A stretch of 64,000 nt of DNA from Chelativorans alearensis (lineage in GTDB: Bacteria; Pseudomonadota; Alphaproteobacteria; Rhizobiales; Rhizobiaceae): positions 186,001 to 250,000 of the forward strand of contig NZ_WQNI01000003.1 of assembly GCF_010993735.1 (NCBI RefSeq). The letters are read 5' to 3'. Made by a program: the position numbers and the translations under genes. Under the pieces are notes generated by a model that ran no database searches, had not been told where the DNA came from, and was given only the letters and a program-made list of their open reading frames with translations. Below, one piece after another: positions 1 through 64,000 of the stretch; the first letter of the stretch is position 1; every line of letters begins with the position of its first letter.

Positions 1-225
1 CTATTTCATTTCGTCGCGATGGATGGCGATGAAGTTGCGGAGGCTTTCGACGCCGAATTCGGTGAAGGCCATGATGCCGTCTTCCTGTTCGACGCTGTAG
101 ACCCAGATCAAGCCGTCCTCCGGCTCCATTTCGGCCGCGATATCGGCGAGCCAGTCCTCGTCTTCCCCGAGTTCCCGGGCGACGAGCGCGATGGTCTGCA
201 CCGAATGGATCTTGTTGATGTGCAC
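1..225 (-). CDS. Small acidic conserved protein next to IS66 transposase
   Basis: A 74-residue acidic protein starting at a GTG (complement 223-225) and ending at TAG on the first three bases. It begins VHINKIHSV and contains ELGEDEDWL, EPEDGLIWVY and a FTEFGVESL segment. I recall small proteins of this type in rhizobial and sphingomonad genomes, often beside IS66 elements, but I know no function. It follows directly after the broken TnpC on the same strand and could be an IS passenger. A longer frame runs into it from TnpC, but that reading is a frameshift product. Nothing membrane-like or DNA-binding is visible. Confidence 0.5.
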   Translation of the reverse strand: MHINKIHSVQTIALVARELGEDEDWLADIAAEMEPEDGLIWVYSVEQEDGIMAFTEFGVESLRNFIAIHRDEMK

Positions 226-227
226 CG

Positions 228-1752
228 TCAGGCCACGATTGCAGCGGGCCTGGGTCGCCAGTTCCAGGGCAGTAGCTCGTCGAGGCTGTGGGCGGGATGC
301 CCGGCAATGCGTGCAAGCACATCGGCAAGCCAGGCCTGCGGATCGACATCGCTTGGCGGAACCGATGAGGGAATAGATGATGGCAGCGCGCTGGCCGCCG
401 CGATCCGACCCGCAGAACAGCCATGCCTTTCGGCCAAGCGGGACACAGCGCAGGGCCCGTTCCGCCGCATTGTTCGTGATACAGACCCTGCCATCGTCGA
501 GGAAGCGGGAGAAGGCTGGCCAACGGCGCAGCATGTAGTTGATGGCCTTGGCCAGATCGTGGTTGCGCGAGAGGCTGGAAAGCTGCGCGATCAGCCAGTC
601 GTGAAGCGCCTCCATCAGGGCCGCGCTGCGCTCCTGGCGGATGGAATGGCGCGCCTCGGCGCTCAGCCCGTTGATCTCGCGCTCGATGTCGAACAGGGCG
701 TCGAGGCGCTGCACCGCTTCCAAGGCGATCGGATAGATCGTCCCTGACCGCTCGCCGCGGCTCTTCCTGCGTGCTGCTGCCTCGATATCGGCGAGCTCAA
801 AAAACTTGCGGCGCGCATGAGCAAAACAACCTGCTTCGAGCACAGGCGCTGGGCGACGGCCGGCGGCGTAGAGCTCGCCGTAGCCGCCATAGGCGTCGGC
901 CTGCAGGATTCCGGCCAGCTATCGAGATGGGCTCGCGGATGTTCACCGCGCCGGTCGCGCGAATAGTGGAACAGCGCGGCGGGCGGATCGGCACCACCGA
1001 ATGGCCGATCGTCGCGGACATAGACCCACAGCCTGCCGGTGTCGGTCTTGCCCTTGGCGAGGACCGGCACTGTCGTGTCGTCGCTGTGCAATCGCTCGCC
1101 GGCAAGAACATGGGCCTCGATCCGGCGATAGAGGGGCATGAGTGCGAAAGTGGCCGCGCCAACCTGGTCTGCGAGCGTCGACAGGCTCAGCGGTACGCCC
1201 TCGCGCGCGAAGCGCTCGGCCTGGCGGTTCAGTGGCTGGTGTTGGCCGTACTTGTCGAACAGCAGCATGGCGAGAAAGCCGGGACCTGCCCAGCCACGCG
1301 GCACGACATGGAACGGTGCTGGCGGCTGTGTGATCTTCTCGCAGTCCCTGCACGAGAACCTCTCGCGCACGGCCTGAATGACCTTCCACCGGCGCGGGAT
1401 CACCTCCACCGTCTCGGTGATGTCCTCGCCGAGCTTCGACAGCCGCGTTCCGCCGCAGGCCGGGCAAGAACAGGGCGCGGGCATGACAATGCGCTCGCGC
1501 GGCAGATGCTCGGGAAACGGCTTCTTTGACGGGCGTCTGCGCTCGAAGGCGCTGACGTTGGTCGTCCCGGCGCTCGCCACTGGGGCCGTACTGCTCGCGC
1601 CTGAGCTTGGCGATCTGGAGTTTGAGGTGCGCGATTATGGCATCCGTTGCCGATGCACGGGCCTGCGCGGCAGCGAGATCGGCGCCCATCGAAACCACCA
1701 GCGCCTTGAGCGCTTTGACGTCGTCCGGGAGAGGCGAACCGGCAGCTTCCAT
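228..1752 (-). pseudogene. tnpC: IS66 family transposase (TnpC), frameshifted
   Basis: All parts of an IS66 TnpC are present but spread over three reading frames. The N-terminal leucine-zipper part (MEAAGSPLPDDVKALKALV, with QYGPSGER) starts at 1752. The zinc-finger and central part (CSCPACGGTRLSKLGED, then LFDKYGQHQPLNRQAERF and HSDDTTVPVLAKGKT) lies in a second frame near 960-1570. The catalytic C-terminal part (CFAHARRKFFELAD, ITNNAAERALR, GRKAWLFCGSDRGG) lies in a third frame near 350-850. The terminal VDPQAWLADVLARIAGHP...LLPWNW piece returns in another frame near 228-370. At least three frameshifts are needed, so the transposase is not functional as read. Confidence 0.88.
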
Positions 1753-1823
1753 GGCCGAAGTGAGTCAGCACCCGCCCCCCTTTGCAACTGGAAAATGCTG
1801 CTTTGGCGGAGGAAATCCGCGTC

Positions 1824-2010
1824 CTATCCCGCCCTTGCCGGACGCCAGGAATATTGCGGGTTGCGCCAGTCGATTCCATCGAGCAAACACGCAAACTGGG
1901 CGCTCGTCAGCGAGACCGTGCCGTCCTTCGCCTGAGGCCAGATGAAGCGACCCTTCTCAAGCCGCTTGGCGTAGAGCGACATACCGATCCCGTCATGCCG
2001 CATCCGATCT
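1824..2010 (-). pseudogene. tnpB: IS66 TnpB (Orf2), C-terminal fragment
   Basis: The last ~60 residues of IS66 TnpB are recognisable: HDGIGMSLYAKRLEKGR, then FIWPQ, LTSAQFACLLDGIDWR and the terminal WRP. It sits just upstream of TnpC on the same strand, as in an IS66 tnpA-tnpB-tnpC operon. The N-terminal half of TnpB and all of TnpA are missing. The reading frame continues upstream into an unrelated IS630-type transposase, so the open frame at 1824-2510 is a chimera, not a gene. Confidence 0.75.
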
Positions 2011-2039
2011 GATTGTGCGAAGAAACCTGCGGTTTGGAC

Positions 2040-2465
2040 GGAGGTACCTGGAGGGAAAAGGACGCAAATGGGCGTCCCTTCGGACGTCGGGGCGCTGCTG
2101 CTCGTCGGCGTGCGCCGTCTTTTTTTGAACGTAATGCCGCGCCGGTCGAGGAACAGCCAGACCGTCGACGGCGCAGCCTGCACGTTCTGCTCGGCAGCCA
2201 AGCATTCACCGATCTCGGCAAGCGTGATATCCGGCACCTCCTCGATGAGGCCGAGAATGAAGGCCTCATGCGCGTCGAGCTTCGAACGCGATGGCTGGCC
2301 CTGCTTGCGCGCTTGTGTCTCGCCGGTCTCGCGATAGCGGCGATACCAACTCCCGGCTGTCGAAATCCCGATCCAGAAACTCCGCGCCGCCTCCCGTGTC
2401 GAAATCCCATCTTCAATGGCCGCAATAACGCGCCCGCGAAGGTCAGCGCTCAAGCTCCTCGTCAT
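2040..2465 (-). pseudogene. IS630 family transposase, N-terminal half (truncated)
   Basis: Starts MTRSLSADLRGRVIAAIEDG at an ATG preceded by GAGGAG. It carries the helix-turn-helix of IS630-type transposases (ISTREAARSF, then STAGSWYRRYRETGE) and the linker with SRSKLDAHEAFILGLIEE, PDITLAEIGE and STVWLFLDRRGITFKK. After that motif the frame slips; the expected KKTAHADEQQRPDV continues in another frame for a short stretch. The DDE catalytic domain is absent. The remnant has replaced the front of the IS66 tnpB gene. Confidence 0.75.
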
Positions 2466-2753
2466 CATCATCTCCTCGCAAATCATCACGAGGAGAAATG
2501 AATCAGACAAAACCTATCGCGTGAATCTGGAGGCTTCTGTGAGGTCCGCGGGCACGGCGGAGCGGCCGGGCTGGTTGTCGGACCTCATTGCAAGCCGGAT
2601 TGAAATCCCAAAACCGACTCCGCATCATCGAAGATGCTCTAGTGTCTGGCATCTGGTTTGTGTGCTACCAAGTCTAGAACAAGTGGTCTAGTAGCGCCTG
2701 ACCTTCTTTCCGCGTAACAGAACGACAGCCGCCAAGTATACGGAGCACCTCGA

Positions 2754-4037
2754 ATGCTGCAATCTCTGGAAACGCTCCAACAATTGCTGATCGCGATCCC
2801 ATATCCGATCTTCGTCAAGGATCAGGCGCATCGGTGGGTTTTGGTCAATCAGGCATTTTGCGACTTGATGGGTCACACGCGCGAAGAACTGCTGTACAAG
2901 TCCGACTATGATTTTTTGCCCGCCGCCCAGGCCGATGTATTCTGGTCTGTTGACGATCATGTTTTCAGTACCGGTGAGCCGAACGAAAACGAGGAAGTCA
3001 TAACGGATGCATCCGGCGCCGTGCGGGTCATCACTACACGCAAATGTCGCATCGAGCTGCCCACGAGGGACGGCGTTCGGCCGTTCATCTTCGCCATCTT
3101 CTCTGACGTGACGCGGTATCGGGAGGCGGAGGCTCGCGCGCGTTACCACGCTCACCATGATGTGCTCACTGGCCTCGCCAACCGGACGCAACTGGAAGAG
3201 CCTCTTCTGAAGACAGTCATTGATGCTCCTGCGAATGCACATCCGCGGCAGGAGAATGCAGCAGTTTCGACAGATAGTCTGGTCAGCGCCTTGGCGGCGG
3301 CTATTCGTGACAGCCAGATTTCGCTCGCCTATCAGCCCATCGTTTCAACAGCGGACGGCAGTACGCGCGCCTATGAAGCGCTCGCACGTTGGCATCACCC
3401 TGAGTTCGGGGCGATTTCGCCGAACGTCTTCGTCACTCTCGCAGAAGCGCAGGGGCTTATGCCGGCACTCGGGCGACTCGTACTGCAGAAAGCCTGTCTC
3501 GCCGCGGCGCGGTGGTCACCAGATCTCGAAGTGCGTGTCAACGTCTCACCGGTTCAGTTTGAGCATGACGATGTGGTGGGGGTGGTCAAAGCTGCTCTTG
3601 CTGAAAGCGGTTTGGCCGCAGGGCGCCTGGAAATTGAAGTGACCGAATCCGTGACCCTCAGCGAAAGTTCCAAGGTTCTGCAGGCATTCGAAGGGCTGAA
3701 AGCGCTTGGCGTCAGCTTGGCGCTCGATGATTTCGGCTCTGGCTGGGCCTCATTGGACGCGTTGCGCCGTTTTCCCTTCGACCGCCTGAAGATCGATCGC
3801 AGCTTCGTGGCAAATATGGAGTCCGATCCGCGATCGGCAGCCATCGTCCGAACAGTGCTGGGCCTAAGTAGGGCCTTGAATCTATCTGTAACGGCGGAGG
3901 GTGTCGAGCACCACACGCAGTTCGTTGCACTCAAGAACATGGGTTGTAAAGAGGTGCAGGGTCATCTGTTGGGTAGACCTGGCGAAGTTTTCGAGCAGGC
4001 TCGGTACGGGGAACTGAAGCTGGTGAAAGCGAGCTAG
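2754..4037 (+). CDS. PAS-EAL cyclic-di-GMP phosphodiesterase with vestigial GGDEF
   Basis: A 427-residue cytoplasmic protein predicted to hydrolyse c-di-GMP. Residues ~8-125 form a PAS sensor (PIFVKDQAHRWVLVNQAFC, then a DYDFLP segment). Residues ~133-150 are only the opening of a GGDEF domain (HDVLTGLANRTQLEE); the rest, including the GGDEF motif, is absent. From ~172 an EAL domain follows with its key residues: EAL at 208, VNVSPVQF, EVTES, LDDFGSGWASLD, LKIDRSFV, AEGVE and VQGHLLGRP. The EAL domain looks catalytically competent. It has no close partner gene, and IS remnants lie on both sides. No transmembrane segment is seen, so the PAS domain probably senses a cytoplasmic signal or redox state. 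Confidence 0.88.
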   Translation: MLQSLETLQQLLIAIPYPIFVKDQAHRWVLVNQAFCDLMGHTREELLYKSDYDFLPAAQADVFWSVDDHVFSTGEPNENEEVITDASGAVRVITTRKCRIELPTRDGVRPFIFAIFSDVTRYREAEARARYHAHHDVLTGLANRTQLEEPLLKTVIDAPANAHPRQENAAVSTDSLVSALAAAIRDSQISLAYQPIVSTADGSTRAYEALARWHHPEFGAISPNVFVTLAEAQGLMPALGRLVLQKACLAAARWSPDLEVRVNVSPVQFEHDDVVGVVKAALAESGLAAGRLEIEVTESVTLSESSKVLQAFEGLKALGVSLALDDFGSGWASLDALRRFPFDRLKIDRSFVANMESDPRSAAIVRTVLGLSRALNLSVTAEGVEHHTQFVALKNMGCKEVQGHLLGRPGEVFEQARYGELKLVKAS

Positions 4038-4318
4038 CGCGGGCCGGAAAAGCCGCTCTATGAGGGCGATAATGAGGAAGCTGACAGCTCTGCCAGGGGA
4101 TTGGAAAGCGCTTACAATTGTTCCCGATCTCGTTTGCGGTCCCCATCCCCTCGAAATCGAAGAAGACTGGCATCGTGCAATTGAGCCAAGCAGATGGGAA
4201 GCACCCTCCGGGTGGCGCGCAACGAACAGGCCCTTCCATGATGTGGGACTGAGAAGCCAGTGTCCTCGGAGAAACCGGTGGCGCGTCTTGCCAGATGGCT
4301 TGCCGCTGATGATGGCTT

Positions 4319-4550
4319 CGCCTTTTCCTGCGCGGTATCGAGCACGCCCTGGGCGATCTCGATGTCTTCCAGCGGCAGGTTGAACTGCTCGGGGCTGAGC
4401 TTCTCCGACCTGGAGCCGAACTTCTCACGAGATCGCTGATGATACTCTCCAGCCGGCGGCACGCTTCCTCGACTGGGTCAATGCCACCTGTGCCTTTGCC
4501 AGAAGGGCCTTCAGCTTTGCATTCTCTTCAGACAGGGCGGCGACGTTCAT
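4319..4550 (-). pseudogene. IS66 TnpC N-terminal remnant (second copy)
   Basis: A short leftover of another IS66 transposase. It begins MNVAALSEENAKLKALLAKA at an ATG at 4550 (the leucine-zipper region), breaks, and continues in a shifted frame with REKFGSRSEKLSPEQFNLPL and EDIEIAQGVLDTAQEKA, typical of the IS66 N-terminal region. Nothing of the zinc finger or DDE core follows. Its sequence differs from the TnpC at 228-1752, so it is an independent insertion. Confidence 0.65.
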
Positions 4551-4625
4551 GTCCGGTACAAGCAAGGATCGACCGTCCCTGCCACCGGGAAGGGCAGCCC
4601 ACGTTACTGCGTCGCAGCCATCAGG

Positions 4626-5385
4626 TCAACTGCGGTCGTCATCAAGGTCGGTATCGGTCAATGGGAGCGTTAGATCTTCCATGGGGCCGTTCCGCCCGAT
4701 GCGAGCCTGCAGTGCCCCTAGATGTTTGCTAAGTGCGCCTTTCTTGGCTGCATTTGTCGGAGGTTTTATATCGGAGAAACCCTGCACCATGAGATATTCC
4801 ACAGGAGCATCGGTAGGCATTTTCTCATGTACGGGCCCATCCTGCACGGGACAGGACAAAGCGCCTCGAAGCGTCATTACGTAGCTTGCTGTTTTGAGAA
4901 AGCCGTGCAGAAATCCTGGAGCGGCCTGTTGGCCACTATGGATCGTCACGAATGCAGCATCGTCGGCTGTGGTGTTGGCCAAGTAGCAACGCCAGTGCTC
5001 GTGGGCAATGAGGTCGGCGAACCTAACGCCAGCGTAAATACGGCGAAAGCGGTCGGGGTCGATCCGAACGAGGGTTCGCGTGATGTCGTTTCCGTCGGCT
5101 ACGAGGGTAAGCACTCGTTCGACGGGCGAGAGCGTATAGGTCCAGAACGCGCTGCCGCTAATGCCGAACTTGCGGAACGGACTGTTTGCCTTATCCGGCT
5201 CCGGCGCTCAGGGGAGCGTCTCCGTCCACTCGATCGACAATCGCGAATCGATTGCCCGACAGCATGACACGTGCGCGGGCCATGATTGGTGCGTCACTGC
5301 AATAGCGTCCAGTTTCGGCGCAGAATTCCGCACGAGGATTAGCGAACGTGATGGCGCGATTTTTCACGGCTCCATCCGGGGTCAC
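4626..5385 (-). pseudogene. Unrecognised protein, two frames (probable frameshift)
   Basis: Two abutting open frames read as one protein if a single frameshift near 5190 is allowed. The first (start GTG at 5385) contains ITFANPRAEFCAETGRYC and VMLSGNRFAIVDRVDGD. The second (open from ~5205 to 4626) contains ANSPFRKFGISGSAFWTYTL, FRRIYAGVRFADLI and EYLMVQGFSDIKPPTN. I do not recognise the family. No signal peptide or transmembrane helix is visible. The surroundings are all gene debris (purC stub, IS66 remnant), which favours a decayed gene. Alternatively the 162-residue second part alone could be a short real gene starting at a GTG at 5114. Confidence 0.3.
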
Positions 5386-5413
5386 AATGAGCAGTTCCTC
5401 TACATTCAGGTCG

Positions 5414-5506
5414 TTAATTTACTTCCGGCAAGTCGTAGTTTTCGCGTACCTTGCCCTTGTAGTGGTTGGGAAGCTCGGGAATGAAAGCGTCGGAAAGAAC
5501 ACGCAT
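5414..5506 (-). pseudogene. purC: purC 5' stub (SAICAR synthase, first ~27 codons)
   Basis: From an ATG at 5504-5506 the minus strand encodes MRVLSDAFIPELPNHYKGKV, then RENYDLPE, VN and TAA at 5414. This matches the N-terminus of a rhizobial-type phosphoribosylaminoimidazole-succinocarboxamide synthase, where a glycine-rich ATP-binding KGKVRENYDLPDG segment is followed by RRI and a SDRLSAFD motif. Everything after DLPE is missing, so this is a gene-end scar left by a deletion or insertion. The assignment rests on recall of the family N-terminus. Confidence 0.6.
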
Positions 5507-5568
5507 ATGATTTTCTGCCTGCCGGAGATCGGGTGATGCTACCGCATAGGCCTTCGACCCTGACCACA

Positions 5569-6060
5569 TCAATTCGGGTCTGGCTTGCGTAGGTCATTTC
5601 CCAATGAAGGGCAGAAAAAGGGTCGAACCTTGCCGTTTGTGCCGTCCTTCGGGAACGGCGTAAAAGCGGGACAATCTTGCCCTTCACCTCGCTTGCGCGA
5701 ATGCCTGCTATCGCTCGGCGGTTTTTCCGGGACACAAGAGGGGATCAGATGGCGCTGTGGCGCGATCCGGCATAAGCGGACGGGCTTGGTCGGTGCGCGT
5801 GCGATGATACCTTTTGCTTCCAGATCAAGCTGAACCGCTTTCAGCCACCACCCGGCGGTCTGGCCTTCCGGATACAGTGCTTCGGGCAATTGGGATAGCA
5901 GAGCCGATTTGGCCTCCGCGACAGTCGAACCTGGCTCTTCGTCCGGCAGGACTGACAGCAGCGCCACCCGCATGGCTTCGTATTTCGCGCGCTCAACACG
6001 TTCGGTCTTTCCCGGCTTGTTGATGTTCTCGATTTCGATCTTGTCGTCAGTCGCGGACAT
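5569..6060 (-). CDS. DUF6958 family protein with C-terminal extension
   Basis: A 163-residue soluble protein. Residues ~5-98 match the small DUF6958 family: KIEIENINKPGKTERV, KYEAMRVALLSVLP, AGWWLKAVQLDLEAKGII and TKPVRL. Family members as I know them end shortly after this last motif. Here ~60 further residues follow (rich in P, S, R and K, reading RHLIPSCVPEKPPSDSRHSR and onward), most likely readthrough into former intergenic DNA after loss of the original stop. It overlaps the upstream GFA gene by 14 bases and so is translationally coupled to it. Its function is unknown; the context suggests a TetR-controlled accessory role. Confidence 0.7.
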   Translation of the reverse strand: MSATDDKIEIENINKPGKTERVERAKYEAMRVALLSVLPDEEPGSTVAEAKSALLSQLPEALYPEGQTAGWWLKAVQLDLEAKGIIARAPTKPVRLCRIAPQRHLIPSCVPEKPPSDSRHSRKRGEGQDCPAFTPFPKDGTNGKVRPFFCPSLGNDLRKPDPN

Positions 6061-6592
6061 CTAGCACCCCCTCGACATAGTCGATTTTCGGTCGGCGAAA
6101 GCCCATCGCGGCCCAGGCACCGACCAGCCGGACGAAGAATCCCACCGAATGCGTCTTGTGGTTGGGAACGTCACCCGGCAGCGCGGATGGATCGTCAAGA
6201 TCGGCTGTCATCGTCCGCATCTGCAGCGGCGGAAGGGAGCCCTCGGGCCAGAGAGAGCCGTAAAGATCGACCCAGTGGCCCTCGGTGAAGTCGAGGAACA
6301 TTGGCGTATTGCAGCAGACCGCGATCACTCGGCGGGTCTTGGTCTTTTCCGTCAGGCGGTATTCCCGCAGGTTGGCGGCGCCCTTGACGCACCGGACGCG
6401 GTCCTTGCGGTACATCTGCATCCGCGTGCCGCCCGTCGCCTCCCTTAGCTGCGGCGCGCCCGGAAGCGCCTCCAGCACACCCGCCGCAGTCCGGCACGAT
6501 GTGCACAGGCATTCAGTGCTCATGATGGGTGGGCTCTCGGCCACCATCTCGACAGCGCGGCAGGTGCAGGACAACTTGATGGTCTCGGTCAC
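6047..6592 (-). CDS. GFA/CENP-V-type zinc-binding protein
   Basis: A 181-residue protein of the glutathione-dependent formaldehyde-activating (GFA) fold. It shows the cysteine pattern of that zinc-binding family: CTC near residue 9-11, CLCTSC near 29-34, and a CC pair in AVCCNTPMF near 92-93. A longer C-terminal part (THSVGFFVRLVGAWAAMGFR) is not part of the core fold. Members bind zinc, but true glutathione/formaldehyde chemistry is established for few of them, so the substrate is open. It is the middle gene of an overlapping operon: 4 bases with the TetR gene upstream and 14 bases with the DUF6958 gene downstream. Confidence 0.8.
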   Translation of the reverse strand: MTETIKLSCTCRAVEMVAESPPIMSTECLCTSCRTAAGVLEALPGAPQLREATGGTRMQMYRKDRVRCVKGAANLREYRLTEKTKTRRVIAVCCNTPMFLDFTEGHWVDLYGSLWPEGSLPPLQMRTMTADLDDPSALPGDVPNHKTHSVGFFVRLVGAWAAMGFRRPKIDYVEGVLDVRD

Positions 6593-7224
6593 TGTGCAGC
6601 CTCCTTGGGCAAATTGAACAGGCCGCGGATGTACCGATCCAGGTGGTCGAGACTTTCGCGAGCAAGATCAGGGTTGTTACCGGCCTTGGCCAATACGAAT
6701 CCTCCTTGGATGACGGCCTGCGTATGGCGAGCGAGGCTTTCCGGCGTCCAGTCGCCCCGAATTCCGCGAGCCCGCACGGCCCCCTCGATATCCGCCTCGA
6801 GCGTTGCCGCATGCCCGAAAATGCTTTTACCGCAGGCCTCGCGAATATCGGTCGAGGTGGCATAGACCTCCTGCGCCATGGTTCCGACCAAGCAGGTGAA
6901 TTCGGCGAGCTCGCCAACGATGATCGCCTTGCGGAAGGCCACATATGCCAGCACGCGGTCCAGTGGATCATCGGGCAGGTGGTAGGGTGCCGCCTCGAAA
7001 AACGCTGCGGTCGTATCAGCCCAGAATTCAGCTACTGCGACACCCAGGGCTTCCTTCGAGCCGAAATGATGAAAGAAGGCGCCTTTTGTCACCTCGGCCT
7101 GCTTGCACAGATCGTCAACGGTGGTGGCGGCAAATCCCTTTGCACGGATGATATCCCGGGCCGCCTCAAGAAGGCGGGTGCGGGCATCGCCGCGTTCTGG
7201 GGAGAGTTTGGACAGTCTTGGCAC
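6589..7224 (-). CDS. TetR/AcrR family transcriptional regulator
   Basis: A 211-residue repressor. Residues ~12-60 form the TetR helix-turn-helix (ARTRLLEAARDIIRAKGF, TTVDDLCKQAEVTKGAFFHH, FGSKEAL). The rest is the helical ligand-binding domain. The start is a GTG at 7224, the first in-frame start after the palindrome. It is the first gene of an operon with the GFA and DUF6958 genes. The 24-bp palindrome at 7231-7254, only 7 bases upstream of the start, is the obvious autoregulatory operator. The inducer is unknown; small electrophiles would suit a GFA protein, but this is inference. Confidence 0.9.
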   Translation of the reverse strand: MPRLSKLSPERGDARTRLLEAARDIIRAKGFAATTVDDLCKQAEVTKGAFFHHFGSKEALGVAVAEFWADTTAAFFEAAPYHLPDDPLDRVLAYVAFRKAIIVGELAEFTCLVGTMAQEVYATSTDIREACGKSIFGHAATLEADIEGAVRARGIRGDWTPESLARHTQAVIQGGFVLAKAGNNPDLARESLDHLDRYIRGLFNLPKEAAQ

Positions 7225-7230
7225 GAGAAG

Positions 7231-7254
7231 TACATACTATACAGTCGGTATGTA
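7231..7254. promoter_or_regulatory. Palindromic operator of the TetR operon
   Basis: TACATAC and GTATGTA form inverted arms around a 10-base centre (24 bp in all). The size and spacing are typical of TetR-family operators. It lies immediately upstream of the GTG of the TetR gene, where binding would block its transcription. Confidence 0.7.
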
Positions 7255-7465
7255 ATACAATCCCCGTTCTTTCGATGGACTCAGACCTGCCATTGCCGCG
7301 CTCGTCGTGGGCGGCCGCAACGCATCGATTCTTCGCGTCCACGGCCGTCGGGGAAGAGTGAAACGTGCGCGTTGACGCCCCTCAGGCTGAGCGGTCAAGA
7401 AGGGATTTCCGGACGGCGACTGCAAGGCGATGAGGCATGCATCCCATCAAACGGAGTGAGATCGA

Positions 7466-8380
7466 TCACTCGATCCCTGGCATGCCTGCTATCTGCTCAG
7501 CGAGGAATTGAACCAGCAGCCTGACTCGGGAAATGCCCGTGCGCTCGGGGACGATCAGCATGCTCAGCGGCACGGAGGGCAGCGAATAGCCGGGCAGCAC
7601 CGCTTCGAGCCGGCCTTCGCCCAGGAGATCATCGACCAGCCAGCGATGCGCTGGTGCAATGCCGCGTCCGGCGGCAAGAGCCTCCCGTGCGGCGAGCCCG
7701 TGATCGACACGGAAACGCCCGCCGAAAGCCACCGCGTGACGTTTTCCGTCGGGCCCTTGCAGGACAAGCGTGTCGCTTCCCGCAACGTTCGTCATCCGGA
7801 TGCCCTCATGGCCGGAGAGGTCCTGAGGGACGGTCGGCCTGCCGCGCGCAGCGAGATAGCCCGGCGTAGCCACCAGCAGGCGCTGCGACTGGCCCAGTGG
7901 CCTGAACTTCATGGAACTGTCAGTGAGCGGGCCGAGGCGCAGCGCGATATCCACGCCCTCCCGGACGAGATCGATGCGTTCGTCGGTCAGGCTAAGATCG
8001 ACCCCGATGTCGGGATAGCGGTCCTGAAAGGCAAAGACCAACCGGCTGACGTGCAGGACCCCGAAAGCCGCCGTGCAGGAGACCCGGATCGTGCCGGAAG
8101 GCGCTCCGCGTGCACCCCGCGCTTCATTGCCGGCCTGTTCCACAAGGCGCAAGATCTGAATGCAGGTGGCGTAGTAGCGGCTGCCTTCCTCGGTCAGCGC
8201 GACGCGCCGGGTGGTCCTTGAGAGCAAAGGAACCCCCACTGCCTCCTCCAACTCCCGCAGATGTCGGGAGACTGTCGACTGTCCGATCCCGAGTTCGCGC
8301 CCCACCGCGGACAGGCTTCCGCGATCGGCGATACGGACGAAGGTGCGCATGCGCTCAAGCGTAACGTGCGATATATCCAT
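7466..8380 (-). CDS. LysR family transcriptional regulator
   Basis: A 304-residue regulator. Residues ~7-66 are the LysR winged helix (MRTFVRIADRGSLSAVGREL, QSTVSRHLRELEEAVGVPLL, TRRVALTEEG). The remainder is the periplasmic-binding-protein-like effector domain (SGTIRVSCTAAFGVLHVSRL, DIALRLGPLTDSSMKFRPLG). It belongs to the group of LysR proteins that often control neighbouring oxidoreductases. It is divergent from the quinone-reductase-like gene at 8475 across 94 bp, the usual arrangement for LysR control of the neighbour. Confidence 0.92.
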   Translation of the reverse strand: MDISHVTLERMRTFVRIADRGSLSAVGRELGIGQSTVSRHLRELEEAVGVPLLSRTTRRVALTEEGSRYYATCIQILRLVEQAGNEARGARGAPSGTIRVSCTAAFGVLHVSRLVFAFQDRYPDIGVDLSLTDERIDLVREGVDIALRLGPLTDSSMKFRPLGQSQRLLVATPGYLAARGRPTVPQDLSGHEGIRMTNVAGSDTLVLQGPDGKRHAVAFGGRFRVDHGLAAREALAAGRGIAPAHRWLVDDLLGEGRLEAVLPGYSLPSVPLSMLIVPERTGISRVRLLVQFLAEQIAGMPGIE

Positions 8381-8386
8381 TTTTCG

Positions 8387-8400
8387 GCATAGTTTTATGC
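8387..8400. promoter_or_regulatory. Inverted repeat between LysR gene and its divergent target
   Basis: GCATA and TATGC form a short dyad with a 4-base centre, just outside the LysR start codon and 75 bp upstream of the flavoprotein gene. It may be part of a LysR binding site. The dyad is visible, but the role is inferred from position only. Confidence 0.35.
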
Positions 8401-8474
8401 ATTATCTACATCTACTGGATGATGTCAGGCTTGGCTAGCTTAAGGATCAGTCTCCAACCGAGGACCGCTGACCC

Positions 8475-9278
8475 ATGAAAGTTTTGCTTGTCTATGCTCA
8501 TCCCGAACCGCGCTCGCTGAACGGCGCGCTCCGCGACGTCGCCATCAAGGAACTCAAGGCCCAAGGCCACGAAGTACGGATATCGGACCTCTATGCCGAC
8601 GGCTGGAAGTCGCAGGTCGACCGTGCCGACTTTCCCACGCTGGCGCAGGACGAGCGCCTCGTTCCGGCCGGCGCCTCCAAGAAGGCTTTCGAGACCGAAA
8701 CCCTGACCGAAGACGTCAAGGCCGAGATCGAGAAGCTTCTGTGGGCCGATGCCCTGATCCTCCAGTTCCCCATGTGGTGGTTCTCCATGCCGGCGATCCT
8801 CAAGGGCTGGGTCGACCGCGTGTTCGCCTACGGCTTCGCCTATGGCGTCGGCGAGCACAGCGACGTGCGATGGGGCGATCGGTACGGAGACGGCACCCTG
8901 ACGGGCAAACGCGCGATGTTGATCGTGACCGCCGGCGGCTGGGAAGAACACTATGCGCCCCGCGGGATCAACGGGCCTATCGACGACCTCCTGTTCCCGA
9001 TCAATCACGGCATCCTCTATTATCCGGGCTACAATGTCCTGCCGCCGTTCGTGGTCTACAGGGTTGACCGTTTCGATGAGAGTGGGTTGGAGCCTGTTGC
9101 CGAGCGCCTGCGCGAGAGGATGCGCACGCTTTCCACTACCCCACCCATCCCCTACCGGCAGCAGAATGCCGGCGACTATTCGATCCCAAGCATGCAGTTG
9201 CACCCTGAATTGGGCGATCCGGGCGCGACCGGCTTCGCGCTTCATGTGAAGAATGATGGAGGCGCCAATGAACAATGA
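8475..9278 (+). CDS. NAD(P)H-dependent flavoprotein (MdaB/NQO1-like)
   Basis: A 267-residue cytoplasmic flavodoxin-fold oxidoreductase. The N-terminus MKVLLVYAHPEPRSLNGAL is the FMN/FAD phosphate-binding segment. LILQFPMWWFSMPAILKGWV is the family signature, followed by DRVFAYGFAYG, and the TAGGWEEHYAPRGINGPID region shapes the active site. Such enzymes reduce quinones or other electrophiles by two electrons using NAD(P)H. Divergent from a LysR regulator, it is probably induced by a quinone or other reactive substrate. It ends 12 bases before an integrase remnant. Confidence 0.88.
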   Translation: MKVLLVYAHPEPRSLNGALRDVAIKELKAQGHEVRISDLYADGWKSQVDRADFPTLAQDERLVPAGASKKAFETETLTEDVKAEIEKLLWADALILQFPMWWFSMPAILKGWVDRVFAYGFAYGVGEHSDVRWGDRYGDGTLTGKRAMLIVTAGGWEEHYAPRGINGPIDDLLFPINHGILYYPGYNVLPPFVVYRVDRFDESGLEPVAERLRERMRTLSTTPPIPYRQQNAGDYSIPSMQLHPELGDPGATGFALHVKNDGGANEQ

Positions 9279-9290
9279 GCCAAGGCCGCA

Positions 9291-9599
9291 TTGCTTTTTC
9301 CAACTGCCCATGGAGATCGCATGAGCGCAGACGCCGTGCAGCTCATGCTGTCCAAGTACGTGAACGTTGCAGCCGAGACCTGCCGCTCCCTGGGCTCGAA
9401 ACACGTTTCACCGCACACGCTCCGACATAGCGCCGCCATGGAACAATTGGCCGGTGTCGACCTGGCGGTGATTGCGCTTTGGCTTGGCCATCTCGCACTG
9501 AAGGAGGCGGCGTTGGCGAAGGTGACAGCTATGGAGGGACGAGAAGGCCTGCGCTTCAAGCCGGGCGACAAACTGCTGGCATTCTTGAATGCGCTTTGA
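9291..9599 (+). pseudogene. Tyrosine recombinase C-terminal remnant, catalytic Tyr lost
   Basis: The 102-residue frame is the end of a tyrosine recombinase: LFPTAHGDRMSADAVQLML, SPHTLRHSAAMEQLAGVDLA with the HxLRH box, then VIALWLGH. In intact relatives LGH is followed by ~15 residues containing the nucleophilic tyrosine (ESVETTQIYLxA-like) before LALKEAALAK. Here LGH joins LALKEAALAKV directly, so the tyrosine is gone by an in-frame deletion. The N-terminal two thirds are also missing. It cannot be catalytic. Confidence 0.75.
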
Positions 9600-10002
9600 T
9601 TTCTCAATGTCGGTGCCGGGCAGCGACTTGCCCGGCACCGATCCTCCGGCACGGTTTCTTGCGGTGGACTATCCCTCTAGGGACCCAAGGGGCGGCAAGC
9701 TTGAACCATCCTCGACGGGCCAACCATGAAGCGGCCCCAGCGCCGACATCGGAGAGGCCAGAGCCCTAGGCATCAGCTCACGACCCTAGTCGGTCATTTC
9801 CGTTCGTGCGCCATCGCATATAACTGGACATAGGAAAGCAGCCGAAAGCACTCCATATGCTTAAACCTTTCTGAACAATGGCCGCTTCATCGAACCTGAT
9901 CATTCAGATGAGCAAGACGCAGGACTGTCTTTCACCCGGAGAGGTCACTTTTAAGACGAGGTACAATCGGGCTGCTTAAAGGTTGAGCGCTGCGACTGTG
10001 GG
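9600..10002. other. Non-coding interval between two integrase remnants
   Basis: No supportable gene. The only clear structure is the stem-loop at 9610-9641. The rest looks like decayed accessory DNA between two recombinase fragments. Confidence 0.5.
9610..9641. repeat. Perfect 13-bp stem-loop after integrase remnant
   Basis: TCGGTGCCGGGCA (9610-9622) pairs exactly with TGCCCGGCACCGA (9629-9641) around the loop GCGACT. It begins 11 bases after the integrase stop codon. No T-run follows, so it is not a classical intrinsic terminator. It could be a transcript-end structure or a leftover recombination site. Confidence 0.6.
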
Positions 10003-10206
10003 ATGGCTTTCGGGAGGAAGGCTATGCCGATATTGAACAAGAGCCGCATCATCGGTCCAAAGCCGCCATTGAAGCCGAAAGAGGTCTGGGCCAAGAAGAC
10101 AGGCAACTTGCGCGCCGCCCAACTTCTGCTCAGCCACAAGAAGCTGGAGAGCAGGTCGCGCAACCGGTGGAGGCGCAGGGTTTCAAGAGATATAGCCTTA
10201 GAGTGA
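10003..10206 (+). pseudogene. Second tyrosine recombinase remnant, internally deleted
   Basis: The frame joins the N-terminal GPKPPLKPKEVWA motif of a ~200-residue phage-type integrase directly to its C-terminal KTGNLRAAQLLLSHKKLES motif (GNLRAVQLLLGHTKLEST in relatives). The whole middle, including the first catalytic arginine region, is missing. After KLES the frame is shifted, so the usual tyrosine-bearing VRYLG segment is lost (RSRNRWRRR instead). This family differs from the remnant at 9291. Confidence 0.7.
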
Positions 10207-10238
10207 GCGGCAGGCTTAACTGACAATTTGCCCGGGAG

Positions 10239-10550
10239 TCACAGAGGTGGCCGGGAATCGATACGCGATAGGGCCGCCTGCTTTTCCCGTAGCGTCTCTT
10301 CAAGCTCGCAGGCCAGCCTTTCGATTATATCACGCAACTCGGCGCTTCTGGCCGCACGTATCGACGGTGAAAGCTGATCGACCCTCGACAGCGCGGCCTC
10401 AGCCTCAGCGAATTCCTCGCACATGTCGCGAAAGGTCTTATCCACTGCGATCGTTCGGCGGATCGTCAGTTCGAGTTCTGGAGATCGGCGGACCGCCGCC
10501 GATAGCGCTGCTCGCACAGTTGTAACCCTGTTCTCCATCACGTGACCCAC
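10239..10550 (-). CDS. Small helical hypothetical protein
   Basis: A predicted 103-residue protein, highly charged and probably all-helical (FRDMCEEFAEAEAALSRVDQ, LRDIIERLACELEETLREKQ), possibly a coiled coil. I do not recognise a family, though short proteins of this look are common in rhizobial plasmids and islands. The start may be ATG 10550 or ATG 10538. It is divergent from the TPR regulator gene at 10680, and the two share a ~130-bp promoter region. Confidence 0.5.
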   Translation of the reverse strand: MGHVMENRVTTVRAALSAAVRRSPELELTIRRTIAVDKTFRDMCEEFAEAEAALSRVDQLSPSIRAARSAELRDIIERLACELEETLREKQAALSRIDSRPPL

Positions 10551-10679
10551 CCCCGCGGGAGGCTACCCACAAACCCGTTGCCGGTACAAGAACCGGAATG
10601 CTACTTACAGGACGACTGCATCGTTGCGGCGAATCGATAGCAGTATTCAGGCAAGTGGCGGTTGGACGGGGCAATTTGC

Positions 10680-12374
10680 GTGGAATTGAACGCACGTGAA
10701 CGGGCGGATTTCTCCATTGAGGACTGCAGAGATCAACTCGCGCGTATTCTCAGCAGTGCGGACTTTCGTGCAACCGATCGCGAACATCGGTTCCTCAGCT
10801 ATGTCGTGGACGAAACTCTGGCGGGGCGCAGCGATCGCATCAAGGCCTATTCGATAGCGGTGGAGGTGTTCGAGCGTGACGCTTCGTTCGATCCGCAGGC
10901 AGATCCGATTGTGCGCATTGCAGCCGGCCACCTTCGCAGATCGCTCGAGCGGTATTACCTGACAGCAGGTCAGGCCGACCCCATTCTCATCGACATCCCG
11001 AAGGGTGGATATGTTGCCACCTTCTCACCGCGGGACACAGCGAGCCCGGCAACGGAAGAACCTGCCTCCGCGACCGCATCCAAGCTTTTGCGGCCACGCC
11101 CACTGAGCAAGCCTCGGCTCATAGCAGCAGTCGCCATGCTGGCCGCTGCTGCCATCGTATTGGTCATATGGTCCTATTCTTTCCGGCTTTCTCCGAGCAA
11201 GCCGGAAATCCCCCGTTTGTTGGTCGAGTGGTTCGACGACATGGATGGATCGGACAAATCTGCGGCCCTGGCCCGTGGGCTTACCCAGGAGGTCATAAGC
11301 CAGCTCTCCAAATTCAGGGACATTGTCGTGATTCAACCGTTCGGCCAGATGGGACCGGACGTACGCTACGTGGTCGCTGGAAGCGTGGATATGTCTGCCG
11401 ACGCCTTCCGGTTTCGGGTTCGCATGTTCAATCGCGCGGACGGATCGGTGCTCTGGGCGCACAGCTATGATGGTACGACAACAGTCCCCGATCTTCTGAA
11501 GGTTCAAGCCGATATCGCCGCCAACGTAGCGACAAGCCTAGCCCAGGCGTATGGCGCAGTATTCGAGGCGGGCGCCAAGCGCGTTGTCCCCGACGCTCCC
11601 GACGACCGGGCCGCATATTTCTGCACGCTTTCCTATTATTCATATCGAGCCGGCTTCGATCCCGAAACGCTTCCGTCCGTCCGTTCTTGTCTCGAGAAGG
11701 CTGTGGAGCGCTTTCCTGGATACGCAACCGCCTGGGCACTTCTATCGCTGATCTACATTGACGAAGTCCGGTTCCATTATCCGTTCGATCCGGTGAGGTC
11801 GGCGTCGTTGATGAACCGCGCCCATTCTGCTGCCCGCCGCGCTGTGGAATTGGAGCCGACCAACGTCCGGGCCCTCCAGGCACAGATGCTCGCTCTCTAT
11901 TTCAAGGGTGAAATCGATGCGGCCATGCGAGTGGGGCGCCGCGGCATGACCATCAACCCCAACGACACCGTATTTTTGGGTGAGTATGGGTATCGGCTGG
12001 CACTGGCCGGAAATTGGGCGGAAGGGTGCCCATTGGTCGCAGAAGCGCGTGAACGCAACCCAGGGCCTCTTGCCTATTATGAGGTGGGAATGGCCATGTG
12101 CGCCTATTTCAGCGGTGACATTCAGCAGGCGGTCATGTGGATCAAAAAAGCCAATGTTCCAGGCAATGCGCTTTATCGTTTGATTGCCGCCGCGATCTTT
12201 GCCGAAGGCGGCTTTGTGGCGGACGCCGAACGCGAGCGTGCCTGGCTCGTGGAACATGAGCCAGGCCTTGTAACTAACGTTCGAAAAGAGACATTGTTGC
12301 GGTTTGGCCACTCGGAAGATGCCAAGATATTTCTCGACTCACTCAAGAAAGCAGGATTGGAATTCTCTGATTGA
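10680..12374 (+). CDS. Membrane-anchored TPR regulator-like protein (CadC/CyaB-like)
   Basis: About 564 residues. The N-terminal ~85 residues (CRDQLARILSSADFRATDRE, RFLSYVVDETLAGRSDRIKA, PIVRIAAGHLRRSLERYYL) form the domain typical of a rhizobial group often annotated as adenylate-cyclase-like or TolB/TPR proteins, probably DNA-binding or regulatory. One transmembrane helix follows near residue 150 (LIAAVAMLAAAAIVLVIWSY), then a TolB-N-like stretch (LARGLTQEVISQLSKFRDIV, VRYVVAGSV) and TPR-like helices to the end. No cyclase catalytic domain is present. The start is uncertain: GTG 10680 (used here, with GGACGGGG upstream) or TTG 10662. It lies 162 bp upstream of the giant autotransporter and may control it. 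Confidence 0.75.
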   Translation: MELNARERADFSIEDCRDQLARILSSADFRATDREHRFLSYVVDETLAGRSDRIKAYSIAVEVFERDASFDPQADPIVRIAAGHLRRSLERYYLTAGQADPILIDIPKGGYVATFSPRDTASPATEEPASATASKLLRPRPLSKPRLIAAVAMLAAAAIVLVIWSYSFRLSPSKPEIPRLLVEWFDDMDGSDKSAALARGLTQEVISQLSKFRDIVVIQPFGQMGPDVRYVVAGSVDMSADAFRFRVRMFNRADGSVLWAHSYDGTTTVPDLLKVQADIAANVATSLAQAYGAVFEAGAKRVVPDAPDDRAAYFCTLSYYSYRAGFDPETLPSVRSCLEKAVERFPGYATAWALLSLIYIDEVRFHYPFDPVRSASLMNRAHSAARRAVELEPTNVRALQAQMLALYFKGEIDAAMRVGRRGMTINPNDTVFLGEYGYRLALAGNWAEGCPLVAEARERNPGPLAYYEVGMAMCAYFSGDIQQAVMWIKKANVPGNALYRLIAAAIFAEGGFVADAERERAWLVEHEPGLVTNVRKETLLRFGHSEDAKIFLDSLKKAGLEFSD

Positions 12375-12434
12375 CGCCATTAACGCACTCGCATTCATGT
12401 TCAATACAGTAAATTACCTTCCCCTGCCATAAGG

Positions 12435-12460
12435 ATTCCACAAGAAGAATTATGTGGAAT
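12435..12460. promoter_or_regulatory. Palindrome upstream of the giant autotransporter
   Basis: ATTCCACA (12435-12442) and TGTGGAAT (12453-12460) are perfect 8-bp inverted arms separated by 10 bases, about one helical turn. It lies 60 bp after the TPR regulator stop and 76 bp before the autotransporter start. The AT-rich bases after it could also make it a weak terminator. An operator is favoured by the arm spacing. Confidence 0.5.
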
Positions 12461-12536
12461 TTATTGGGCAATGCTGGTCGGGGTTAACGAATATTTCCTC
12501 GGGTGCCCATCGTGCGGCGTATGATGCGGAGGGGGC

Positions 12537-15500
12537 ATGCGACAGGATTTGGTCATCCAAACTTGTGGCCGTCTGACATTTTCAGGACCATCGCTTAGAT
12601 CAAGACGTGTCGTGAGTCGTCGCTCGCGCACGGCACGCGGCGGGCGCATGACGAAATGGAAGGGGGAAGCCGCCAGCTACGCCCCGCAAGTCTTCGGCGT
12701 ATTCTCGAGCGTCGCCCGCCAGGCGACTGCCCGAATTCTGTCATTAGCGCTATTGATCGGGTTTGCCGCGACCGCCGCCCCGGCAGCGGACAGGTACTGG
12801 GACGTCAACAACACGGCGGTCGGCCACGGCGGTACAGGCACCTGGAACACGACGGACGATGTCTGGAGCACCAATGATGATGGTGTGAGCGGCCCCTACA
12901 GCGCCTGGGACAACGGAGCATTCGATGACGCCTTTTTCGGCGGCACCGCCGGCACCGTCACCCTCGGCGTGCCGATCACCGTTCACAACATGACGTTCCA
13001 GACCGGCGGCTACACCATCACCGGCGGGACCTTGACCTTGGACGGGATCGCCCCGACCATTTCGGTTACCACCGGAACCAGCATCACTGAATCCGTCATC
13101 AACAGCACCAGCGGGCTCATCAAGGCTGGCGGCGGCGGCCTGCGCCTGGACGGCATCAACACCTTCAACGGTGGGATCGATATCGATGGCGGCACACTGC
13201 ACTTGAATGCCGCCAACAACTTCGTCGGTGACGTCAATATCAATAGTGGCCGGCTGATCGTCAACGGCGACACGGGTCTCGGCGACGCCGGCAACATGAT
13301 CAATATGGCGTCCGGAACACGGCTGGACGCCGGCACGACCGGCGGCGACCTGGCGGGTCGCACGGTGTCGATCAGCGGGGGAACCATCGTTATTGCTGGC
13401 GCCGGGGTCGGCAGCGCCTATTTCACCGGCGACGGCGGCGTCACCGCCAGCAACTCGGTCGCCATGACCAACGATGCCAATGACTACACGGGCCGAACGT
13501 CTTTCACAGGGAGCGGCGTATCCAGTTTCACTTCGATCGGCGATCTGGGAGTGGCAAGCTCTTTGGGGGCACCCACCACGGTTGCCGATGGCACCATCTT
13601 CTTCGGTAATTCAAATCAGACCAATAACACCCTCATATACGTTGGCGATGGCGACAGCTCCAATCGCAACTGGCAGATAAATCCCGGCTCCGGTCCCGGA
13701 GGTATCCGGCCGCAGCTCCGCAACGGCGGCGCTGGCACGCTCATACTGACCGGCGATATCGCCCTGGGCGGCGGCTCGGGCAACGGTCCCCAGTTCTACG
13801 CACAATCTGCCGATCTGGAGCTGCTGGGCGTGATCAGCAGCAATAACGGCCGCCCGGTCACGTTTCTCGCGGATTCGGGACGTACCGTGACCCTTGGGAC
13901 CGCCAGCACATTCTCTGGCACTGCGACCATCGGCGGTGGAACAGGCGGTGGAACGGTTCAAGCCAGCACCATCGCAGATATCGGTGTCGCCAGCTCGCTG
14001 GGCGCAGGCTCCGGTATATCCATCGGCGGAAACGACACCCTGAGCTATACGGGCGCGGGCGCCAGCAGCAACCGCAGCTGGTCGCTTAACAACGGCACGC
14101 TGGCCAATGATGGCGGCGGCGCGCTCGCGTTGAGTGGGGACATGACCATCGGCAACACCGCCACCCTGGGCGGCAGCTTTACCGGCGCCGACAACGTGTT
14201 TTCCGGCGTGATCTCGAGCGGAGGCAACCTTCGCAGCAGCGGCGACGCCACTTGGGTGCTCAGCGGCGCCAACACCTATACCGGCGACACCGTCGTCGAC
14301 AGCGGGGTGCTGCGCGCTGGTACCGCAAGCGCCTTCGGCGGCTCGACGGATTTCGTGGTCAACGGCGGCACGCTGGACATGAACAGCTTCGACCGCACGC
14401 TCACCACCCTCTCCGGCACCGGCGGCACCTTGGACTTGGGGAGCGCCATTCTCACCATCGAGGCCGAGTCCGGCACCACCGCCACCTATGGCGGCAACAT
14501 AGCCGGCAGTGGCGGCCTCACCAAACTGGGTGCCAGCGAGCAGACCCTGACCGGCGCCAACACCTATACCGGCGACACCACCATCGGCGGCGGGACACTG
14601 AATCTGGACTTCAGCGCCGCGGGAGCGCCGACCAGCGACATCATCGGCAGCGCTTCCACCCTCAACATGGGTGGCGGCATCCTGAATGTGATCGGCGCGG
14701 ACGGCGCCGCCAACATTCAGACCTTCGACGGTCTCAACATCACCGCCGGCAACAACATCATCGATGCAAGCTCGGGAACCGGCGGCACGATGACACTCAA
14801 TCTCGGCGCCATCAGCCGCACCGGTGGCCTCATTGACTTCAACCTGCCGGACAGCGGCAACATCACGACCACCAATGTGTTGCTCGGCGGCTGGGCCACC
14901 GTCAACGGCACGGACTACGCCAAGGTAGAGGAGGGCAACATTCTCGCCTTCGAGGAGAGCGACTACACCGACAAGGACAACGCCGCCAACTGGCTGGACG
15001 GCGAATTCATCACAGATGTCGACGGGTTTTTCGGCACGGTGAGCGGCAGCAAACAACTCGGCGGCCTGCGCTACACCCAGCCGATCTCCACCACCGTGAC
15101 CGTCGATCCCGGCGAGACGCTAGGCATCGACGGCCCGATCATCGGCTCTCCCTCGGTGGAGGATTTCGATCAGCTGATCATCGGCGGCATGCTAACCGGC
15201 GCTACCGGCGGTGACCTGGGCATCCGGCAGAACAGCGAGGGCAACTTCACCATCGCATCCCAGATCGTCGATAATGGCGGCACGACCGGCTTCATCAAGG
15301 CCGGTACGGGGCTTGTGACGCTGACGAATGCTAGCAACAGCTATACCGGGGCGACACAGGTCGTGCAGGGTACTCTCTCTGTCGGTAATATCGGTGATGG
15401 TGGTTTGGCCAGCGGCATTGGCGCTTCCTCCGCCGTTTCGTCCAACCTGGTTCTGGAAGGCGGAACTCTGCGATATACCGGCGGCACAACCAGCAGTGAC

Positions 15501-18500
15501 CGTGGCTTCACCATCGTCAAGTCCGGTGACATCCTTGGTGCCGGGATCGAAGTCACCGATGCCGACGCCAACCTGACTTTTTCGGGGCTGGTCACCAGCC
15601 CCGACGACGCCAACTTCACCAAGAGCGGCCCTGGCACGCTGACCCTGGCAAATGACGCCAACGACTATACCGGCACCACCACCGTCACCGGCGGTATGTT
15701 GGGGGTTGCGATGCTCGCCAATGGAGGCGAGGTCAGCAGCATCGGACGGTCCGGGAACGGTTCCGCCAATCTGGTGCTCGACGGTGGCGGCCTGCAATAC
15801 ACCAGCGGCACCGTCACCACGGACCGCGGGTTCACGCTGGGAACCAATGACGGAACCGTCGACGTGACCGATGCGGGCACCACCCTGACTTTCAGCGGGG
15901 ACGTTGACGGTCCCGGCGGGACCCTGATCAAAGAGGGCGACGGCACCCTGGTGTTGTCCGGTAACACCAACTATACCGGCGGCAATACCGTCAACGGTGG
16001 TGTGCTGCGTGCCGGTGGGGAGAACACGCTTGGCGCCTTTACCAACGTCGGGCCCACGACCCTGGCCGATGTCGCCGGCGTTACCCTCGACCTTAATGAT
16101 TTCGACAATCTTATCGGCCCCCTCAACGGCGGCGGTGTCAATGGCGGCAACGTCACGCTTGGCTCCGGCACTCTGCGTATCCATCGCGGCAACGGCGACT
16201 ATTCGGGCGTCATCAGCGGCACCGGCGGCGTCTGGCGCACCGGCGGCGGCACCCAGACCTTCAACGGTTGCAACAACACCTACACCGGACCCACCGTACT
16301 GCAGGGCGGCAACCTGACCACTGACTGTCTGCAGGATGGCGGCGCGACCAGCGGCATCGGCGCCTCCACCGCCGACCCGTCCAATCTGGAATTCATCGGC
16401 GCGGTGCTGACTTACACCGGGGGCAGCATCGCCATCGACCGCGGTTTCCAATTAACATCCACTGGCGCCATCAACGTGAACAATGCCGCCACGACGCTGG
16501 AGTTCGAGGGGCCGGTCATCGGCGCCGGCCTGATGCGCAAGGATGGCCCCGGCACCCTGGTGCTGTCGGGCACCAACACCTACACCGGCGATACCCAAGT
16601 GACCGGCGGCGTGCTCCGCGCGGCGGCGACCGACGCGTTCGGCCCGCAGGGTCATATGATCCTGAACAACACCGCCGGCGTGCTTCTGGACCTGGATGGC
16701 TACGATACGCGAGTAGGGAGCCTCCTGGGTGGTGGCGCCAATGGCGGCAATATCGACCTGGGTAGCGCCACGATGACAATCTACGGCACCCAGAACTTTC
16801 AGTATGCCGGCGCTATCACGGGTACCGGCAATCTGGTCATGGACGGCAACCATGACCTAAGGCAGCAATGGCTCACTGGCTGCAACAGCGACTACACCGG
16901 CAGCACCACCATCAACCGCGGCATTCTCTACGTACAGTGCCTGGATGATGGCGGTGAGAACAGTTCGATCGGTGCTTCCAGTGCTGATGCTGCCAATCTG
17001 GTGCTCGACGGTGGCACGCTGCGCTACATCGGCACAGGGGATAGCACGAATAGGCAATTCATCCTCGGCGAGAACGGCGGCGCGCTGGATGCTTCGGGCA
17101 GCGGCGCCATTGCCTTTACCAGTACCGCGCCGGTGACGCTCTCGGGCACCAACGCCGCACGTACACTGACGCTGACCGGCGACAATACCGGCACCGACAT
17201 CTTCTCCGCTGAGCTCAACGACAACGGCACCGGCGCGACCTCGCTCACCAAGACTGGCGACGGTCTCTGGCGCCTGACCAACGCCAACAGCACCTATACC
17301 GGCGTCACCACCATCAGCGGCGGCGTTCTCGAGATCGACCAGATGGCCGATGGCGGCCTGCCCAGCAGCATCGGCGCCTCCTCCAACGACGCCGCCAATC
17401 TGGTGATCGGCAACGGCTCCACCCTGCGCTACACCGGCGCCGGCGACACCTCCGACCGTCAATTCACCCTGGATGAGGGCGTCACCTTTATAGAATCCTC
17501 CGGCACCGGCGCCCTGCAGTTCACCAATACCGGCCCTGTGGCCCTCACCGGCACCGACACGCCTCGTACCATCGCGCTGGGCGGCACCAACACCGGCGAC
17601 AACACCATGGGCGGCGCCATCGGCGATAACGGCGCCGGTGCCACGACGCTCGCCAAGAACGATTCCGGCACCTGGGTGCTTACCGGCAACAACACCTTCA
17701 CTGGCAACACCGTCATCAATGACGGCAACCTGGTGATCGGCAATGGCGGCACCACCGGCAACGCCGGCGCCGGCAACGTGATCGTGGACTCCCCCACCTC
17801 CACCCTATCGCTGAACCGCAGCGACACCTTCACCTTCGACGGCACGCTGAGTGGCCCCGGCACCCTGGCGCAGATCGGTACGGGCACAAGCGTGCTGACC
17901 TCGCCGGACAACAGCATCGGCGCCACCACCATCAGCGCCGGCATCCTCCAGGTGGATGGCGGCCTGGAAACACCCACCATCGCCATGACCGGCAGCTCCA
18001 CCATGACCGTTGGCGGCACGGTTCAAGCTGCCGGTCCGACCCAGGTGGCGATCAACGGTGATGCCGGCGACAGCACAATCAACATAAATGCCGGCGGCAT
18101 TCTCAGGGCCGCAGGCGATCTGGGCAGCGGCAGCGATGTAGTGAGCGTGGCGGGTCTGATCGACTCAGGCGTCGGCCCACTGGCACTCGGCACCGGCGAC
18201 GATACGCTCATCCTGAACGACAGTGCCGTGATAAGCGGCGGGGGGATCGAGGCCGGTGCCGGCACAGACACCCTTGAGGTGAACAACGCTCTGCCTCTGA
18301 CCCTCGACGGGGCAAGCGTCGGTGGCTTCGAAACCCTGACCAAAGACAATACCGGCACACTGACTCTGACCGGCGACCATTCCTATAGTGACGGTACGAC
18401 CATCTCGGATGGCGCTGTGCAAATCGGCAATGGCGGCACCTCCGGCTCGCTCTCAAGCGACGTGCTCAACAAAGGCACGCTCGCCTTCAACCGTTCCGAT

Positions 18501-21500
18501 ACCTACACCTTCTCCGGTCTGATCTCAGGCAACGGCTCGGTCGAGCAGATCGGTGGCGGCACTACCTTCCTGACAGGCGACAACAGCTACACCGGCCCCA
18601 CCAGGGTGCAATCGGGAAGTCTGTACGTCAATGGCGACCAATCCGGCGCAACCGGGCTCACCTCGGTCGCAACCGGCGCCACGGTCGGCGGAACGGGCAT
18701 TATCGGCGGTGACGTCACCTTGGCCGACGGCGCCGTCCTCGATCCCGCCAATCCAGGCTCCGTTCCCGGAACGCTCACCATCAATGGTGATCTCACGCTC
18801 AATGACGGATCGCTCGTCAATTACAGTTTCGGCGAGGCGAATGTTGTCGGCGGAGCCTTCAACGACCTGACCGTGGTGGGCGGTGACCTCGTGCTCGACG
18901 GCACGCTGAATGTGACAGAGACGCCTGGAGGCAACTTTGGTCCAGGTCTGTACCGCATCTTCAGCTATGACGGTACGCTCACCGACAACGGCCTCGATTT
19001 CGTCTCCTCCGAGCTCTACTTGCAGACCTCCGTTGCCAACCAGGTCAACCTCATCGACACGAGCGGGAACCAGCTCACCTTCTGGGACGGCGCCGCCGGT
19101 CCGGTGAACGACGGGATCATCCAGGGTGGGGACGGGGTCTGGCGTCTTGCCGACAACGAACGCTGGACGACCGATACAGGTGCGTTCAACGCACCCTTTT
19201 CCAACAGAGCCTTTGCTGTATTCACCGGTACGGGCGGCACCGTGACCGTCGACAATGCGAATGGTCAGGTCGAAGCCTCGGGCATGCAGTTCGCGGTCGA
19301 TGGCTATGTCATCGATGGTCAACCGCTGACCCTGGTCGGCGGTTCGTCCATCATCCGTGTCGGCGACGGCACCTCCGAGGCGGCCGACATGACCGCCATC
19401 ATCGACACTGCGGTCGATGGTGCCTCCACTCTGGTGAAGACCGATCTTGGTACGCTGGTGCTTTCCAGTGCCAACAGCTACACGGGCGGCACCAGGATAG
19501 AGGCCGGCACGTTGCAGGTCTCGAACGACGACAACCTCGGCGACGCGGCCGGAGGAATCGCCTTCGACGGCGGCACGTTGCAGAACACCGCCTCCTTTAC
19601 TTCGGCACGCGCCGTCACGCTGGAGGATGGCGGCGGCACATTCCGGACCGACGCGGATCTGCTCCTGTCGGGCGTGATCGGCGGTACGGGTGCGCTTGCC
19701 AAGACGGGCGGCGCCATGTTGACGCTCGCCGGCAACAACACCTATGAGGGCGGCACTTTCATCGACGCGGGCGTGGTGTCGGTTTCGAGCGACGGGAACC
19801 TTGGCAATGCCGCCGGCGCAATCACTTTCGATGGCGGCACATTGCAGAACACCGCCTCCTTCGCCTCGGCGCGCGCCGTCACCATGGAAGATGGCGGCGG
19901 CACGCTCCAGGCCGACGCGGATCTCCTCCTGTCGGGCATGATCGGCGGCACGGGTCCACTCACCAAGACGGGTGGTGGCACGCTAACACTCGCCGGCGAC
20001 AACACCTATGAGGGCGGCACGACGATCTCGTCGGGGATACTGCAACTCGGCGAAGGCGGTGCGTCTGGCTCTATTCTCGGCGACGTGCTCAACAACGGCA
20101 CGCTCGCTTTCAACCGTTCGGACACTCTCACCTTCGCCGGCCTGATCTCGGGCAATGGCTCCGTCGAGCAGATCGGCAGCGGTATCACTATCCTGACCGG
20201 CAACAACGCCTATTCGGGCGCCACCACGGTGCAATCGGGAAGACTGCTCATCAATGGTGACCAATCCGGCGCAACCGGGCTCACCTCGGTTGAAAACGGC
20301 GCAGCGCTTGGCGGGATTGGCACGATCGGCGGCGATGTCATCGTGGCAGATGGCGGCGCCATCGATCCCGGCGATCTTGGCATCGTTCCCGGAACGCTCA
20401 CCATCAATGGCGGTCTCACTCTCAGCGTCGGCTCGGACCTCAATTATAATTTTGGCCAGGCGAATGTGGTCGGTGGAGCCTTCAATGACCTCACCGTGAT
20501 CGGGGACGACCTCGATCTCGACGGCACGCTGAACGTGACCGAGTCCGTGGGAGGCAGCTTCATCCCCGGTATCTACCGCATCATCAGCTATGAGGGTACG
20601 CTCACCGATAACGGCCTCAGCCTCGGTGCCATGCCGCCAGGCGATTTCCTCGTGCAGACCTCGATCGACAAGCAGGTCAACCTGGTCAACGCGACGGACG
20701 TCACGCTCAATTTCTGGGACGGACCGGCCGGCACCGCCAATGACGGCAGCATTCATGGCGGCGATGGCGTTTGGCGGCTTGCCGACAATGACCACTGGAC
20801 CAATGATACAGGCCTGATCAACGCACCTTACTCGAGCGGCGCCTTCGCCGTGTTCGCGGGCCAGCCCGGAACCGTGACCATCGACAACGGAAACGGCCAG
20901 GTGGAAGCCCTCGGCATGCAGTTCGCGACCGATGGCTATGTCATCGACGGCGAACCCCTGACACTTGTTGGCGGCTCGTCCATCATCCGCGTGGGTGACG
21001 GTACGCTCGACGGCGCGGACATGACCGCGACCATCGAGGCGGAACTCGTCGGCACCTCCACATTGGTCAAGGCCGATCTCGGCACATTGGTTCTTTCCGG
21101 CGTCAACACCTACACCGGTGGGACAGAGGTCGAGGACGGCACGCTGCAAGCAGGCTCGGCCGGCGCGTTCAGCCCATCTTCGGCCTTTTCGGTCGGCAGT
21201 GGCGGCACGCTCGATCTTGCCGGGTTCGACCAGACGGTCGCGTCGCTTGCCAATGCCGGGACAGTGATGACGTCGGGCGGGCCGGGAACGACCTTGACGG
21301 TTGCGGGCGACTATGAGGGCATTGGCGGGACCATCGTCCTGAACGCCACGCTCGGCGAGGATGGCTCGGCGACAGACCGGCTCGTTGTCACCGGCGATAC
21401 CTCGGGCAGCTCCGATCTGCGTGTCGCCAATATCGGGGGCGGCGGGGCGCAGACCGTGGACGGCATCAAGGTGGTCGATATCGGCGGCGCGTCGAACGGC

Positions 21501-22640
21501 ACGTTTTCTCTCCAGGGTGACTTCATTTTTGAAGGCGATCAGGCCGTTGTGGCCGGCGCCTATGCCTACCGGCTCTTCAAGGGTGGCGTAAGCACGCCTT
21601 CCGACGGCGACTGGTACTTGCGCTCAGCCCTGACAGACGAGGAACCGAATGCTCCCCTCTTCCAGCCCGGTGTGCCGCTTTACGAGGCTTATGCCGGTTC
21701 CCTGCAGGCTTTCAACAAGCTCGGTACCTTGCAGCAGCGTGTCGGCAACAGGTTTTGGGTCGCCCGTGACGCGGGCGCGGCCAATGAAGGCACAGGCGAT
21801 TCAAACGGCATCTGGGCGCGCATCGAAGCGTCTCATGCCGACTTCGAGCCGAAGACATCGACCAGCGGCACCGATTATGATGCGGCCACATGGAGGCTCC
21901 ACGCCGGCATTGACGGCCTGCTTCACGAGGGCGAATCTGGACATTTGGTTGCAGGGGCGTCTATGCACTATGGCAGCGTTTCCTCCAACGTCATGTCGGC
22001 CCACGGCAATGGCAACATCGACACGACCGGCTACGGTTTTGGCGGCACTTTAACTTGGTACGACAATACCGGCTTCTATCTCGACGGGCAGGCGCAGGTG
22101 ACGTGGTATGACAGCGATCTCTATTCCACCACCGCTGGCCAGAGCCTCGTCAACGACAATGACGGTACGGGCTACGCGCTCAGCATCGAGGCCGGCCGGC
22201 GCATCGCGCTTGATGAGACCTGGGCGTTGACGCCGCAGGCCCAACTCACTTATTCTTCGGTGCGGTTCGACGATTTCACCGACAGCTTCGATGCCGACGT
22301 GTCACTCGACAGGAGCTGGAGCCTCGTTGGCCGGCTCGGTCTGGCCGTCGACCGCCAGACCGAGTGGCAGGATGCGGAAGGCCGCACCAGTCGTTCGCAT
22401 CTCTATGGGGTCGCCAACCTCTATTATGACTTTGCCGACGGCTCTCGCGTTGGGGTGGGAGGAACTCCCTTCACAAGCAAAAATGACTCACTGCGAGGCG
22501 GCATCGGCCTGGGCTGGTCGGTCAACTGGGCCGATGACAGGTACTCGCTTTATGGCGAAGCGCTGGCGAATACGAGCCTGGAGAACTTCGGCGACAGCAA
22601 CATCGTGAGCGGCACCGTCGGCTTCAGGGTACGCTGGTGA
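12537..22640 (+). CDS. Giant type Va autotransporter with beta-strand repeats
   Basis: A 3367-residue secreted surface protein. The start ATG at 12537 follows GGAGGGGG; a later ATG at 12648 is possible. A long N-terminal extension ends in a hydrophobic signal segment (ILSLALLIGFAATAAPAAD, cleavage near residue 83). The passenger is a beta-helix of about 19 autotransporter-associated repeats of the form GTLVLSGxNTYTGGTxVxxGTLxxG. Three WDG...GGDGVWRLADN-type modules occur (one N-terminal, two late). The last ~290 residues are a 12-strand outer-membrane barrel (GIWARIEASHADF, WTVNWADDRYSLYGEA-like, ending TVGFRVRW with terminal aromatic W). Only four cysteines are seen in the passenger, in two matched pairs. 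Likely roles are adhesion or biofilm matrix. No protease motif is seen. Confidence 0.92.
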   Translation: MRQDLVIQTCGRLTFSGPSLRSRRVVSRRSRTARGGRMTKWKGEAASYAPQVFGVFSSVARQATARILSLALLIGFAATAAPAADRYWDVNNTAVGHGGTGTWNTTDDVWSTNDDGVSGPYSAWDNGAFDDAFFGGTAGTVTLGVPITVHNMTFQTGGYTITGGTLTLDGIAPTISVTTGTSITESVINSTSGLIKAGGGGLRLDGINTFNGGIDIDGGTLHLNAANNFVGDVNINSGRLIVNGDTGLGDAGNMINMASGTRLDAGTTGGDLAGRTVSISGGTIVIAGAGVGSAYFTGDGGVTASNSVAMTNDANDYTGRTSFTGSGVSSFTSIGDLGVASSLGAPTTVADGTIFFGNSNQTNNTLIYVGDGDSSNRNWQINPGSGPGGIRPQLRNGGAGTLILTGDIALGGGSGNGPQFYAQSADLELLGVISSNNGRPVTFLADSGRTVTLGTASTFSGTATIGGGTGGGTVQASTIADIGVASSLGAGSGISIGGNDTLSYTGAGASSNRSWSLNNGTLANDGGGALALSGDMTIGNTATLGGSFTGADNVFSGVISSGGNLRSSGDATWVLSGANTYTGDTVVDSGVLRAGTASAFGGSTDFVVNGGTLDMNSFDRTLTTLSGTGGTLDLGSAILTIEAESGTTATYGGNIAGSGGLTKLGASEQTLTGANTYTGDTTIGGGTLNLDFSAAGAPTSDIIGSASTLNMGGGILNVIGADGAANIQTFDGLNITAGNNIIDASSGTGGTMTLNLGAISRTGGLIDFNLPDSGNITTTNVLLGGWATVNGTDYAKVEEGNILAFEESDYTDKDNAANWLDGEFITDVDGFFGTVSGSKQLGGLRYTQPISTTVTVDPGETLGIDGPIIGSPSVEDFDQLIIGGMLTGATGGDLGIRQNSEGNFTIASQIVDNGGTTGFIKAGTGLVTLTNASNSYTGATQVVQGTLSVGNIGDGGLASGIGASSAVSSNLVLEGGTLRYTGGTTSSDRGFTIVKSGDILGAGIEVTDADANLTFSGLVTSPDDANFTKSGPGTLTLANDANDYTGTTTVTGGMLGVAMLANGGEVSSIGRSGNGSANLVLDGGGLQYTSGTVTTDRGFTLGTNDGTVDVTDAGTTLTFSGDVDGPGGTLIKEGDGTLVLSGNTNYTGGNTVNGGVLRAGGENTLGAFTNVGPTTLADVAGVTLDLNDFDNLIGPLNGGGVNGGNVTLGSGTLRIHRGNGDYSGVISGTGGVWRTGGGTQTFNGCNNTYTGPTVLQGGNLTTDCLQDGGATSGIGASTADPSNLEFIGAVLTYTGGSIAIDRGFQLTSTGAINVNNAATTLEFEGPVIGAGLMRKDGPGTLVLSGTNTYTGDTQVTGGVLRAAATDAFGPQGHMILNNTAGVLLDLDGYDTRVGSLLGGGANGGNIDLGSATMTIYGTQNFQYAGAITGTGNLVMDGNHDLRQQWLTGCNSDYTGSTTINRGILYVQCLDDGGENSSIGASSADAANLVLDGGTLRYIGTGDSTNRQFILGENGGALDASGSGAIAFTSTAPVTLSGTNAARTLTLTGDNTGTDIFSAELNDNGTGATSLTKTGDGLWRLTNANSTYTGVTTISGGVLEIDQMADGGLPSSIGASSNDAANLVIGNGSTLRYTGAGDTSDRQFTLDEGVTFIESSGTGALQFTNTGPVALTGTDTPRTIALGGTNTGDNTMGGAIGDNGAGATTLAKNDSGTWVLTGNNTFTGNTVINDGNLVIGNGGTTGNAGAGNVIVDSPTSTLSLNRSDTFTFDGTLSGPGTLAQIGTGTSVLTSPDNSIGATTISAGILQVDGGLETPTIAMTGSSTMTVGGTVQAAGPTQVAINGDAGDSTININAGGILRAAGDLGSGSDVVSVAGLIDSGVGPLALGTGDDTLILNDSAVISGGGIEAGAGTDTLEVNNALPLTLDGASVGGFETLTKDNTGTLTLTGDHSYSDGTTISDGAVQIGNGGTSGSLSSDVLNKGTLAFNRSDTYTFSGLISGNGSVEQIGGGTTFLTGDNSYTGPTRVQSGSLYVNGDQSGATGLTSVATGATVGGTGIIGGDVTLADGAVLDPANPGSVPGTLTINGDLTLNDGSLVNYSFGEANVVGGAFNDLTVVGGDLVLDGTLNVTETPGGNFGPGLYRIFSYDGTLTDNGLDFVSSELYLQTSVANQVNLIDTSGNQLTFWDGAAGPVNDGIIQGGDGVWRLADNERWTTDTGAFNAPFSNRAFAVFTGTGGTVTVDNANGQVEASGMQFAVDGYVIDGQPLTLVGGSSIIRVGDGTSEAADMTAIIDTAVDGASTLVKTDLGTLVLSSANSYTGGTRIEAGTLQVSNDDNLGDAAGGIAFDGGTLQNTASFTSARAVTLEDGGGTFRTDADLLLSGVIGGTGALAKTGGAMLTLAGNNTYEGGTFIDAGVVSVSSDGNLGNAAGAITFDGGTLQNTASFASARAVTMEDGGGTLQADADLLLSGMIGGTGPLTKTGGGTLTLAGDNTYEGGTTISSGILQLGEGGASGSILGDVLNNGTLAFNRSDTLTFAGLISGNGSVEQIGSGITILTGNNAYSGATTVQSGRLLINGDQSGATGLTSVENGAALGGIGTIGGDVIVADGGAIDPGDLGIVPGTLTINGGLTLSVGSDLNYNFGQANVVGGAFNDLTVIGDDLDLDGTLNVTESVGGSFIPGIYRIISYEGTLTDNGLSLGAMPPGDFLVQTSIDKQVNLVNATDVTLNFWDGPAGTANDGSIHGGDGVWRLADNDHWTNDTGLINAPYSSGAFAVFAGQPGTVTIDNGNGQVEALGMQFATDGYVIDGEPLTLVGGSSIIRVGDGTLDGADMTATIEAELVGTSTLVKADLGTLVLSGVNTYTGGTEVEDGTLQAGSAGAFSPSSAFSVGSGGTLDLAGFDQTVASLANAGTVMTSGGPGTTLTVAGDYEGIGGTIVLNATLGEDGSATDRLVVTGDTSGSSDLRVANIGGGGAQTVDGIKVVDIGGASNGTFSLQGDFIFEGDQAVVAGAYAYRLFKGGVSTPSDGDWYLRSALTDEEPNAPLFQPGVPLYEAYAGSLQAFNKLGTLQQRVGNRFWVARDAGAANEGTGDSNGIWARIEASHADFEPKTSTSGTDYDAATWRLHAGIDGLLHEGESGHLVAGASMHYGSVSSNVMSAHGNGNIDTTGYGFGGTLTWYDNTGFYLDGQAQVTWYDSDLYSTTAGQSLVNDNDGTGYALSIEAGRRIALDETWALTPQAQLTYSSVRFDDFTDSFDADVSLDRSWSLVGRLGLAVDRQTEWQDAEGRTSRSHLYGVANLYYDFADGSRVGVGGTPFTSKNDSLRGGIGLGWSVNWADDRYSLYGEALANTSLENFGDSNIVSGTVGFRVRW
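18420..19510 (+). repeat. Large passenger duplication, copy 1
   Basis: About 360 codons of the autotransporter passenger, from GTLAFNRSDTYTFSGLISG through GDQSGATGLTSV, GTLTINGDLTL, EANVVGGAFNDLTV, GVWRLADNERW and LTLVGGSSIIRVGDG to LVLSSANSYTGGT. It recurs at 20045-21140 with the same module order and clear but diverged sequence. An intragenic duplication is the simplest origin. Confidence 0.8.
19518..20019 (+). repeat. Two tandem ~264-bp units between the large copies
   Basis: Two consecutive units each encode NLG(D/N)AAG, FDGGTLQNTASF, SARAVT, EDGGGT, DADLLLSG, IGGTG and NTYEGGT. The first lies at about 19518-19755 and the second at about 19782-20019. Their similarity exceeds that of other passenger repeats, so this is probably the youngest expansion. 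Confidence 0.75.
20045..21140 (+). repeat. Large passenger duplication, copy 2
   Basis: Second copy of the ~360-codon block: GTLAFNRSDTLTFAGLISG, GDQSGATGLTSV, GTLTINGGLTL, QANVVGGAFNDLTV, GVWRLADNDHW, LTLVGGSSIIRVGDG, LVLSGVNTYTGGT. It is offset by about 1.62 kb from copy 1. Confidence 0.8.
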
Positions 22641-22674
22641 GCGTACGCGACATGGACTTGGCACCCCTTTAGCC

Positions 22675-23445
22675 GTGAGGTTGCCGGTGTTTGACCATCT
22701 CGACATACTTGATCCGAAACGAGCTACGATTGTCGCGCGAGCCATAGCGGACGGCCGGATGGGTTTTGCCGTTCAAGGCGTATTTGACGCCACAAGCGGA
22801 CGCGATCTGCTCTATGGAGAGTGCCTTGCCAGACTGCGGGGCGACGACGGCTATTTCTATGAAGCCTGCGAGTTCATCCCGTGTCTTGATATCGTTGGCA
22901 GGGTGCCGGAGCTTGACCGCAGGATGCTGGCAAGGGTTCTTGACGCACTTGAAGCTGATTCTCGCGCTGTTCTGGGCTGCAATCTTTCGGTGGCCAATAT
23001 GGCAAGCCCGGAGGCGTGGCGACTCATTGAAGGCCAAATAGAGCGGAGACAGCACCTTGCTCATCGCCTGGTGCTCGAGTTGACAGAAAGTGAGCCTTTC
23101 TTCTGCCCAATATTGGCACGCCAGCTTATCTCCCAAGTCAGAGGGCTTGGTTGCCTTGTTGCGCTCGATGATTTTGGTTGCGGTCTTTCCAATCCTCACC
23201 GCTTGCTCTCGATCCCCCACGACATCGTGAAGATCGACGCCGCATATGTCAGCGATGTGCGGTTCGGGCCCGATGGGCAAAGCAGCCTTTATCACATGGT
23301 AGGATTGGCAGCTTGCACCGCTCCTGTCGTGATCGTGGAGGGCATCGAATCTTCGGATCATCTCGAAGTGGCTCGATCAGCTGGAGCGACACATGTTCAA
23401 GGCTCTTTTCTCGCCAAACCCCGTCTCCTCGCGAGTACATTGTGA
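22675..23445 (+). CDS. Stand-alone EAL domain protein with ECL signature
   Basis: A 256-residue cytoplasmic protein consisting only of an EAL phosphodiesterase domain. It starts at GTG 22675, 34 bp after the autotransporter stop and on the same strand, so co-transcription is plausible. The signature is ECL (residues 49-51, in LLYGECLARL) in place of EAL. Other conserved positions are present: CNLSVANM, LELTESEPF, LDDFGCGLSN, VKIDAAYV, VEGIES, HVQGSFLAKP. The metal-binding glutamate of the signature is kept, so activity is possible; alternatively it is a c-di-GMP binding effector. Its position suggests a link between c-di-GMP and display of the autotransporter. Confidence 0.85.
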   Translation: MRLPVFDHLDILDPKRATIVARAIADGRMGFAVQGVFDATSGRDLLYGECLARLRGDDGYFYEACEFIPCLDIVGRVPELDRRMLARVLDALEADSRAVLGCNLSVANMASPEAWRLIEGQIERRQHLAHRLVLELTESEPFFCPILARQLISQVRGLGCLVALDDFGCGLSNPHRLLSIPHDIVKIDAAYVSDVRFGPDGQSSLYHMVGLAACTAPVVIVEGIESSDHLEVARSAGATHVQGSFLAKPRLLASTL

Positions 23446-23493
23446 ACGATATGCATGTCATAGTGCCTCCCATCTGCAACGGAGAGTTCCCAG

Positions 23494-24036
23494 ATGGTTT
23501 CCGTTCGACAATTCTTCATTGCCTTCGCTCTATCGACATTCGTGTGCTCATCTGCGGTTGCCCAGGAGGTGAGCCTTCCCGGCAACGCGTCATCCTTGAG
23601 CGAAACTCACGGCAGCTGGACGGTCCAATGTGTGCTCGCGGCGTTGGCAGACGGTTCGAAAGCCAAGCGGTGCATCCTTTCGCAGCAGCAGGTTGCCCAG
23701 AACACCGGGCAAAGGGCGCTCGCGATCGAACTCGCTGCCGAGAGCGGGATTGCAAAGGGAAACCTTGTCTTGCCGTTCGGTCTCGACCTTCAGAAGGGTG
23801 TTGCTTTCCACATTGGCGAGAAAGCGATTGGGCAGACCCGGCAATTCCGCACCTGTTTGCCAGCCGGATGCATAGTCGATGTTAGCTTCGACGCCGACAT
23901 GATCGCCTCGCTCAAGCTCGGCACCGCGCTCAAGGTGAAAGCAACCTCGGTTGGCGGGCAGGACATCGCCTTCTCGATTTCTCTCGCCGGCTTCACCAGA
24001 GCCTATGATCGCGTGGTGGCGCTCCTTGAGACCTAG
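23494..24036 (+). CDS. Invasion-associated locus B (IalB) family protein
   Basis: A 180-residue secreted protein. The signal peptide is RQFFIAFALSTFVCSSAVAQ with cleavage after AVAQ. The mature part carries the IalB pattern: ETHGSWTVQC, RCILSQQQ, GQRALAIELA, LVLPFGLDLQKGVAF, FRTCLPAGCIVDVSF, FSISLAGF. The four cysteines likely form disulfides in the periplasm. IalB proteins help Bartonella invade erythrocytes; in free-living relatives the role is unknown. A GGAGAG ribosome site lies just upstream of the ATG. No operon partner is evident. Confidence 0.88.
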   Translation: MVSVRQFFIAFALSTFVCSSAVAQEVSLPGNASSLSETHGSWTVQCVLAALADGSKAKRCILSQQQVAQNTGQRALAIELAAESGIAKGNLVLPFGLDLQKGVAFHIGEKAIGQTRQFRTCLPAGCIVDVSFDADMIASLKLGTALKVKATSVGGQDIAFSISLAGFTRAYDRVVALLET

Positions 24037-24309
24037 GTAGGCCTGCTGACCTGCACGCGCAGTGCGCGAGTACCCGACCCCTTGTTAAGCACCACTCAAA
24101 GTCTGGAAACCGGTGCGTTCGCGCAATTCAGTTTTCGTCGGGCAATGAAATCCAGCGCCGCGGATGAACTTGACACCTTTCGGACATTCCCGGTCTCCTG
24201 TCTTTGCCCGAAGCCTTGCGGTACAGTCGCCGGTTTGGACTTCCGGGTCCGCGACATGCTACACAGACAAGGCGTGGGCAAACCTCGACTGGTACCAGAG
24301 TTTGGGTCG

Positions 24310-25353
24310 ATGCCGAATTATTTCCGGATGTTTGGCGCTCTTGGCGGGCTCGCTCTCGCCGCCTGCTTTGCGACCGGTCCGGCCGCCGGCCAGGAGGATG
24401 TCCTGCGCTGGCGCATGAACAGTCTGCTTTACCCAAAGCTTTTTGGTGAAGCCGGAGAGCGGTTCGCCGAGACGGTGCGGCGGCTGTCGGACGGCAGCTT
24501 TGCTATCGAGGTTCACGACCGGCTTGTGCTCGACCAGGACACATTTGGGGCGCTGGAATCGGGCCTGGTCGACGCGGTATGGGGCTCGGCAGGCCACCAT
24601 CATCGCGAGGACCCGGCCCTGACCATCTTTTCCGGCTTCCCTTTCGGTCCCGATCCGGCAGGATTTACCGCTTGGATGCAAACGGGCGGCGGCGCCGAGG
24701 CGCTGGAGGCGATCTATGCGCGCCACGGAATGAAGAGCCTTTATTGCGGCATCCTGCCTGCGGAAGGCGGCGGCTGGTTTGTGGAACCGATCGAGAGCGC
24801 CGCCGATCTGGAAGGGCTGTCCATGCGCAGCTTTGGCTACGGGGCCCGGGTGCTGCGCAAGGTGGGTGTGGTGCCCTACGAACTTCCAGCAGAGGAGATC
24901 CGCCCGGCACTGGAGACCGGCCTGATCGGTGCAGCCGAATTCTCCCTGCCCTCCATCGATGCCGATCTCGGGATCGCCGAGGTTGCCCAGAACCTCTACT
25001 TTCCCGGCTGGCAGCAGCCGGTCACCTCGCTCGAGGTTCTCATGCCGGAGAAGACCTGGGCCGAGCTCTCCGACCGTCATAAGGCGGTACTGGAGACGGC
25101 GTGTGGCGATACGCTGTCCTGGACCGCTGCCGAGGCGACCGCGCAGCAGGTCGAGGCGCTTTCTGCTTTCCGCGCCGCGGGCGTTGAGCTGCACGCGTGG
25201 CCGGACGAAGTCCTCCTCGAGCTCCGCGGGGCTTGGGAGGAGGTAATTGCTGAGGAGACCGCCCGCGATCCGCTGCTTGCCAAGGCTTGGGACAGCTATC
25301 TTCGCTTTAAAGACGGCTACGGTGATTGGCAGTTACGGGCCTACGCTGAGTAG
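24310..25353 (+). CDS. Orphan TRAP transporter substrate-binding protein (DctP type)
   Basis: A 347-residue periplasmic solute-binding protein of the TRAP DctP family. The chosen ATG (24310) gives a normal signal peptide (YFRMFGALGGLALAACFATG, cleavage near AAGQ). The open frame extends 76 codons further upstream without signal-like character. Family features are LVLDQDTFGALESGLVDAVW, GGGWFVEPIESAADLEGLSM with R in MRSFGYG as the carboxylate-binding arginine region, LPAEEIRPALETGLIGAAE, and GWQQPVTSLEVLM. The last two resemble the branch binding 2-oxo or mannitol-type organic acids. No DctQ/DctM membrane genes lie nearby, so it must use a distant partner or act as a sensor. Confidence 0.85.
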   Translation: MPNYFRMFGALGGLALAACFATGPAAGQEDVLRWRMNSLLYPKLFGEAGERFAETVRRLSDGSFAIEVHDRLVLDQDTFGALESGLVDAVWGSAGHHHREDPALTIFSGFPFGPDPAGFTAWMQTGGGAEALEAIYARHGMKSLYCGILPAEGGGWFVEPIESAADLEGLSMRSFGYGARVLRKVGVVPYELPAEEIRPALETGLIGAAEFSLPSIDADLGIAEVAQNLYFPGWQQPVTSLEVLMPEKTWAELSDRHKAVLETACGDTLSWTAAEATAQQVEALSAFRAAGVELHAWPDEVLLELRGAWEEVIAEETARDPLLAKAWDSYLRFKDGYGDWQLRAYAE

Positions 25354-25358
25354 CCCGC

Positions 25359-26588
25359 TCAACCAGACATGCCAGCGAGCCTGAGTCCCTCGAGAAGGAC
25401 GCCGAGAGCGTCGTCGGCAAAGCCGTCGAAGGACTCTGCCACACCTGCGACGGACTGCTCGGGTCGGTGCCGATGTGCTGCCCTGACCACACTGGCCGCT
25501 TCTTCGATCCGGCCCGCATGCGCAAGACTCGCGGCAAAGAGCCAACCTGGCCACCATCGCGCATTGGTGAATGTTCCCGCGCCATAGAGCGGACCGAGCT
25601 GCTCGGCTGCTCGGGCCGGCTCGCCTACGAGAAGATAGCTGAGGCCGGCGACCTGCCGATACCAGTCGGGCGGGGTCGGGTCGCGGTGCAGGGCCTGCTC
25701 GATCATCCGAACCGCCTCGTGCGAGCGCCCGGTCAAGGCCAGCGCCTGGGCCAGCACAGCAAGATTGTCAGGATCGTCCGCGTCAATGGTTACTGCCGCA
25801 CGCGCGCTTGCCAAAGCATCGATGGGCGAGCGTATTTCCGGGAACGGCGAAAGCAGCCTCATCTCCGCGAGCAGCCGGTGCGAACGAGCGCTTCCGCCGA
25901 GCGCAACGGCGCGTTCCACCAGTTCGAGCGCCCGTTCCATCTCGCGTCGGCCGCCTCCCCAGGCGACGTGCTGGACCTCCAGCCAGTAGGTGAGCCCGAG
26001 GCTCGCCAGTGCGTCGGAATGTTTGGGATCCTCCTTGACCACCGCCTCAAGCAGCGTCCTCGCCCGCTCGTTGTCCTCACGCCGCCGCCAGTCCCGTGCT
26101 TCCAGCAGCGCGTCCGCCTGCTGCACGGCAAGCTCCGTCCCGAAGGGCGCTACCTCCAGTGTGTTGTGCGGCTGTTCCCAGAAAAGGGTGACCGCCGCTA
26201 TGATGGACACCGCGACAAGCCCGCCTGCCCAGACCATCCACGGCCTGGAGACCGCCCGCGCCAGAGCCTGCGGGCCTGCATCCTGAGCCACCAGCATATA
26301 ACCCCGCCTCGGCACCGTACGCAGCAGGCTCGCGCCTTCCGGACCGAGTGCCCGCCGGATATCGCTCACGCATTGGGCGAGGGAGTCGTCGGATACGAAG
26401 ACATCAGGCCAGGCCTCACGAACGAGATCGTCCTTGCTCACCAGCCGGCCGCGCTGATCGCAGAGGATCTCAAGCACACGGTAGGATTTTGCCCGAAGGA
26501 AGCGCTCCGCGCCCGTTCCATCCTCAAGGCAGCCGCGCGCTCGGTTCAGAACGAAACTGCCGAAGCGAATGGTGCGTGGATTGTCCAT
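25359..26588 (-). CDS. Membrane winged-helix/TPR regulator (CadC-like)
   Basis: A 409-residue protein. Residues ~5-105 form an OmpR/PhoB-type winged helix (IRFGSFVLNRARGCLEDG, RLVSKDDLVREAWPDVFVSD, LAQCVSDIRRALG, LLRTVPRRGYML). A transmembrane helix follows near residue 118-136 (WMVWAGGLVAVSIIAAVTLF), then TPR-like helices (EDPKHSDALASLGLTYWL, PDNLAVLAQALALTGRSHEA, AWF-poor end). This is the architecture of membrane-bound one-component regulators such as CadC/ToxR, with the TPR part in the periplasm. It is convergent with the TRAP binding protein (5-bp gap) and divergent from the secreted HExxH protein at 26712, a likely target. Confidence 0.85.
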   Translation of the reverse strand: MDNPRTIRFGSFVLNRARGCLEDGTGAERFLRAKSYRVLEILCDQRGRLVSKDDLVREAWPDVFVSDDSLAQCVSDIRRALGPEGASLLRTVPRRGYMLVAQDAGPQALARAVSRPWMVWAGGLVAVSIIAAVTLFWEQPHNTLEVAPFGTELAVQQADALLEARDWRRREDNERARTLLEAVVKEDPKHSDALASLGLTYWLEVQHVAWGGGRREMERALELVERAVALGGSARSHRLLAEMRLLSPFPEIRSPIDALASARAAVTIDADDPDNLAVLAQALALTGRSHEAVRMIEQALHRDPTPPDWYRQVAGLSYLLVGEPARAAEQLGPLYGAGTFTNARWWPGWLFAASLAHAGRIEEAASVVRAAHRHRPEQSVAGVAESFDGFADDALGVLLEGLRLAGMSG

Positions 26589-26711
26589 GCCGGGCTCCGA
26601 GGCCGCTATTGCTGAATTTTAGCACAATTTCAGCCTTCCTTCAGAGTGTTTTCGATACTTCCGGCGGCACTTGCCCGACCCTCGGTGATGACGATCCGAG
26701 GAGAAGCTGCC

Positions 26712-27212
26712 ATGCGCATTGCAATAAGACCCGCCGTCATTGCTCTCTGCCTTGCTGCCGCGGCCCCGGTCACTGCTACCGAGTCTCAAGACCCACCCTC
26801 CGTGCTCGACACCATAGTGCTGTGGCTTGCGGCGAACTTCGACCTCCCGTCCTCGATAGAGCCCCCCGTCCTCGTGACTGTGCCGGCCTCTGAACTCGTC
26901 AAGATCCGCTACGGCGCCGGGGCATCCGTTAGCCCCGGCGAGGTCGTGGCCGCCTATGATGACACCAGCCGCACAATCTATCTTGTCGATGGCTGGACCG
27001 GCCGCACCCCAGCCCAGCTCTCGGTACTGGTGCATGAAATGGTTCACCACCTGCAGTCGTCCGCCGATATGCGCTTTGCCTGTCCCGGAGAACGCGAGGC
27101 ACTTGCCTACCGCGCACAGGATGCCTGGCTCGGACTGTTCGGCATGGACCTGGAGAGCACTTTCGGCATCGACCCTGCGACACTGCTCGTCGCCACGGTC
27201 TGCACGCATTAG
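26712..27212 (+). CDS. Secreted DUF6647-type protein with HExxH motif
   Basis: A 166-residue exported protein. The start ATG at 26712 is preceded by AGGAGA. The upstream part of the open frame is not signal-like. The signal peptide is MRIAIRPAVIALCLAAAAPV with cleavage near TATES. The core has HEMVHHLQ, an HExxH zinc-binding motif, followed ~20 residues later by CPGEREALAYRAQDAWL, where the glutamate in EREALAY is a good third zinc ligand. This is the pattern of a small gluzincin-like metallopeptidase, known to me as DUF6647. It is divergent from the membrane winged-helix regulator, which may control it. Confidence 0.75.
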   Translation: MRIAIRPAVIALCLAAAAPVTATESQDPPSVLDTIVLWLAANFDLPSSIEPPVLVTVPASELVKIRYGAGASVSPGEVVAAYDDTSRTIYLVDGWTGRTPAQLSVLVHEMVHHLQSSADMRFACPGEREALAYRAQDAWLGLFGMDLESTFGIDPATLLVATVCTH

Positions 27213-27417
27213 GCCGGCTTCGGACTCGATTGCCGCACTCGGGCATCGACATCGGCCGCGGCGAAATCCACGGCGCGACTACTAAAATCGGCAATGACGG
27301 CAATGGGGTGTTTGCGGGAGGGGCGAAATGACACACCAAGCGATCCTCGGGCATCCCCTTCCGAACTGCGGTTGGGCTTGGCGAACTGGCTGACTCTGGA
27401 GACGGGCAAAGGTGTCG

Positions 27418-27746
27418 ATGCGCTGGCGATCCCGAACGACGATGATCATGGTCCCTGATTCGTCACCCGTGGCATGTTTGACGGCGCGGTGGCGAAAACC
27501 GCCAAGAAGCTCGGCGAGCCTCCGCAAAGTCTACGCCTCAAACCCTATGCCGACGGGCTGTCGCTCCCAACTTTGCATTTGGGCAGTTGTGATGACGAAG
27601 ATTCTGTCTTGGCCCGGCTCCATGATGAAGTGATGCTGAATAAGGGATTCACCTTCAACGGCCTGATCTATTTAAGTGATCCGCGCAAGACCAAACCATC
27701 CAAGCTAATGGCGATCCTGCGTCAGCCGGTGATGGTCATCGGATAG
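27418..27746 (+). pseudogene. GyrI-like small-molecule binding protein, truncated and frameshifted
   Basis: The C-terminal ~100 residues of a GyrI-like domain protein are recognisable: FDGAVAKTAKKLGEPPQSLR, LKPYADGL, TLHLGSCDDEDSVLARLHDE, IYLSDPRKTKPSKL and ILRQPV. The usual GHHHEIYLSD segment is shortened to GLIYLSD. Upstream, the matching TMMI..PD stretch lies in another frame, and a TGA at 27456 interrupts the join, so a frameshift is present. The N-terminal half is missing. Confidence 0.65.
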
Positions 27747-27874
27747 GTCAGCTCGAAGCTTATCTATTTCTAGCTTCTCAGCCTTGATGAATGCGGAAAG
27801 GTGGGCGCAGGCGGGGGCATGACACTCAGCACTTTCGTCCGTTTCGGCGAGGCGATCCACCGCGCCCCATGAAC

Positions 27875-27908
27875 AAAAGGGGGATCGATTTCGATACCCC
27901 CCACTTTT
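27875..27908. repeat. Imperfect inverted repeat upstream of the mobilisation genes
   Basis: AAAAGGGGGATCG and CGATACCCCC followed by CACTTTT form near-complementary arms around ATTT. It lies 74 bp upstream of the HTH gene that opens the tra gene run. It could be an operator, an old terminator or part of a transfer origin. No T-run follows on the plus strand beyond TTTT. Confidence 0.35.
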
Positions 27909-27981
27909 CGATCCTCCCCGATCGCGCTCCCAGCCGTCATCCTTCGCCGTTCACGTCGATGTCGCGATCGGAGATCGAAGG

Positions 27982-28218
27982 ATGACAGAGAAGAACACCA
28001 GAGCCGAGGAAGCCCGCAAGGGTAGCCCATTCCTGACCACCAAACACGCCGCGCACTACCTCTACCTGTCGCGCCGCACGCTGGAAAAGATGCGGCTCAT
28101 CGGCACCGGTCCACGTTTCCGCAAGCACGGCCGCTTCGTCCGCTACCATATCGACGAACTCGATGCCTGGTCACAAGGGCAAAGCCGGAACTCCACTTCT
28201 GACAGGGAGAACCGGTGA
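27982..28218 (+). CDS. Small HTH (excisionase/AlpA-like) protein
   Basis: A 78-residue DNA-binding protein of the MerR/excisionase helix-turn-helix group: FLTTKHAAHYLYLSRRTLEK, then MRLIGTGPRFRKHGRFVRYH and IDELDAWS. Such proteins act as excisionases or local repressors in integrative elements. Its TGA overlaps the ATG of the TraF-like gene by one base, so the two are translationally coupled. In the conjugative elements this module resembles, RepA/ParA/DUF2840 genes normally lie between HTH and traF; here they are absent. Confidence 0.8.
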   Translation: MTEKNTRAEEARKGSPFLTTKHAAHYLYLSRRTLEKMRLIGTGPRFRKHGRFVRYHIDELDAWSQGQSRNSTSDRENR

Positions 28219-28754
28219 TGAACGTCATTTTGCATTCCCGGCGGCGTCGCGCCCACAAGAGCCCCCGCATTATCTTTATCTTCTGCATTCTCGGCGTCGG
28301 CCTGGTCGGATTTGCCGCTTTTGCCAATACTGTGCCGAGGTTGGTTTGGAACGCGTCTGCCAGCGCCCCCATCGGCCTTTATCGCGTTGTTTTTGGCGTG
28401 CCACGGCGCAACGGGCTCGTGCTCGTCCGCGCGCCCGAAGACGTCGAGCAGCTGGCCGACAGGCGCGGCTACTTGCCTGCTGGTCTGCCGCTTATCAAGC
28501 GTGTCGCCGCTTCCGCCGGCGATTTTGTCTGCGTCATCAATGGCACCGTTATTCTCAACGGAGAACCCGCCGCCCGCCAGCGCGAAATCGACCGTATGGG
28601 CCGCGCTCTGCCACACTGGAGCGACTGCCGGGAGCTGGCCGAAGACGAATTGTTCCTGCTCACAGAAGCAGCAGATTCGTTCGATAGCCGCTATTTCGGA
28701 CCGGTCGCGAGTGCTGAGGTGATCGGGAGGCTCGCGTCGCTATGGACCGAATGA
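28218..28754 (+). CDS. traF: TraF-like S26 signal peptidase
   Basis: A 178-residue membrane-anchored serine peptidase. The N-terminal transmembrane helix is IIFIFCILGVGLVGFAAFAN. The catalytic serine lies in NASASAPIGLY (Ser49 counted from the ATG at 28218) and the general-base lysine in LPLIKRVAASAGD (Lys94). The S26C box DSRYFGPV near the C-terminus is also present. In conjugation systems TraF matures the pilin, which here has no visible gene. AGGGAGA precedes the start. It overlaps the HTH gene and the lytic transglycosylase gene. Confidence 0.88.
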   Translation: MNVILHSRRRRAHKSPRIIFIFCILGVGLVGFAAFANTVPRLVWNASASAPIGLYRVVFGVPRRNGLVLVRAPEDVEQLADRRGYLPAGLPLIKRVAASAGDFVCVINGTVILNGEPAARQREIDRMGRALPHWSDCRELAEDELFLLTEAADSFDSRYFGPVASAEVIGRLASLWTE

Positions 28755-29362
28755 GCCCCTTCATTTTTTTAGGCCTCGCGACCCTCGTCGCGCCCGCTGA
28801 GGCCAGTGTCCTTGACGCGTTGCAGGCTCACATTGGTGAGGCATCGAAGCGGTTTGGAATCCCCGAAAGCTGGATCCGAGCGGTCATCAAGGCAGAAAGC
28901 AGCGGTGATTCGCGCGCCTTATCGCCTAGAGGCGCAATCGGCCTGATGCAGCTGATGCCAGACACATGGGTAGAGCTGCGCGACCAACATGGCCTCAGCA
29001 CCGATCCCTTCGATTCGCGCCAGAACATCCTCGCTGGAACGGCCTATCTCAAGGCTATGCATGACCGCTTCGGCTATCCCGGCCTGTTCGCCGCCTACAA
29101 CGCCGGACCGGGGCGTTACGAGGATCATTTGCGTATCGGAAGACCGCTTCCGGCCGAGACTCGCGACTACCTTTACAAATTAGGACAGTCGCTTGCCGGC
29201 AGGGCCACTGGCTTACCTCCGGAAGGCTACTCGACCGCCCCTGGAACACGACTGTTCTTCCCGCTCGCAAACGAAAGAGGCAGCGGGGCGGCCGACGAAA
29301 ATTCCAACTCGGCAAGCGGTTTGTTCGTAACGATTTCGCCGCGAAAACTAGACGAGGAATAA
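28742..29362 (+). CDS. Lytic transglycosylase of the conjugation module
   Basis: A 206-residue periplasmic SLT-type muramidase. A short signal peptide (FIFLGLATLVAPAEAS) is followed by the goose-type lysozyme-like domain: catalytic Glu52 in IKAESSGDSRALSPRGAIGL, then MQLMPDTW, NILAGTAYLKAMHDRFG and AAYNAGPGRY. It cleaves peptidoglycan locally to let the mating channel through (VirB1 role). It overlaps traF by 13 bases; an ATG at 28751 is an alternative start. A S/N-rich tail ends the protein. Confidence 0.9.
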   Translation: MDRMSPFIFLGLATLVAPAEASVLDALQAHIGEASKRFGIPESWIRAVIKAESSGDSRALSPRGAIGLMQLMPDTWVELRDQHGLSTDPFDSRQNILAGTAYLKAMHDRFGYPGLFAAYNAGPGRYEDHLRIGRPLPAETRDYLYKLGQSLAGRATGLPPEGYSTAPGTRLFFPLANERGSGAADENSNSASGLFVTISPRKLDEE

Positions 29363-29654
29363 GGGCACACATGCGTGCGGTTGACCATATCACCGGTGGG
29401 ATTCGCGCCGGCATCCATCCACGGTGGCCGGGTGTGCTGTCGTGGTATTTCACCCACATCAAGACACATGATCGCAGGTGGTCGTGGACGGTCACAGGAA
29501 GCTTCAGCGCCGCCGCGTAAGGCAGAGGCTACATCCGCCCGAACAGCGGAGCGTCATGGTGACACAAGTGCCGCAGTGCTCGGGCGCTTGTGGCATCGTT
29601 GGTGCCAAATCTCGCGGTGGCACCTCCCAAGCTTTCTGATCGAATGGGGCGCCC

Positions 29655-31640
29655 ATGTTTGATGACGATGATTTCAAACCAAAGCTCGGTAGGATCCGCT
29701 CGCGCGGATCGAAAAGCGGACGAAAGTTCCTGCATCAGGTTATCATCGCGTCGAACCTCGCGCGTGGCGGAGCCGGTGATGGTGGTGGTGGCGCGCGCAA
29801 GTCCAGCTTCACCGGCAGCCGCATCGGCCGCGGCGCGGGCGTCGGGCACGTACTCGCCAATCGCAACCGCTATTCCGCCTTCCACCGGCGTCGCGTCGTC
29901 ATCAAATCCCGTATCCCCAAGCTGGCCGGCAAGGGGTTGAACCGGGCGCGGGTGCACCTGCGCTACATCCAGCGGGACGGGTTGACCCGCGAGGGGGAGC
30001 CGGGTGAGCTTTACAGCGACACGCAGGAGCGGACCGATGGCAAGGCGTTCCTGGAGCGCTCGAACGGCGACCGCCACCAGTTCCGCTTCATCGTTTCGGC
30101 CGAGGACGGTGTTGAATATGATGACCTCAAATCCTTCACTCGCCGTCTGATGGCGCGCGTGGAGGAGGATCTCGACTCGAAGCTCGATTGGGTGGCCGTC
30201 GATCACTACAACACCGGCCATCCCCACACGCATGTCTTAGTGCGCGGCAGGGATGATCGAGGGAAGGATCTCATCATCGCCCGTGACTACCTCACCGCCG
30301 GCATGCGCGAACGCGCCGCCGAGATTGTCAGCCTGGATTTTGGGCCGCGTTCGGATATCGAGATCGAGGAGCAGCTGCGCCGCGAGGTGGAGCAGGAGCG
30401 TCTAACCAGCATCGACTGCCGCCTCATCCGCGAAATGGACGAGACGGGATCAATCATGATGACCGACAGTGATGCCTTTCAGCAAACCTTGCGTATGGGG
30501 CGCTTGCAGAAGCTTAGGCGTCTGGGGCTGGCCGAAGAGTTGCGTCCGGGCGAGTGGCGGCTGGAAAGCGGGCTGGAAGATGCGCTGCGGCGCATGGGCG
30601 AGCGCAGCGACATCATCAAGACCGTACACCGCGAAGTATCAAAGAAGAACATCGCCCGGAGTCCTGGCGACTATGCGATCCACGATCCGTCTGACCCGCA
30701 TACGAAACCTGTGGTCGGGCGCATCATTACGCGCGGGCTGTCGGACGAAATCAATGACCGCCACTATCTCATCGTTGATGGCGTGGATGGGTGCACGCAT
30801 TACATCGACATTGGGCGGGGCGATGCGACCGAGCCGACCCCGGGCGGGGGCATCGTGCGCATAACTCCGAAGAACATCGGGCCGCGGCAGGTGGATCAGA
30901 CCGTCGTCGAGGTGGCCGCCGCCAATGGCGGCCAGTATACCATCGACCAGCATCTTAGGTACGATCCACGCGCCACCCAGGATTTCGCGGAAACCCATGT
31001 GCGACGGCTTGAAGCCATCCGCACCATCGGGGGTATCGCCCGCGAGCCGAACGGCGCCTGGATCATCGCGTCAGATCACCTCGACCGGGTAGTGGAATAC
31101 GAGCGCCAACAGGCGAGGAGCGTGCCAGTCATCGTCGAGAAGCTATCGCACCTCGCGCTTGATCAGCAGATCGGTTCCGACGGCGCCACCTGGCTCGACC
31201 GTGAACTCGTCTCGGATCATCCGGCACCGATCCGCGACTCCGGGTTCGGCCGTCAGGTGCGCGAGGCGCAGGCCCGCCGCCGGCAGTGGCTGCTCACGGA
31301 GGGGCTGGCGTACGAAGAGCGGGACCGTATAATCTATCGGGTCAGCATGATGGTGACCCTGCGCCGTCGCGAACTCGCCCGCGTCGCTGGCAAGCTCTCC
31401 GAGCAACTTGGTCTGGCCCACGTGGAGACCCGCTCCGGCGAACCGGTCGAGGGCAGGCTTCGCTGCTCCCTCCAACTGGCCAGCGGCAAATATGCCGTCA
31501 TTGAGATGAGCCATGAGTTTGCCCTCGTTCCTTGGCGGCCCGTCCTCGAGCGGCACATCGGCAAACAAGTCTCCGGCCTCATGCGCGACGACGGTGTTTC
31601 CTGGACACTCGGGCGGCAGAAGCGGTTGGGAATATCGTGA
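29655..31640 (+). CDS. VirD2-like relaxase with DUF3363 domain
   Basis: A 661-residue mobilisation nuclease. The N-terminal domain holds the likely nucleophile Tyr104 in RVHLRYIQRDGLTREGE, the HQFRFIVSAEDG block (141-152), and the metal-binding histidines His189/191/193 in GHPHTHVLVRG. The remainder is the DUF3363 region (GRLQKLRRLGLAEEL, YLIVDGVDGCTHYIDIGRG, down to SWTLGRQKRLGIS), of normal length and end. The first ~80 residues are basic and glycine-rich. It would nick oriT and pilot single-stranded DNA. TraG and Trb genes, which normally follow, are absent, so the module is at most mobilisable by another system. The 290 bp between the transglycosylase and this gene is where an oriT would be expected; I could not identify it. 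Confidence 0.9.
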   Translation: MFDDDDFKPKLGRIRSRGSKSGRKFLHQVIIASNLARGGAGDGGGGARKSSFTGSRIGRGAGVGHVLANRNRYSAFHRRRVVIKSRIPKLAGKGLNRARVHLRYIQRDGLTREGEPGELYSDTQERTDGKAFLERSNGDRHQFRFIVSAEDGVEYDDLKSFTRRLMARVEEDLDSKLDWVAVDHYNTGHPHTHVLVRGRDDRGKDLIIARDYLTAGMRERAAEIVSLDFGPRSDIEIEEQLRREVEQERLTSIDCRLIREMDETGSIMMTDSDAFQQTLRMGRLQKLRRLGLAEELRPGEWRLESGLEDALRRMGERSDIIKTVHREVSKKNIARSPGDYAIHDPSDPHTKPVVGRIITRGLSDEINDRHYLIVDGVDGCTHYIDIGRGDATEPTPGGGIVRITPKNIGPRQVDQTVVEVAAANGGQYTIDQHLRYDPRATQDFAETHVRRLEAIRTIGGIAREPNGAWIIASDHLDRVVEYERQQARSVPVIVEKLSHLALDQQIGSDGATWLDRELVSDHPAPIRDSGFGRQVREAQARRRQWLLTEGLAYEERDRIIYRVSMMVTLRRRELARVAGKLSEQLGLAHVETRSGEPVEGRLRCSLQLASGKYAVIEMSHEFALVPWRPVLERHIGKQVSGLMRDDGVSWTLGRQKRLGIS

Positions 31641-31772
31641 TTTCAGGTCGTCAACCCACTGCGCGTGCGCCCGATCTGGTATCAGCGCGCAGACCACGGA
31701 CAGAAGCAAGACCCCGGCGGCAGATGACGCGAAAAGGGGATTGACCAACCAAGGCCCGCTACAGAAGAACAC
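31637..31772 (-). pseudogene. Possible 5' stub of a secreted protein gene
   Basis: From 31772 the minus strand encodes a good signal peptide (LVNPLFASSAAGVLLLSVVC, ALIPDRAHAQ) followed by WVDDLKSRYSQP, after which the frame runs antisense into the relaxase gene. The signal-like part ends where the relaxase gene ends, which suggests a secreted-protein gene cut off by the mobile module. It may equally be a chance frame. Confidence 0.25.
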
Positions 31773-31791
31773 AATTGGTCAAATGCTGAGA

Positions 31792-32493
31792 TCAAAAAGC
31801 ATCGGGGCTTTCTGGTTGGTAATCGCGTAGCTCGTTTTCCCGAGAGAATAGAACGCAGGGACCGCATGATCCGCGTGGATCATAGCCGAACCCCTTGGAT
31901 GCAAGTGCTTGAGTGATGTCTCGGATGCCGGCGAGGCCGTAAATGTGGTCATGCAATTCCAGGAAGATGCGGCCAACTCCGGCTAGCTCTGCCTCGATCA
32001 GAAGATCGCGTTCTGCTCCCTCGATGTCCATAACGATAACGTCGATCGCATGTTGCGAGATGAAATGATCAATATTCGTGGAGGTTATCATCAGAGTATC
32101 CTCGTACGGACCTTGGTGCTCCACAACCGATGACATCCATAGATCCTTGCGAAGATAGAAAAGGAAGTCGCGTGGGGGCCCGGCGGCGAGAATGCCTTGG
32201 GTAAGCGTCACATTATCGAGCTTATTCGCATCGATAACACGTCTCGCGAGACGAGCTGTTGAAGGACTTGCTTCAAAGCCCCAGACATGAACGCCCTCGA
32301 TGCCAGCGATAAGGGATGTGAGAATGCCAATACCGGTACCCAACTCTAAGACGCGATCGTGCGGGCGCACAGTCTTGTAAACCCACCGCGCCTCTTTGGC
32401 CTCGTACGTGCCACTTGACAACGCTTGCCATATTTCAGGGGAAACCTCAGTTGGGTCTAGTGGCACCCTCACGCCGTGAACGGTCAATGTCAT
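31792..32493 (-). CDS. FkbM family methyltransferase
   Basis: A 233-residue SAM-dependent methyltransferase. Motif I is DRVLELGTGIGILTSLIAG (near residue 46-64), the acidic strand-2 end is VWGFEASPSTARLARRVID, and the FkbM-specific late motif is VIVMDIEGAERDLLIEA, followed by FLELHDHIYG. FkbM enzymes O-methylate polyketides, sugars or surface polysaccharides. The gene stands alone, flanked by the mobilisation module and a signalling pair, so no substrate is suggested. It is probably cargo of the island. Confidence 0.85.
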   Translation of the reverse strand: MTLTVHGVRVPLDPTEVSPEIWQALSSGTYEAKEARWVYKTVRPHDRVLELGTGIGILTSLIAGIEGVHVWGFEASPSTARLARRVIDANKLDNVTLTQGILAAGPPRDFLFYLRKDLWMSSVVEHQGPYEDTLMITSTNIDHFISQHAIDVIVMDIEGAERDLLIEAELAGVGRIFLELHDHIYGLAGIRDITQALASKGFGYDPRGSCGPCVLFSRENELRDYQPESPDAF

Positions 32494-32782
32494 GGCTTTA
32501 ACCCTTTCTGCAAATAACCTCCTGGGGCGCTTTCGGCACCTATAATATCTTTCAAGACGGGCGCGCCAGTGATGAACGCGCGCCCATCAGCACGCGAGAT
32601 TTTTCACGCTTCTCTTTATCCCGCTGGATCGCGCTTAAATATCGGAACCTCACTTGTGATGGAACGAGCAGTATCTGAGTGATGCGCGTCCCGAATCCGG
32701 GATCTCTAACGCAATGCCGAATTGCTTTAGTTGCGGATTGAGCGTTCAATAGCGGCAGCATCAGCTGAAAGGGGGTTCCGCT

Positions 32783-33313
32783 ATGCTTCGGACGCGTTTT
32801 TCGATGATTCAGCCCACGTTTTTGTGTCTGGCGATCCTGCTGACTGGTCTCCTTGCGGCTAGATCAGAGAACCATCAGCTTCCCTCGCCTACGGAGCAGC
32901 CGATCCTCACCATCGAGGGCAATATCGGAGTGACAAACGTGGGGGACAAGGCGCTTTTCGATCGCCCCATGCTTGAAGAGATCGGTATGACCACCGTGGA
33001 AACCACAACGCCTTGGTTCGATGGTCGGGTCAAATTTGAAGGCGTGCCAGTAGACCGGCTCATGGAAGTCGTTGCTGCCGATGGAACCGAAGTTGTTGCT
33101 GTCGCGCTGAATGACTATCGCACGACAATACCGTTGGCCGATTTCCGGAAATACGAGGTGATCCTAGCGCTCAAGCGTGACGGTGAGTACATGTCCGTGA
33201 GCGACAAAGGGCCGCTGTTTATTGTCTATCCGTTTGACAGCGATCCCGATCTCGACAGCCAACGGTATTATGCGCGCTCCGTTTGGCAATTGGCGCGATT
33301 AATTGTGCGCTAG
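32783..33313 (+). CDS. Secreted oxidoreductase-molybdopterin-fold protein
   Basis: A 176-residue exported protein. A signal peptide (LCLAILLTGLLAARS) is followed by a reduced sulfite-oxidase-type molybdopterin-binding fold: LTIEGNIGVTNVGDKALFDR, TTTPWFDGRVKFEGVPVDRL, VVAVALNDYRTTIPLADF, GPLFIVYPFDSDPDL. The cysteine that binds molybdenum in true enzymes is not visible, so it is probably a ligand-sensing relative rather than an enzyme. The next gene, a membrane GGDEF-EAL protein, starts 12 bp downstream, so the two are almost certainly one operon. This protein may feed a periplasmic signal to it. Confidence 0.8.
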   Translation: MLRTRFSMIQPTFLCLAILLTGLLAARSENHQLPSPTEQPILTIEGNIGVTNVGDKALFDRPMLEEIGMTTVETTTPWFDGRVKFEGVPVDRLMEVVAADGTEVVAVALNDYRTTIPLADFRKYEVILALKRDGEYMSVSDKGPLFIVYPFDSDPDLDSQRYYARSVWQLARLIVR

Positions 33314-33324
33314 TGTGTTTGCCG

Positions 33325-35307
33325 ATGTCGGTCTCTCCCTTATCGCGTCTGCGCCAGGGGCTTGCTTTCAGGCTCCTGAAGGCATTCTTGATTGTCACGA
33401 TCGTTACGTTCGCGCTTGCTGCGAGCTACATGTCCTACCTTATTTTCGATCGACAGGAATCCTTGAGCAAGGTTTCACACTTCGATGCCGCTTGGAGCGC
33501 CAGTCAAGGCGTTAACGAGTTTATGAGGCTGTTACAGCGCGTCACTACGCTGGCTGGAGCGCCGAGCCCATCGCGTCGGGAGGAAGTGCGACTGCGCTTC
33601 GAGATCTTGAAGGGCCGCTTGGAACTCTTCAAGACCGGCAAATTCCAGGCATTCGTCGACGAAACGAAAGGGCGGCAGGCGGTGGTCAAGCGCTTGTCGG
33701 ATTTTGTTGAGAAACTGGACGGAATGATCGGCGAGGTTGACGACCCGGAGAAGGCGCAGCAGGTCCTGGACCTGATGGCACCGTTGGAAACCGATATGAT
33801 CAATCTAGCGTCGGATGCCGCCTCGTTCAGCAGTGTTGAAGTCACTGAATATGAGCTCGACCTCCTGCGGCTCCACCGGAATTTTTCAATTGCAGCGTTA
33901 GGCTTCTTCGTGTGTGGCCTGGGTTTCATTGTGCTGCTGGGCTGGCACAACCGCCTGCTGACCCGTACGCATCTACGGCTCAGAACGGCAAATGAAGATC
34001 TGCAGCGTGTCTCCGATGATCTCGCTCGGATGGCGCGCCACGACCTGCTGACTGGTCTGCCCAACCGCCTGTTTCTGCGCGAGCGGATGGAGGAAATGTT
34101 CGCACGCGACGAAAGCGTGGCGCTCATGTGCCTTGATTTGGATAACTTCAAGAGCGTCAATGACACGCTTGGCCACGCGATCGGAGATGCTCTCTTGTGC
34201 GAGGTCGCCTCACGCATCACCAATCTCGTCGGCCAAGACGGCATGGTATCTCGCTTCGGTGGCGACGAGTTCGTCATCATTCTCGATGGTGTCGGAGCAG
34301 CGGGCGCCGCAGCGCTCGCTGCGAGCTTGGTTGAAGCCCTCGGGAAGCCGTACCGACTAGCAGGTAATCAGGTTGTTATCGGAACGAGCATCGGAATCGA
34401 TTTTGCATCCAACGCGTCCGGTGATCCGGACAATTCTCTGAAGAACGCCGACCTGGCGCTTTACCGTGCCAAAGCTGACGGCCGGGGGACCTATCAATTT
34501 TTCAAACCCGAAATGGATGCGCAACTGCAGCGCAGGCGTCTGATCGAGCTTCAGCTTCGCTCGACGAACTTTGACACAGATTTCGAGTTACTCTTCCAGC
34601 CACTCGTAGATCTGCAAACGAAAAAGATCACGACAATCGAGGCCCTGCTGCGTTGGACCAACCCCGTTACGGGACCTGTCGCTCCCGACGAATTTATTCC
34701 CATTGCTGAACATAGCGGCTTGATTGTCCCGATCGGGGCATGGGTTTTAGAGAAGGCCTGTGCATTGGCGATAAGTCTCCCCCCGGACATCAACGTTGCC
34801 GTCAACCTTTCAGCTACTCAAATCCGTCGTTCCAATATTATCGAAACCATCTCCGCGGTCCTCGGCGAGACCGGCCTATCACCCAACCGAATTGAACTGG
34901 AGATTACGGAAACCCTCCTGCTGGACGACAGCAGTGAAGTCCATTCGGTGCTCAATGCGCTGCGTTCGCACGGCATACGCATTTCGCTTGACGACTTCGG
35001 AACCGGATATTCTTCCCTCGCTTACCTGAGAAAATTCATAGTCGACAAGGTGAAGATCGACCGCTCTTTCGTGGCCAGCATTGCGGACAATCCCGATCAC
35101 CTCGCCATCGTGCAGGCAATCGTGGACCTCACTCATGCCTTGGGAATGGTATCGGTTGCGGAGGGCCTGGAAACCGAGGAACAATTGGCAATCATCCGCG
35201 CCAGCGGTTGTAATGAGGCTCAAGGATATTTGTTCAGCCCGCCAATTCCAGAAGACGAGATCAAAGAATTCCTCGCCCGCCGCGGCTGGAAATTGAGAGT
35301 TGCCTAG
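33325..35307 (+). CDS. Membrane GGDEF-EAL cyclic-di-GMP protein
   Basis: A 660-residue dual-domain protein. Two transmembrane helices (residues ~18-40 and ~190-210) bracket a helical periplasmic sensor of ~150 residues. The cytoplasmic part has a GGDEF domain (HDLLTGLPNRLFLRERM, intact GGDEF at 312-316 in RFGGDEFVII) and an EAL domain (EAL at 439-441, VNLSATQI, EITETLLLDD, LDDFGTGYSSLAYL, VKIDRSFV, AEGLET, EAQGYLFS). Both active sites look complete, so it may make and degrade c-di-GMP. The start is ATG 33325; the frame is open further upstream but overlaps the preceding gene. It pairs with the secreted molybdopterin-fold protein at 32783. Confidence 0.9.
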   Translation: MSVSPLSRLRQGLAFRLLKAFLIVTIVTFALAASYMSYLIFDRQESLSKVSHFDAAWSASQGVNEFMRLLQRVTTLAGAPSPSRREEVRLRFEILKGRLELFKTGKFQAFVDETKGRQAVVKRLSDFVEKLDGMIGEVDDPEKAQQVLDLMAPLETDMINLASDAASFSSVEVTEYELDLLRLHRNFSIAALGFFVCGLGFIVLLGWHNRLLTRTHLRLRTANEDLQRVSDDLARMARHDLLTGLPNRLFLRERMEEMFARDESVALMCLDLDNFKSVNDTLGHAIGDALLCEVASRITNLVGQDGMVSRFGGDEFVIILDGVGAAGAAALAASLVEALGKPYRLAGNQVVIGTSIGIDFASNASGDPDNSLKNADLALYRAKADGRGTYQFFKPEMDAQLQRRRLIELQLRSTNFDTDFELLFQPLVDLQTKKITTIEALLRWTNPVTGPVAPDEFIPIAEHSGLIVPIGAWVLEKACALAISLPPDINVAVNLSATQIRRSNIIETISAVLGETGLSPNRIELEITETLLLDDSSEVHSVLNALRSHGIRISLDDFGTGYSSLAYLRKFIVDKVKIDRSFVASIADNPDHLAIVQAIVDLTHALGMVSVAEGLETEEQLAIIRASGCNEAQGYLFSPPIPEDEIKEFLARRGWKLRVA

Positions 35308-35535
35308 CCCGTGCTACGCCCCCTGGCCGGGCCGCTTCTGAATCGGTCTGTCGTCTCGGAATAAGATGGTTTGTTGTGGCTTGGAGAGTTGGAGCACGGA
35401 TGCGGCATGCGTCGCAATTGGGGCTGTCGCCAGCTATGCCCTGCTTTTGAGCTTGCTTGCGCATTTTGCCGGGGCGAAATCTCAAGCAGGCACGGAAGCA
35501 GGCATCGAGGCCGATTAGCGCGGAGACTATCAGAC

Positions 35536-37035
35536 ATGGTGCCAGGCGAACGGCAGGATCGCAGCACGCAGTTGGCGGCAGCCGCGCTTGCCGGGCTGCT
35601 CCTCGCCGGCCTCGCCGTGCGCTTCTATCGGCTCGATGCGCAAAGTCTATGGCTCGACGAATTGTGGACGGTGGCCGCCTCCGATCCTAGCCTGACGTTC
35701 GGGCAGTGGATCAACCAATGGATTCTGCCTGACGTACATCCGCCATTGCACCATCTCGTGATGCGAGCGTGGCGCGTCGTCTTCGGCGTCGACGAGTGGT
35801 CATTGCGACTTTCGAGTGCCGTCACAAGCGCCCTCTGCGTGGCAGTGGTCCCCCTGATACAGCGATGGACACCAGTGGTGCGCCGACCGCTGGCCCTCGC
35901 GACGTGGCTAGCAACGTCCACGGGTGCCATTGTCTACGCGCAGGAAGTCCGCGCCTACGCTTTGCTTCTTCTTCTGACGACGGCAGCGATCTGTCTCAGT
36001 GTCGCCATAGCGCGTCGCATCGAGCAGCGAGAACGGGTCCTTGCCCCGGCGGCGATCCTGGCTGCCGTCACGGTCATGCTCGAATATACCCACTATTTCG
36101 GTGTTCTCGTCGTCGCCGGGTTGTTCGGCGCCCTTTTCCTGTTCGCCGCCGCCCACCGCGACCGACCCGCCATCGGCGCCGTCGTGGTGATGGGCTCGAT
36201 GTCGATGCTCGCCTTTCTTCCTTGGATGCTGTTCCACGTTCCGCACCTTGGCGGACTGCTCGGAGGAAAGTTCTGGATCGCCAACAACTGGCACACGACC
36301 TTCACGCGGCTTGCCGGCTTCGCGGCCGGTGTGCCGGCCGTGTTTGCAGCCCTTGCCGTGCTGGTGGTCGGCAGCATGGTCCGTCGCCCTCAGATGGTGC
36401 GCAAGCCAGAATACTTCGTGCCGCTCGTTGCGATGGGAACCATACTGGCGGGCGCACTCCTGATCTCGTTGCATACGCCCGTTATCACCGACCGCAACCT
36501 CTTCGTCCTGCTTCCTCCGTTCTATGTGTTGGCGATCGCCGCCGTTGGAGACCTCGAGGACATTTACGACGGCGCATACAGGCAGGCCCTGCTCCTGCTT
36601 CCCGCGGCCGTCGCCGCAATAAGCCTCGGTGCCGCGATCTATTGGCTAGCGAAGGAGACCAAGGAGCAGTGGCGTGAGGCCGCAGCGCTCATCACCACGC
36701 TTCCTGGCTGCGATAGAGGACCGCTGCCGGTGAACAATTTCCCCAAGGAGATCTACGCGTACTACATGCCTCCCGGCTATCGTGAGCGGCTCATCGAGGT
36801 CTCTGCCACAAATACCGGCCGGTTGCCCGTATCGCCATCTGAGCTCGTTCACCGGCCCTGCCCGCTGTTGCTATGGAACGGCAACAGTGTCAGAGACGAG
36901 ATCGTCGCCGCGTGGATCGATCGCCTCGGCCTCGACCGGCAGGACGTGGTGGTCAGGAAGTTCGAACGCAACATGGTTATCCTTGCCCGGCGTGACGACG
37001 CAGCGCCCGCGTCGCTGCCCGCCGGTGTCGAATGA
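35536..37035 (+). CDS. GT39/ArnT-like polytopic glycosyltransferase
   Basis: A 499-residue inner-membrane protein with ~10 hydrophobic helices. It begins with a helix (TQLAAAALAGLLLAGLAVRF) followed directly by YRLDAQSLWLDELWTVAASD, the first extracytoplasmic loop of the GT-C (PMT/ArnT) class, where the acidic DE pair is the catalytic or metal site. HPPLHHLVMRAWRVVFG fits the second conserved motif. The last ~130 residues form a periplasmic domain. Such enzymes transfer a sugar from a polyprenyl phosphate donor. The start is ATG 35536; a 55-codon upstream extension of the open frame is not membrane-like. No glycan biosynthesis cluster surrounds it. Confidence 0.82.
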   Translation: MVPGERQDRSTQLAAAALAGLLLAGLAVRFYRLDAQSLWLDELWTVAASDPSLTFGQWINQWILPDVHPPLHHLVMRAWRVVFGVDEWSLRLSSAVTSALCVAVVPLIQRWTPVVRRPLALATWLATSTGAIVYAQEVRAYALLLLLTTAAICLSVAIARRIEQRERVLAPAAILAAVTVMLEYTHYFGVLVVAGLFGALFLFAAAHRDRPAIGAVVVMGSMSMLAFLPWMLFHVPHLGGLLGGKFWIANNWHTTFTRLAGFAAGVPAVFAALAVLVVGSMVRRPQMVRKPEYFVPLVAMGTILAGALLISLHTPVITDRNLFVLLPPFYVLAIAAVGDLEDIYDGAYRQALLLLPAAVAAISLGAAIYWLAKETKEQWREAAALITTLPGCDRGPLPVNNFPKEIYAYYMPPGYRERLIEVSATNTGRLPVSPSELVHRPCPLLLWNGNSVRDEIVAAWIDRLGLDRQDVVVRKFERNMVILARRDDAAPASLPAGVE

Positions 37036-37146
37036 GGACTGGAGGACCCGGGACTCGGTAGCCGCAGGCAAAACAACCGCTGCCAGCGACAACCAACCGT
37101 CGGCTTAAATTGACGCCCTTCATGGCATTCGTCGATCGCAGCAACT

Positions 37147-37560
37147 CTACGACTGAAGCGGTTCCTTGGTGGGTTCGGTCAGCTCTATGAGCAGACCATC
37201 GGGATCGCGGCAAAAAGCGACCTTCCCCACGATGTCGGGATTGTAGGCGGGCCGCGGAGGCTCAACCATTTCCACCCCTGCTTCCTCGAGCTTGCGATAT
37301 GTCTCCTCGATATCATCGAAGCTGAAGGTCAAATGCCGTATGCCGGCGCGGCCCTCCGCCACATCCTCGGCGAGCAGTGCACCCGTCGCTGGACACACCA
37401 GCTCAAGCATACAGTTGCCGGCGTTGAGAAACGCGATTTCGTTGCCGTAGAGTCCCAGCCGACGGACAACGAGCTTCAATCCCAAGAGATCGTCATAGAA
37501 CGCCAGGCTCCGGTCGATGTTGCGCACCGTGATGCCGGCATGTTCAAAGCCCTTCAGCAC
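37147..37560 (-). CDS. VOC (glyoxalase/dioxygenase fold) protein
   Basis: A 137-residue vicinal-oxygen-chelate protein: FEHAGITVRNIDRSLAFYDD, LLGLKLV, then RHLTFSFDDIEETYRKLEEA and DPDGLLIELTEP. The metal-ligand positions H8 (FEHAG), E in MLELVC, H in IRHLTF and E in LIELTE are all present, as in lactoylglutathione lyase-like or epimerase members. It is the last gene of the minus-strand catabolic operon, 12 bp after the GntR gene. It probably acts on an intermediate made by the two dehydrogenases; the exact reaction is unknown. Confidence 0.85.
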   Translation of the reverse strand: MLKGFEHAGITVRNIDRSLAFYDDLLGLKLVVRRLGLYGNEIAFLNAGNCMLELVCPATGALLAEDVAEGRAGIRHLTFSFDDIEETYRKLEEAGVEMVEPPRPAYNPDIVGKVAFCRDPDGLLIELTEPTKEPLQS

Positions 37561-37571
37561 GGAATGCCTCC

Positions 37572-38324
37572 CTATGTCGTGTCTTCGTCATCCATGAAGC
37601 GGCCGCGTTCGTCTGCCTGCAGCAGCTCATTTATAATGTTTGTGATGTGGTGCGCCATCGCCTTATGCGCGGCCTCGGGATTGCGCATCTTCAGGGCGGC
37701 GACGATGGCGTGATGGTCGCCGATCCACATCGGCCGCACGTTTTCATGATGTATATGTTCGTGAAGCCTCTTCCACATGCGCGAGGCGTCACGCTGCGCC
37801 CATAGCGCTTCCACCATGGAAACGATGATGGCATTGCCGGTGATGTTGGCGATTGTCATGTGGAACTCGCGGTCGCCCTTCTCGCTCGACGGGGTCGCGC
37901 CCGCCTCAGCCTGCATGCGCGAGATGCACTCCTCGAGTTCCATGATGTCGTAGTTTGTCGCCCGCTGTGCAGCGAGATAGGCAGCACCTGCTTCGACCGC
38001 GAGCCGCGCCTCGAGAAGCTCGAAGGGGCCGGGCCCGATGTCGGTGTTGATGGCGTCGAAGCCGAGCTGGCCGGGCCGCGTCGGAAGCACAATAATGCCA
38101 GCCCGGCCGCGTACCTCCACAAGCCCGCGCATCTCCAGCGCGATGACGGCCTCGCGCACGACAGTGCGGCTCACCTGCAACTCTTCGGCAAGCTCGCGCT
38201 CGGAAGGCAGGTGCCATTCAGGCTTGCCGGCATTCTCCTCGATCATGCGTGCAATGCGGCGCGCGACGATCTGATAGAGCCGCTTGGACGTCAGTATGCG
38301 GGCCTTGCCTTCAGCCTTCTCCAA
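37572..38324 (-). CDS. FadR-subfamily GntR regulator
   Basis: A 250-residue repressor. The winged helix is at residues ~15-80 (RLYQIVARRIARMIEENAGK, LPSERELAEELQVSRTVVRE, AVIALEMRGLVEVRGRAG). The C-terminal FCD domain follows (ELLEARLAVEAGAAYLAA, DREFHMTIANITGNAII, DHHAIVAALKMRNPEAAHKA MAHH); its histidines and aspartate usually bind a metal and a small organic acid. It lies inside the operon it probably controls, third after two dehydrogenases. FadR-type proteins recognise TNGTNNNACNA, and the divergent promoter region holds sites of this form at 40588 and 40742. Confidence 0.9.
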   Translation of the reverse strand: MEKAEGKARILTSKRLYQIVARRIARMIEENAGKPEWHLPSERELAEELQVSRTVVREAVIALEMRGLVEVRGRAGIIVLPTRPGQLGFDAINTDIGPGPFELLEARLAVEAGAAYLAAQRATNYDIMELEECISRMQAEAGATPSSEKGDREFHMTIANITGNAIIVSMVEALWAQRDASRMWKRLHEHIHHENVRPMWIGDHHAIVAALKMRNPEAAHKAMAHHITNIINELLQADERGRFMDDEDTT

Positions 38325-38368
38325 TCCAGTCTCCGTTCTCCCGAGGATCGCACCCTCGGCCTAGGATA

Positions 38369-39472
38369 CTATGCGCTCTTTGCAGCCGCTACCTCCGGCT
38401 CGGGTAACCAGGAGTGGTAGAGCGGATGCTCGCGGCCGATCGGTAGCGGCACAGGTTGGCCGGTGCGCTCGGAGTGATAGGCCGCCGTCACCAATTCCAG
38501 CGAATTGCGCGCATCCCGCAGCGTCACCGGAGGCTCCGAATCATCTACGATCGCCTGGTGGAAAAGCTGGAATTGACGCGTATAGCTGTCCTCCGTCGGT
38601 ACGAAATCGGCCAGTATCCGCTCGATACGCTCCTGATGCTCCGACGTTCCCGCTGTAAAGGTCCAGGGATCGCGCGCCATGGTATAGGGCTCGGTAATGC
38701 TTTCGGCCACCAGATTCTCGAAGCAAAAGCGCAGGCGCGAGATCTCCTTGCGCGAGCCCAGCGTCATCGACAGGGCGGCGAGCGAGCCGTTCTTCATGCG
38801 AACAGAGAGCGCCATCGTGTCTTCGACTTCGATCTTATTGAGAAGCGTCGCCCCATAGGCAAAGACCTCGGCGCACTCCCCATGCACGTAGTTCAGCATG
38901 TCGTGAGCGTGAATCGCATGGCCGAGCAGACCGCCGCCGAGTTCCGTTGCCCATTTGCCGCGCCATGGCACCTCGTAGTAGTCAGCGCCGCGCCACCAGT
39001 GCGTCTCGATGGTGGTCATGAACGGCTTGCCCGTCAGTCCCTCCGCCATCAGGCGCTTGAGCTTCTGCAGGCCGGCGCCGTAACGGTACTGGAAGATCGG
39101 CATGAGCTTGCGGTCGCTCTTTGCCAGAACCTCTGCCATCGAGTCCACCTCGGCGAGTGAGCCGAAAAGCGGCTTCTCGCAGATCACGTGCTTGCCGGCC
39201 TCGATGCCGCGTCGGGTCAACTTGAAGTGGTTGTAGGGCGGCGTGCAGATATCGATGACGTCTATGTCGTCACGGAGAAAGAGGGAGTCGGCATCCTGGG
39301 TATATTCCGGGATGCCGAACTGCTCGCAAAGGGGCTTTCCACGCTCGGCATCCAGCGAGCATAGCACCGGCACCTCGAAGAGATCCTTGTTCCAGCCGTA
39401 GCCGGTCAGGTGACGTTCGGCGATACCGGCGCCGATCACCGCTACGCGCAGTTTCCGGGTCATGATTGTCAA
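38369..39472 (-). CDS. Gfo/Idh/MocA family dehydrogenase A
   Basis: A 367-residue NAD(P)-dependent sugar or inositol dehydrogenase. The Rossmann start is LRVAVIGAGIAERHLTGYGW, the family motif CEKPLFGSLAEVD lies near residue 95 (lysine of EKP is catalytic/cofactor-linked), and the active-site region GGGLLGHAIHAHDMLNYVHG carries the conserved His pair. It overlaps the second dehydrogenase by 4 bases (ATGA). The start may also be ATG 39463. Located in a transporter locus, it most likely oxidises the imported sugar derivative or its 3-keto form. Confidence 0.9.
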   Translation of the reverse strand: MTIMTRKLRVAVIGAGIAERHLTGYGWNKDLFEVPVLCSLDAERGKPLCEQFGIPEYTQDADSLFLRDDIDVIDICTPPYNHFKLTRRGIEAGKHVICEKPLFGSLAEVDSMAEVLAKSDRKLMPIFQYRYGAGLQKLKRLMAEGLTGKPFMTTIETHWWRGADYYEVPWRGKWATELGGGLLGHAIHAHDMLNYVHGECAEVFAYGATLLNKIEVEDTMALSVRMKNGSLAALSMTLGSRKEISRLRFCFENLVAESITEPYTMARDPWTFTAGTSEHQERIERILADFVPTEDSYTRQFQLFHQAIVDDSEPPVTLRDARNSLELVTAAYHSERTGQPVPLPIGREHPLYHSWLPEPEVAAAKSA

Positions 39473-40488
39473 TCCTGTTGCTTGGGCGTGATGATGGTGG
39501 CTCTCGCCTGCGCTTCGAGCGCCAGACGGCAGACCTCGAAAATGTGGCGCTGGCCCATTGCCGTCTCGGAGCGGTCGCGCACGTCCTTGGCGAAGGCTTC
39601 GAAATAGTCGAGCGGCTCCTGCGAACAGTCGATATGGCGCACGCCATTGCCGTTCACCAGGAACAAGTGGTCCCCACCCGGGCGCCCGCCGATGTCGACG
39701 TATTTTCTGAGCTCGATATAGCCTTCAGTGCCGAGGATAGTGAGTCGCCCGTCGCCCCAAGTGGGCAGGCCGTCCGGCGTGAACCAGTCGACGCGTATGT
39801 AGCCCGAGGCCCGTGCGCTGCGCAAAAGCACCTCGCCGAAATCCTGGAATCCGGCAGATTGCGGCGTGCCGAAATTGCCCACCGAGCTTGCCACCACCTC
39901 AGCGCTGTCCGAGCCGGTGTAGAACAGGAACTGGTCGATCTGGTGGGAGGCGATGTCGTTGATGACGCCGCCGACCGCTTCCATCTCAAAGAACCAGTCC
40001 GGTCGGGTGGAGGGCGATTTTCTGTGCGGCCCCAGGCCGAGGGTTTGCACCACTTTGCCGACCACGCCGTCGGCCACCATCTTGCCTGCCACCACGGCGG
40101 ACGGCACGCAAAGTCGCTCGGAAAAGCAGACGGAGAAGAGGCGGCCCGTCCGCTCGACGGCCCTTTTTACCAACTCGAGCTGCTCGAACGTGGTGACGCC
40201 CGGCTTGTCGACGATCACGTCCTTACCGGCCTCCATGGCCCGGATCGCCAGACCCGCCCGGTCGCGCGGGATGGCGGCGATGCAGATGACGTCGATCGAG
40301 GGGTCGGCGAGGATCGTCTCCCGGTCGAGCGCTTCTGCGTGCGGATAAGTTTTGCGGAAATTCTCCAACAGCGTTGGAACCGAGGTCTGAGGGCAGTAGC
40401 CCGCGAACTCCGCCCCCGCTGCAATGAGGCCGTTGACATGGTCGAATATATGCCCGTGGTCGATGCCCACGGCCGCAAACCTCAGCAT
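39469..40488 (-). CDS. Gfo/Idh/MocA family dehydrogenase B
   Basis: A 339-residue paralogue of the neighbouring dehydrogenase, first gene of the minus-strand operon. The N-terminus MLRFAAVGIDHGHIFDHVNG lacks the classic GxGxxG; the motif reads GIDHGH, as in a divergent subgroup. VDKPGVTTFEQLELV takes the place of EKP, with the lysine retained. The catalytic-region signature GGVINDIASHQIDQFLFYTG keeps a histidine. The start ATG at 40488 is chosen because GAAGGGAC precedes it; an ATG at 40509 is also in frame. Two such paralogues together often perform oxidation and later reduction of one sugar (keto-sugar pathways); the substrate is not determinable here. Confidence 0.88.
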   Translation of the reverse strand: MLRFAAVGIDHGHIFDHVNGLIAAGAEFAGYCPQTSVPTLLENFRKTYPHAEALDRETILADPSIDVICIAAIPRDRAGLAIRAMEAGKDVIVDKPGVTTFEQLELVKRAVERTGRLFSVCFSERLCVPSAVVAGKMVADGVVGKVVQTLGLGPHRKSPSTRPDWFFEMEAVGGVINDIASHQIDQFLFYTGSDSAEVVASSVGNFGTPQSAGFQDFGEVLLRSARASGYIRVDWFTPDGLPTWGDGRLTILGTEGYIELRKYVDIGGRPGGDHLFLVNGNGVRHIDCSQEPLDYFEAFAKDVRDRSETAMGQRHIFEVCRLALEAQARATIITPKQQD

Positions 40489-40587
40489 TCTTGCTGTCCC
40501 TTCTTTCAATCCGCGCCCATCGGGAAGTCGAATTCGATACTGATGCCCGGTCCTCTTGCGTTGGCCGCAAGGGTACCGATCATTTTT

Positions 40588-40598
40588 CGGTCAGACCA
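40588..40598. promoter_or_regulatory. GntR/FadR-type site before the dehydrogenase operon
   Basis: CGGTCAGACCA matches the FadR-subfamily pattern TNGTNNNACNA at all but the first base and has the palindromic core GGT-CAG-ACC. It is 100 bp upstream of the first dehydrogenase start. Confidence 0.5.
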
Positions 40599-40741
40599 GA
40601 ACGGAAACTGCACGATATGTCAAGTCCAGGTCGGGGCGTCCTTTTTCGGGAAATACATTTGTTAAATCAATGGATTCAAAAAGAATAGACGCTCCTTCTC
40701 TTTGGCTATTGACATTCCATCCAGAGGAAAAGAAGCTTCTC

Positions 40742-40752
40742 TGGTTAGACCA
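40742..40752. promoter_or_regulatory. GntR/FadR-type site before the transporter operon
   Basis: TGGTTAGACCA fits TNGTNNNACNA exactly and is a palindrome with a 3-base centre (TGGT-TAG-ACCA). It is 72 bp upstream of the binding-protein start. It shares the core GGTYAGACC with the site at 40588. Confidence 0.6.
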
Positions 40753-40823
40753 CGATCATAATTTGGCTGGGACAGCCATAGCTGGTCGACAGGGTGGACG
40801 ACCGCCCTAAGAGGAGGAGGATC

Positions 40824-42092
40824 ATGAAGCTCAATGCTATTTTGTCGGGCACGACGCTCGGCCTTGCGATGGCGACGGCAACACACGCCCAGGAAATCAC
40901 GATCCTGTGCGACGATGTCGGCTTCGGCTGCAGCACCATGGCGCCGATCGCCGAGCGGTTCAACGAGGAGAACCCCGGCAAGACGGTGAAGCTGGAGACC
41001 GTGTCCTACCAGACCATCGTCGAAGCCCTGCCTGTGCAGCTCGAATCGGGCGAGGGGCCGGACGGCGCCATCATCACAGACCTCGGGGGCTTGAGCCGCT
41101 ATTATCTGGACCTCACATCCCACGTGGACGCCGGTTATTTCGAAGAGGAGTTCGGCCGCACGCTTGAATGGTTGCGCGGTTCGGACCGCAAGAGCAAGGC
41201 CGTCAACGGCATGCCGACCTCGCTCACTGTGAACGGCGCCTATGTCAACCTCACCCTGTTCGAGCAGGCGGGCGTGCCCGTGCCGGAGGAGGGCGCCACC
41301 TGGGATGAATGGGCCGAGGCCGCGCGCCAGGTGGCCGAGGCGACCAATACCGAGTTCCCCATGGAGATGGACCGCTCCGGCCACCGTTTCGCGAGCTTCG
41401 CTATCAGCCATGGCGCCGAGTTGGTCGACGAGGAGGGCAACCCCGTCGCGGACGAGGGCCTGAAGACGGCCATCGAGAAGTTCGTCGGCTGGCACAAGGA
41501 CGGCACCATGCCGCTCGACCTGTGGGGCGCGGTCGGCGGCTCCACACACCGCGAGCTTTTCGAGGATTTCCTGAACGCCAACGTGGTGTTCTATTTCGGA
41601 GGCTCCTGGACGTTGAGCCGGATGGATACCGAAGTGGGAGACCTGTTCGAATGGGCCGTGGTCGACACGCCCTGCGGCCCGGGCTCCTGCACGGCCATGC
41701 CCGGCGGCGGCGCGCTGGTGGGCTTCAAGCACACCGAGCAACCGGAGGTCGTGGGCGCGTATATCGATTACGTCTCGCAGCCGGAGAACTACAAGGAGAT
41801 CATCGCGGCCTCGGTCGAGATCCCGGCGGCGGGCACGCTCATCGAGGAGGGTGTCGACTATCCCGGCGCTTCCGAGCGCACCAAGACAGCGCTTAGCACC
41901 TTCACGAACCAGATCCCGAAGATGGCGCCGGCTGCTTACCGCTTCCAGGGCTGGCGCTACCAGAGGGCTATGATGAACGCACTGACGACGCGCATCAGCC
42001 AGGTCATCAATGACGAGCTGACCGTGGACGCGGCACTCGATCGCATCAAGCAGGACGTCGAACTTGCCATCGAGGCAGCCGAAGGCAACTAG
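40824..42092 (+). CDS. Sugar ABC transporter substrate-binding protein (cluster 1)
   Basis: A 422-residue periplasmic binding protein of the MalE/UgpB type. It starts at ATG 40824 after a strong GAGGAGGAGGA ribosome site. The signal peptide is LNAILSGTTLGLAMATATHA with cleavage before QEITIL. Typical blocks are APIAERFNEENPGKTVKLET, VNGMPTSLTVNGAYVNLTLF, GATWDEWAEAARQV, SWTLSRMDTEVGDLFEWAVV and GGGALVGFKHTEQPEVVGAY. Two cysteines in ILCDDVGFGC may form a disulfide. It is the first gene of the plus-strand transporter operon and probably binds a carbohydrate or sugar acid. Confidence 0.92.
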   Translation: MKLNAILSGTTLGLAMATATHAQEITILCDDVGFGCSTMAPIAERFNEENPGKTVKLETVSYQTIVEALPVQLESGEGPDGAIITDLGGLSRYYLDLTSHVDAGYFEEEFGRTLEWLRGSDRKSKAVNGMPTSLTVNGAYVNLTLFEQAGVPVPEEGATWDEWAEAARQVAEATNTEFPMEMDRSGHRFASFAISHGAELVDEEGNPVADEGLKTAIEKFVGWHKDGTMPLDLWGAVGGSTHRELFEDFLNANVVFYFGGSWTLSRMDTEVGDLFEWAVVDTPCGPGSCTAMPGGGALVGFKHTEQPEVVGAYIDYVSQPENYKEIIAASVEIPAAGTLIEEGVDYPGASERTKTALSTFTNQIPKMAPAAYRFQGWRYQRAMMNALTTRISQVINDELTVDAALDRIKQDVELAIEAAEGN

Positions 42093-42114
42093 CTGGCCCG
42101 CGGGAGAAGACTAA

Positions 42115-43110
42115 ATGCGCGCGACAGCCGCCCTGTCTGGAGCCATCGCCGCCCTGGCCGCCCTTCCGGCCAGGGCGGTCGAGCCGGTGATGCATGGGGC
42201 GCAGAAGGCCCTGGGTATCAAGCAGATGCCCTGGGTGTTCCTCATCCCCAACCTTTTGGCCGTGCTCCTGTTCTCCCTCATGCCGGTCTTCATCAACCTT
42301 TTCTATTCGGTCACCGGCAGCGACCGGCTCTACCCGGTGGACCGGCCCTATATCGGCGGAGCGAACTACGAGACGCTGTTCGATTGCGGAAACTATCTCG
42401 ACCCGTCCACCTGTTCGCGCGACCTTTTCTGGCGGGCATTGGGCAACACACTTGTCTTCGTACCCGTGCAGGTGGCGGCGATGATCGGCATCGCGCTCTT
42501 CACCGCGATCTGTCTCAACCGCGACATCCGCGGGCGCGGCTTCTTCCGCAGCATCTTCTTCTTTCCGGTCATGCTGTCGCCGGTGGTGGTGGCGCTCACC
42601 TGGCAGTGGATCCTGCAGCGCAACGGCGCGCTCAACGGGCTCCTGACCAGCATTGGCCTCAACCGGGTTAACTGGCTGGTCTTCCCGGACTCCGCCTTCT
42701 TCTGGTCGGTTTTCGTGACCGTGTGGGCGCATATGGGCTTCTTTACCATCATCCTGCTCGCAGGCCTGCAATCCATCCCGCGCGACGTTTACGAGGCAGC
42801 GAAGATGGATGCGGCGAGCCCCTGGCGCGTCTTCACGCGCATCACGCTGCCCATGCTGAAGCCCACGCTGCTCGTGGTCTTCATCCTGTGCGTGATCCGC
42901 TCGGTGCAGACCTTCGACGAGCTTTACGTGCTGACGGGCGGCGGGCCAGGCTCGGCGACCATCCTCATCGTACAGTATATCTACGAGGTTGGCTTCGCCA
43001 TCCAGCCGCGCAATTTCGGCCTTGCGGCCGCGGCATCGCTGCTGCTCGGTGCAGTGCTCATGATCTTCACGCTCATTCAGCTACGGCTTGCACGGGGGCG
43101 GAACCTATGA
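42115..43110 (+). CDS. Sugar ABC transporter permease, MalF type (cluster 1)
   Basis: A 331-residue inner-membrane permease with six helices (PWVFLIPNLLAVLLFSLMPV at the front; ending LRLARGRNL). The cytoplasmic EAA loop that docks the ATPase is EAAKMDAASPWRVFTRITLP. The start ATG 42115 has GGGAG upstream. The first 25 codons are alanine-rich and include a very stable hairpin; a start at ATG 42190 (MHGAQKALGIKQ) would resemble relatives more closely. Its stop overlaps the next permease start (ATGA). Confidence 0.9.
   Translation: MRATAALSGAIAALAALPARAVEPVMHGAQKALGIKQMPWVFLIPNLLAVLLFSLMPVFINLFYSVTGSDRLYPVDRPYIGGANYETLFDCGNYLDPSTCSRDLFWRALGNTLVFVPVQVAAMIGIALFTAICLNRDIRGRGFFRSIFFFPVMLSPVVVALTWQWILQRNGALNGLLTSIGLNRVNWLVFPDSAFFWSVFVTVWAHMGFFTIILLAGLQSIPRDVYEAAKMDAASPWRVFTRITLPMLKPTLLVVFILCVIRSVQTFDELYVLTGGGPGSATILIVQYIYEVGFAIQPRNFGLAAAASLLLGAVLMIFTLIQLRLARGRNL
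42149..42178 (+). promoter_or_regulatory. Strong hairpin between binding-protein and permease genes
   Basis: CCGCCCTGGCC (42149-42159) pairs perfectly with GGCCAGGGCGG (42168-42178) around an 8-base loop. It lies 57 bp after the binding-protein stop. In malE-malF-type operons an intercistronic hairpin protects the upstream mRNA and so raises binding protein over permease. That role is inferred here. Confidence 0.55.
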
Positions 43111-44195
43111 GCGAAGTCGCCGCCCGCCCGGTGCACAGCGCCATACTCCAGTTCCTCACCCGTCGTCGCGGCAGGACTCGGGCGGACTGGACCGACTGGC
43201 TCACCTACGCCTATCTGTTCGTCGGCCTGGCCGTGATGTTCGCCCCGGTGCTCTGGGTCGTGCTCTCCTCCTTCAAGACGCCGGTCAACCTGGTGGAATT
43301 CCCGCCCACCTTCCTGCCCTACGCAGTCGAGACGGTGGAGGTGGAAGGCTTCGACGAGCCGCTTCCCCTCTACGAGGTCGCCACCGAGGAGGGCGAGACG
43401 CGCCTTTTGGCGCAAATCCGCCGCGTCGGCCTCAACGCGCAGATGATCGATCCGGCAAAGCCGGAAGCCGGGCGGGTCGTGGTGGCGGTGGCGGACGCCA
43501 AGCCGGTGCGGCACATCCAGTTCTACTGGGGGAACTATGCGCAGCTCCTCTCCACCTCGGGATCCAACCTGTGGCTCTATGTCTACAATTCTCTGTTCAT
43601 CACCGTGGTCGCCACCCTGATCACCGTGGTGATGAACTCCATGGCCGCCTTCGCGCTGGCGAAATACCGCTTCAAGGGCAATACGCTCGCCCTCGTCGCC
43701 ATCCTGATGACGCTGATGATCCCACCAACGGTGGTGCTCGTTCCCACCTACCTGATCGTTGCTCAGCTTGGCCTCGTCGGCAATCTCTGGGGTGTCATCC
43801 TGCCCACGGTGGCAACACCCACCGGCGTCTTCCTGCTGCGGCAGTACATGCTCACCATCCCCGACGAGCTGATCGAGGCCGCGCGTATGGATCACGCCAG
43901 CGAATGGCGCATCTACTGGCGCATCGTGCTGCCGCTTTCGGCGCCCGCGCTCGCCGTAGTGGCGATCTTCTCCATCCTGTCGCGCTGGAACGACTTCCTG
44001 CTGCCGCTGGTCGTGCTCAACCGGCGCGAGGTCTTCACGCTGCAACTGGCGCTCGCCTCCTTCCAGGACGAGAACCAGATCCATTACGACCAGCTTCTGG
44101 CGATGACGACGCTGACGGCTCTGCCGCTCGCCTTCGCCTTTATCTTCCTGCAGCGCTACATCGCCAGTGGCATCGCCTCGACCGGGATCAAGTGA
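43107..44195 (+). CDS. Sugar ABC transporter permease, MalG type (cluster 1)
   Basis: A 362-residue permease. The first helix is YLFVGLAVMFAPVLWVVLSS. An unusually long periplasmic insertion (~residues 60-150, with PTFLPYAVETVEVEGFDEPL) follows before the five-helix core. The EAA loop is EAARMDHASEWRIYWRIVLP. It overlaps the upstream permease by 4 bases. The open frame runs 128 codons further upstream, but that part is a shadow of the preceding gene. Bases 43869-44136 recur as a partial copy at 49107-49374. Confidence 0.9.
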   Translation: MSEVAARPVHSAILQFLTRRRGRTRADWTDWLTYAYLFVGLAVMFAPVLWVVLSSFKTPVNLVEFPPTFLPYAVETVEVEGFDEPLPLYEVATEEGETRLLAQIRRVGLNAQMIDPAKPEAGRVVVAVADAKPVRHIQFYWGNYAQLLSTSGSNLWLYVYNSLFITVVATLITVVMNSMAAFALAKYRFKGNTLALVAILMTLMIPPTVVLVPTYLIVAQLGLVGNLWGVILPTVATPTGVFLLRQYMLTIPDELIEAARMDHASEWRIYWRIVLPLSAPALAVVAIFSILSRWNDFLLPLVVLNRREVFTLQLALASFQDENQIHYDQLLAMTTLTALPLAFAFIFLQRYIASGIASTGIK

Positions 44196-44206
44196 GAGCG
44201 TAGAGA

Positions 44207-45298
<1,092 letters not shown>

Positions 45299-45748
45299 AG
45301 AGGGGCGGGAAAGTCGTATCTGCCAACCATAGAACGGCAGCTTGGGGAAATCGTGAAGGCTACGAGTTTGTTTCGGCCGAGGCTCTTATCGCGGCTGGAT
45401 GAAAGTTCAGTGCCAGGTCACTCGAACCGCTGCACGGCACGGCACGGCGGGGCTCGGCACGCTGTTCGACCCGGGATCGCAGCGAACTACCAGCGGCCTG
45501 ATCGCTATCCCGCTGGTGAAGCATTCCCACGCCTTGGTTACAACGACAGCACTGTAAGGCCGACTAGGTCCAAGAAGGGTGAGCGCATCATCCGGACGAC
45601 GAACTGGCTGAGGGTGCTGGATGACGGCTTCGTAGCGCAACCTGGCGGCCTGAACACACTCACGCAGGCGTTGGGGCCGGATTACCCGGAGCATCACTTC
45701 GAGGGCCGGGTGATCGTGCAGGCTGGGCCGCATGCCGCGTGTCGGGAT
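45299..45748. other. Interval after the transporter operon, no supportable gene
   Basis: Open frames exist on both strands, but none resembles a known protein. A short GC repeat (GGCACGGCACGGC) occurs near 45435. The stretch probably is decayed mobile-element DNA leading into the IS110 remnant. Confidence 0.45.
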
Positions 45749-45925
45749 GAGGCGGGCGGTCAGGGCGTCGAGCCGGTGATGGGCTTGCTTGAGCTGCCGG
45801 TTCACCAGCCGGATGCGCGCAATGAGCGTGGCAATATGGGCGCTGGCGGCCTCGATCGTCCCGGGGGCGACCTTAACGGGCGGCGCGCGCAGTACGTCGA
45901 GCACATGGGCGGCATCGAAGAGGCC
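45749..45925 (-). pseudogene. IS110 family transposase, internal fragment
   Basis: About 59 residues typical of the middle of an IS110-type transposase: GLFDAAHVLDVLRAPPVKVA, PGTIEAASAHIATLIARIRL, VNRQLKQAHHRLDALTARL. Neither the DEDD N-terminal catalytic part nor the C-terminal serine domain is present. Flanking codons in the same frame are low-complexity and unrelated. Confidence 0.65.
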
Positions 45926-46088
45926 GCGGATGGCCATGATGATTGGCATGGTGCCGGTTATCATGACGATCGTCGGCGGCGCCGACACCGGCGTTATGGT
46001 CACCATGGCGGCGGTGATGATGACGATCATGCCGATGATGTTGGTGGCGCGGTACTTGTTGCTCCCTTTGCCGGAAAGGGAAAAATCC

Positions 46089-46121
46089 TAACTCACGCGT
46101 ATATGAAATACGGAAAAGTTA
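46089..46121. promoter_or_regulatory. Operator dyad 1 of the HipA-like gene
   Basis: A 33-bp dyad of the form TAACT-N4-CGTAT-N5-ATACG-N4-AGTTA. All four arms pair perfectly. It ends 7 bases before the -35 box. A second copy of the same dyad lies at 46152-46184, 63 bp away centre to centre (about six helical turns). Confidence 0.7.
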
Positions 46122-46128
46122 TAAATCC

Positions 46129-46157
46129 TTGACATTTGGGATGGAAAATTGTAACTT
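46129..46157 (+). promoter_or_regulatory. Sigma70-type promoter of the HipA-like gene
   Basis: TTGACA (46129-46134), exactly 17 bases, then TAACTT (46152-46157). The -35 is consensus; the -10 is acceptable. Transcription would start near 46164. The -10 box is inside the second operator dyad, so occupancy would shut the promoter. Confidence 0.65.
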
Positions 46158-46184
46158 TCCCGTATGTGAAATACGCGAAAGTTA
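46152..46184. promoter_or_regulatory. Operator dyad 2, covering the -10 box and start codon
   Basis: The second copy of TAACT-N4-CGTAT-N5-ATACG-N4-AGTTA; here the outer arms extend to TTGTAACTTT and AAAGTTACAA. It covers the -10 box, the probable transcription start and the first codons of the HipA-like gene (GTG at 46166). Confidence 0.7.
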
Positions 46185-48025
46185 CAAAATTGCTCTATCT
46201 CGTTGGCGAAAACCTCGACAAGACCCGCGCCCACTATCAGGCCGAAACCGGCAAGATCGTGCAGCTCATGCGCGGCGTTTATGTCGATGCCGACGCCAAT
46301 GCCGATGCCGACGTGCTGCGGTACGCCATCCGGATCGCCCGCTATCTCTATCCGCGCGCCTATCTTTCCGCCGCCAGCGCCGTCCTGCTCGCGCCGACGC
46401 GCGATGGCCGGCTCTTCATCAGCGGGCCACGCAACCAGCGCACCCGGATCAGGACCCTGGAAATCATCCAGAACACTGCGCCCGATCATCCGGCGACTGC
46501 TAGCGCCACGATCGATGACGGCATGGGTGAATTCCGGACCAATGTCTCGTCCGTGCGCCAGCGCTTTCTCGAAGCCTTTCGTCTGCGCAGCGAACACGCC
46601 GCTTCGATCGACGAGGCAATGCGCGCCGATATCGCGCAGCGGTTGGTTGCCGAATATGGCAACCCAAAAGCCGCCGCTGACGCGCTCTGGACGCTGGCCC
46701 GTGAGAACCAGTGGTATCGCGAGGGCGAGCAGGCAGAGCGCTATCTGCTGCGCACCCCGGCAGAGATCGAGGTTCGCAACGAAGCGGCGCTTGATTTTGT
46801 CGTCGCCTGGCACGGAACCCACATCGGGCATCTGTTGTACGACGGCTTTGAATGGCGCTGGAAACCGGACAAAGGGTTCGATCTCCCGCTGATCCAGCAG
46901 CGCGTTCCTGGCAAGCTGCCGCCCTTCATTCTCTCCCTGCTGCCTGAGGGATGGCTGGAGCGCGTCCTCAAGAAAACTGACGAGCGCGCCGTTCTGCGCT
47001 CGGGCAAGCGCTATATGTCGAATATCACCATCAGCACCAAGACTGCCGATCTTGACGCCTTGCCGGCCGATATCCTGGTCAGCCGTCTGCAGGATTTCAA
47101 CGCCGGCGATATCTTCACCGGCATCTATGCCGGACCGAGCCGCGGAGATATCGAGCAGAGCTTCGAAGAGAAGCTGGCGCGTCTTTATGCCAGCGCCGAT
47201 ACGCCGCGTCTTTCCGGAGTGCAGATCAAGGCCCCGATGTTCCTCGGCGAAGACGGAAAGCTCGTTCCCAGTACCGGGCTGCCCTTCACGCACATCCTCA
47301 AACCCGCCGGGACCAGTGGCTTTCAGGCGCTGCCGGTAATCGAGTATCTCGCCATGGCGCTCGGTCGCCATGCCGGGTTCGACGCGCCGCAAACAGCGCT
47401 GACCGCCATGCCGGACGGGATGCCGCCGGCGTTGATCGTCGAGCGCTTCGACATTCGCACTTCCGCCGATGACAAGCGGCGCCTTGCGCTCGAAGATTTG
47501 TGCTCGGTCCTCGATCTTCCCCCCGACGCCAAGTATAGCGGCACGATCGAGCGGATCGCACGCGCCGTGCGCCCGCTTTCGACCGACCCCGAAGCCGATC
47601 TGCTTCTCGTCCTGAAGCGGGCGCTGTTTGCCTGGCTGATTGCCGACGGTGATATGCACCTGAAAAATCTCGCGCTGCTCAAGATTGCGCAGCCCGGCGC
47701 GCGCAGCTTTGAGACCGTGCAGCTCGCACCGCTGTATGACGCGGTCACCACCGTCGTCTTTCTGGGCCTCGAACATGATCGCATGGCCCTGAAGATCAAT
47801 GGCAAGGATGATCGTCTGCGCCGCTCCGACTTCCTCAAGATGGCGGCAACCGCGGGACTAGCTGCGAGGGCGGCGAACCGGGCGATCGACGAGATGCTTG
47901 CCGGACTTGGCGCTGGTGTCGAGGCGGTTACCGTTCCGGATGTCTCCGGTATCGACGAAGACATTGCAGGCAAGGCCGAGCAGATGCTCACGCTGTGCCG
48001 CGAGCGCGTCGGCGGCTTTGATTGA
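46166..48025 (+). CDS. HipA-type kinase fused to an AbiEi-like N-terminal domain
   Basis: About 619 residues. Residues ~1-95 resemble AbiEi-type antitoxin winged-helix regions (TKLLYLVGENLDKTRAHYQA, GKIVQLMRGVYVD, YLYPRAYLSAASAVLLAPTR, DGRLFISGPRNQRTRIRTLE). A helical linker follows, then a HipA kinase: VAWHGTHIGHLLYDGFEW, PPFILSLLPEGWLERVL, RLSGVQIKAP, HILKPA (ATP lysine), ALIVERFDI, LEDLCSVLDLPPDAKY, catalytic loop IADGDMHLKNLALL and metal site LAPLYDAVTT. The kinase residues look intact. No separate HipB gene is near. GTG 46166 is chosen because the promoter's start site is ~46164, which would make the mRNA leaderless; a TTG at 46136 lies before the -10 box. Flanked by IS110 and IS5 remnants, so probably acquired. 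Confidence 0.8.
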   Translation: MKYAKVTKLLYLVGENLDKTRAHYQAETGKIVQLMRGVYVDADANADADVLRYAIRIARYLYPRAYLSAASAVLLAPTRDGRLFISGPRNQRTRIRTLEIIQNTAPDHPATASATIDDGMGEFRTNVSSVRQRFLEAFRLRSEHAASIDEAMRADIAQRLVAEYGNPKAAADALWTLARENQWYREGEQAERYLLRTPAEIEVRNEAALDFVVAWHGTHIGHLLYDGFEWRWKPDKGFDLPLIQQRVPGKLPPFILSLLPEGWLERVLKKTDERAVLRSGKRYMSNITISTKTADLDALPADILVSRLQDFNAGDIFTGIYAGPSRGDIEQSFEEKLARLYASADTPRLSGVQIKAPMFLGEDGKLVPSTGLPFTHILKPAGTSGFQALPVIEYLAMALGRHAGFDAPQTALTAMPDGMPPALIVERFDIRTSADDKRRLALEDLCSVLDLPPDAKYSGTIERIARAVRPLSTDPEADLLLVLKRALFAWLIADGDMHLKNLALLKIAQPGARSFETVQLAPLYDAVTTVVFLGLEHDRMALKINGKDDRLRRSDFLKMAATAGLAARAANRAIDEMLAGLGAGVEAVTVPDVSGIDEDIAGKAEQMLTLCRERVGGFD

Positions 48026-48054
48026 CTTTGAACGCATAACGGTAGGGCATCTGG

Positions 48055-48290
48055 GAAGGCATCTCCAGCGCGCTCGCCGGAGCCGAGGATGCGCCGGATC
48101 GGTTGTTCATCGATAGTAGCTGCATCAAGGTCCACCGCTGTGCGGGCGGCGGAAAAGGGGGCGTTGGTTCATGGTATCGGCCGCACGAAAGGCGGACGGA
48201 ACACCAAGCTCCACGCCGTCTGCGACGCGAGAGGCCGTCCCCACGTCCTGCTCCTGATACCCGGCAACGTTCACGATTGCAAGGTGGCCA
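48055..48290 (+). pseudogene. IS5 family transposase, central fragment
   Basis: GISSALAGAEDAPDRLFIDS, SCIKVHRCAGGGKGG in one frame, then after a frameshift near 48155 IGRTKGGRNTKLHAVCDARG and RPHVLLLIPGNVHDCKVA in another. These are the catalytic-core segments of IS5-type (ISL2/IS427-like) transposases. Both ends are missing. Confidence 0.78.
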
Positions 48291-48508
48291 AGCCGCGTGG
48301 TGTGCCCGCGTGGGAGGTCCAAGGTCTGCTCGGCCACAAGGCGGTTGGCGTCACTGAGGTTTATGCCAAATTCGACCCTGACTATATGGCGACGGGCAGT
48401 CGGGCGATCGACAACTATTTTGCAGAATTAGGGCCTGCGTCAGATATCGCGACGCCGATCCGAACAAGCCTAATCAGATTTGCGTGCCACCTGCGTTGCA
48501 CTCGGTAG
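48290..48508 (+). pseudogene. Integrase (tyrosine recombinase) C-terminal tail
   Basis: Reading on in frame from the IS5 fragment: RGVPAWEVQGLLGHKAVGVT, EVYAKFDPDYMATGSRAIDN, YFAEL. This is the end of a phage/ICE-type integrase, with the LGH box and the nucleophile tyrosine in TEVYAKF. Only ~60 residues remain, replaced upstream by the IS5 fragment. It lies 50-100 bp from a half tRNA gene, the normal position of an integrase relative to its attachment site. Confidence 0.75.
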
Positions 48509-48559
48509 AAATTCGCCTGTCGGTTGAACTGAGAAACTTCGCAATTTCAGGAGCTTGGA

Positions 48560-48604
48560 TGGTGGGCGTGACAGGGATTGAACCTGTGACCCCTACGATG
48601 TCAA
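48560..48604 (-). tRNA. tRNA-Val(GAC) 3' half (attachment-site scar)
   Basis: Reading the minus strand, TTGACAT (a 7-base anticodon loop with GAC), CGTAG (3' anticodon strand), a variable loop, ACAGG-TTCAATC-CCTGT (T arm), CACGCCC (3' acceptor strand) and CCA are all in order. The 5' half (acceptor, D arm, 5' anticodon strand) is absent; at that point the sequence switches to a hydrolase coding region. Only ~45 of ~75 bases are present, so it is not a working tRNA. Such 3' halves are produced by integrases that recombine in the anticodon loop. Confidence 0.75.
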
Positions 48605-49064
48605 AGTACTGGTCGCGTGTGCCCTCCAACGTTAGGTGCGAGGTTGCCTCCGCCTCGTTTTCAGGCCTTGGATCGGCCCAGAAGGCCTGCGTCGCAGCCC
48701 TTGCGGCCCGAAACCCATTTGGTGAGCGTTTGCGTGGATTAGCAACCCCCAAGACCTGCTCCGATGCCTACAGGGCGATGTGGAGACCGACCGGTGCGCC
48801 GAAATCATGGAGATAAATGTAGCGCGGCCCGATCGAGAGCCGGTCCAGCGGTTCCAAGATCGCGCGACCGAAGACGGGAAATGACGGCGCTGGCACGACA
48901 GCGGATTCCCCGAAACCAGGTAGATCGGGCGCAATCAGGTAAGCGACCTGCGACAGAGGCGGCACTCCATCGCGAAACATTCGCGAGAAATTCGGAAATC
49001 GTGCAGGAGTAGGACTGTAGGCTTTGATGCCGCCGGAAAGGCGAAGACGGTGCTCTGGGTGCAT
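48605..49064 (-). pseudogene. Alpha/beta hydrolase fragment, frameshifted
   Basis: Segments of an epoxide-hydrolase/haloalkane-dehalogenase-like hydrolase appear in successive frames: FAFPAASKPTVLLLHDF, then RMFRDGVPPLSQVAYLIAPD, LPGFGESAVV and YLHDFGAPVGLHIAL (oxyanion and HDFGAP near the nucleophile region), then after another slip AFWADPRPENEAEATSHLTL and EGTRDQYFD. The reading ends exactly at the tRNA half, so the rest of the gene was lost at that junction. At least two frameshifts are needed. Confidence 0.65.
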
Positions 49065-49106
49065 CTACGGACCCCTTGCTATAACCGTGTATTGCCGGCC
49101 CACAAC

Positions 49107-49374
49107 CTGATCGAGGCCGCGCGTATGGATCACGCCAGCGAATGGCGCATCTACTGACGCATCGTGCTGCCGCTTTCGGCGCCCGCGCTCGCCGTGGTGG
49201 CGATCTTCTCCATCCTGTCGCGCTGGAACGACTTCCTGCTGCCGCTGGTCGTGCTCAACCGGCGCGAGGTCTTCACGCTGCAACTGGCGCTCGCCTCCTT
49301 CCAGGTCGAGAACCAGATCCATTACGACCAGCTTCTGGCGATGACGACGCTGACGGCTCTGCCGCTCGCCTTCG
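49107..49374 (+). repeat. 268-bp partial copy of the MalG-type permease gene
   Basis: This segment repeats 43869-44136 of the cluster 1 permease with only three differences that I can see: TGG to TGA (creating a stop after HLY-like RIY), one silent GTA to GTG, and GAC to GTC. It starts at LIEAARMDHASEW and ends within LPLAF. Flanking sequence on both sides is unrelated to the permease. The stop codon and lack of a start mean it is not a gene. Confidence 0.9.
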
Positions 49375-49635
49375 ACCGCTGGGAAGTCGCCGGAGTCGAC
49401 CCGGCACAGCCGGTCTATATCTTCCGTCAGACGCCAGGAAATTTTCGCGCAAATCACGGCTTCATGCGGGCCAAGACCAAACCCCAAGCTCTTCGAAGCG
49501 GCCAGCGACAGCCTGAAATGCCGCAACTGCTATTCTTCCGCGGCGGTGGGCATCACGTGCAAGAACTTGCATAACTATGATAATCGCATTTTAACGGCCT
49601 GTCGGCAGCGACCGGCACCCGGAAGGGCGATCTTT

Positions 49636-50688
49636 ATGGCAAGCGATCAGGATACGGTAGATAAGCGCCGTATGGGCGAGAACAAGATGCGGCAGGGGCG
49701 GCCCACGCTAAAGACGATTTCAGAGATCACCGGCCTCGGTGTGACGACCGTTTCGCGCGCCCTCAAAAACGGCCCCGAGCTGAGCGCCGAAACGCGGGCG
49801 AGGGTGCGCTCCGTGGCGGACGACATCGGCTATCGGCCCAATCGGGCAGGCGTGCGGCTGAGGACCGGTCGAACCTATGTGATCGGACTCATTCTCGACC
49901 AGGATGTGACCATCGCCGAGTTCGAGCGTCGCATCATCCTCGGCGCCTCCAGCGTGCTATTCGAGACCGACTACCACCTCGTCGTCACACCGTTGCGCCG
50001 GGGGGCCAACGTGATGGAGCCTGTCCGCTATGTCGTCGAGACGGGCGCGGCTGATGGCCTGATCTTCACCCATACGCAGCCGCGGGACGAGAGGGTCCGC
50101 TATCTGCTCGCCCGCCAGTTCCCCTTCGTCACGCACGGCCGAACCGATATGGGCCTGGCGCATGCCTTTTACGATTTCGACAATGAGCGCTTCATGGTCG
50201 AGGCGGTCGAGCGGCTGCGCGCGAAGGGGCGGCGGCGTCTGGCGCTCATTCCACCCTCCGACAGCCTGACCTGTGCTTATCATATGTTCGATGGTTTTCT
50301 CGAGGCGACGAGGGAATCCGGCCTTGAGGGTATCGTGGTGGAGGGCATCGATCTCGACAGCGATCCTTTGAAATTCCGTGTCGTGGGGCGGCAGCTCGCC
50401 TCCGGGCCGAACCCTCCAGACGGCTATATCTGCGCAAACGAGACGCGCAGCATCGCCCTTATGGCCGGGCTCAGGGAGGCAGGTTTCGACGTCGGAATCG
50501 ACGGCGACGTCATCGCCAAGGAGACGTCGGAACTCCTCAACCACATCACACCGGCCATCGATTCCTTCTATGAGGATCTGACCTTCGCGGGCGAGGAACT
50601 GGCACGCCTGCTCTTGAGGCGCATCGCCGGCACTCCGGTGAGCGAACTGCAGACCATCGCCGCTCCGCAACTGCACCAGCGCACCTGA
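49636..50688 (+). CDS. LacI family transcriptional regulator
   Basis: A 350-residue repressor. The helix-turn-helix and hinge are at residues ~18-75 (RPTLKTISEITGLGVTTVSR, ALKNGPELSAETRARVRSVA, DDIGYRPNRAGVRLRTGRT). The sugar-binding core follows (YVIGLILDQDVTIAEFERRI, ADGLIFTHTQPRDERV, DNERFMVEAVERLRAKGRRR). The start ATG 49636 has GGAAGGG upstream; ATG 49672 and 49687 are alternatives. It is convergent with the ATPase gene of cluster 2, 18 bp apart. A LacI-type palindrome upstream of the cluster 2 binding protein (58192) is its likely target. Confidence 0.92.
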   Translation: MASDQDTVDKRRMGENKMRQGRPTLKTISEITGLGVTTVSRALKNGPELSAETRARVRSVADDIGYRPNRAGVRLRTGRTYVIGLILDQDVTIAEFERRIILGASSVLFETDYHLVVTPLRRGANVMEPVRYVVETGAADGLIFTHTQPRDERVRYLLARQFPFVTHGRTDMGLAHAFYDFDNERFMVEAVERLRAKGRRRLALIPPSDSLTCAYHMFDGFLEATRESGLEGIVVEGIDLDSDPLKFRVVGRQLASGPNPPDGYICANETRSIALMAGLREAGFDVGIDGDVIAKETSELLNHITPAIDSFYEDLTFAGEELARLLLRRIAGTPVSELQTIAAPQLHQRT

Positions 50689-50706
50689 CCGTCCCGTAGG
50701 GCGCCC

Positions 50707-51813
50707 TTACAGCGCCATACCGCTATCGGGGTCGAACAGATGCATGCGATCCATATGGGCGTTCAGCCGAATGGTCGATCCGCTGGCTGGCGCTGTCGTG
50801 CCACTTGCCCGGCAAACGATTTCGGCCCCGCCGAGACGGGCAAAGATGAGGGTATCGGAGCCAAGCGGCTCGGCAATCTCGACGGGCACGTTGAGTGACA
50901 CCGCGCTTTCCCTGTCGCGGCTCTCCTCCGTCCATGTGTTCGTCACATCCTCCGGTCGGATGCCGAGGATGACCGAGCGGCCCGCATGCCGCCGATATCG
51001 CTCGACCCTTGACCTCGGGATTGCGAGAGGAGGCCCGCCCGCCGGGGCCACCTGCAACCCATCTCCCTCCGCGACCACTTGCGCTTCGATGAAATTCATC
51101 GTCGGCGAACCGATAAAGCCGGCTACGAAGCGGTTGGCCGGCCGCATATAGAGCTCCTCAGGGGTGCCGACCTGCTCGATGCGGCCGTCGCGCAGCACCA
51201 CGATACGGTCAGCCAGCGTCATCGCCTCCGTCTGATCATGCGTGACGTAGATGCTGGTCACCTTGAAGCTCATGTGCAGCCGCTTAATCTGCGTGCGCAT
51301 CTCCACGCGCAGCTTGGCGTCGAGGTTCGACAAAGGCTCGTCGAAGAGAAACAGCTGCGGCTCGCGCGCGATGGCCCGTCCGATAGCTACACGTTGGCGC
51401 TGCCCGCCCGAGAGCTGCTTCGGCTTGCGGTCGAGCAATGCTTCAATTTGCAGGGTTTCGGCCGTCTTGCGCACCGCTGCCTCGACCTCCGCCCTCGGCG
51501 CATTGCGCATCTTCAGGCCGAAGCCGAGATTCTGACGCACCGACATGTGCGGATAAAGCGCGTAGTCTTGGAAGACCATGGCGATGTCGCGGTCGCGTGG
51601 CGGTATGTCGTTCACCACCCGGTCGTTGACGAGGATCTCGCCGCCGGTGACGGTCTCCAGACCGGCGATCATTCTCAGGATCGTGCTCTTACCGCAGCCG
51701 GACGGGCCGACGAGCACCATGAATTCGCCGTCGCCGATCTCGAAATCGACGCCGTGCACCACCTGTAGTTCACCGTATTTCTTGAACAACTGGCTGACTA
51801 CGACATGTGCCAC
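50707..51813 (-). CDS. Sugar ABC transporter ATPase, UgpC/MsmK type (cluster 2)
   Basis: A 368-residue ATPase, last gene of the cluster 2 operon. Walker A is GPSGCGKSTILRMIAGLE, the signature is LSGGQRQRVAIGRA, Walker B is LFLFDEPLSNLDAKLR, the switch is YVTHDQTEAMTLADRIVV, and a C-terminal MalK-like regulatory domain follows (ILGIRPEDVTNTWTEESRDR). The start is a GTG at 51813 preceded by GAGGAG; the open frame continues 39 codons upstream without support. It lies 43 bp after the alpha-mannosidase gene. Confidence 0.93.
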   Translation of the reverse strand: MAHVVVSQLFKKYGELQVVHGVDFEIGDGEFMVLVGPSGCGKSTILRMIAGLETVTGGEILVNDRVVNDIPPRDRDIAMVFQDYALYPHMSVRQNLGFGLKMRNAPRAEVEAAVRKTAETLQIEALLDRKPKQLSGGQRQRVAIGRAIAREPQLFLFDEPLSNLDAKLRVEMRTQIKRLHMSFKVTSIYVTHDQTEAMTLADRIVVLRDGRIEQVGTPEELYMRPANRFVAGFIGSPTMNFIEAQVVAEGDGLQVAPAGGPPLAIPRSRVERYRRHAGRSVILGIRPEDVTNTWTEESRDRESAVSLNVPVEIAEPLGSDTLIFARLGGAEIVCRASGTTAPASGSTIRLNAHMDRMHLFDPDSGMAL

Positions 51814-51856
51814 AGCTTTCTCCTCTGACCGGCGATATGGCCATTGCCCCGCGTGG

Positions 51857-54800
51857 TCATTCTTTGTTCTTCTCGACCGTCCAGCTGTGCACCTTGTAGG
51901 GCGTGAAGCTCCGGTCCGCCGGCCCTGCATCTCCCTCGAGCAGATCCACTTCGCCGCCGAGCCGCCAGCCCTTGGGCAGTGTTACGTCCGCCTCGCCGCG
52001 CGCGCCCGCAGGCTCATATGCCCTGAGAACGAGTGCCTTGCCGTCCTCCGCAGGCTTAAAGGCGCTCAAGCCCAGCGCCATGCCCTTCACGCGGGCAGCG
52101 GACCAGACCGTTTCAGCCGCGGTCTGGACGGATCGACAGACAAGCGGCTGGTTCAAATCCTCCGCTTCGGCCAAGACACCACCGCTCAGCCAGTCGCTTC
52201 GATGCGGGAAGAGCGCATAGGTGAAGCTATGATGCCCCTCGTCCGCGAGCGGGTCGGGAAAGACTGGGGAGCGCAAAAGGCTCAGCCCAAGCTCATTGCC
52301 GAGGACACTGTGGCCGTATTTGCCATCGTTCAGGAGAGCCACGCCATATCCCTGTTCCGAAAGATCGGCGAAGCGGTGGGCGGCCACCTCAAAGCGCGCC
52401 TGGTCCCATGAGGTGTTACGGTGGGTGGGCCGCCGGACCACGCCATGGGCGCATTCGAATGTGGCGTGGTCAGAGCGGATGGCGAGCGGAAAGCGCGCCT
52501 TGAGCAGGATCCGACGCTCGTGCCATTCGATGTCGGTCTTGAATTCCAGGCGCGCGGAGTTGGCCCACAGCCGCACCGTCTGGATGATCGTGCTGTCGCG
52601 GAAGCGGCGGATGAACCGGATTGCCGCGCGGTGCGGCCCGTGCTCAACGATCTGCGCTGCCGCCGTCGCCGCGATCTCCTCACCCTGGGTCGTGTAGTTC
52701 TCCTCCACATCCCAGGCGTCCCAGTTGCGTGGCTTGTCAGAGTAGGCCCAGATCTGATTGCCACGGCCGGCCAACACCTCGCGGCGGGTGCGTTTGTCGT
52801 AGACGCTGGCAAGCGTGCCGTCGGGGGCAAGCTCCATGCGAATGTCGGCGTTCTCCAGCCGCCCTTCCTCGACGATGAGTCCCAAGGGCGGCCGGCTCTC
52901 GATTACCACAGCGGCGGAAAGGCCCGGAATCCGGCGCTCTCCAGCGAGGACCGAGCCGCTTTCGACCGCCTGTCCGCCCGGAAGCGGCTCGGCCGAGGAA
53001 ATTCGCAGTGGCCGCGGCGCAAGGTCGGGATTGACCACGATGACGCCACGCCCGCTCCCTGGCTGGACAACACGCCGTGCGATCGCGGCAAGGTGCGTAT
53101 CGATTTTCTCTTGGCCGGCCTGGACCACCGATGCCAGTTCGGCTTCGGCAAGCTCGTAGACCTCGCGGATGCTCGATCCGGGCAGGATATCGTGGAACTG
53201 GTTGCGCAAAAGCACTCGCCAATGCTCCTCCAGCGATGCGGCGGTCGGCTCGCCCAACAGCGTCGCCATGCTCGACAGCGTTTCCGCCGCAATCAGCGCA
53301 CGCTCTGCCCGGCGGTGGAGGAACTTGGTGCGGCCTTGCGTTGTCAGGGTGCCGCGGTGCAGTTCCAGATACATCTCGCCGACCCACACGGGCAGGGCAG
53401 GGTAGTCTTCGACGATCCCGCGGACTTCCGAATACCAGTCCCCGACGCCGACCTGCCGAACCGTAGGCATTGCCGGAAAATCGCCGAGCTGCCGCGCGCG
53501 GTCCAACATCTCCTGCGTTGGTCCGCCGCCGCCATCACCGTAGCCAAAAGCTATCAGGCTTTCCGGATTGATATCCTTGCCGCGGAAGTTCCGCCAGGTC
53601 TCGATGACGGAACGCGGTCCGATCTCGGCATTGTAGCCGCCGACAGGATTGTTGAAGGTGTGGGCGAGCACGCGGCTGCCATCCAGCCCCTCCCACCAGA
53701 ACAGGTCGAACGGCATCTCGTCGGTCTCGGACCAGTTGACCTTGATGGTGAAGAATCCCTCGACGCCTGCCTGCCGGAGCAATTGCGGAAGTGCCGGCGA
53801 AAAGCCGAAGCAGTCCGGCAGCCAGCATACCGTATGTCGGCGGCCGAAGGTCCGCTCGAAATAGAGCTGGCCATAAAGGAGCTGGCGCACGAGCGACTCG
53901 CCCGTCGGCATGTTGGTGTCGGGTTCGACCCACATGGCGCCGTTCGGCTCCCACTGGCCGCTCGCCGCCTTTTCCTTGATGCGGGCAAACAGGTCCGGAT
54001 CGTCCTCCTCCAGGAACGCGTAGAGTTGGGCCGTCGACTGGTTGAAGCGGAATTCGGGGTTCCGGTCCATCAGTCCTACCATGGTGTGGAAGGTGCGCCC
54101 CGCCTTGCGGCGCGTCTCGTCGAGCGGCCACAGCCATGCAAGATCGATATGGGCATGGCCGGTCATCGCCAGCCCGCCGCTCGGCGGGTAGCGGTCGCGC
54201 AGCGCCTTGAGTCTGCCCTTCAGGAATGCCGATGCCGCCGTCACGGAGGCGCGTTCGGCCTCCCCGAGACCCGGCGGCTGGTCGGAAAGCTCCGCCGGCA
54301 GTTGCCACACTTTTTGCATTTCGGCACCAGGGGCGACCCGGGCCACATAGGCACCGGTCGCCGTCGGCCATTCGAGCCGGGCGAGCGCCTCTTCGCCCGC
54401 CGTCAGGAGCGCCGGTGCCACCTCGTGAGAGGAAAGAACCTCCGCCGTCTCCGCCACTTGGCGCAAAAGCAGGGCGAACTCCGCCAGTTCCGTTTCGATC
54501 CGCACGATTCTTGCCCGAAGAAGGCGCGCATCGCGGTTGGGAACGCCGAAAGGCAGGCGCGCCACACATTCCGCCTCAATCGAGAAGCGCGGCTTCCTGA
54601 GCGGGAAGCGTCTGTGATTGGGGTCGAGGCCGAAGCCCTCGTTTTCGCCGTCCGCGTAGGCGATCCGCACCAGCCCCTCGCCGCCCAGATCGAGATCGAG
54701 TCGGCATTCTTCGAGCGTCCATCCGGCGGGCACCTGCACTTGCGTGTGCGAAAAGGCCACGACCCTGTCGCGCACCGGCCAGGGCGCGCCGAGGGCAAGC

Positions 54801-54916
54801 GGCCGCCCGTTGAACGCCCATCGGTCGAGGGGGAGGCTCTCGCGGACGATCCATAGGTCCAGCTCGAGGCACCGCTTGTGCAGACGGGCAATGCGTTGTT
54901 CGACGGTTAGCGCCAT
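51857..54916 (-). CDS. GH38 alpha-mannosidase
   Basis: A 1019-residue cytoplasmic glycoside hydrolase of family 38. The zinc/catalytic motifs are GHAHIDLAWLWPLDETRRK (His and Asp ligands), then FRFNQSTAQLYAFLEEDDPD, NMPTGESLVRQLLYGQLYFE and CWLPDCFGFSPALPQLL with the nucleophile Asp. The C-terminal half has the beta-sandwich region with RRFRDSTIIQTVRLWANSAR. The start ATG 54916 has AGGAT upstream. No signal peptide, so it removes alpha-mannosyl residues from sugar already imported by the adjacent ABC transporter. Its length (about 1000) is normal for bacterial members. Confidence 0.92.
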   Translation of the reverse strand: MALTVEQRIARLHKRCLELDLWIVRESLPLDRWAFNGRPLALGAPWPVRDRVVAFSHTQVQVPAGWTLEECRLDLDLGGEGLVRIAYADGENEGFGLDPNHRRFPLRKPRFSIEAECVARLPFGVPNRDARLLRARIVRIETELAEFALLLRQVAETAEVLSSHEVAPALLTAGEEALARLEWPTATGAYVARVAPGAEMQKVWQLPAELSDQPPGLGEAERASVTAASAFLKGRLKALRDRYPPSGGLAMTGHAHIDLAWLWPLDETRRKAGRTFHTMVGLMDRNPEFRFNQSTAQLYAFLEEDDPDLFARIKEKAASGQWEPNGAMWVEPDTNMPTGESLVRQLLYGQLYFERTFGRRHTVCWLPDCFGFSPALPQLLRQAGVEGFFTIKVNWSETDEMPFDLFWWEGLDGSRVLAHTFNNPVGGYNAEIGPRSVIETWRNFRGKDINPESLIAFGYGDGGGGPTQEMLDRARQLGDFPAMPTVRQVGVGDWYSEVRGIVEDYPALPVWVGEMYLELHRGTLTTQGRTKFLHRRAERALIAAETLSSMATLLGEPTAASLEEHWRVLLRNQFHDILPGSSIREVYELAEAELASVVQAGQEKIDTHLAAIARRVVQPGSGRGVIVVNPDLAPRPLRISSAEPLPGGQAVESGSVLAGERRIPGLSAAVVIESRPPLGLIVEEGRLENADIRMELAPDGTLASVYDKRTRREVLAGRGNQIWAYSDKPRNWDAWDVEENYTTQGEEIAATAAAQIVEHGPHRAAIRFIRRFRDSTIIQTVRLWANSARLEFKTDIEWHERRILLKARFPLAIRSDHATFECAHGVVRRPTHRNTSWDQARFEVAAHRFADLSEQGYGVALLNDGKYGHSVLGNELGLSLLRSPVFPDPLADEGHHSFTYALFPHRSDWLSGGVLAEAEDLNQPLVCRSVQTAAETVWSAARVKGMALGLSAFKPAEDGKALVLRAYEPAGARGEADVTLPKGWRLGGEVDLLEGDAGPADRSFTPYKVHSWTVEKNKE

Positions 54917-54952
54917 TTTGAATCCTACAATCAAAGTTTGGGAGGACGGTGA

Positions 54953-55795
54953 TCAGCCCTTTACAGCGCCGCCCATGAGGGCGCCGACGATAAATCGCTG
55001 CAGGACCAGGAACACGACCACAGCCGGAACGATGGAGATAACGCTCGCCGCGGCGAGGATCTGCGTCGAGGTCTGGCTGTAGGTGCCCTGGAAATTGAAG
55101 ATGCCGACGGCAATCGGCAGAAGGCCCGGTCTGCTGATCAGGATGAAGGGGATGATGAATTGCGACCAGCCCAAAATGGCATTGAGCACGAAGGCCGACG
55201 TCAGCCCCGGCAGGCTGAGTGGTAGGACGACACGCATGAAGGCGCCGAAACGTGTGCAGCCGTCAATCATCGCCGCTTCTTCGAGACTCTGCGGAATGCC
55301 GTCGAGAAAGCCCTTCAGCATCCAGGTGAAGAGGGGTGCCGCGACGGCGATGTAGATCATCATTGCACCCACGTGGCTGTCAGTGAGCCCTACCCGGTCC
55401 ATGTAGCGGTAGAGCGGCACCATGATGACAAGCGGCGAAATCATCTGCACTGCAAGTAGCCCGATCATGGTGAGTTGCTGGTGGCGCAAACGAAAGCGCG
55501 ACAGGGCATAGGCCGCAGGGGCGGCGAAGAGCATCGCGCCGAAGGCGCCGCCGACAGCCAGCTTCAGACCATTCCAAAGATAGATAGGAAAGAGTGGGTT
55601 GTTCAGTGCCGAGGCATAATTCTCCAGCGTTGGATGCTCGGGCCATAGATTGATGTTGCTGACATAAATCTCCGCGCTGGTGCGGATCGATAGCGAGATG
55701 AGCCACAGAAGCGGCCCGGCGAAGAAGAAGCAGATAACGCCGTAGGCGAGGTAGGTGCCGATGTCGGCAAGTCTTGTGCGGCCGATCGTGGTCAC
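54953..55795 (-). CDS. Sugar ABC transporter permease, MalG type (cluster 2)
   Basis: A 280-residue six-helix permease (YGVICFFFAGPLLWLISLSI at the front). The EAA loop is EEAAMIDGCTRFGAFMRVVL. The start is a GTG at 55795, three bases after the stop of the preceding permease, so it is translationally coupled. It forms the channel with the MalF-type partner at 55799-56728. Confidence 0.92.
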   Translation of the reverse strand: MTTIGRTRLADIGTYLAYGVICFFFAGPLLWLISLSIRTSAEIYVSNINLWPEHPTLENYASALNNPLFPIYLWNGLKLAVGGAFGAMLFAAPAAYALSRFRLRHQQLTMIGLLAVQMISPLVIMVPLYRYMDRVGLTDSHVGAMMIYIAVAAPLFTWMLKGFLDGIPQSLEEAAMIDGCTRFGAFMRVVLPLSLPGLTSAFVLNAILGWSQFIIPFILISRPGLLPIAVGIFNFQGTYSQTSTQILAAASVISIVPAVVVFLVLQRFIVGALMGGAVKG

Positions 55796-55798
55796 GGG

Positions 55799-56728
55799 TC
55801 AGAGCTCTCTGGGCAGCAAGCGGACGTAGATCAAGGTGAAGACGATGCTGATCAGAAGAAGGATGACGGCCAGCACCGCGCCGTTCGACAGGTCGAAATT
55901 GCGGAAAACGGTGTTGTAGGTGTAGAGCGCCAACACCTCTGTCGCCCGTCCCGGCCCGCCGCCGGTCAGTGGCAAGATGAGGTCGAAGGTATTGAGGGTG
56001 AAGATGCTGATTAGCACCGTGTTGATGAGCAGGATTGGTCGCAACTGCGGCAAGGTAATGTACCAGAACTGCTTGAGCGCTGTCGCGCCGTCGACCGACG
56101 CTGCCTCGTAGAGGCTCGAAGGAATGACGACGAGGCCGGCATAAAGCAGGAGCATGCTAAAGGCCGTGCCGCGCCAGACATTGGCGATCACCGCTGACCA
56201 GAGTGCCAGGTCGGGGTCGGAAAGCCAGGCCACCGGCGAGACGCCGACGCCGCGCAGGATAGCGTTCAGGAAGCCATAGCTCGCCTCGTTGAACATGAGT
56301 TGCCAGACGATGCCGGCGGCGACCCCCGGCACGATCCACGCCGACAGGATGATGATGCGTACCACCGATACGCCGGGCAGACGCCGTTTGACACCGCGAT
56401 TGAGCACCATGGCCACGAGCAGGCCAAGGACGAGCTGAAGGACGACGCTGGCCACGACGAACACGAAAGTCACCCAAAGGATGCCCGGCAGGTCCGGGCT
56501 GCGGATCAACGCGCGGTAGCTGTCGGTCGTATAGGCATATTCCGGGTTGAGGAGCGTGGCATCCGTGAAGCTGTAGCGGATGACGTCGATCGCTGGATAG
56601 ACGTAGGTGATGAGCAGGAGCAGCGTGAGCGGCGCCAGCCAGACCAACGGCCGTTCGGCAAGATGCCAGGCCCTCTTGTGTGGAGACCCGGTCCGCTCGG
56701 CGGTCCCTGCGACGGCATGCTCGCTCAT
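55799..56728 (-). CDS. Sugar ABC transporter permease, MalF type (cluster 2)
   Basis: A 309-residue permease: PLVWLAPLTLLLLITYVYPA as first helix, EAASVDGATALKQFWYITLP as ATPase-docking EAA loop, and further helices to IVFTLIYVRLLPREL. It follows the binding-protein gene after 31 bp and overlaps none. GC-rich and typical of the operon. Confidence 0.92.
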   Translation of the reverse strand: MSEHAVAGTAERTGSPHKRAWHLAERPLVWLAPLTLLLLITYVYPAIDVIRYSFTDATLLNPEYAYTTDSYRALIRSPDLPGILWVTFVFVVASVVLQLVLGLLVAMVLNRGVKRRLPGVSVVRIIILSAWIVPGVAAGIVWQLMFNEASYGFLNAILRGVGVSPVAWLSDPDLALWSAVIANVWRGTAFSMLLLYAGLVVIPSSLYEAASVDGATALKQFWYITLPQLRPILLINTVLISIFTLNTFDLILPLTGGGPGRATEVLALYTYNTVFRNFDLSNGAVLAVILLLISIVFTLIYVRLLPREL

Positions 56729-56759
56729 GAAAGGCCCTCCGGGATCGACGTCAAGCAGA

Positions 56760-58064
56760 CTACATCTTTGTGTAGGCCTCCATCACGCGGTTCCATGCGC
56801 CATCGAGCGCGGCTTCGGGCTCCTTGGTACCCGACAGCACCTCACCCATCGTGATCTGAATCTGATTGGAGATTTCCGGATAGATCGGCACGCCGGGGCG
56901 GGCGCGACCGTTGACCAGATAGTCCTTGAGCTTGTCGAAATACGGATCCTGGAACTTCGGCAGCTCGGCGAACAGGCTCTCGCGTGTCGGAAGATCCCCG
57001 ATCACCTCGTTGGCCGGCCCCATATAGACCTCGCGCATGAGGTTCGCGCACATCTCGACTTTGGCTGGATCGTCCGTGAAGGCGGCAACCGTCCAGCCGC
57101 CCGTGCCGGTGGCGCGCTCGCCCGCTGTCGGGCCGGGAAGCTCCGAGACATCCCATTTGGCAAACGCCTCCTCGGGCATCGCCTCCTGCAACTGGAAATG
57201 CTGCCAGTGCCCACCGAAGAACATTGCGGCGCTTCCCGCGATCGCGGCGGCGTTGAAGTCGTTGTAATCCTTGATGGTGGCCACCCGCCTGGGCGCAGCC
57301 CCGCTGTCGACCAGGCCCTTGAAATAGTCCATGGCCCTCAGCATCTTCTCGCGGTTCTCGCCCTCGCCGAAGATCGGCTTGCCGTCTTCATCGACCAGCG
57401 AGCCGCCCTGGGCCCAGAAATTGGCAAGCCAGTCGAAGGTGGTGCCTTCCCAGCGCCCGCCGTTGAACAGCACGCCCTCAACACCCGACTCTGCGGCTTC
57501 GAGCGCTGCATTTTGCAATTCCTCCCAGGTCTCAGGCGTGTCCGCCACGATCTCGGTGTTGCGGTAGAGCACGCGCAGATCGGTGCCCCACCACCAGGCG
57601 TAGATGTGGCCGTCCGAGCCGGTGATGCCGTCGCGGATGAAGGGGAAGAGATCATCGATCTCCTCTTGGCTGAAGAAGTCGTCCAACGGCTGCAGGACGC
57701 CATTCTTGATGAACAGCGCGAGTTGGAACGAGTCGACGGTGACACAATCGGGGGCGCGTCCGGCGCGCGCCTGCTCAAGCAGCCGGGCGTGCTCGCTGCC
57801 AATGTCCTGGCCGAAGAACTCGAACTGGACCTGCCAGTCGGGATGGGCCTCGGCGAAGCTTTGCCACACCTTTTCGAATGTGGCCTTCTGTTCCGCGCTG
57901 GGACTGTTGGGCGACTGGGTCGGGTTCGCCCGCATTGTAAGCACGTTCGGCGCATCGGGACTTCCCACCCGATCCGTGGTCACGAGTTGCTGCGCGGCAG
58001 CACCGGCAGCCAGCCCGGTCAATATGGTGCCAGCCAGGAATGCGGACAGAAACTTTTTTTTCAT
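56760..58064 (-). CDS. Sugar ABC transporter substrate-binding protein (cluster 2)
   Basis: A 434-residue periplasmic binding protein, first gene of the operon. The start ATG 58064 has GGGAGGAG upstream. The signal peptide is KKKFLSAFLAGTILTGLAAG with cleavage near AAAQQ. UgpB/MalE-like blocks are FAEAHPDWQVQFEFFGQDIG, DGHIYAWWWGTDLRVLYRNT, ETWEELQNAALEA, MFFGGHWQHFQLQEAMPEEA and ATGTGGWTVAAFTDDPAKVE. Given the linked alpha-mannosidase, the ligand is probably a mannose-containing oligosaccharide or glycoside (inference). Confidence 0.92.
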   Translation of the reverse strand: MKKKFLSAFLAGTILTGLAAGAAAQQLVTTDRVGSPDAPNVLTMRANPTQSPNSPSAEQKATFEKVWQSFAEAHPDWQVQFEFFGQDIGSEHARLLEQARAGRAPDCVTVDSFQLALFIKNGVLQPLDDFFSQEEIDDLFPFIRDGITGSDGHIYAWWWGTDLRVLYRNTEIVADTPETWEELQNAALEAAESGVEGVLFNGGRWEGTTFDWLANFWAQGGSLVDEDGKPIFGEGENREKMLRAMDYFKGLVDSGAAPRRVATIKDYNDFNAAAIAGSAAMFFGGHWQHFQLQEAMPEEAFAKWDVSELPGPTAGERATGTGGWTVAAFTDDPAKVEMCANLMREVYMGPANEVIGDLPTRESLFAELPKFQDPYFDKLKDYLVNGRARPGVPIYPEISNQIQITMGEVLSGTKEPEAALDGAWNRVMEAYTKM

Positions 58065-58191
58065 CGGACTCCTCCCTGTTGATGCCTTCCGGCCAGCCCG
58101 CCGGATCGCGCTCGCCTCCCACCCCAGCGCAGCGGTCTAGGACGGTACCGCACTGGATAGGTTAGGGAGCCAGTATGCCACAGACTTTTCA

Positions 58192-58209
58192 ACCTGCAAC
58201 GTTACAGGT
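58192..58209. promoter_or_regulatory. LacI-type operator upstream of cluster 2
   Basis: ACCTGCAACGTTACAGGT is an 18-bp near-perfect palindrome centred on AACGTT, with ACCTG/CAGGT arms. Even-length palindromes with a central CG are characteristic of LacI-family operators. It lies 128 bp upstream of the cluster 2 binding-protein start, so it could overlap the promoter. Confidence 0.6.
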
Positions 58210-58598
58210 CGCATTTTTATGCAGAGAAGGGCGGGAACTGCTGGTCCCGAACTTGCCGGAGAGGGCGGAACAATTCACGCGCCGTCGTCCGCGACGAGCG
58301 CCTTTTGCGAGTTGATCCTGCCTGGCAAGCGCATGACCCGCCAATCTTCCTCCCAGCCTTCGGCCGAGATTTACGCGGCCACGTCTTCGGGACGTTGGCA
58401 ACGCCGACGAAGTCGGAGAGAAACACGGCAAAAAGTAGCAAAGCGTCGCAAGCGTTTGATATAAATATATTTTGGCAGAAGGTGCGTGTCAGTAGCGTGC
58501 CATAGATTATGGCCCGCTTTCCGACAGCAGCCCATCAAGCTGACCGTGGAATTGTCTGCGAGCCCGCATCGTGATCTGGTCGCCTAGTGGCGAGATCC
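58210..58598. other. Interval without a supportable gene
   Basis: Short frames on both strands have no recognisable similarity or good ribosome sites. An AT-rich patch near 58450-58480 (ATATAAATATATTTTGG) could be promoter DNA. I see no other structure. Confidence 0.4.
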
Positions 58599-58871
58599 TC
58601 AATAGGAAGCGGGCGGGGGCAGTAGAGCCCGTGCGGCTTGTCGTTCAATACTGAAGCGGTCCATTGCCACGGATCGAGGTTCTGCGAAGGCGTGGAAAAC
58701 AGGAACAACTGAGTCAGGTGCCTGCTCATAATGTTTGGTAGCACCGTCAATATATCGGCGTTCGAAAAATGCAGGCTTATTTCGGACTCGCAGAAGACGC
58801 TCGACGTAGTATTCCCGAAATGGGTCTCGCCGCGCGAACGTCTGGTTCCTCCGCCATTTGCTGCCGTTCAT
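58599..58871 (-). CDS. Unrecognised small protein downstream of FAD gene
   Basis: A 90-residue basic protein starting at ATG 58871 (MNGSKWRRNQTFARRDPF), with GGAAGAAG upstream, and containing REYYVERLLRVRNKPAFFER, RYIDGATKHYEQAPDSVVPV and FHAFAEPRSVAMDRFSIERQ. It lies 115 bp after the FAD/NAD(P)-binding gene on the same strand and may be co-transcribed. I do not recognise the family. The end at 58599 could be a truncation, since relatives are unknown. Confidence 0.4.
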   Translation of the reverse strand: MNGSKWRRNQTFARRDPFREYYVERLLRVRNKPAFFERRYIDGATKHYEQAPDSVVPVFHAFAEPRSVAMDRFSIERQAARALLPPPASY

Positions 58872-58986
58872 GGCGCTTCTTCCTTGCCGTAGATCACCGC
58901 GATAACGGAAACCGGCAGAGTTATCGATCCCGGGTAAGAGCAGGTGCCACCGCTGGCTCTCATTGGAAGCGGTGCGGCACGCGGAC

Positions 58987-60507
58987 CTAAGCATTTTCTA
59001 TCACGGCTCCCGCGCGGTGTGTTGGTCTGCGATCACGGCTCTCCTCGCCGTGCTTGAGCATGGCCTCGGCAATATGGCCCGTGCGCAGCCTAAGTACGGG
59101 GTACCCATTCAAAACTTGAAACGCCCCGCTCGTCATTGTGCCCACGGCATAGAGGCGCGGCTGCGGACGGCTGTTGGCATCCAAGAGCCGACTGGTCGTG
59201 CGTTCAATGTCGAGGCCTCCGAAGGGATGGGCACGTGCCTGTCCGGACTGCAGGAGGCTGTCGACCAGCGGGACAGCCACGGGGTCGGGGGCGTTTCCAC
59301 TGGAACCGGCGGAGAAAACTCTGTCGAAGTGGAGCGGTGGATGGTTCTCTGCGACAGCGACGAATTGACCGCCCGCATCCTTGGCCATCGAGCTTACGCC
59401 ACGGACAACGTCAAGTTGGCCCGCGTCGGCGAGGCCGAGTAGGCCCGCAGCACGGTGTCGCGGCATGGGACAGCATAGACTGCAGTAAATGTGCCGAAAG
59501 CCAGCCGCGCGCGCTTTGTCGACCGGGTTAAGGAAATACCATGCGTCCTGAAGGACCAGGAGTGTCTTGATCAAAATCGAATAGGCCTTTGTGTCATCAT
59601 CGATATGCATCAATTGATGCCGCAGCCGATCGATCCCGTATCGATTTGGGAAGATTTCTTCCGTGAGAGGTTCCGGGGACACGCAAGCGTGGTCGAGTTC
59701 CTCGTGGACGAGATGTACGAGGTCCTCCAAAGAAACCCCGCCCTTCGCCGCGGCTCTATCCTCGATTGCCTTTACCGTGAAACGCTGCAGTTCGTACTTG
59801 AACGACGGAGGGCGCACCGCGGGTAGCAGACCGTTTCTGGAGAGAAGCGTAATTCTCCCGCGATGCTTGTCGGCCTTCAAGGCCATGACCAAATCAACCG
59901 CGGTCAGTCCGGTGCCGATGATCCCTATGTGTTCGTCGGGGTCCACGCCGGTCAGGGCATCCGTCAAGGGATAGGATCTGATGCAGAAGTTCTCCTGCCC
60001 CTCCAATCCGTAGGGATCGAACTTGTCTGAACGGCCCACGGACAAGACTGCGTAATCGAAACTATGGCCCCCGTTCTGCGTGTACAGGTGAACGCGATCA
60101 TCGATCACCGTCAAGCTCGTGACCCGCTCGCGAATGAATGCGAAGCCTTCCAGTCTGGAAGCCGCCAGCTGAGCAGAGTCCTTGAAATACTGGCCAATGA
60201 TCGAACGTGGAGCGAATTTGTTGCCTGCGAATTCTGCGTTGCCGTTCGCCGTAAGCCAAAGACCCGCATGCTCCGGCTGCCAATGACGCACAGACATTGT
60301 GTTCGTGTAGGTGTTCGTAAGAGCCTCGGGGCGGTCGGGGGCGAAGCTGTGGCCACACCAGGGATGCGGCGATGGATCGAAGACGGTCACGTCCAGCGAT
60401 ACATCGGGGCCGATGATGTCACGCGAACGGATAAGGCTCTCCAGCAAGGCGACGGCCGTCGGGCCGGCTCCAATAACGGCAATCGACAGCGCAGCAGCAT
60501 CCTGCAT
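58987..60507 (-). CDS. FAD/NAD(P)-binding oxidoreductase (YdhS-like)
   Basis: A 506-residue flavoprotein of the FAD-NAD(P)-binding (NAD_binding_9) type. Dinucleotide motif 1 is LSIAVIGAGPTAVALLESLI (residues 7-26), followed by the family motif PHPWCGHSFAPDRPEALTNT. A second Rossmann motif is HIGIIGTGLTAVDLVMALKA (near 193-212). The C-terminal part has YAVGTMTSGAFQVLNGYPVL, the FAD-closing segment. The start ATG 60507 is preceded by GAGGGG. Members of this group are poorly characterised; some resemble amino-acid N-hydroxylases. Its upstream region and first third are duplicated at 62981-63447. No partner gene reveals the substrate. Confidence 0.8.
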   Translation of the reverse strand: MQDAAALSIAVIGAGPTAVALLESLIRSRDIIGPDVSLDVTVFDPSPHPWCGHSFAPDRPEALTNTYTNTMSVRHWQPEHAGLWLTANGNAEFAGNKFAPRSIIGQYFKDSAQLAASRLEGFAFIRERVTSLTVIDDRVHLYTQNGGHSFDYAVLSVGRSDKFDPYGLEGQENFCIRSYPLTDALTGVDPDEHIGIIGTGLTAVDLVMALKADKHRGRITLLSRNGLLPAVRPPSFKYELQRFTVKAIEDRAAAKGGVSLEDLVHLVHEELDHACVSPEPLTEEIFPNRYGIDRLRHQLMHIDDDTKAYSILIKTLLVLQDAWYFLNPVDKARAAGFRHIYCSLCCPMPRHRAAGLLGLADAGQLDVVRGVSSMAKDAGGQFVAVAENHPPLHFDRVFSAGSSGNAPDPVAVPLVDSLLQSGQARAHPFGGLDIERTTSRLLDANSRPQPRLYAVGTMTSGAFQVLNGYPVLRLRTGHIAEAMLKHGEESRDRRPTHRAGAVIENA

Positions 60508-60648
60508 TGATGACCCCTCGGTTGGACAGCCACCCGATGGTCGATCGTACTTGCGCTATGTCTCCCCCAATCCCAACCGCCGGTCTCCCCAGACCGGCTG
60601 AGCCACCCAACGTTCAAAGCAAAAGACGCTCAAACACCGGATAGTTCG
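60175..60648. repeat. Direct repeat, copy 1 (FAD gene front and promoter)
   Basis: This ~474-bp block, from inside the FAD gene (KDSAQ region) through its start and ~140 bp of upstream DNA ending in GGATAGTTCG, recurs at 62981-63447 in the same orientation with a few percent differences and small indels. Confidence 0.9.
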
Positions 60649-60782
60649 CTTGCGTCAGGTGGGCACAAACCGGCGGTGCGGTATCTCAGGATATTGCTGT
60701 CTATGTCAGAAAGTTGCAGGAAGCGGCGAGTTATCCAAAAAGTTGTAGTATTTTTGCCACGATCCGCTCGCTATTGCGCCGC

Positions 60783-61646
60783 AATTGAACAGCCTATTGA
60801 TTGCCATAACCGGCCCGGTCGGCGTCGGGAAAACCGTCTTCCTGCACCGCCTTCAGGACGAGATCGCCAACGAAAAAGAAGGTCATCGTCGCCGAGAGCC
60901 TGTCGGTCGACAAGGCGCGCACCACGGTGCCGACGCTGATCGCCGCCCTGTTCTGCGACCTCTCGCGAAAGAAGGAGCCAAAAGTCCCCACCCAGGGCGA
61001 AAAGCGAGAGCGGGAGTTGCAAAAGCTGGTCGCGGCGCGGAAACAAGCCCGTTACTCTTTTCGTCGGTGAGGCACACGATCTGCACGGCAAGACGCTGAA
61101 CGGGCTGAAACGGCTAATGGAAGTCATCGCCCGCCGTGGCGGGAAGTGGTCCGTCGTGCTTGTCGGCCATCCGAAACTGCGCAACGACCTGCGACGCCCC
61201 ATCATGGAAGAGATCGGTCACCGCACCGATGTCCTTTCTTTCGATAGGCTTGGCGAAGAAGCACGGGCCTATCTCGACTGGCTGCTGAAAGCCTGTGCCG
61301 TCGAGGATGCCAACATCGATACCTTGATCGAACCTGCCGCACTGGATCTTTAGCGAGCCGTCTGAGCACGCCGCTCCAGTTTGCCGAACCTCTCAATCGA
61401 GCCTTCGAGGAAGGTTTCCGGCTGGGTGACAAGCCAATCACTTCGGAGATCGTTGCCTCGACGCTTGCGCCCGATTTCAACGATCTCGAGCCAAGGCTCA
61501 CGCGGCAGGGCTATTCCGTGAAGGTGTTGTCCGACCAGTTCCACGCCAAACCCACCGAAATCCGCCGTTTCCTCGACGGACAGCTTGATGCGGGTCGCAC
61601 CCGCGAACTCGCCGACCAGATGCGCATGGCAGGGCTGGCGCTATGA
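60783..61646 (+). pseudogene. Transposition AAA ATPase (TniB/IstB-like), frameshifted
   Basis: Read across three frames, the segment gives ITGPVGVGKTVFLHRLQDEI (Walker A), VIVAESLSVDKARTTVPTLI, FVGEAHDLHGKTLNGLKRLM (Walker B in EAHD form), GGKWSVVLVGHPKLRNDLRR, MEEIGHRTDVLSF, then in another frame SRLSTPLQFAEPLNRAFEEG and DLEPRLTRQGYSVKVLSDQF. This is the ATPase partner of an Mu/IS481-type DDE transposase. Its N-terminus is missing and at least two frameshifts interrupt it. The transposase gene itself is absent. Confidence 0.75.
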
Positions 61647-61684
61647 GAACGGCTATCATTCTCACATCTTTGCGCCTAGTTTCA

Positions 61685-61800
61685 GCAATGTGAGCCCGTC
61701 TCAAATAATCTGATCCCATTCTCATTCAAAGTGAGCCGAAACGAACTTATGGTCTCAAATAATGTGAGCCAAAAATCACGATGGTCTCAAGCCCAGCGTG
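61685..61800. repeat. Clustered transposon-end repeats
   Basis: Just after the ATPase remnant, the motif TCTCAAATAATGTGAGCC (61753-61770) occurs with variants at 61699-61717 (TCTCAAATAATCTGATCCC) and partial copies near 61685 (AATGTGAGCCC), 61719-61737 (ATTCTCATTCAAAGTGAGCC) and 61784 (GTCTCAAGCCC). Clusters of short repeats are the transposase-binding ends of Tn7/Mu-like elements that carry an ATPase gene. Confidence 0.6.
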
Positions 61801-61821
61801 GATAATCTCAAGCCGCTACAC

Positions 61822-62790
61822 CTATCGGCGTTGGGCGAGCTGCCGATTCCCTCTGCCGACTCTTGAAAACCTTGATTGATCCTGTCTACTAGACCTAATC
61901 TCAGCCGGCGTCGCATGCCGGTATTTCTTCATCGCGGCCGTCAGGTGGCTCTGGCTTGAAAATCCGCTGAGATAGGCGATATCCGCGATTGCCGTGTTGC
62001 CTTCGACAAGCAGTTTTTCAGCGAAGGCCAGTCGCAGGACGAGGAGGTACCGATGCGGCGTCTGTCCAAATGTCTTGGCGAATGCCCGAATGAAGTGGAA
62101 TGGCGAAAGGCCGCAGATCGCAGCAAGCTCCGCTATGGACAGTTTGCGGGAGAGATTTTCGTTCAGGAACTCCTGCACTCTGCGCGCACTCGAAGCACAG
62201 AGACCGCCATTCGCCTTTGCGGGCAGCCTGTTCACTCCCGAACAGGTTCTAAGCAGATGGATGCCGAAGAGCGTAACCAGGGAGTCGGCATAAAGCTCGC
62301 TTGCCGTCTCTTGCCGCAGCAGCTCCATCTTCAGCAATTGGGCGATGTGCAACGCCTTGAGATCGACGGTTCCGAAGGCCGGCGGCTGAAGCGCTACATG
62401 GTCGGCATCAAGCTCACGGGCCGCCAATTCGCCCAGGCGCTCGGGCCTGAGAGCGACAATCACGCTTTCCTTGGTGGACGACCAGATGGCGCGACCTTCG
62501 ACATTCGCCGGATAGATGACGGTTGCTCCGACCGGCGCATCGTATTCTTGCATCTTGTCGCTGCCTAACGCCATCCGGTTCCTCAGCGCTGGGGCAAGCA
62601 TGACCTCCACAAAGTGGCTTTCGGTCAGAAATGCTTGTGATCCCGGCTCGCGGACGGAATAGATCGCCCCACCCCCCGCCGTTGCCAAGCGCGGACCGGC
62701 GCTTTCGGGAATAACGTCGAGAATATGTGAATCGGTGCGCTGATCAGGCTTGGGGTTGTGACGATTCAAGCCACCCACCTTCTGTTCCAT
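61822..62790 (-). CDS. AraC family transcriptional regulator
   Basis: A 322-residue activator-type regulator. The C-terminal ~100 residues form two helix-turn-helix motifs (RRVQEFLNENLSRKLSIAEL, AAICGLSPFHFIRAFAKTFG, then TAIADIAYLSGFSSQSHLTA, AMKKYRHATPAEIR). The N-terminal part is a cupin-like effector domain. The start ATG 62790 has GGGGGGAC upstream; the frame is open 30 codons further. It sits between transposon ends and the truncated FAD gene, with no obvious target beside it other than the FAD locus. Confidence 0.9.
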   Translation of the reverse strand: MEQKVGGLNRHNPKPDQRTDSHILDVIPESAGPRLATAGGGAIYSVREPGSQAFLTESHFVEVMLAPALRNRMALGSDKMQEYDAPVGATVIYPANVEGRAIWSSTKESVIVALRPERLGELAARELDADHVALQPPAFGTVDLKALHIAQLLKMELLRQETASELYADSLVTLFGIHLLRTCSGVNRLPAKANGGLCASSARRVQEFLNENLSRKLSIAELAAICGLSPFHFIRAFAKTFGQTPHRYLLVLRLAFAEKLLVEGNTAIADIAYLSGFSSQSHLTAAMKKYRHATPAEIRSSRQDQSRFSRVGRGNRQLAQRR

Positions 62791-62896
62791 TCCAGTTGTC
62801 CCCCCAAGGCGCGTTGGCCAAACGCATTCTGCTTGTGATCGCGCCGAGGGCTGGCAGCGCACCCTGACCCTCGACTTCAACGAGTACTCGAAAACG

Positions 62897-63304
62897 CTAT
62901 CGGGACGCCGCCGTCCTAGGTGTTCTCAATGGCGGCTTCTGCGCAGTGTGTCTTGGTCTACGATCTCGCTTCTCCTGGGCAGAGTCCTTGAAATACCGGC
63001 CAATGATCGAACGCGGCGCGAATTTGTTGCCTGCGAATTCTGCGTTGCCGGTTGCCTTGAGCCAAAGACCTCCATGCTCTGGCTGCCAATGAGGCGCCGA
63101 CATGTCGCTCGTATAGGTATTCGTAAGAGCCTCGGGGCGGTCGGGGGCGAAGCTGTGGCCGCACCAGGGATGCGGTGTTGGATCGAAGACGGTCACGTCC
63201 AGAGACACGCCAGGGCCACGCGAACGGATGAGGCTTTCCAGCAAGGCGACGGCCGTCGGGCCGGCTCCAATAACGGCAATCGACAGCGCAGCAGTATCGT
63301 GCAT
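62897..63304 (-). pseudogene. Internally deleted copy of the FAD/NAD(P)-binding gene
   Basis: Starts MHDTAALSIAVIGAGPTAVA, LLESLIRS like the gene at 58987-60507, runs to IIGRYFKDSAQ (about residue 112), then joins directly to EKRDRRPRHTAQ, which corresponds to the very end of the full gene (EESRDRRPTHRAG). About 1.1 kb of the middle is missing. The first Rossmann motif remains, but the second motif and FAD-closing region are gone, so it cannot be an active enzyme of this family. Confidence 0.8.
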
Positions 63305-63447
63305 TGATGACCCCTTCGGTTGGACAGCCACCCGATGGTCGAGCCGCACTCGCGCAATGTTTCCCCTATTCCCAACAGCCGGTCTCCCCAGACCGGCTGA
63401 GCCACCCAACGTTCAAAGCGACAGACGCTCAAACACCGGATAGTTCG
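62981..63447. repeat. Direct repeat, copy 2 (FAD gene front and promoter)
   Basis: Second copy of the 60175-60648 block, 2.8 kb away in the same orientation. It contains the start codon, ribosome site and upstream region, ending in the same GGATAGTTCG. Confidence 0.9.
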
Positions 63448-64000
63448 TTTTCTTCACGTAGAACAACGCCGCCTTCTGCCTTGGATGCGCAGTCTCCCCT
63501 CCGGAAAACAATAACATTCCCGTACATTGTCGCACGATGTCATCTGTGAATTCTGCTCATGTTGTCCTACGTTGTCAATCTCAGGCGGCGAAGATTGTTC
63601 GGCCAGCAGATTGGCCGATAATGTCGGAGACGAACAAGCCGAAGGCGTGGTTGAGTACGCAACGGATGATGGCAAACGTGCCCGGATATCGCTCAAATCT
63701 GCATCGCGGGTCGCCAATCACGTCCCGCCGATGAAGGGGGAGACATGCGGGTTGAAGCCCGACCACCCGCCCCCTTAGGCTGCCCGCAGACGCGGAAGCA
63801 GAAGAGCAGCGTCATCGACGCTCCTTTCCGACCGCGTAACAGCCCATTTCCTCCTCGATCGAGCTTGTCCGAGACGCCCAGGATGCCTCCCGGAAAACCG
63901 GCAAGAAGATGATGCTGTTCAACGTCGTGCCGCAAACTGCTTCGACCCCGGCCGGCATCACGCCATTGTGCCGGACAACTATCGCCTCGCGTACTAGCTG
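63448..64000. other. Terminal interval, nothing identified
   Basis: Short frames on both strands (for example one on the minus strand with DPRCRFERYPGTFAIIRCVL and NHAFGLFVSDIIGQSAGRTI) have no family I recognise. It may hold decayed IS or plasmid DNA. Confidence 0.4.

Follow-up and report, generated by a model that had tools for sequence, protein, structure and literature searches.

The gene and the three regions of its product

The locus considered here lies within a 64,000-nucleotide stretch of the Chelativorans alearensis genome (the whole of which is referred to as ‘the window’) and consists of a single open frame on the forward strand (positions 46136-48025; 629 codons, counted from the first TTG), together with two palindromic DNA elements at and just before its 5' end. 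The kinase gene within that frame (46190-48025, forward strand), the assignment of which draws upon the placement of its start, an alignment of its relatives and its dN/dS ratio, most likely begins at the TTG codon at position 46190, giving a protein of 611 amino acids. Across 75 loci of the family, the conserved start is the codon situated just 3' of the second dyad (ATG in 53, TTG in 16 and GTG in 6). No alternative in-frame start lies upstream of it in 57 of those loci, and an in-frame stop is encountered within 60 nt upstream in 64; it is from these two counts that a length of 611 residues follows as the most likely one. The window copy does contain two alternative upstream starts (TTG at 46136 and GTG at 46166), which were set aside because the region in which they lie is operator DNA and harbors stops in most relatives. 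A preliminary description of this DNA had reported one frame of roughly 619 residues: the single frame holds, but its length should probably be revised to 611. When compared to its nearest copy, which is carried by a Hoeflea plasmid, the kinase gene displays a dN/dS of 0.15, indicative of purifying selection; a scan of positions 45300-49600 against Rfam returned no family at the gathering threshold.

The C-terminal part of the protein (about residues 336-611; 47195-48022, forward strand) is a HipA/HipT-type kinase core, identified through its matches to the Pfam family HipA_C (E = 1.1e-40 for the protein) and to the HipT kinases of Legionella. Residue numbers follow the 611-residue protein, and conservation was assessed in an alignment of 50 members chosen for their diversity. 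In all 50, residues Ser342, Gly343, Gln345, Ile346 and Lys347 of the Gly-rich loop (Ser342-Gly-Val-Gln-Ile-Lys347; 47213-47230), the presumed ATP lysine Lys371 (47300-47302), the catalytic loop DGDMHLKN (residues 486-493; 47645-47668) and the metal site Tyr516-Asp517 (47735-47740), all encoded on the forward strand, are invariant, and the intact HipA-type core claimed in the preliminary description is thus upheld. In the Arg-Leu-Ser-Gly stretch of the Gly-rich loop, as read from the alignment, the position of HipT Ser59 is occupied by Ser and that of Ser57 by Arg. Legionella HipT kinases are also the best solved structures by sequence (E = 2.9e-16 for the protein and 2.5e-27 for the family profile); the same profile matches E. 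coli HipA at 8.1e-15 and, less well, E. coli HipT at 3e-8. In a maximum-likelihood tree of 45 kinase cores, the 18 family rows group together at 100/100 and are nested, at 96/87, in a group that also takes in six further rows (four short kinases with an SIQG loop, called HipT-like, and two of 405-412 amino acids), the inner fork being weak (86/74), the branches long and the program itself warning of false joins; K-12 HipA and HipH are placed elsewhere.

Preceding the kinase core is a region (about residues 200-334; 46787-47191, forward strand) that resembles HipS and the N-subdomain-1 of HipA. Its match to the Pfam family Couple_hipA (12.7 bits) lies under the cut-off of 22.5, and its best matches in the PDB, E. 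coli HipS (7ab3_B; E = 0.019) and H. influenzae HI_0666 (E = 0.097), have weak E-values, despite which both share with it a stretch of the form SLxPEGWL. In the alignment to 7ab3_B, Glu253-Gly254-Trp255 (46946-46954, forward strand) falls upon Glu63-Gly64-Trp65 of HipS. The similarity to HipS over the whole domain is weak, at that same E-value of 0.019; the Trp65 signature is present throughout the family, with PEGW found in 76 of 76 members and in four of four added later (80/80). Outside the family, EGW occurs in none of 36 two-domain HipA rows, counted by means of a regular expression among 56 rows (the best-match loci of genome searches plus K-12 HipA, with L002 and L189 being the same gene), of which five more were without the motif and 15 without a kinase frame. 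Three long HipA frames (L095, L097 and L167) have neither EGW nor a readable domain before their HipA part, three other loci (L166, L106 and L108) yielded no frame through the filter applied, and two HipS-like frames upstream of short kinases (L100 and L102) carry Pro and Tyr at the position of the Trp.

Published work describes Trp65 of HipS as wedged by the Gly-rich loop of HipT, with loss of this residue abolishing neutralisation, and also states that it is not present in every HipS (PMC10627512). As far as sequence can indicate, the HipS-like segment with its Glu-x-Trp motif is a better candidate for a built-in ‘antidote’ than the AbiEi-like N-terminus. It was this middle domain that the preliminary description missed when it placed DNA-binding or antidote functions and a kinase in one chain; the AbiEi-like part, the kinase and the lone gene of that reading are all supported, and neither of the outcomes that it had named as refuting came about.

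The first 195 residues (46190-46774, forward strand), which are presumed to bind DNA, resemble AbiEi at the level of sequence profiles, as had been proposed. In a set of 43 members, likewise chosen for diversity, an AbiEi model of PADLOC was matched at E ≤ 0.1 by all 43 (best E = 2.2e-5), and the divergent L085 copy also gives such a match (E = 3.7e-4). A profile-profile comparison of the family with AbiEi proteins reached E = 0.0011 across a single line of 177 columns, with an HH-suite probability of only 8%, as against E = 0.45 for the reversed family and 0.92 for an XRE set used as controls; the AbiEi set employed there was assembled through pattern matching and manual choice and includes some proteins in duplicate. 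With a smaller set of five AbiEi sequences, the E-value was 0.019 and the probability 2.4%. Pfam and NCBIfam returned no AbiEi match over cut-off for this region, and a sequence search of the PDB returned no relevant match. When similarly compared to PADLOC, the N-terminus of HipH has no match and HipB matches only other HTH models. It seems appropriate to term residues 1-195 ‘AbiEi-like’ rather than AbiEi, the resemblance being weak but reproducible; the first helices of the region seem to be shortened relative to those of AbiEi. Searched for by itself, this part of the protein has matches in 6 of 398 genomes of the phylum (three strong ones, all within frames of 618-630 amino acids, pieces in G425, and two weak ones with E-values of 0.004-0.009), and no intact stand-alone copy was seen among them.

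The operator pair and the putative promoter

Operator 1 (46089-46121) is an imperfect palindrome of 33 bp with 11 of 16 positions complementary, and operator 2 (46152-46184), also of 33 bp, reaches 14 of 16. The family carries two such palindromes in its upstream regions, with the consensus TAACTTTCCCGTATTTCAAATACGGGAAAGTTA. In 1500 shuffled upstream regions a palindromy of 14/16 never arose, and one of 11/16 or more arose 46 times; chance alone could account for the palindromy of operator 1 of the window, but not for the agreement of this site with the family consensus. When scored against that consensus, the two operators of the window reach 40.2 and 36.2 of 41.0, compared to a maximum of 26.6 in 1580 shuffles. 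A score of 26 is exceeded by operator 2 in 79 of 79 loci (0 of 1580 shuffles) and by operator 1 in 74 of 79 (1 of 1580), the consensus having been derived from the same loci that were later scored; the two upstream dyads of the preliminary description are real and conserved elements. A laxer score of 20 recovers the operators in 75 of 75 and 74 of 75 loci, but is reached by 150 and 341 of the 1580 shuffles. The 79 loci consist of 78 of 80 fetched relatives and the window, all with a readable start and enough upstream DNA. Two loci are left out of the operator counts (L071, which is truncated and counted nowhere, and L055, with short upstream DNA); L054 and L066 enter only the score-26 counts and the four-member addition to the EGW count, L013 and L014 enter from the comparison of residues 11-12 with the operator arm onwards, and all four stand outside the palindromy count, outside the 75-locus counts of starts, spacing and co-variation and outside the 76-member PEGW count.

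The arms of both operators co-vary: 64 complementary changes were counted in operator 1, compared to a mean of 33 and a maximum of 49 in 1000 column shuffles, and 36 in operator 2, compared to a mean of 19 and a maximum of 29 (again in 1000), with shuffles that ignore relatedness. Over the 75 loci, the centre of operator 2 precedes the start codon by 19-28 nt, and the centre-to-centre distance between the two operators is 61-68 bp in 71 of 74 (62-65 bp in 66 of 74; the others are at 43, 48 and 52 bp). The symmetric operator matrix amounts to 40.8 bits. Within the organism's own genome (a draft of 36 contigs), the two operators are the only sites found with up to 3 mismatches, the reversed control giving 0, and a wider regulon was set aside for that reason; the family loci contain no further operator site over a matrix score of 18.

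Between the two operators lies a TTGACA hexamer (46129-46134, forward strand), the putative -35 element: in 63 of 77 loci, operator 2 is preceded by a TTG at a distance of 22-24 bp (exactly 23 bp in 49 of these), where about 5% would be expected. If this TTG at a fixed distance is taken as the -35, followed by a 17-bp spacer, then the -10 would fall on the first six bases of operator 2, TAACTT, which makes a poor -10 (only three of its positions match TATAAT); a strict promoter scanner found no promoter at the operator region. Protein bound at this position would presumably shut out RNA polymerase, and the layout of the pair is suited to autorepression.

A clue to the residues that may read these sites is provided by four members with Ser-Asp at residues 11-12 (L009, L013, L014 and L075), in which the right operator arm ends in ACGG or CCGG (that of L014 having been read by eye). 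This ending is found in 0 of 74 other members, 56 of which end in TTA and two of which gave no arm, suggesting that residues near 11-12 contact the DNA; the four members may share one ancestor, so that the association may correspond to one event.

Neighbouring genes and distribution

A Pfam scan of eight flanking frames in the window revealed no HipB-type HTH, and only a LacI regulator, in agreement with the earlier statement that no hipB adjoins the kinase gene. Nor is a separate antitoxin gene conserved beside its relatives: only 8 of 75 have a HipB-like XRE gene at a distance of up to 400 nt from the kinase (66 of the 75 have 1 kb of downstream and 65 have 1 kb of upstream DNA), in seven cases on the opposite strand. 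It is convergent in L042, L063, L064, L078 and L079 and downstream on the same strand in L017; in L060 and L072 it is divergent and, as judged by eye, stands at the head of a HipA-like frame. In the five convergent cases this XRE/HipB-like gene encodes 113 amino acids and ends 13-31 nt from the kinase stop; no hipA belonging to it was seen in L063. A conserved partner gene of any kind was looked for and rejected: when flanking frames were clustered, none of the 25 largest groups spanned more than 10 loci, and these groups consist of the XRE family, sets of loci that are close relatives of one another, off-frame shadows and a release factor 3-like frame. That last frame (recognised by eye) adjoins the kinase in 8 loci, including L042, L063, L076, L077, L078 and L079, and its neighbourhood is perhaps a favoured place of insertion. 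A divergent gene for a 747-residue protein, with a P-loop-like GTTGAGKTT motif, shares the upstream region of the kinase in L063 (560-2800, minus strand), L062, L074 and L078. It was rejected as a partner, being present at full length in only 4 of 77 relatives (with pieces in a fifth, L073), and its product matches neither Pfam nor PADLOC models at E ≤ 0.001. Three plasmid copies of the family have differing annotated neighbours, that of Qingshengfaniella having a convergent HTH regulator about 250 bp away.

In the window, a direct repeat of 276 bp (43861-44136 and 49099-49374; 98% identical, with a spacing of 5238 bp) represents the 3' part of an apparent ABC permease gene, duplicated on the far side of the kinase. 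Directly 3' of the kinase gene lies the remnant of a DDE transposase (48089-48508; PF01609, 23.7 bits for a cut-off of 23). A frame at 45353-46132 matches TsiV, a type VI immunity family for VRR-NUC (PF11876, 27.3 bits for a cut-off of 25), but it overlaps operator 1 and may therefore be a frame that arose by chance.

A scan of species genomes yielded 226 stretches coding for a relative, from which the 80 best matches were retained; almost all of these 80 are near whole length, at 60-86% identity, and, to judge from the record titles, they come mainly from Alpha- and Betaproteobacteria. Some relatives are found in metagenome bins labelled Gammaproteobacteria, Fibrobacteres, Bryobacterales or Solibacter. 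Among plasmid sequences, 72 records reach a query coverage of 80% or more; among the 40 matches listed, 38 belong to Pseudosulfitobacter pseudonitzschiae and the closest is the Hoeflea plasmid. Of 385 genomes sampled evenly from the class, five (the organism's own included) contain a near full-length copy, two of which (G065 and G364) are interrupted by in-frame stops. The genome of Labrenzia sp. OB1 contains two family copies (L004 and L023) with slightly different operators. A phage origin was considered and dismissed, since a search of 50,697 phage records at E ≤ 1e-5 gave a single match, confined to the kinase part.

A proposed mechanism, its alternatives and related systems

The domain order, the kinase motifs, the conservation and co-variation of the operators, the invariant EGW and the lack of a conserved partner gene can be assembled into a mechanism, of which we infer the binding to DNA, the repression, the cis-inhibition, the toxicity and the nature of both target and trigger. 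By analogy with the HipB-HipS-HipT system, the locus is probably a one-gene HipA-type toxin-antitoxin module, in which equivalents of all three proteins would be joined in one polypeptide that represses its own expression and whose HipS-like domain would block the kinase. The AbiEi-like N-terminus, in the place of HipB, would bind the two 33-bp operators and thereby repress its own gene, with operator 1 situated upstream of the putative -35 and operator 2 spanning the interval from the -10 to the start codon; as the sites are separated by about six helical turns, two bound dimers would share one face of the DNA. The HipS-like domain would set its Glu-x-Trp beside the Gly-rich loop and so hold the kinase off in cis, until it is released by some signal, which might be detachment from the DNA, proteolysis or the phosphorylation of Ser342. 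Once freed, the kinase would act by phosphorylating a target in the cell, which by analogy would be a tRNA synthetase.

Unlikely, though by no means negligible, is the alternative that the protein is a self-regulating signalling kinase rather than a toxin, with DNA binding coupled to kinase activity such that phosphorylation tunes its own expression, and with a cellular target that is non-lethal. A single gene under purifying selection (dN/dS of 0.15), with no conserved antitoxin gene, would be in keeping with such a role, as would the example of E. coli HipH, which is reported to be monocistronic and to have targets in ribosome assembly and carbon metabolism; however, HipH is itself reported to be toxic when overproduced (PMC9948734). 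The patchy spread of the family (5/385) and its carriage on plasmids (72 records with at least 80% coverage) look instead like those of a mobile module, and no other operator was found in the organism's own genome.

There is a small chance that the kinase is inactive while it sits on the operator pair, such that its own operator DNA acts as the antidote and no antitoxin molecule is involved, with autorepression holding the protein at about the number of operator sites. Were this true, loss of the gene or titration by other DNA would free the kinase and stop the cell, and addiction would arise from a single gene.

Only a slim chance attaches to the possibility that an unlinked HipB-like protein neutralises the toxin in trans, and that autorepression is the sole task of the N-terminal domain. 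The organism's own genome does contain another HipA homologue (G000:C4), HipB is reported to rescue the toxicity of HipH in E. coli (PMC9948734), and the HipB-like XRE gene does lie within 400 nt in eight relatives; however, the other 67 of 75 lack that XRE family over the same distance, with 1 kb of flanking DNA present in the numbers given above, the XRE genes of L060 and L072 head, by eye, a HipA-like frame of their own on the other strand, and the EGW signature offers an antidote in cis. That the gene is decayed, or mere cargo on mobile debris without present function, is very improbable, the position of the window copy within the 276-bp duplication and beside the transposase remnant, the in-frame stops in two distant copies (G065 and G364) and the pieces in G425 being outweighed by motifs invariant in 50 of 50 members, a dN/dS well below 1 and conserved operators.

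Fusions of toxins to antitoxins are already known; what appears to be new is the presence of an AbiEi-like region, a HipS-like domain and a HipA-type kinase in one chain, whereas in known toxin-antitoxin systems such parts are mostly spread over two or three genes. Among related systems, hipBST shares the HipS-like domain with its Glu-x-Trp, the HipT-like kinase core and a DNA-binding-type part in front of them, but there they are three separate genes, the DNA-binding part is a HipB-type HTH rather than AbiEi-like, and the Gly-rich loop differs from that of the family, which (as read from the alignment) has only the equivalent of Ser59. In hipBA, HipB is encoded by a separate adjacent gene, of which the window has none. 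HipH (YjjJ) is likewise a single gene with a DNA-binding-type domain before the kinase; however, its HTH extension is of ~100 amino acids and it is described as aligning with HipT, which lacks the N-subdomain (PMC8262856). Its N-terminus, unlike that of the family, has no AbiEi match in PADLOC, its kinase occupies a separate and very long branch (too long to be placed firmly), and the NCBIfam model of YjjJ gives the protein 19 bits for a cut-off of 401. HipL is also a single gene with a HipS-like domain in cis, but that domain is described as following the kinase, together with a HIRAN domain (PMC8262856), whereas here it precedes the kinase and follows the AbiEi-like region; a Pfam search of the protein found only HipA_C and the weak Couple_hipA, and no HIRAN.

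The resemblance to AbiE extends from the AbiEi-like region to the inverted repeats that overlap the promoter, which in abiE are reported as two repeats of 23 bp (PMC7319586), as compared to dyads of 33 bp here; in addition, the AbiEi-like region of the family is fused to a kinase, and no nucleotidyltransferase (AbiEii) is seen adjacent to it. Fusions in the RelE/ParE superfamily also combine a toxin and a DNA-binding antitoxin in one gene (PMC11980606), but their toxin fold is unrelated to that of the HipA kinase. No description of an AbiEi-HipA fusion was found in the titles, abstract openings and passages of the open-licence literature. A survey from 2021 described ten Hip families, including the monocistronic HipH (with an N-terminal HTH) and HipL (HipS-like plus HIRAN), and its stated criteria required an adjacent putative antitoxin gene, yet HipH and HipL were included (PMC8262856); its main text makes no mention of AbiE. 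Because kinases with an adjacent antitoxin gene were the ones kept, further single-gene fusions may have been left out.

That same survey states that the control of the monocistronic HipH kinase is unknown (PMC8262856), a question to which the present family offers a testable answer. It would provide a model for single-gene Hip kinases, in which a repressor, a HipS-like blocker and a kinase are combined in one chain, and in which a single purified protein and a single promoter of ~100 bp would suffice for the study of each step.
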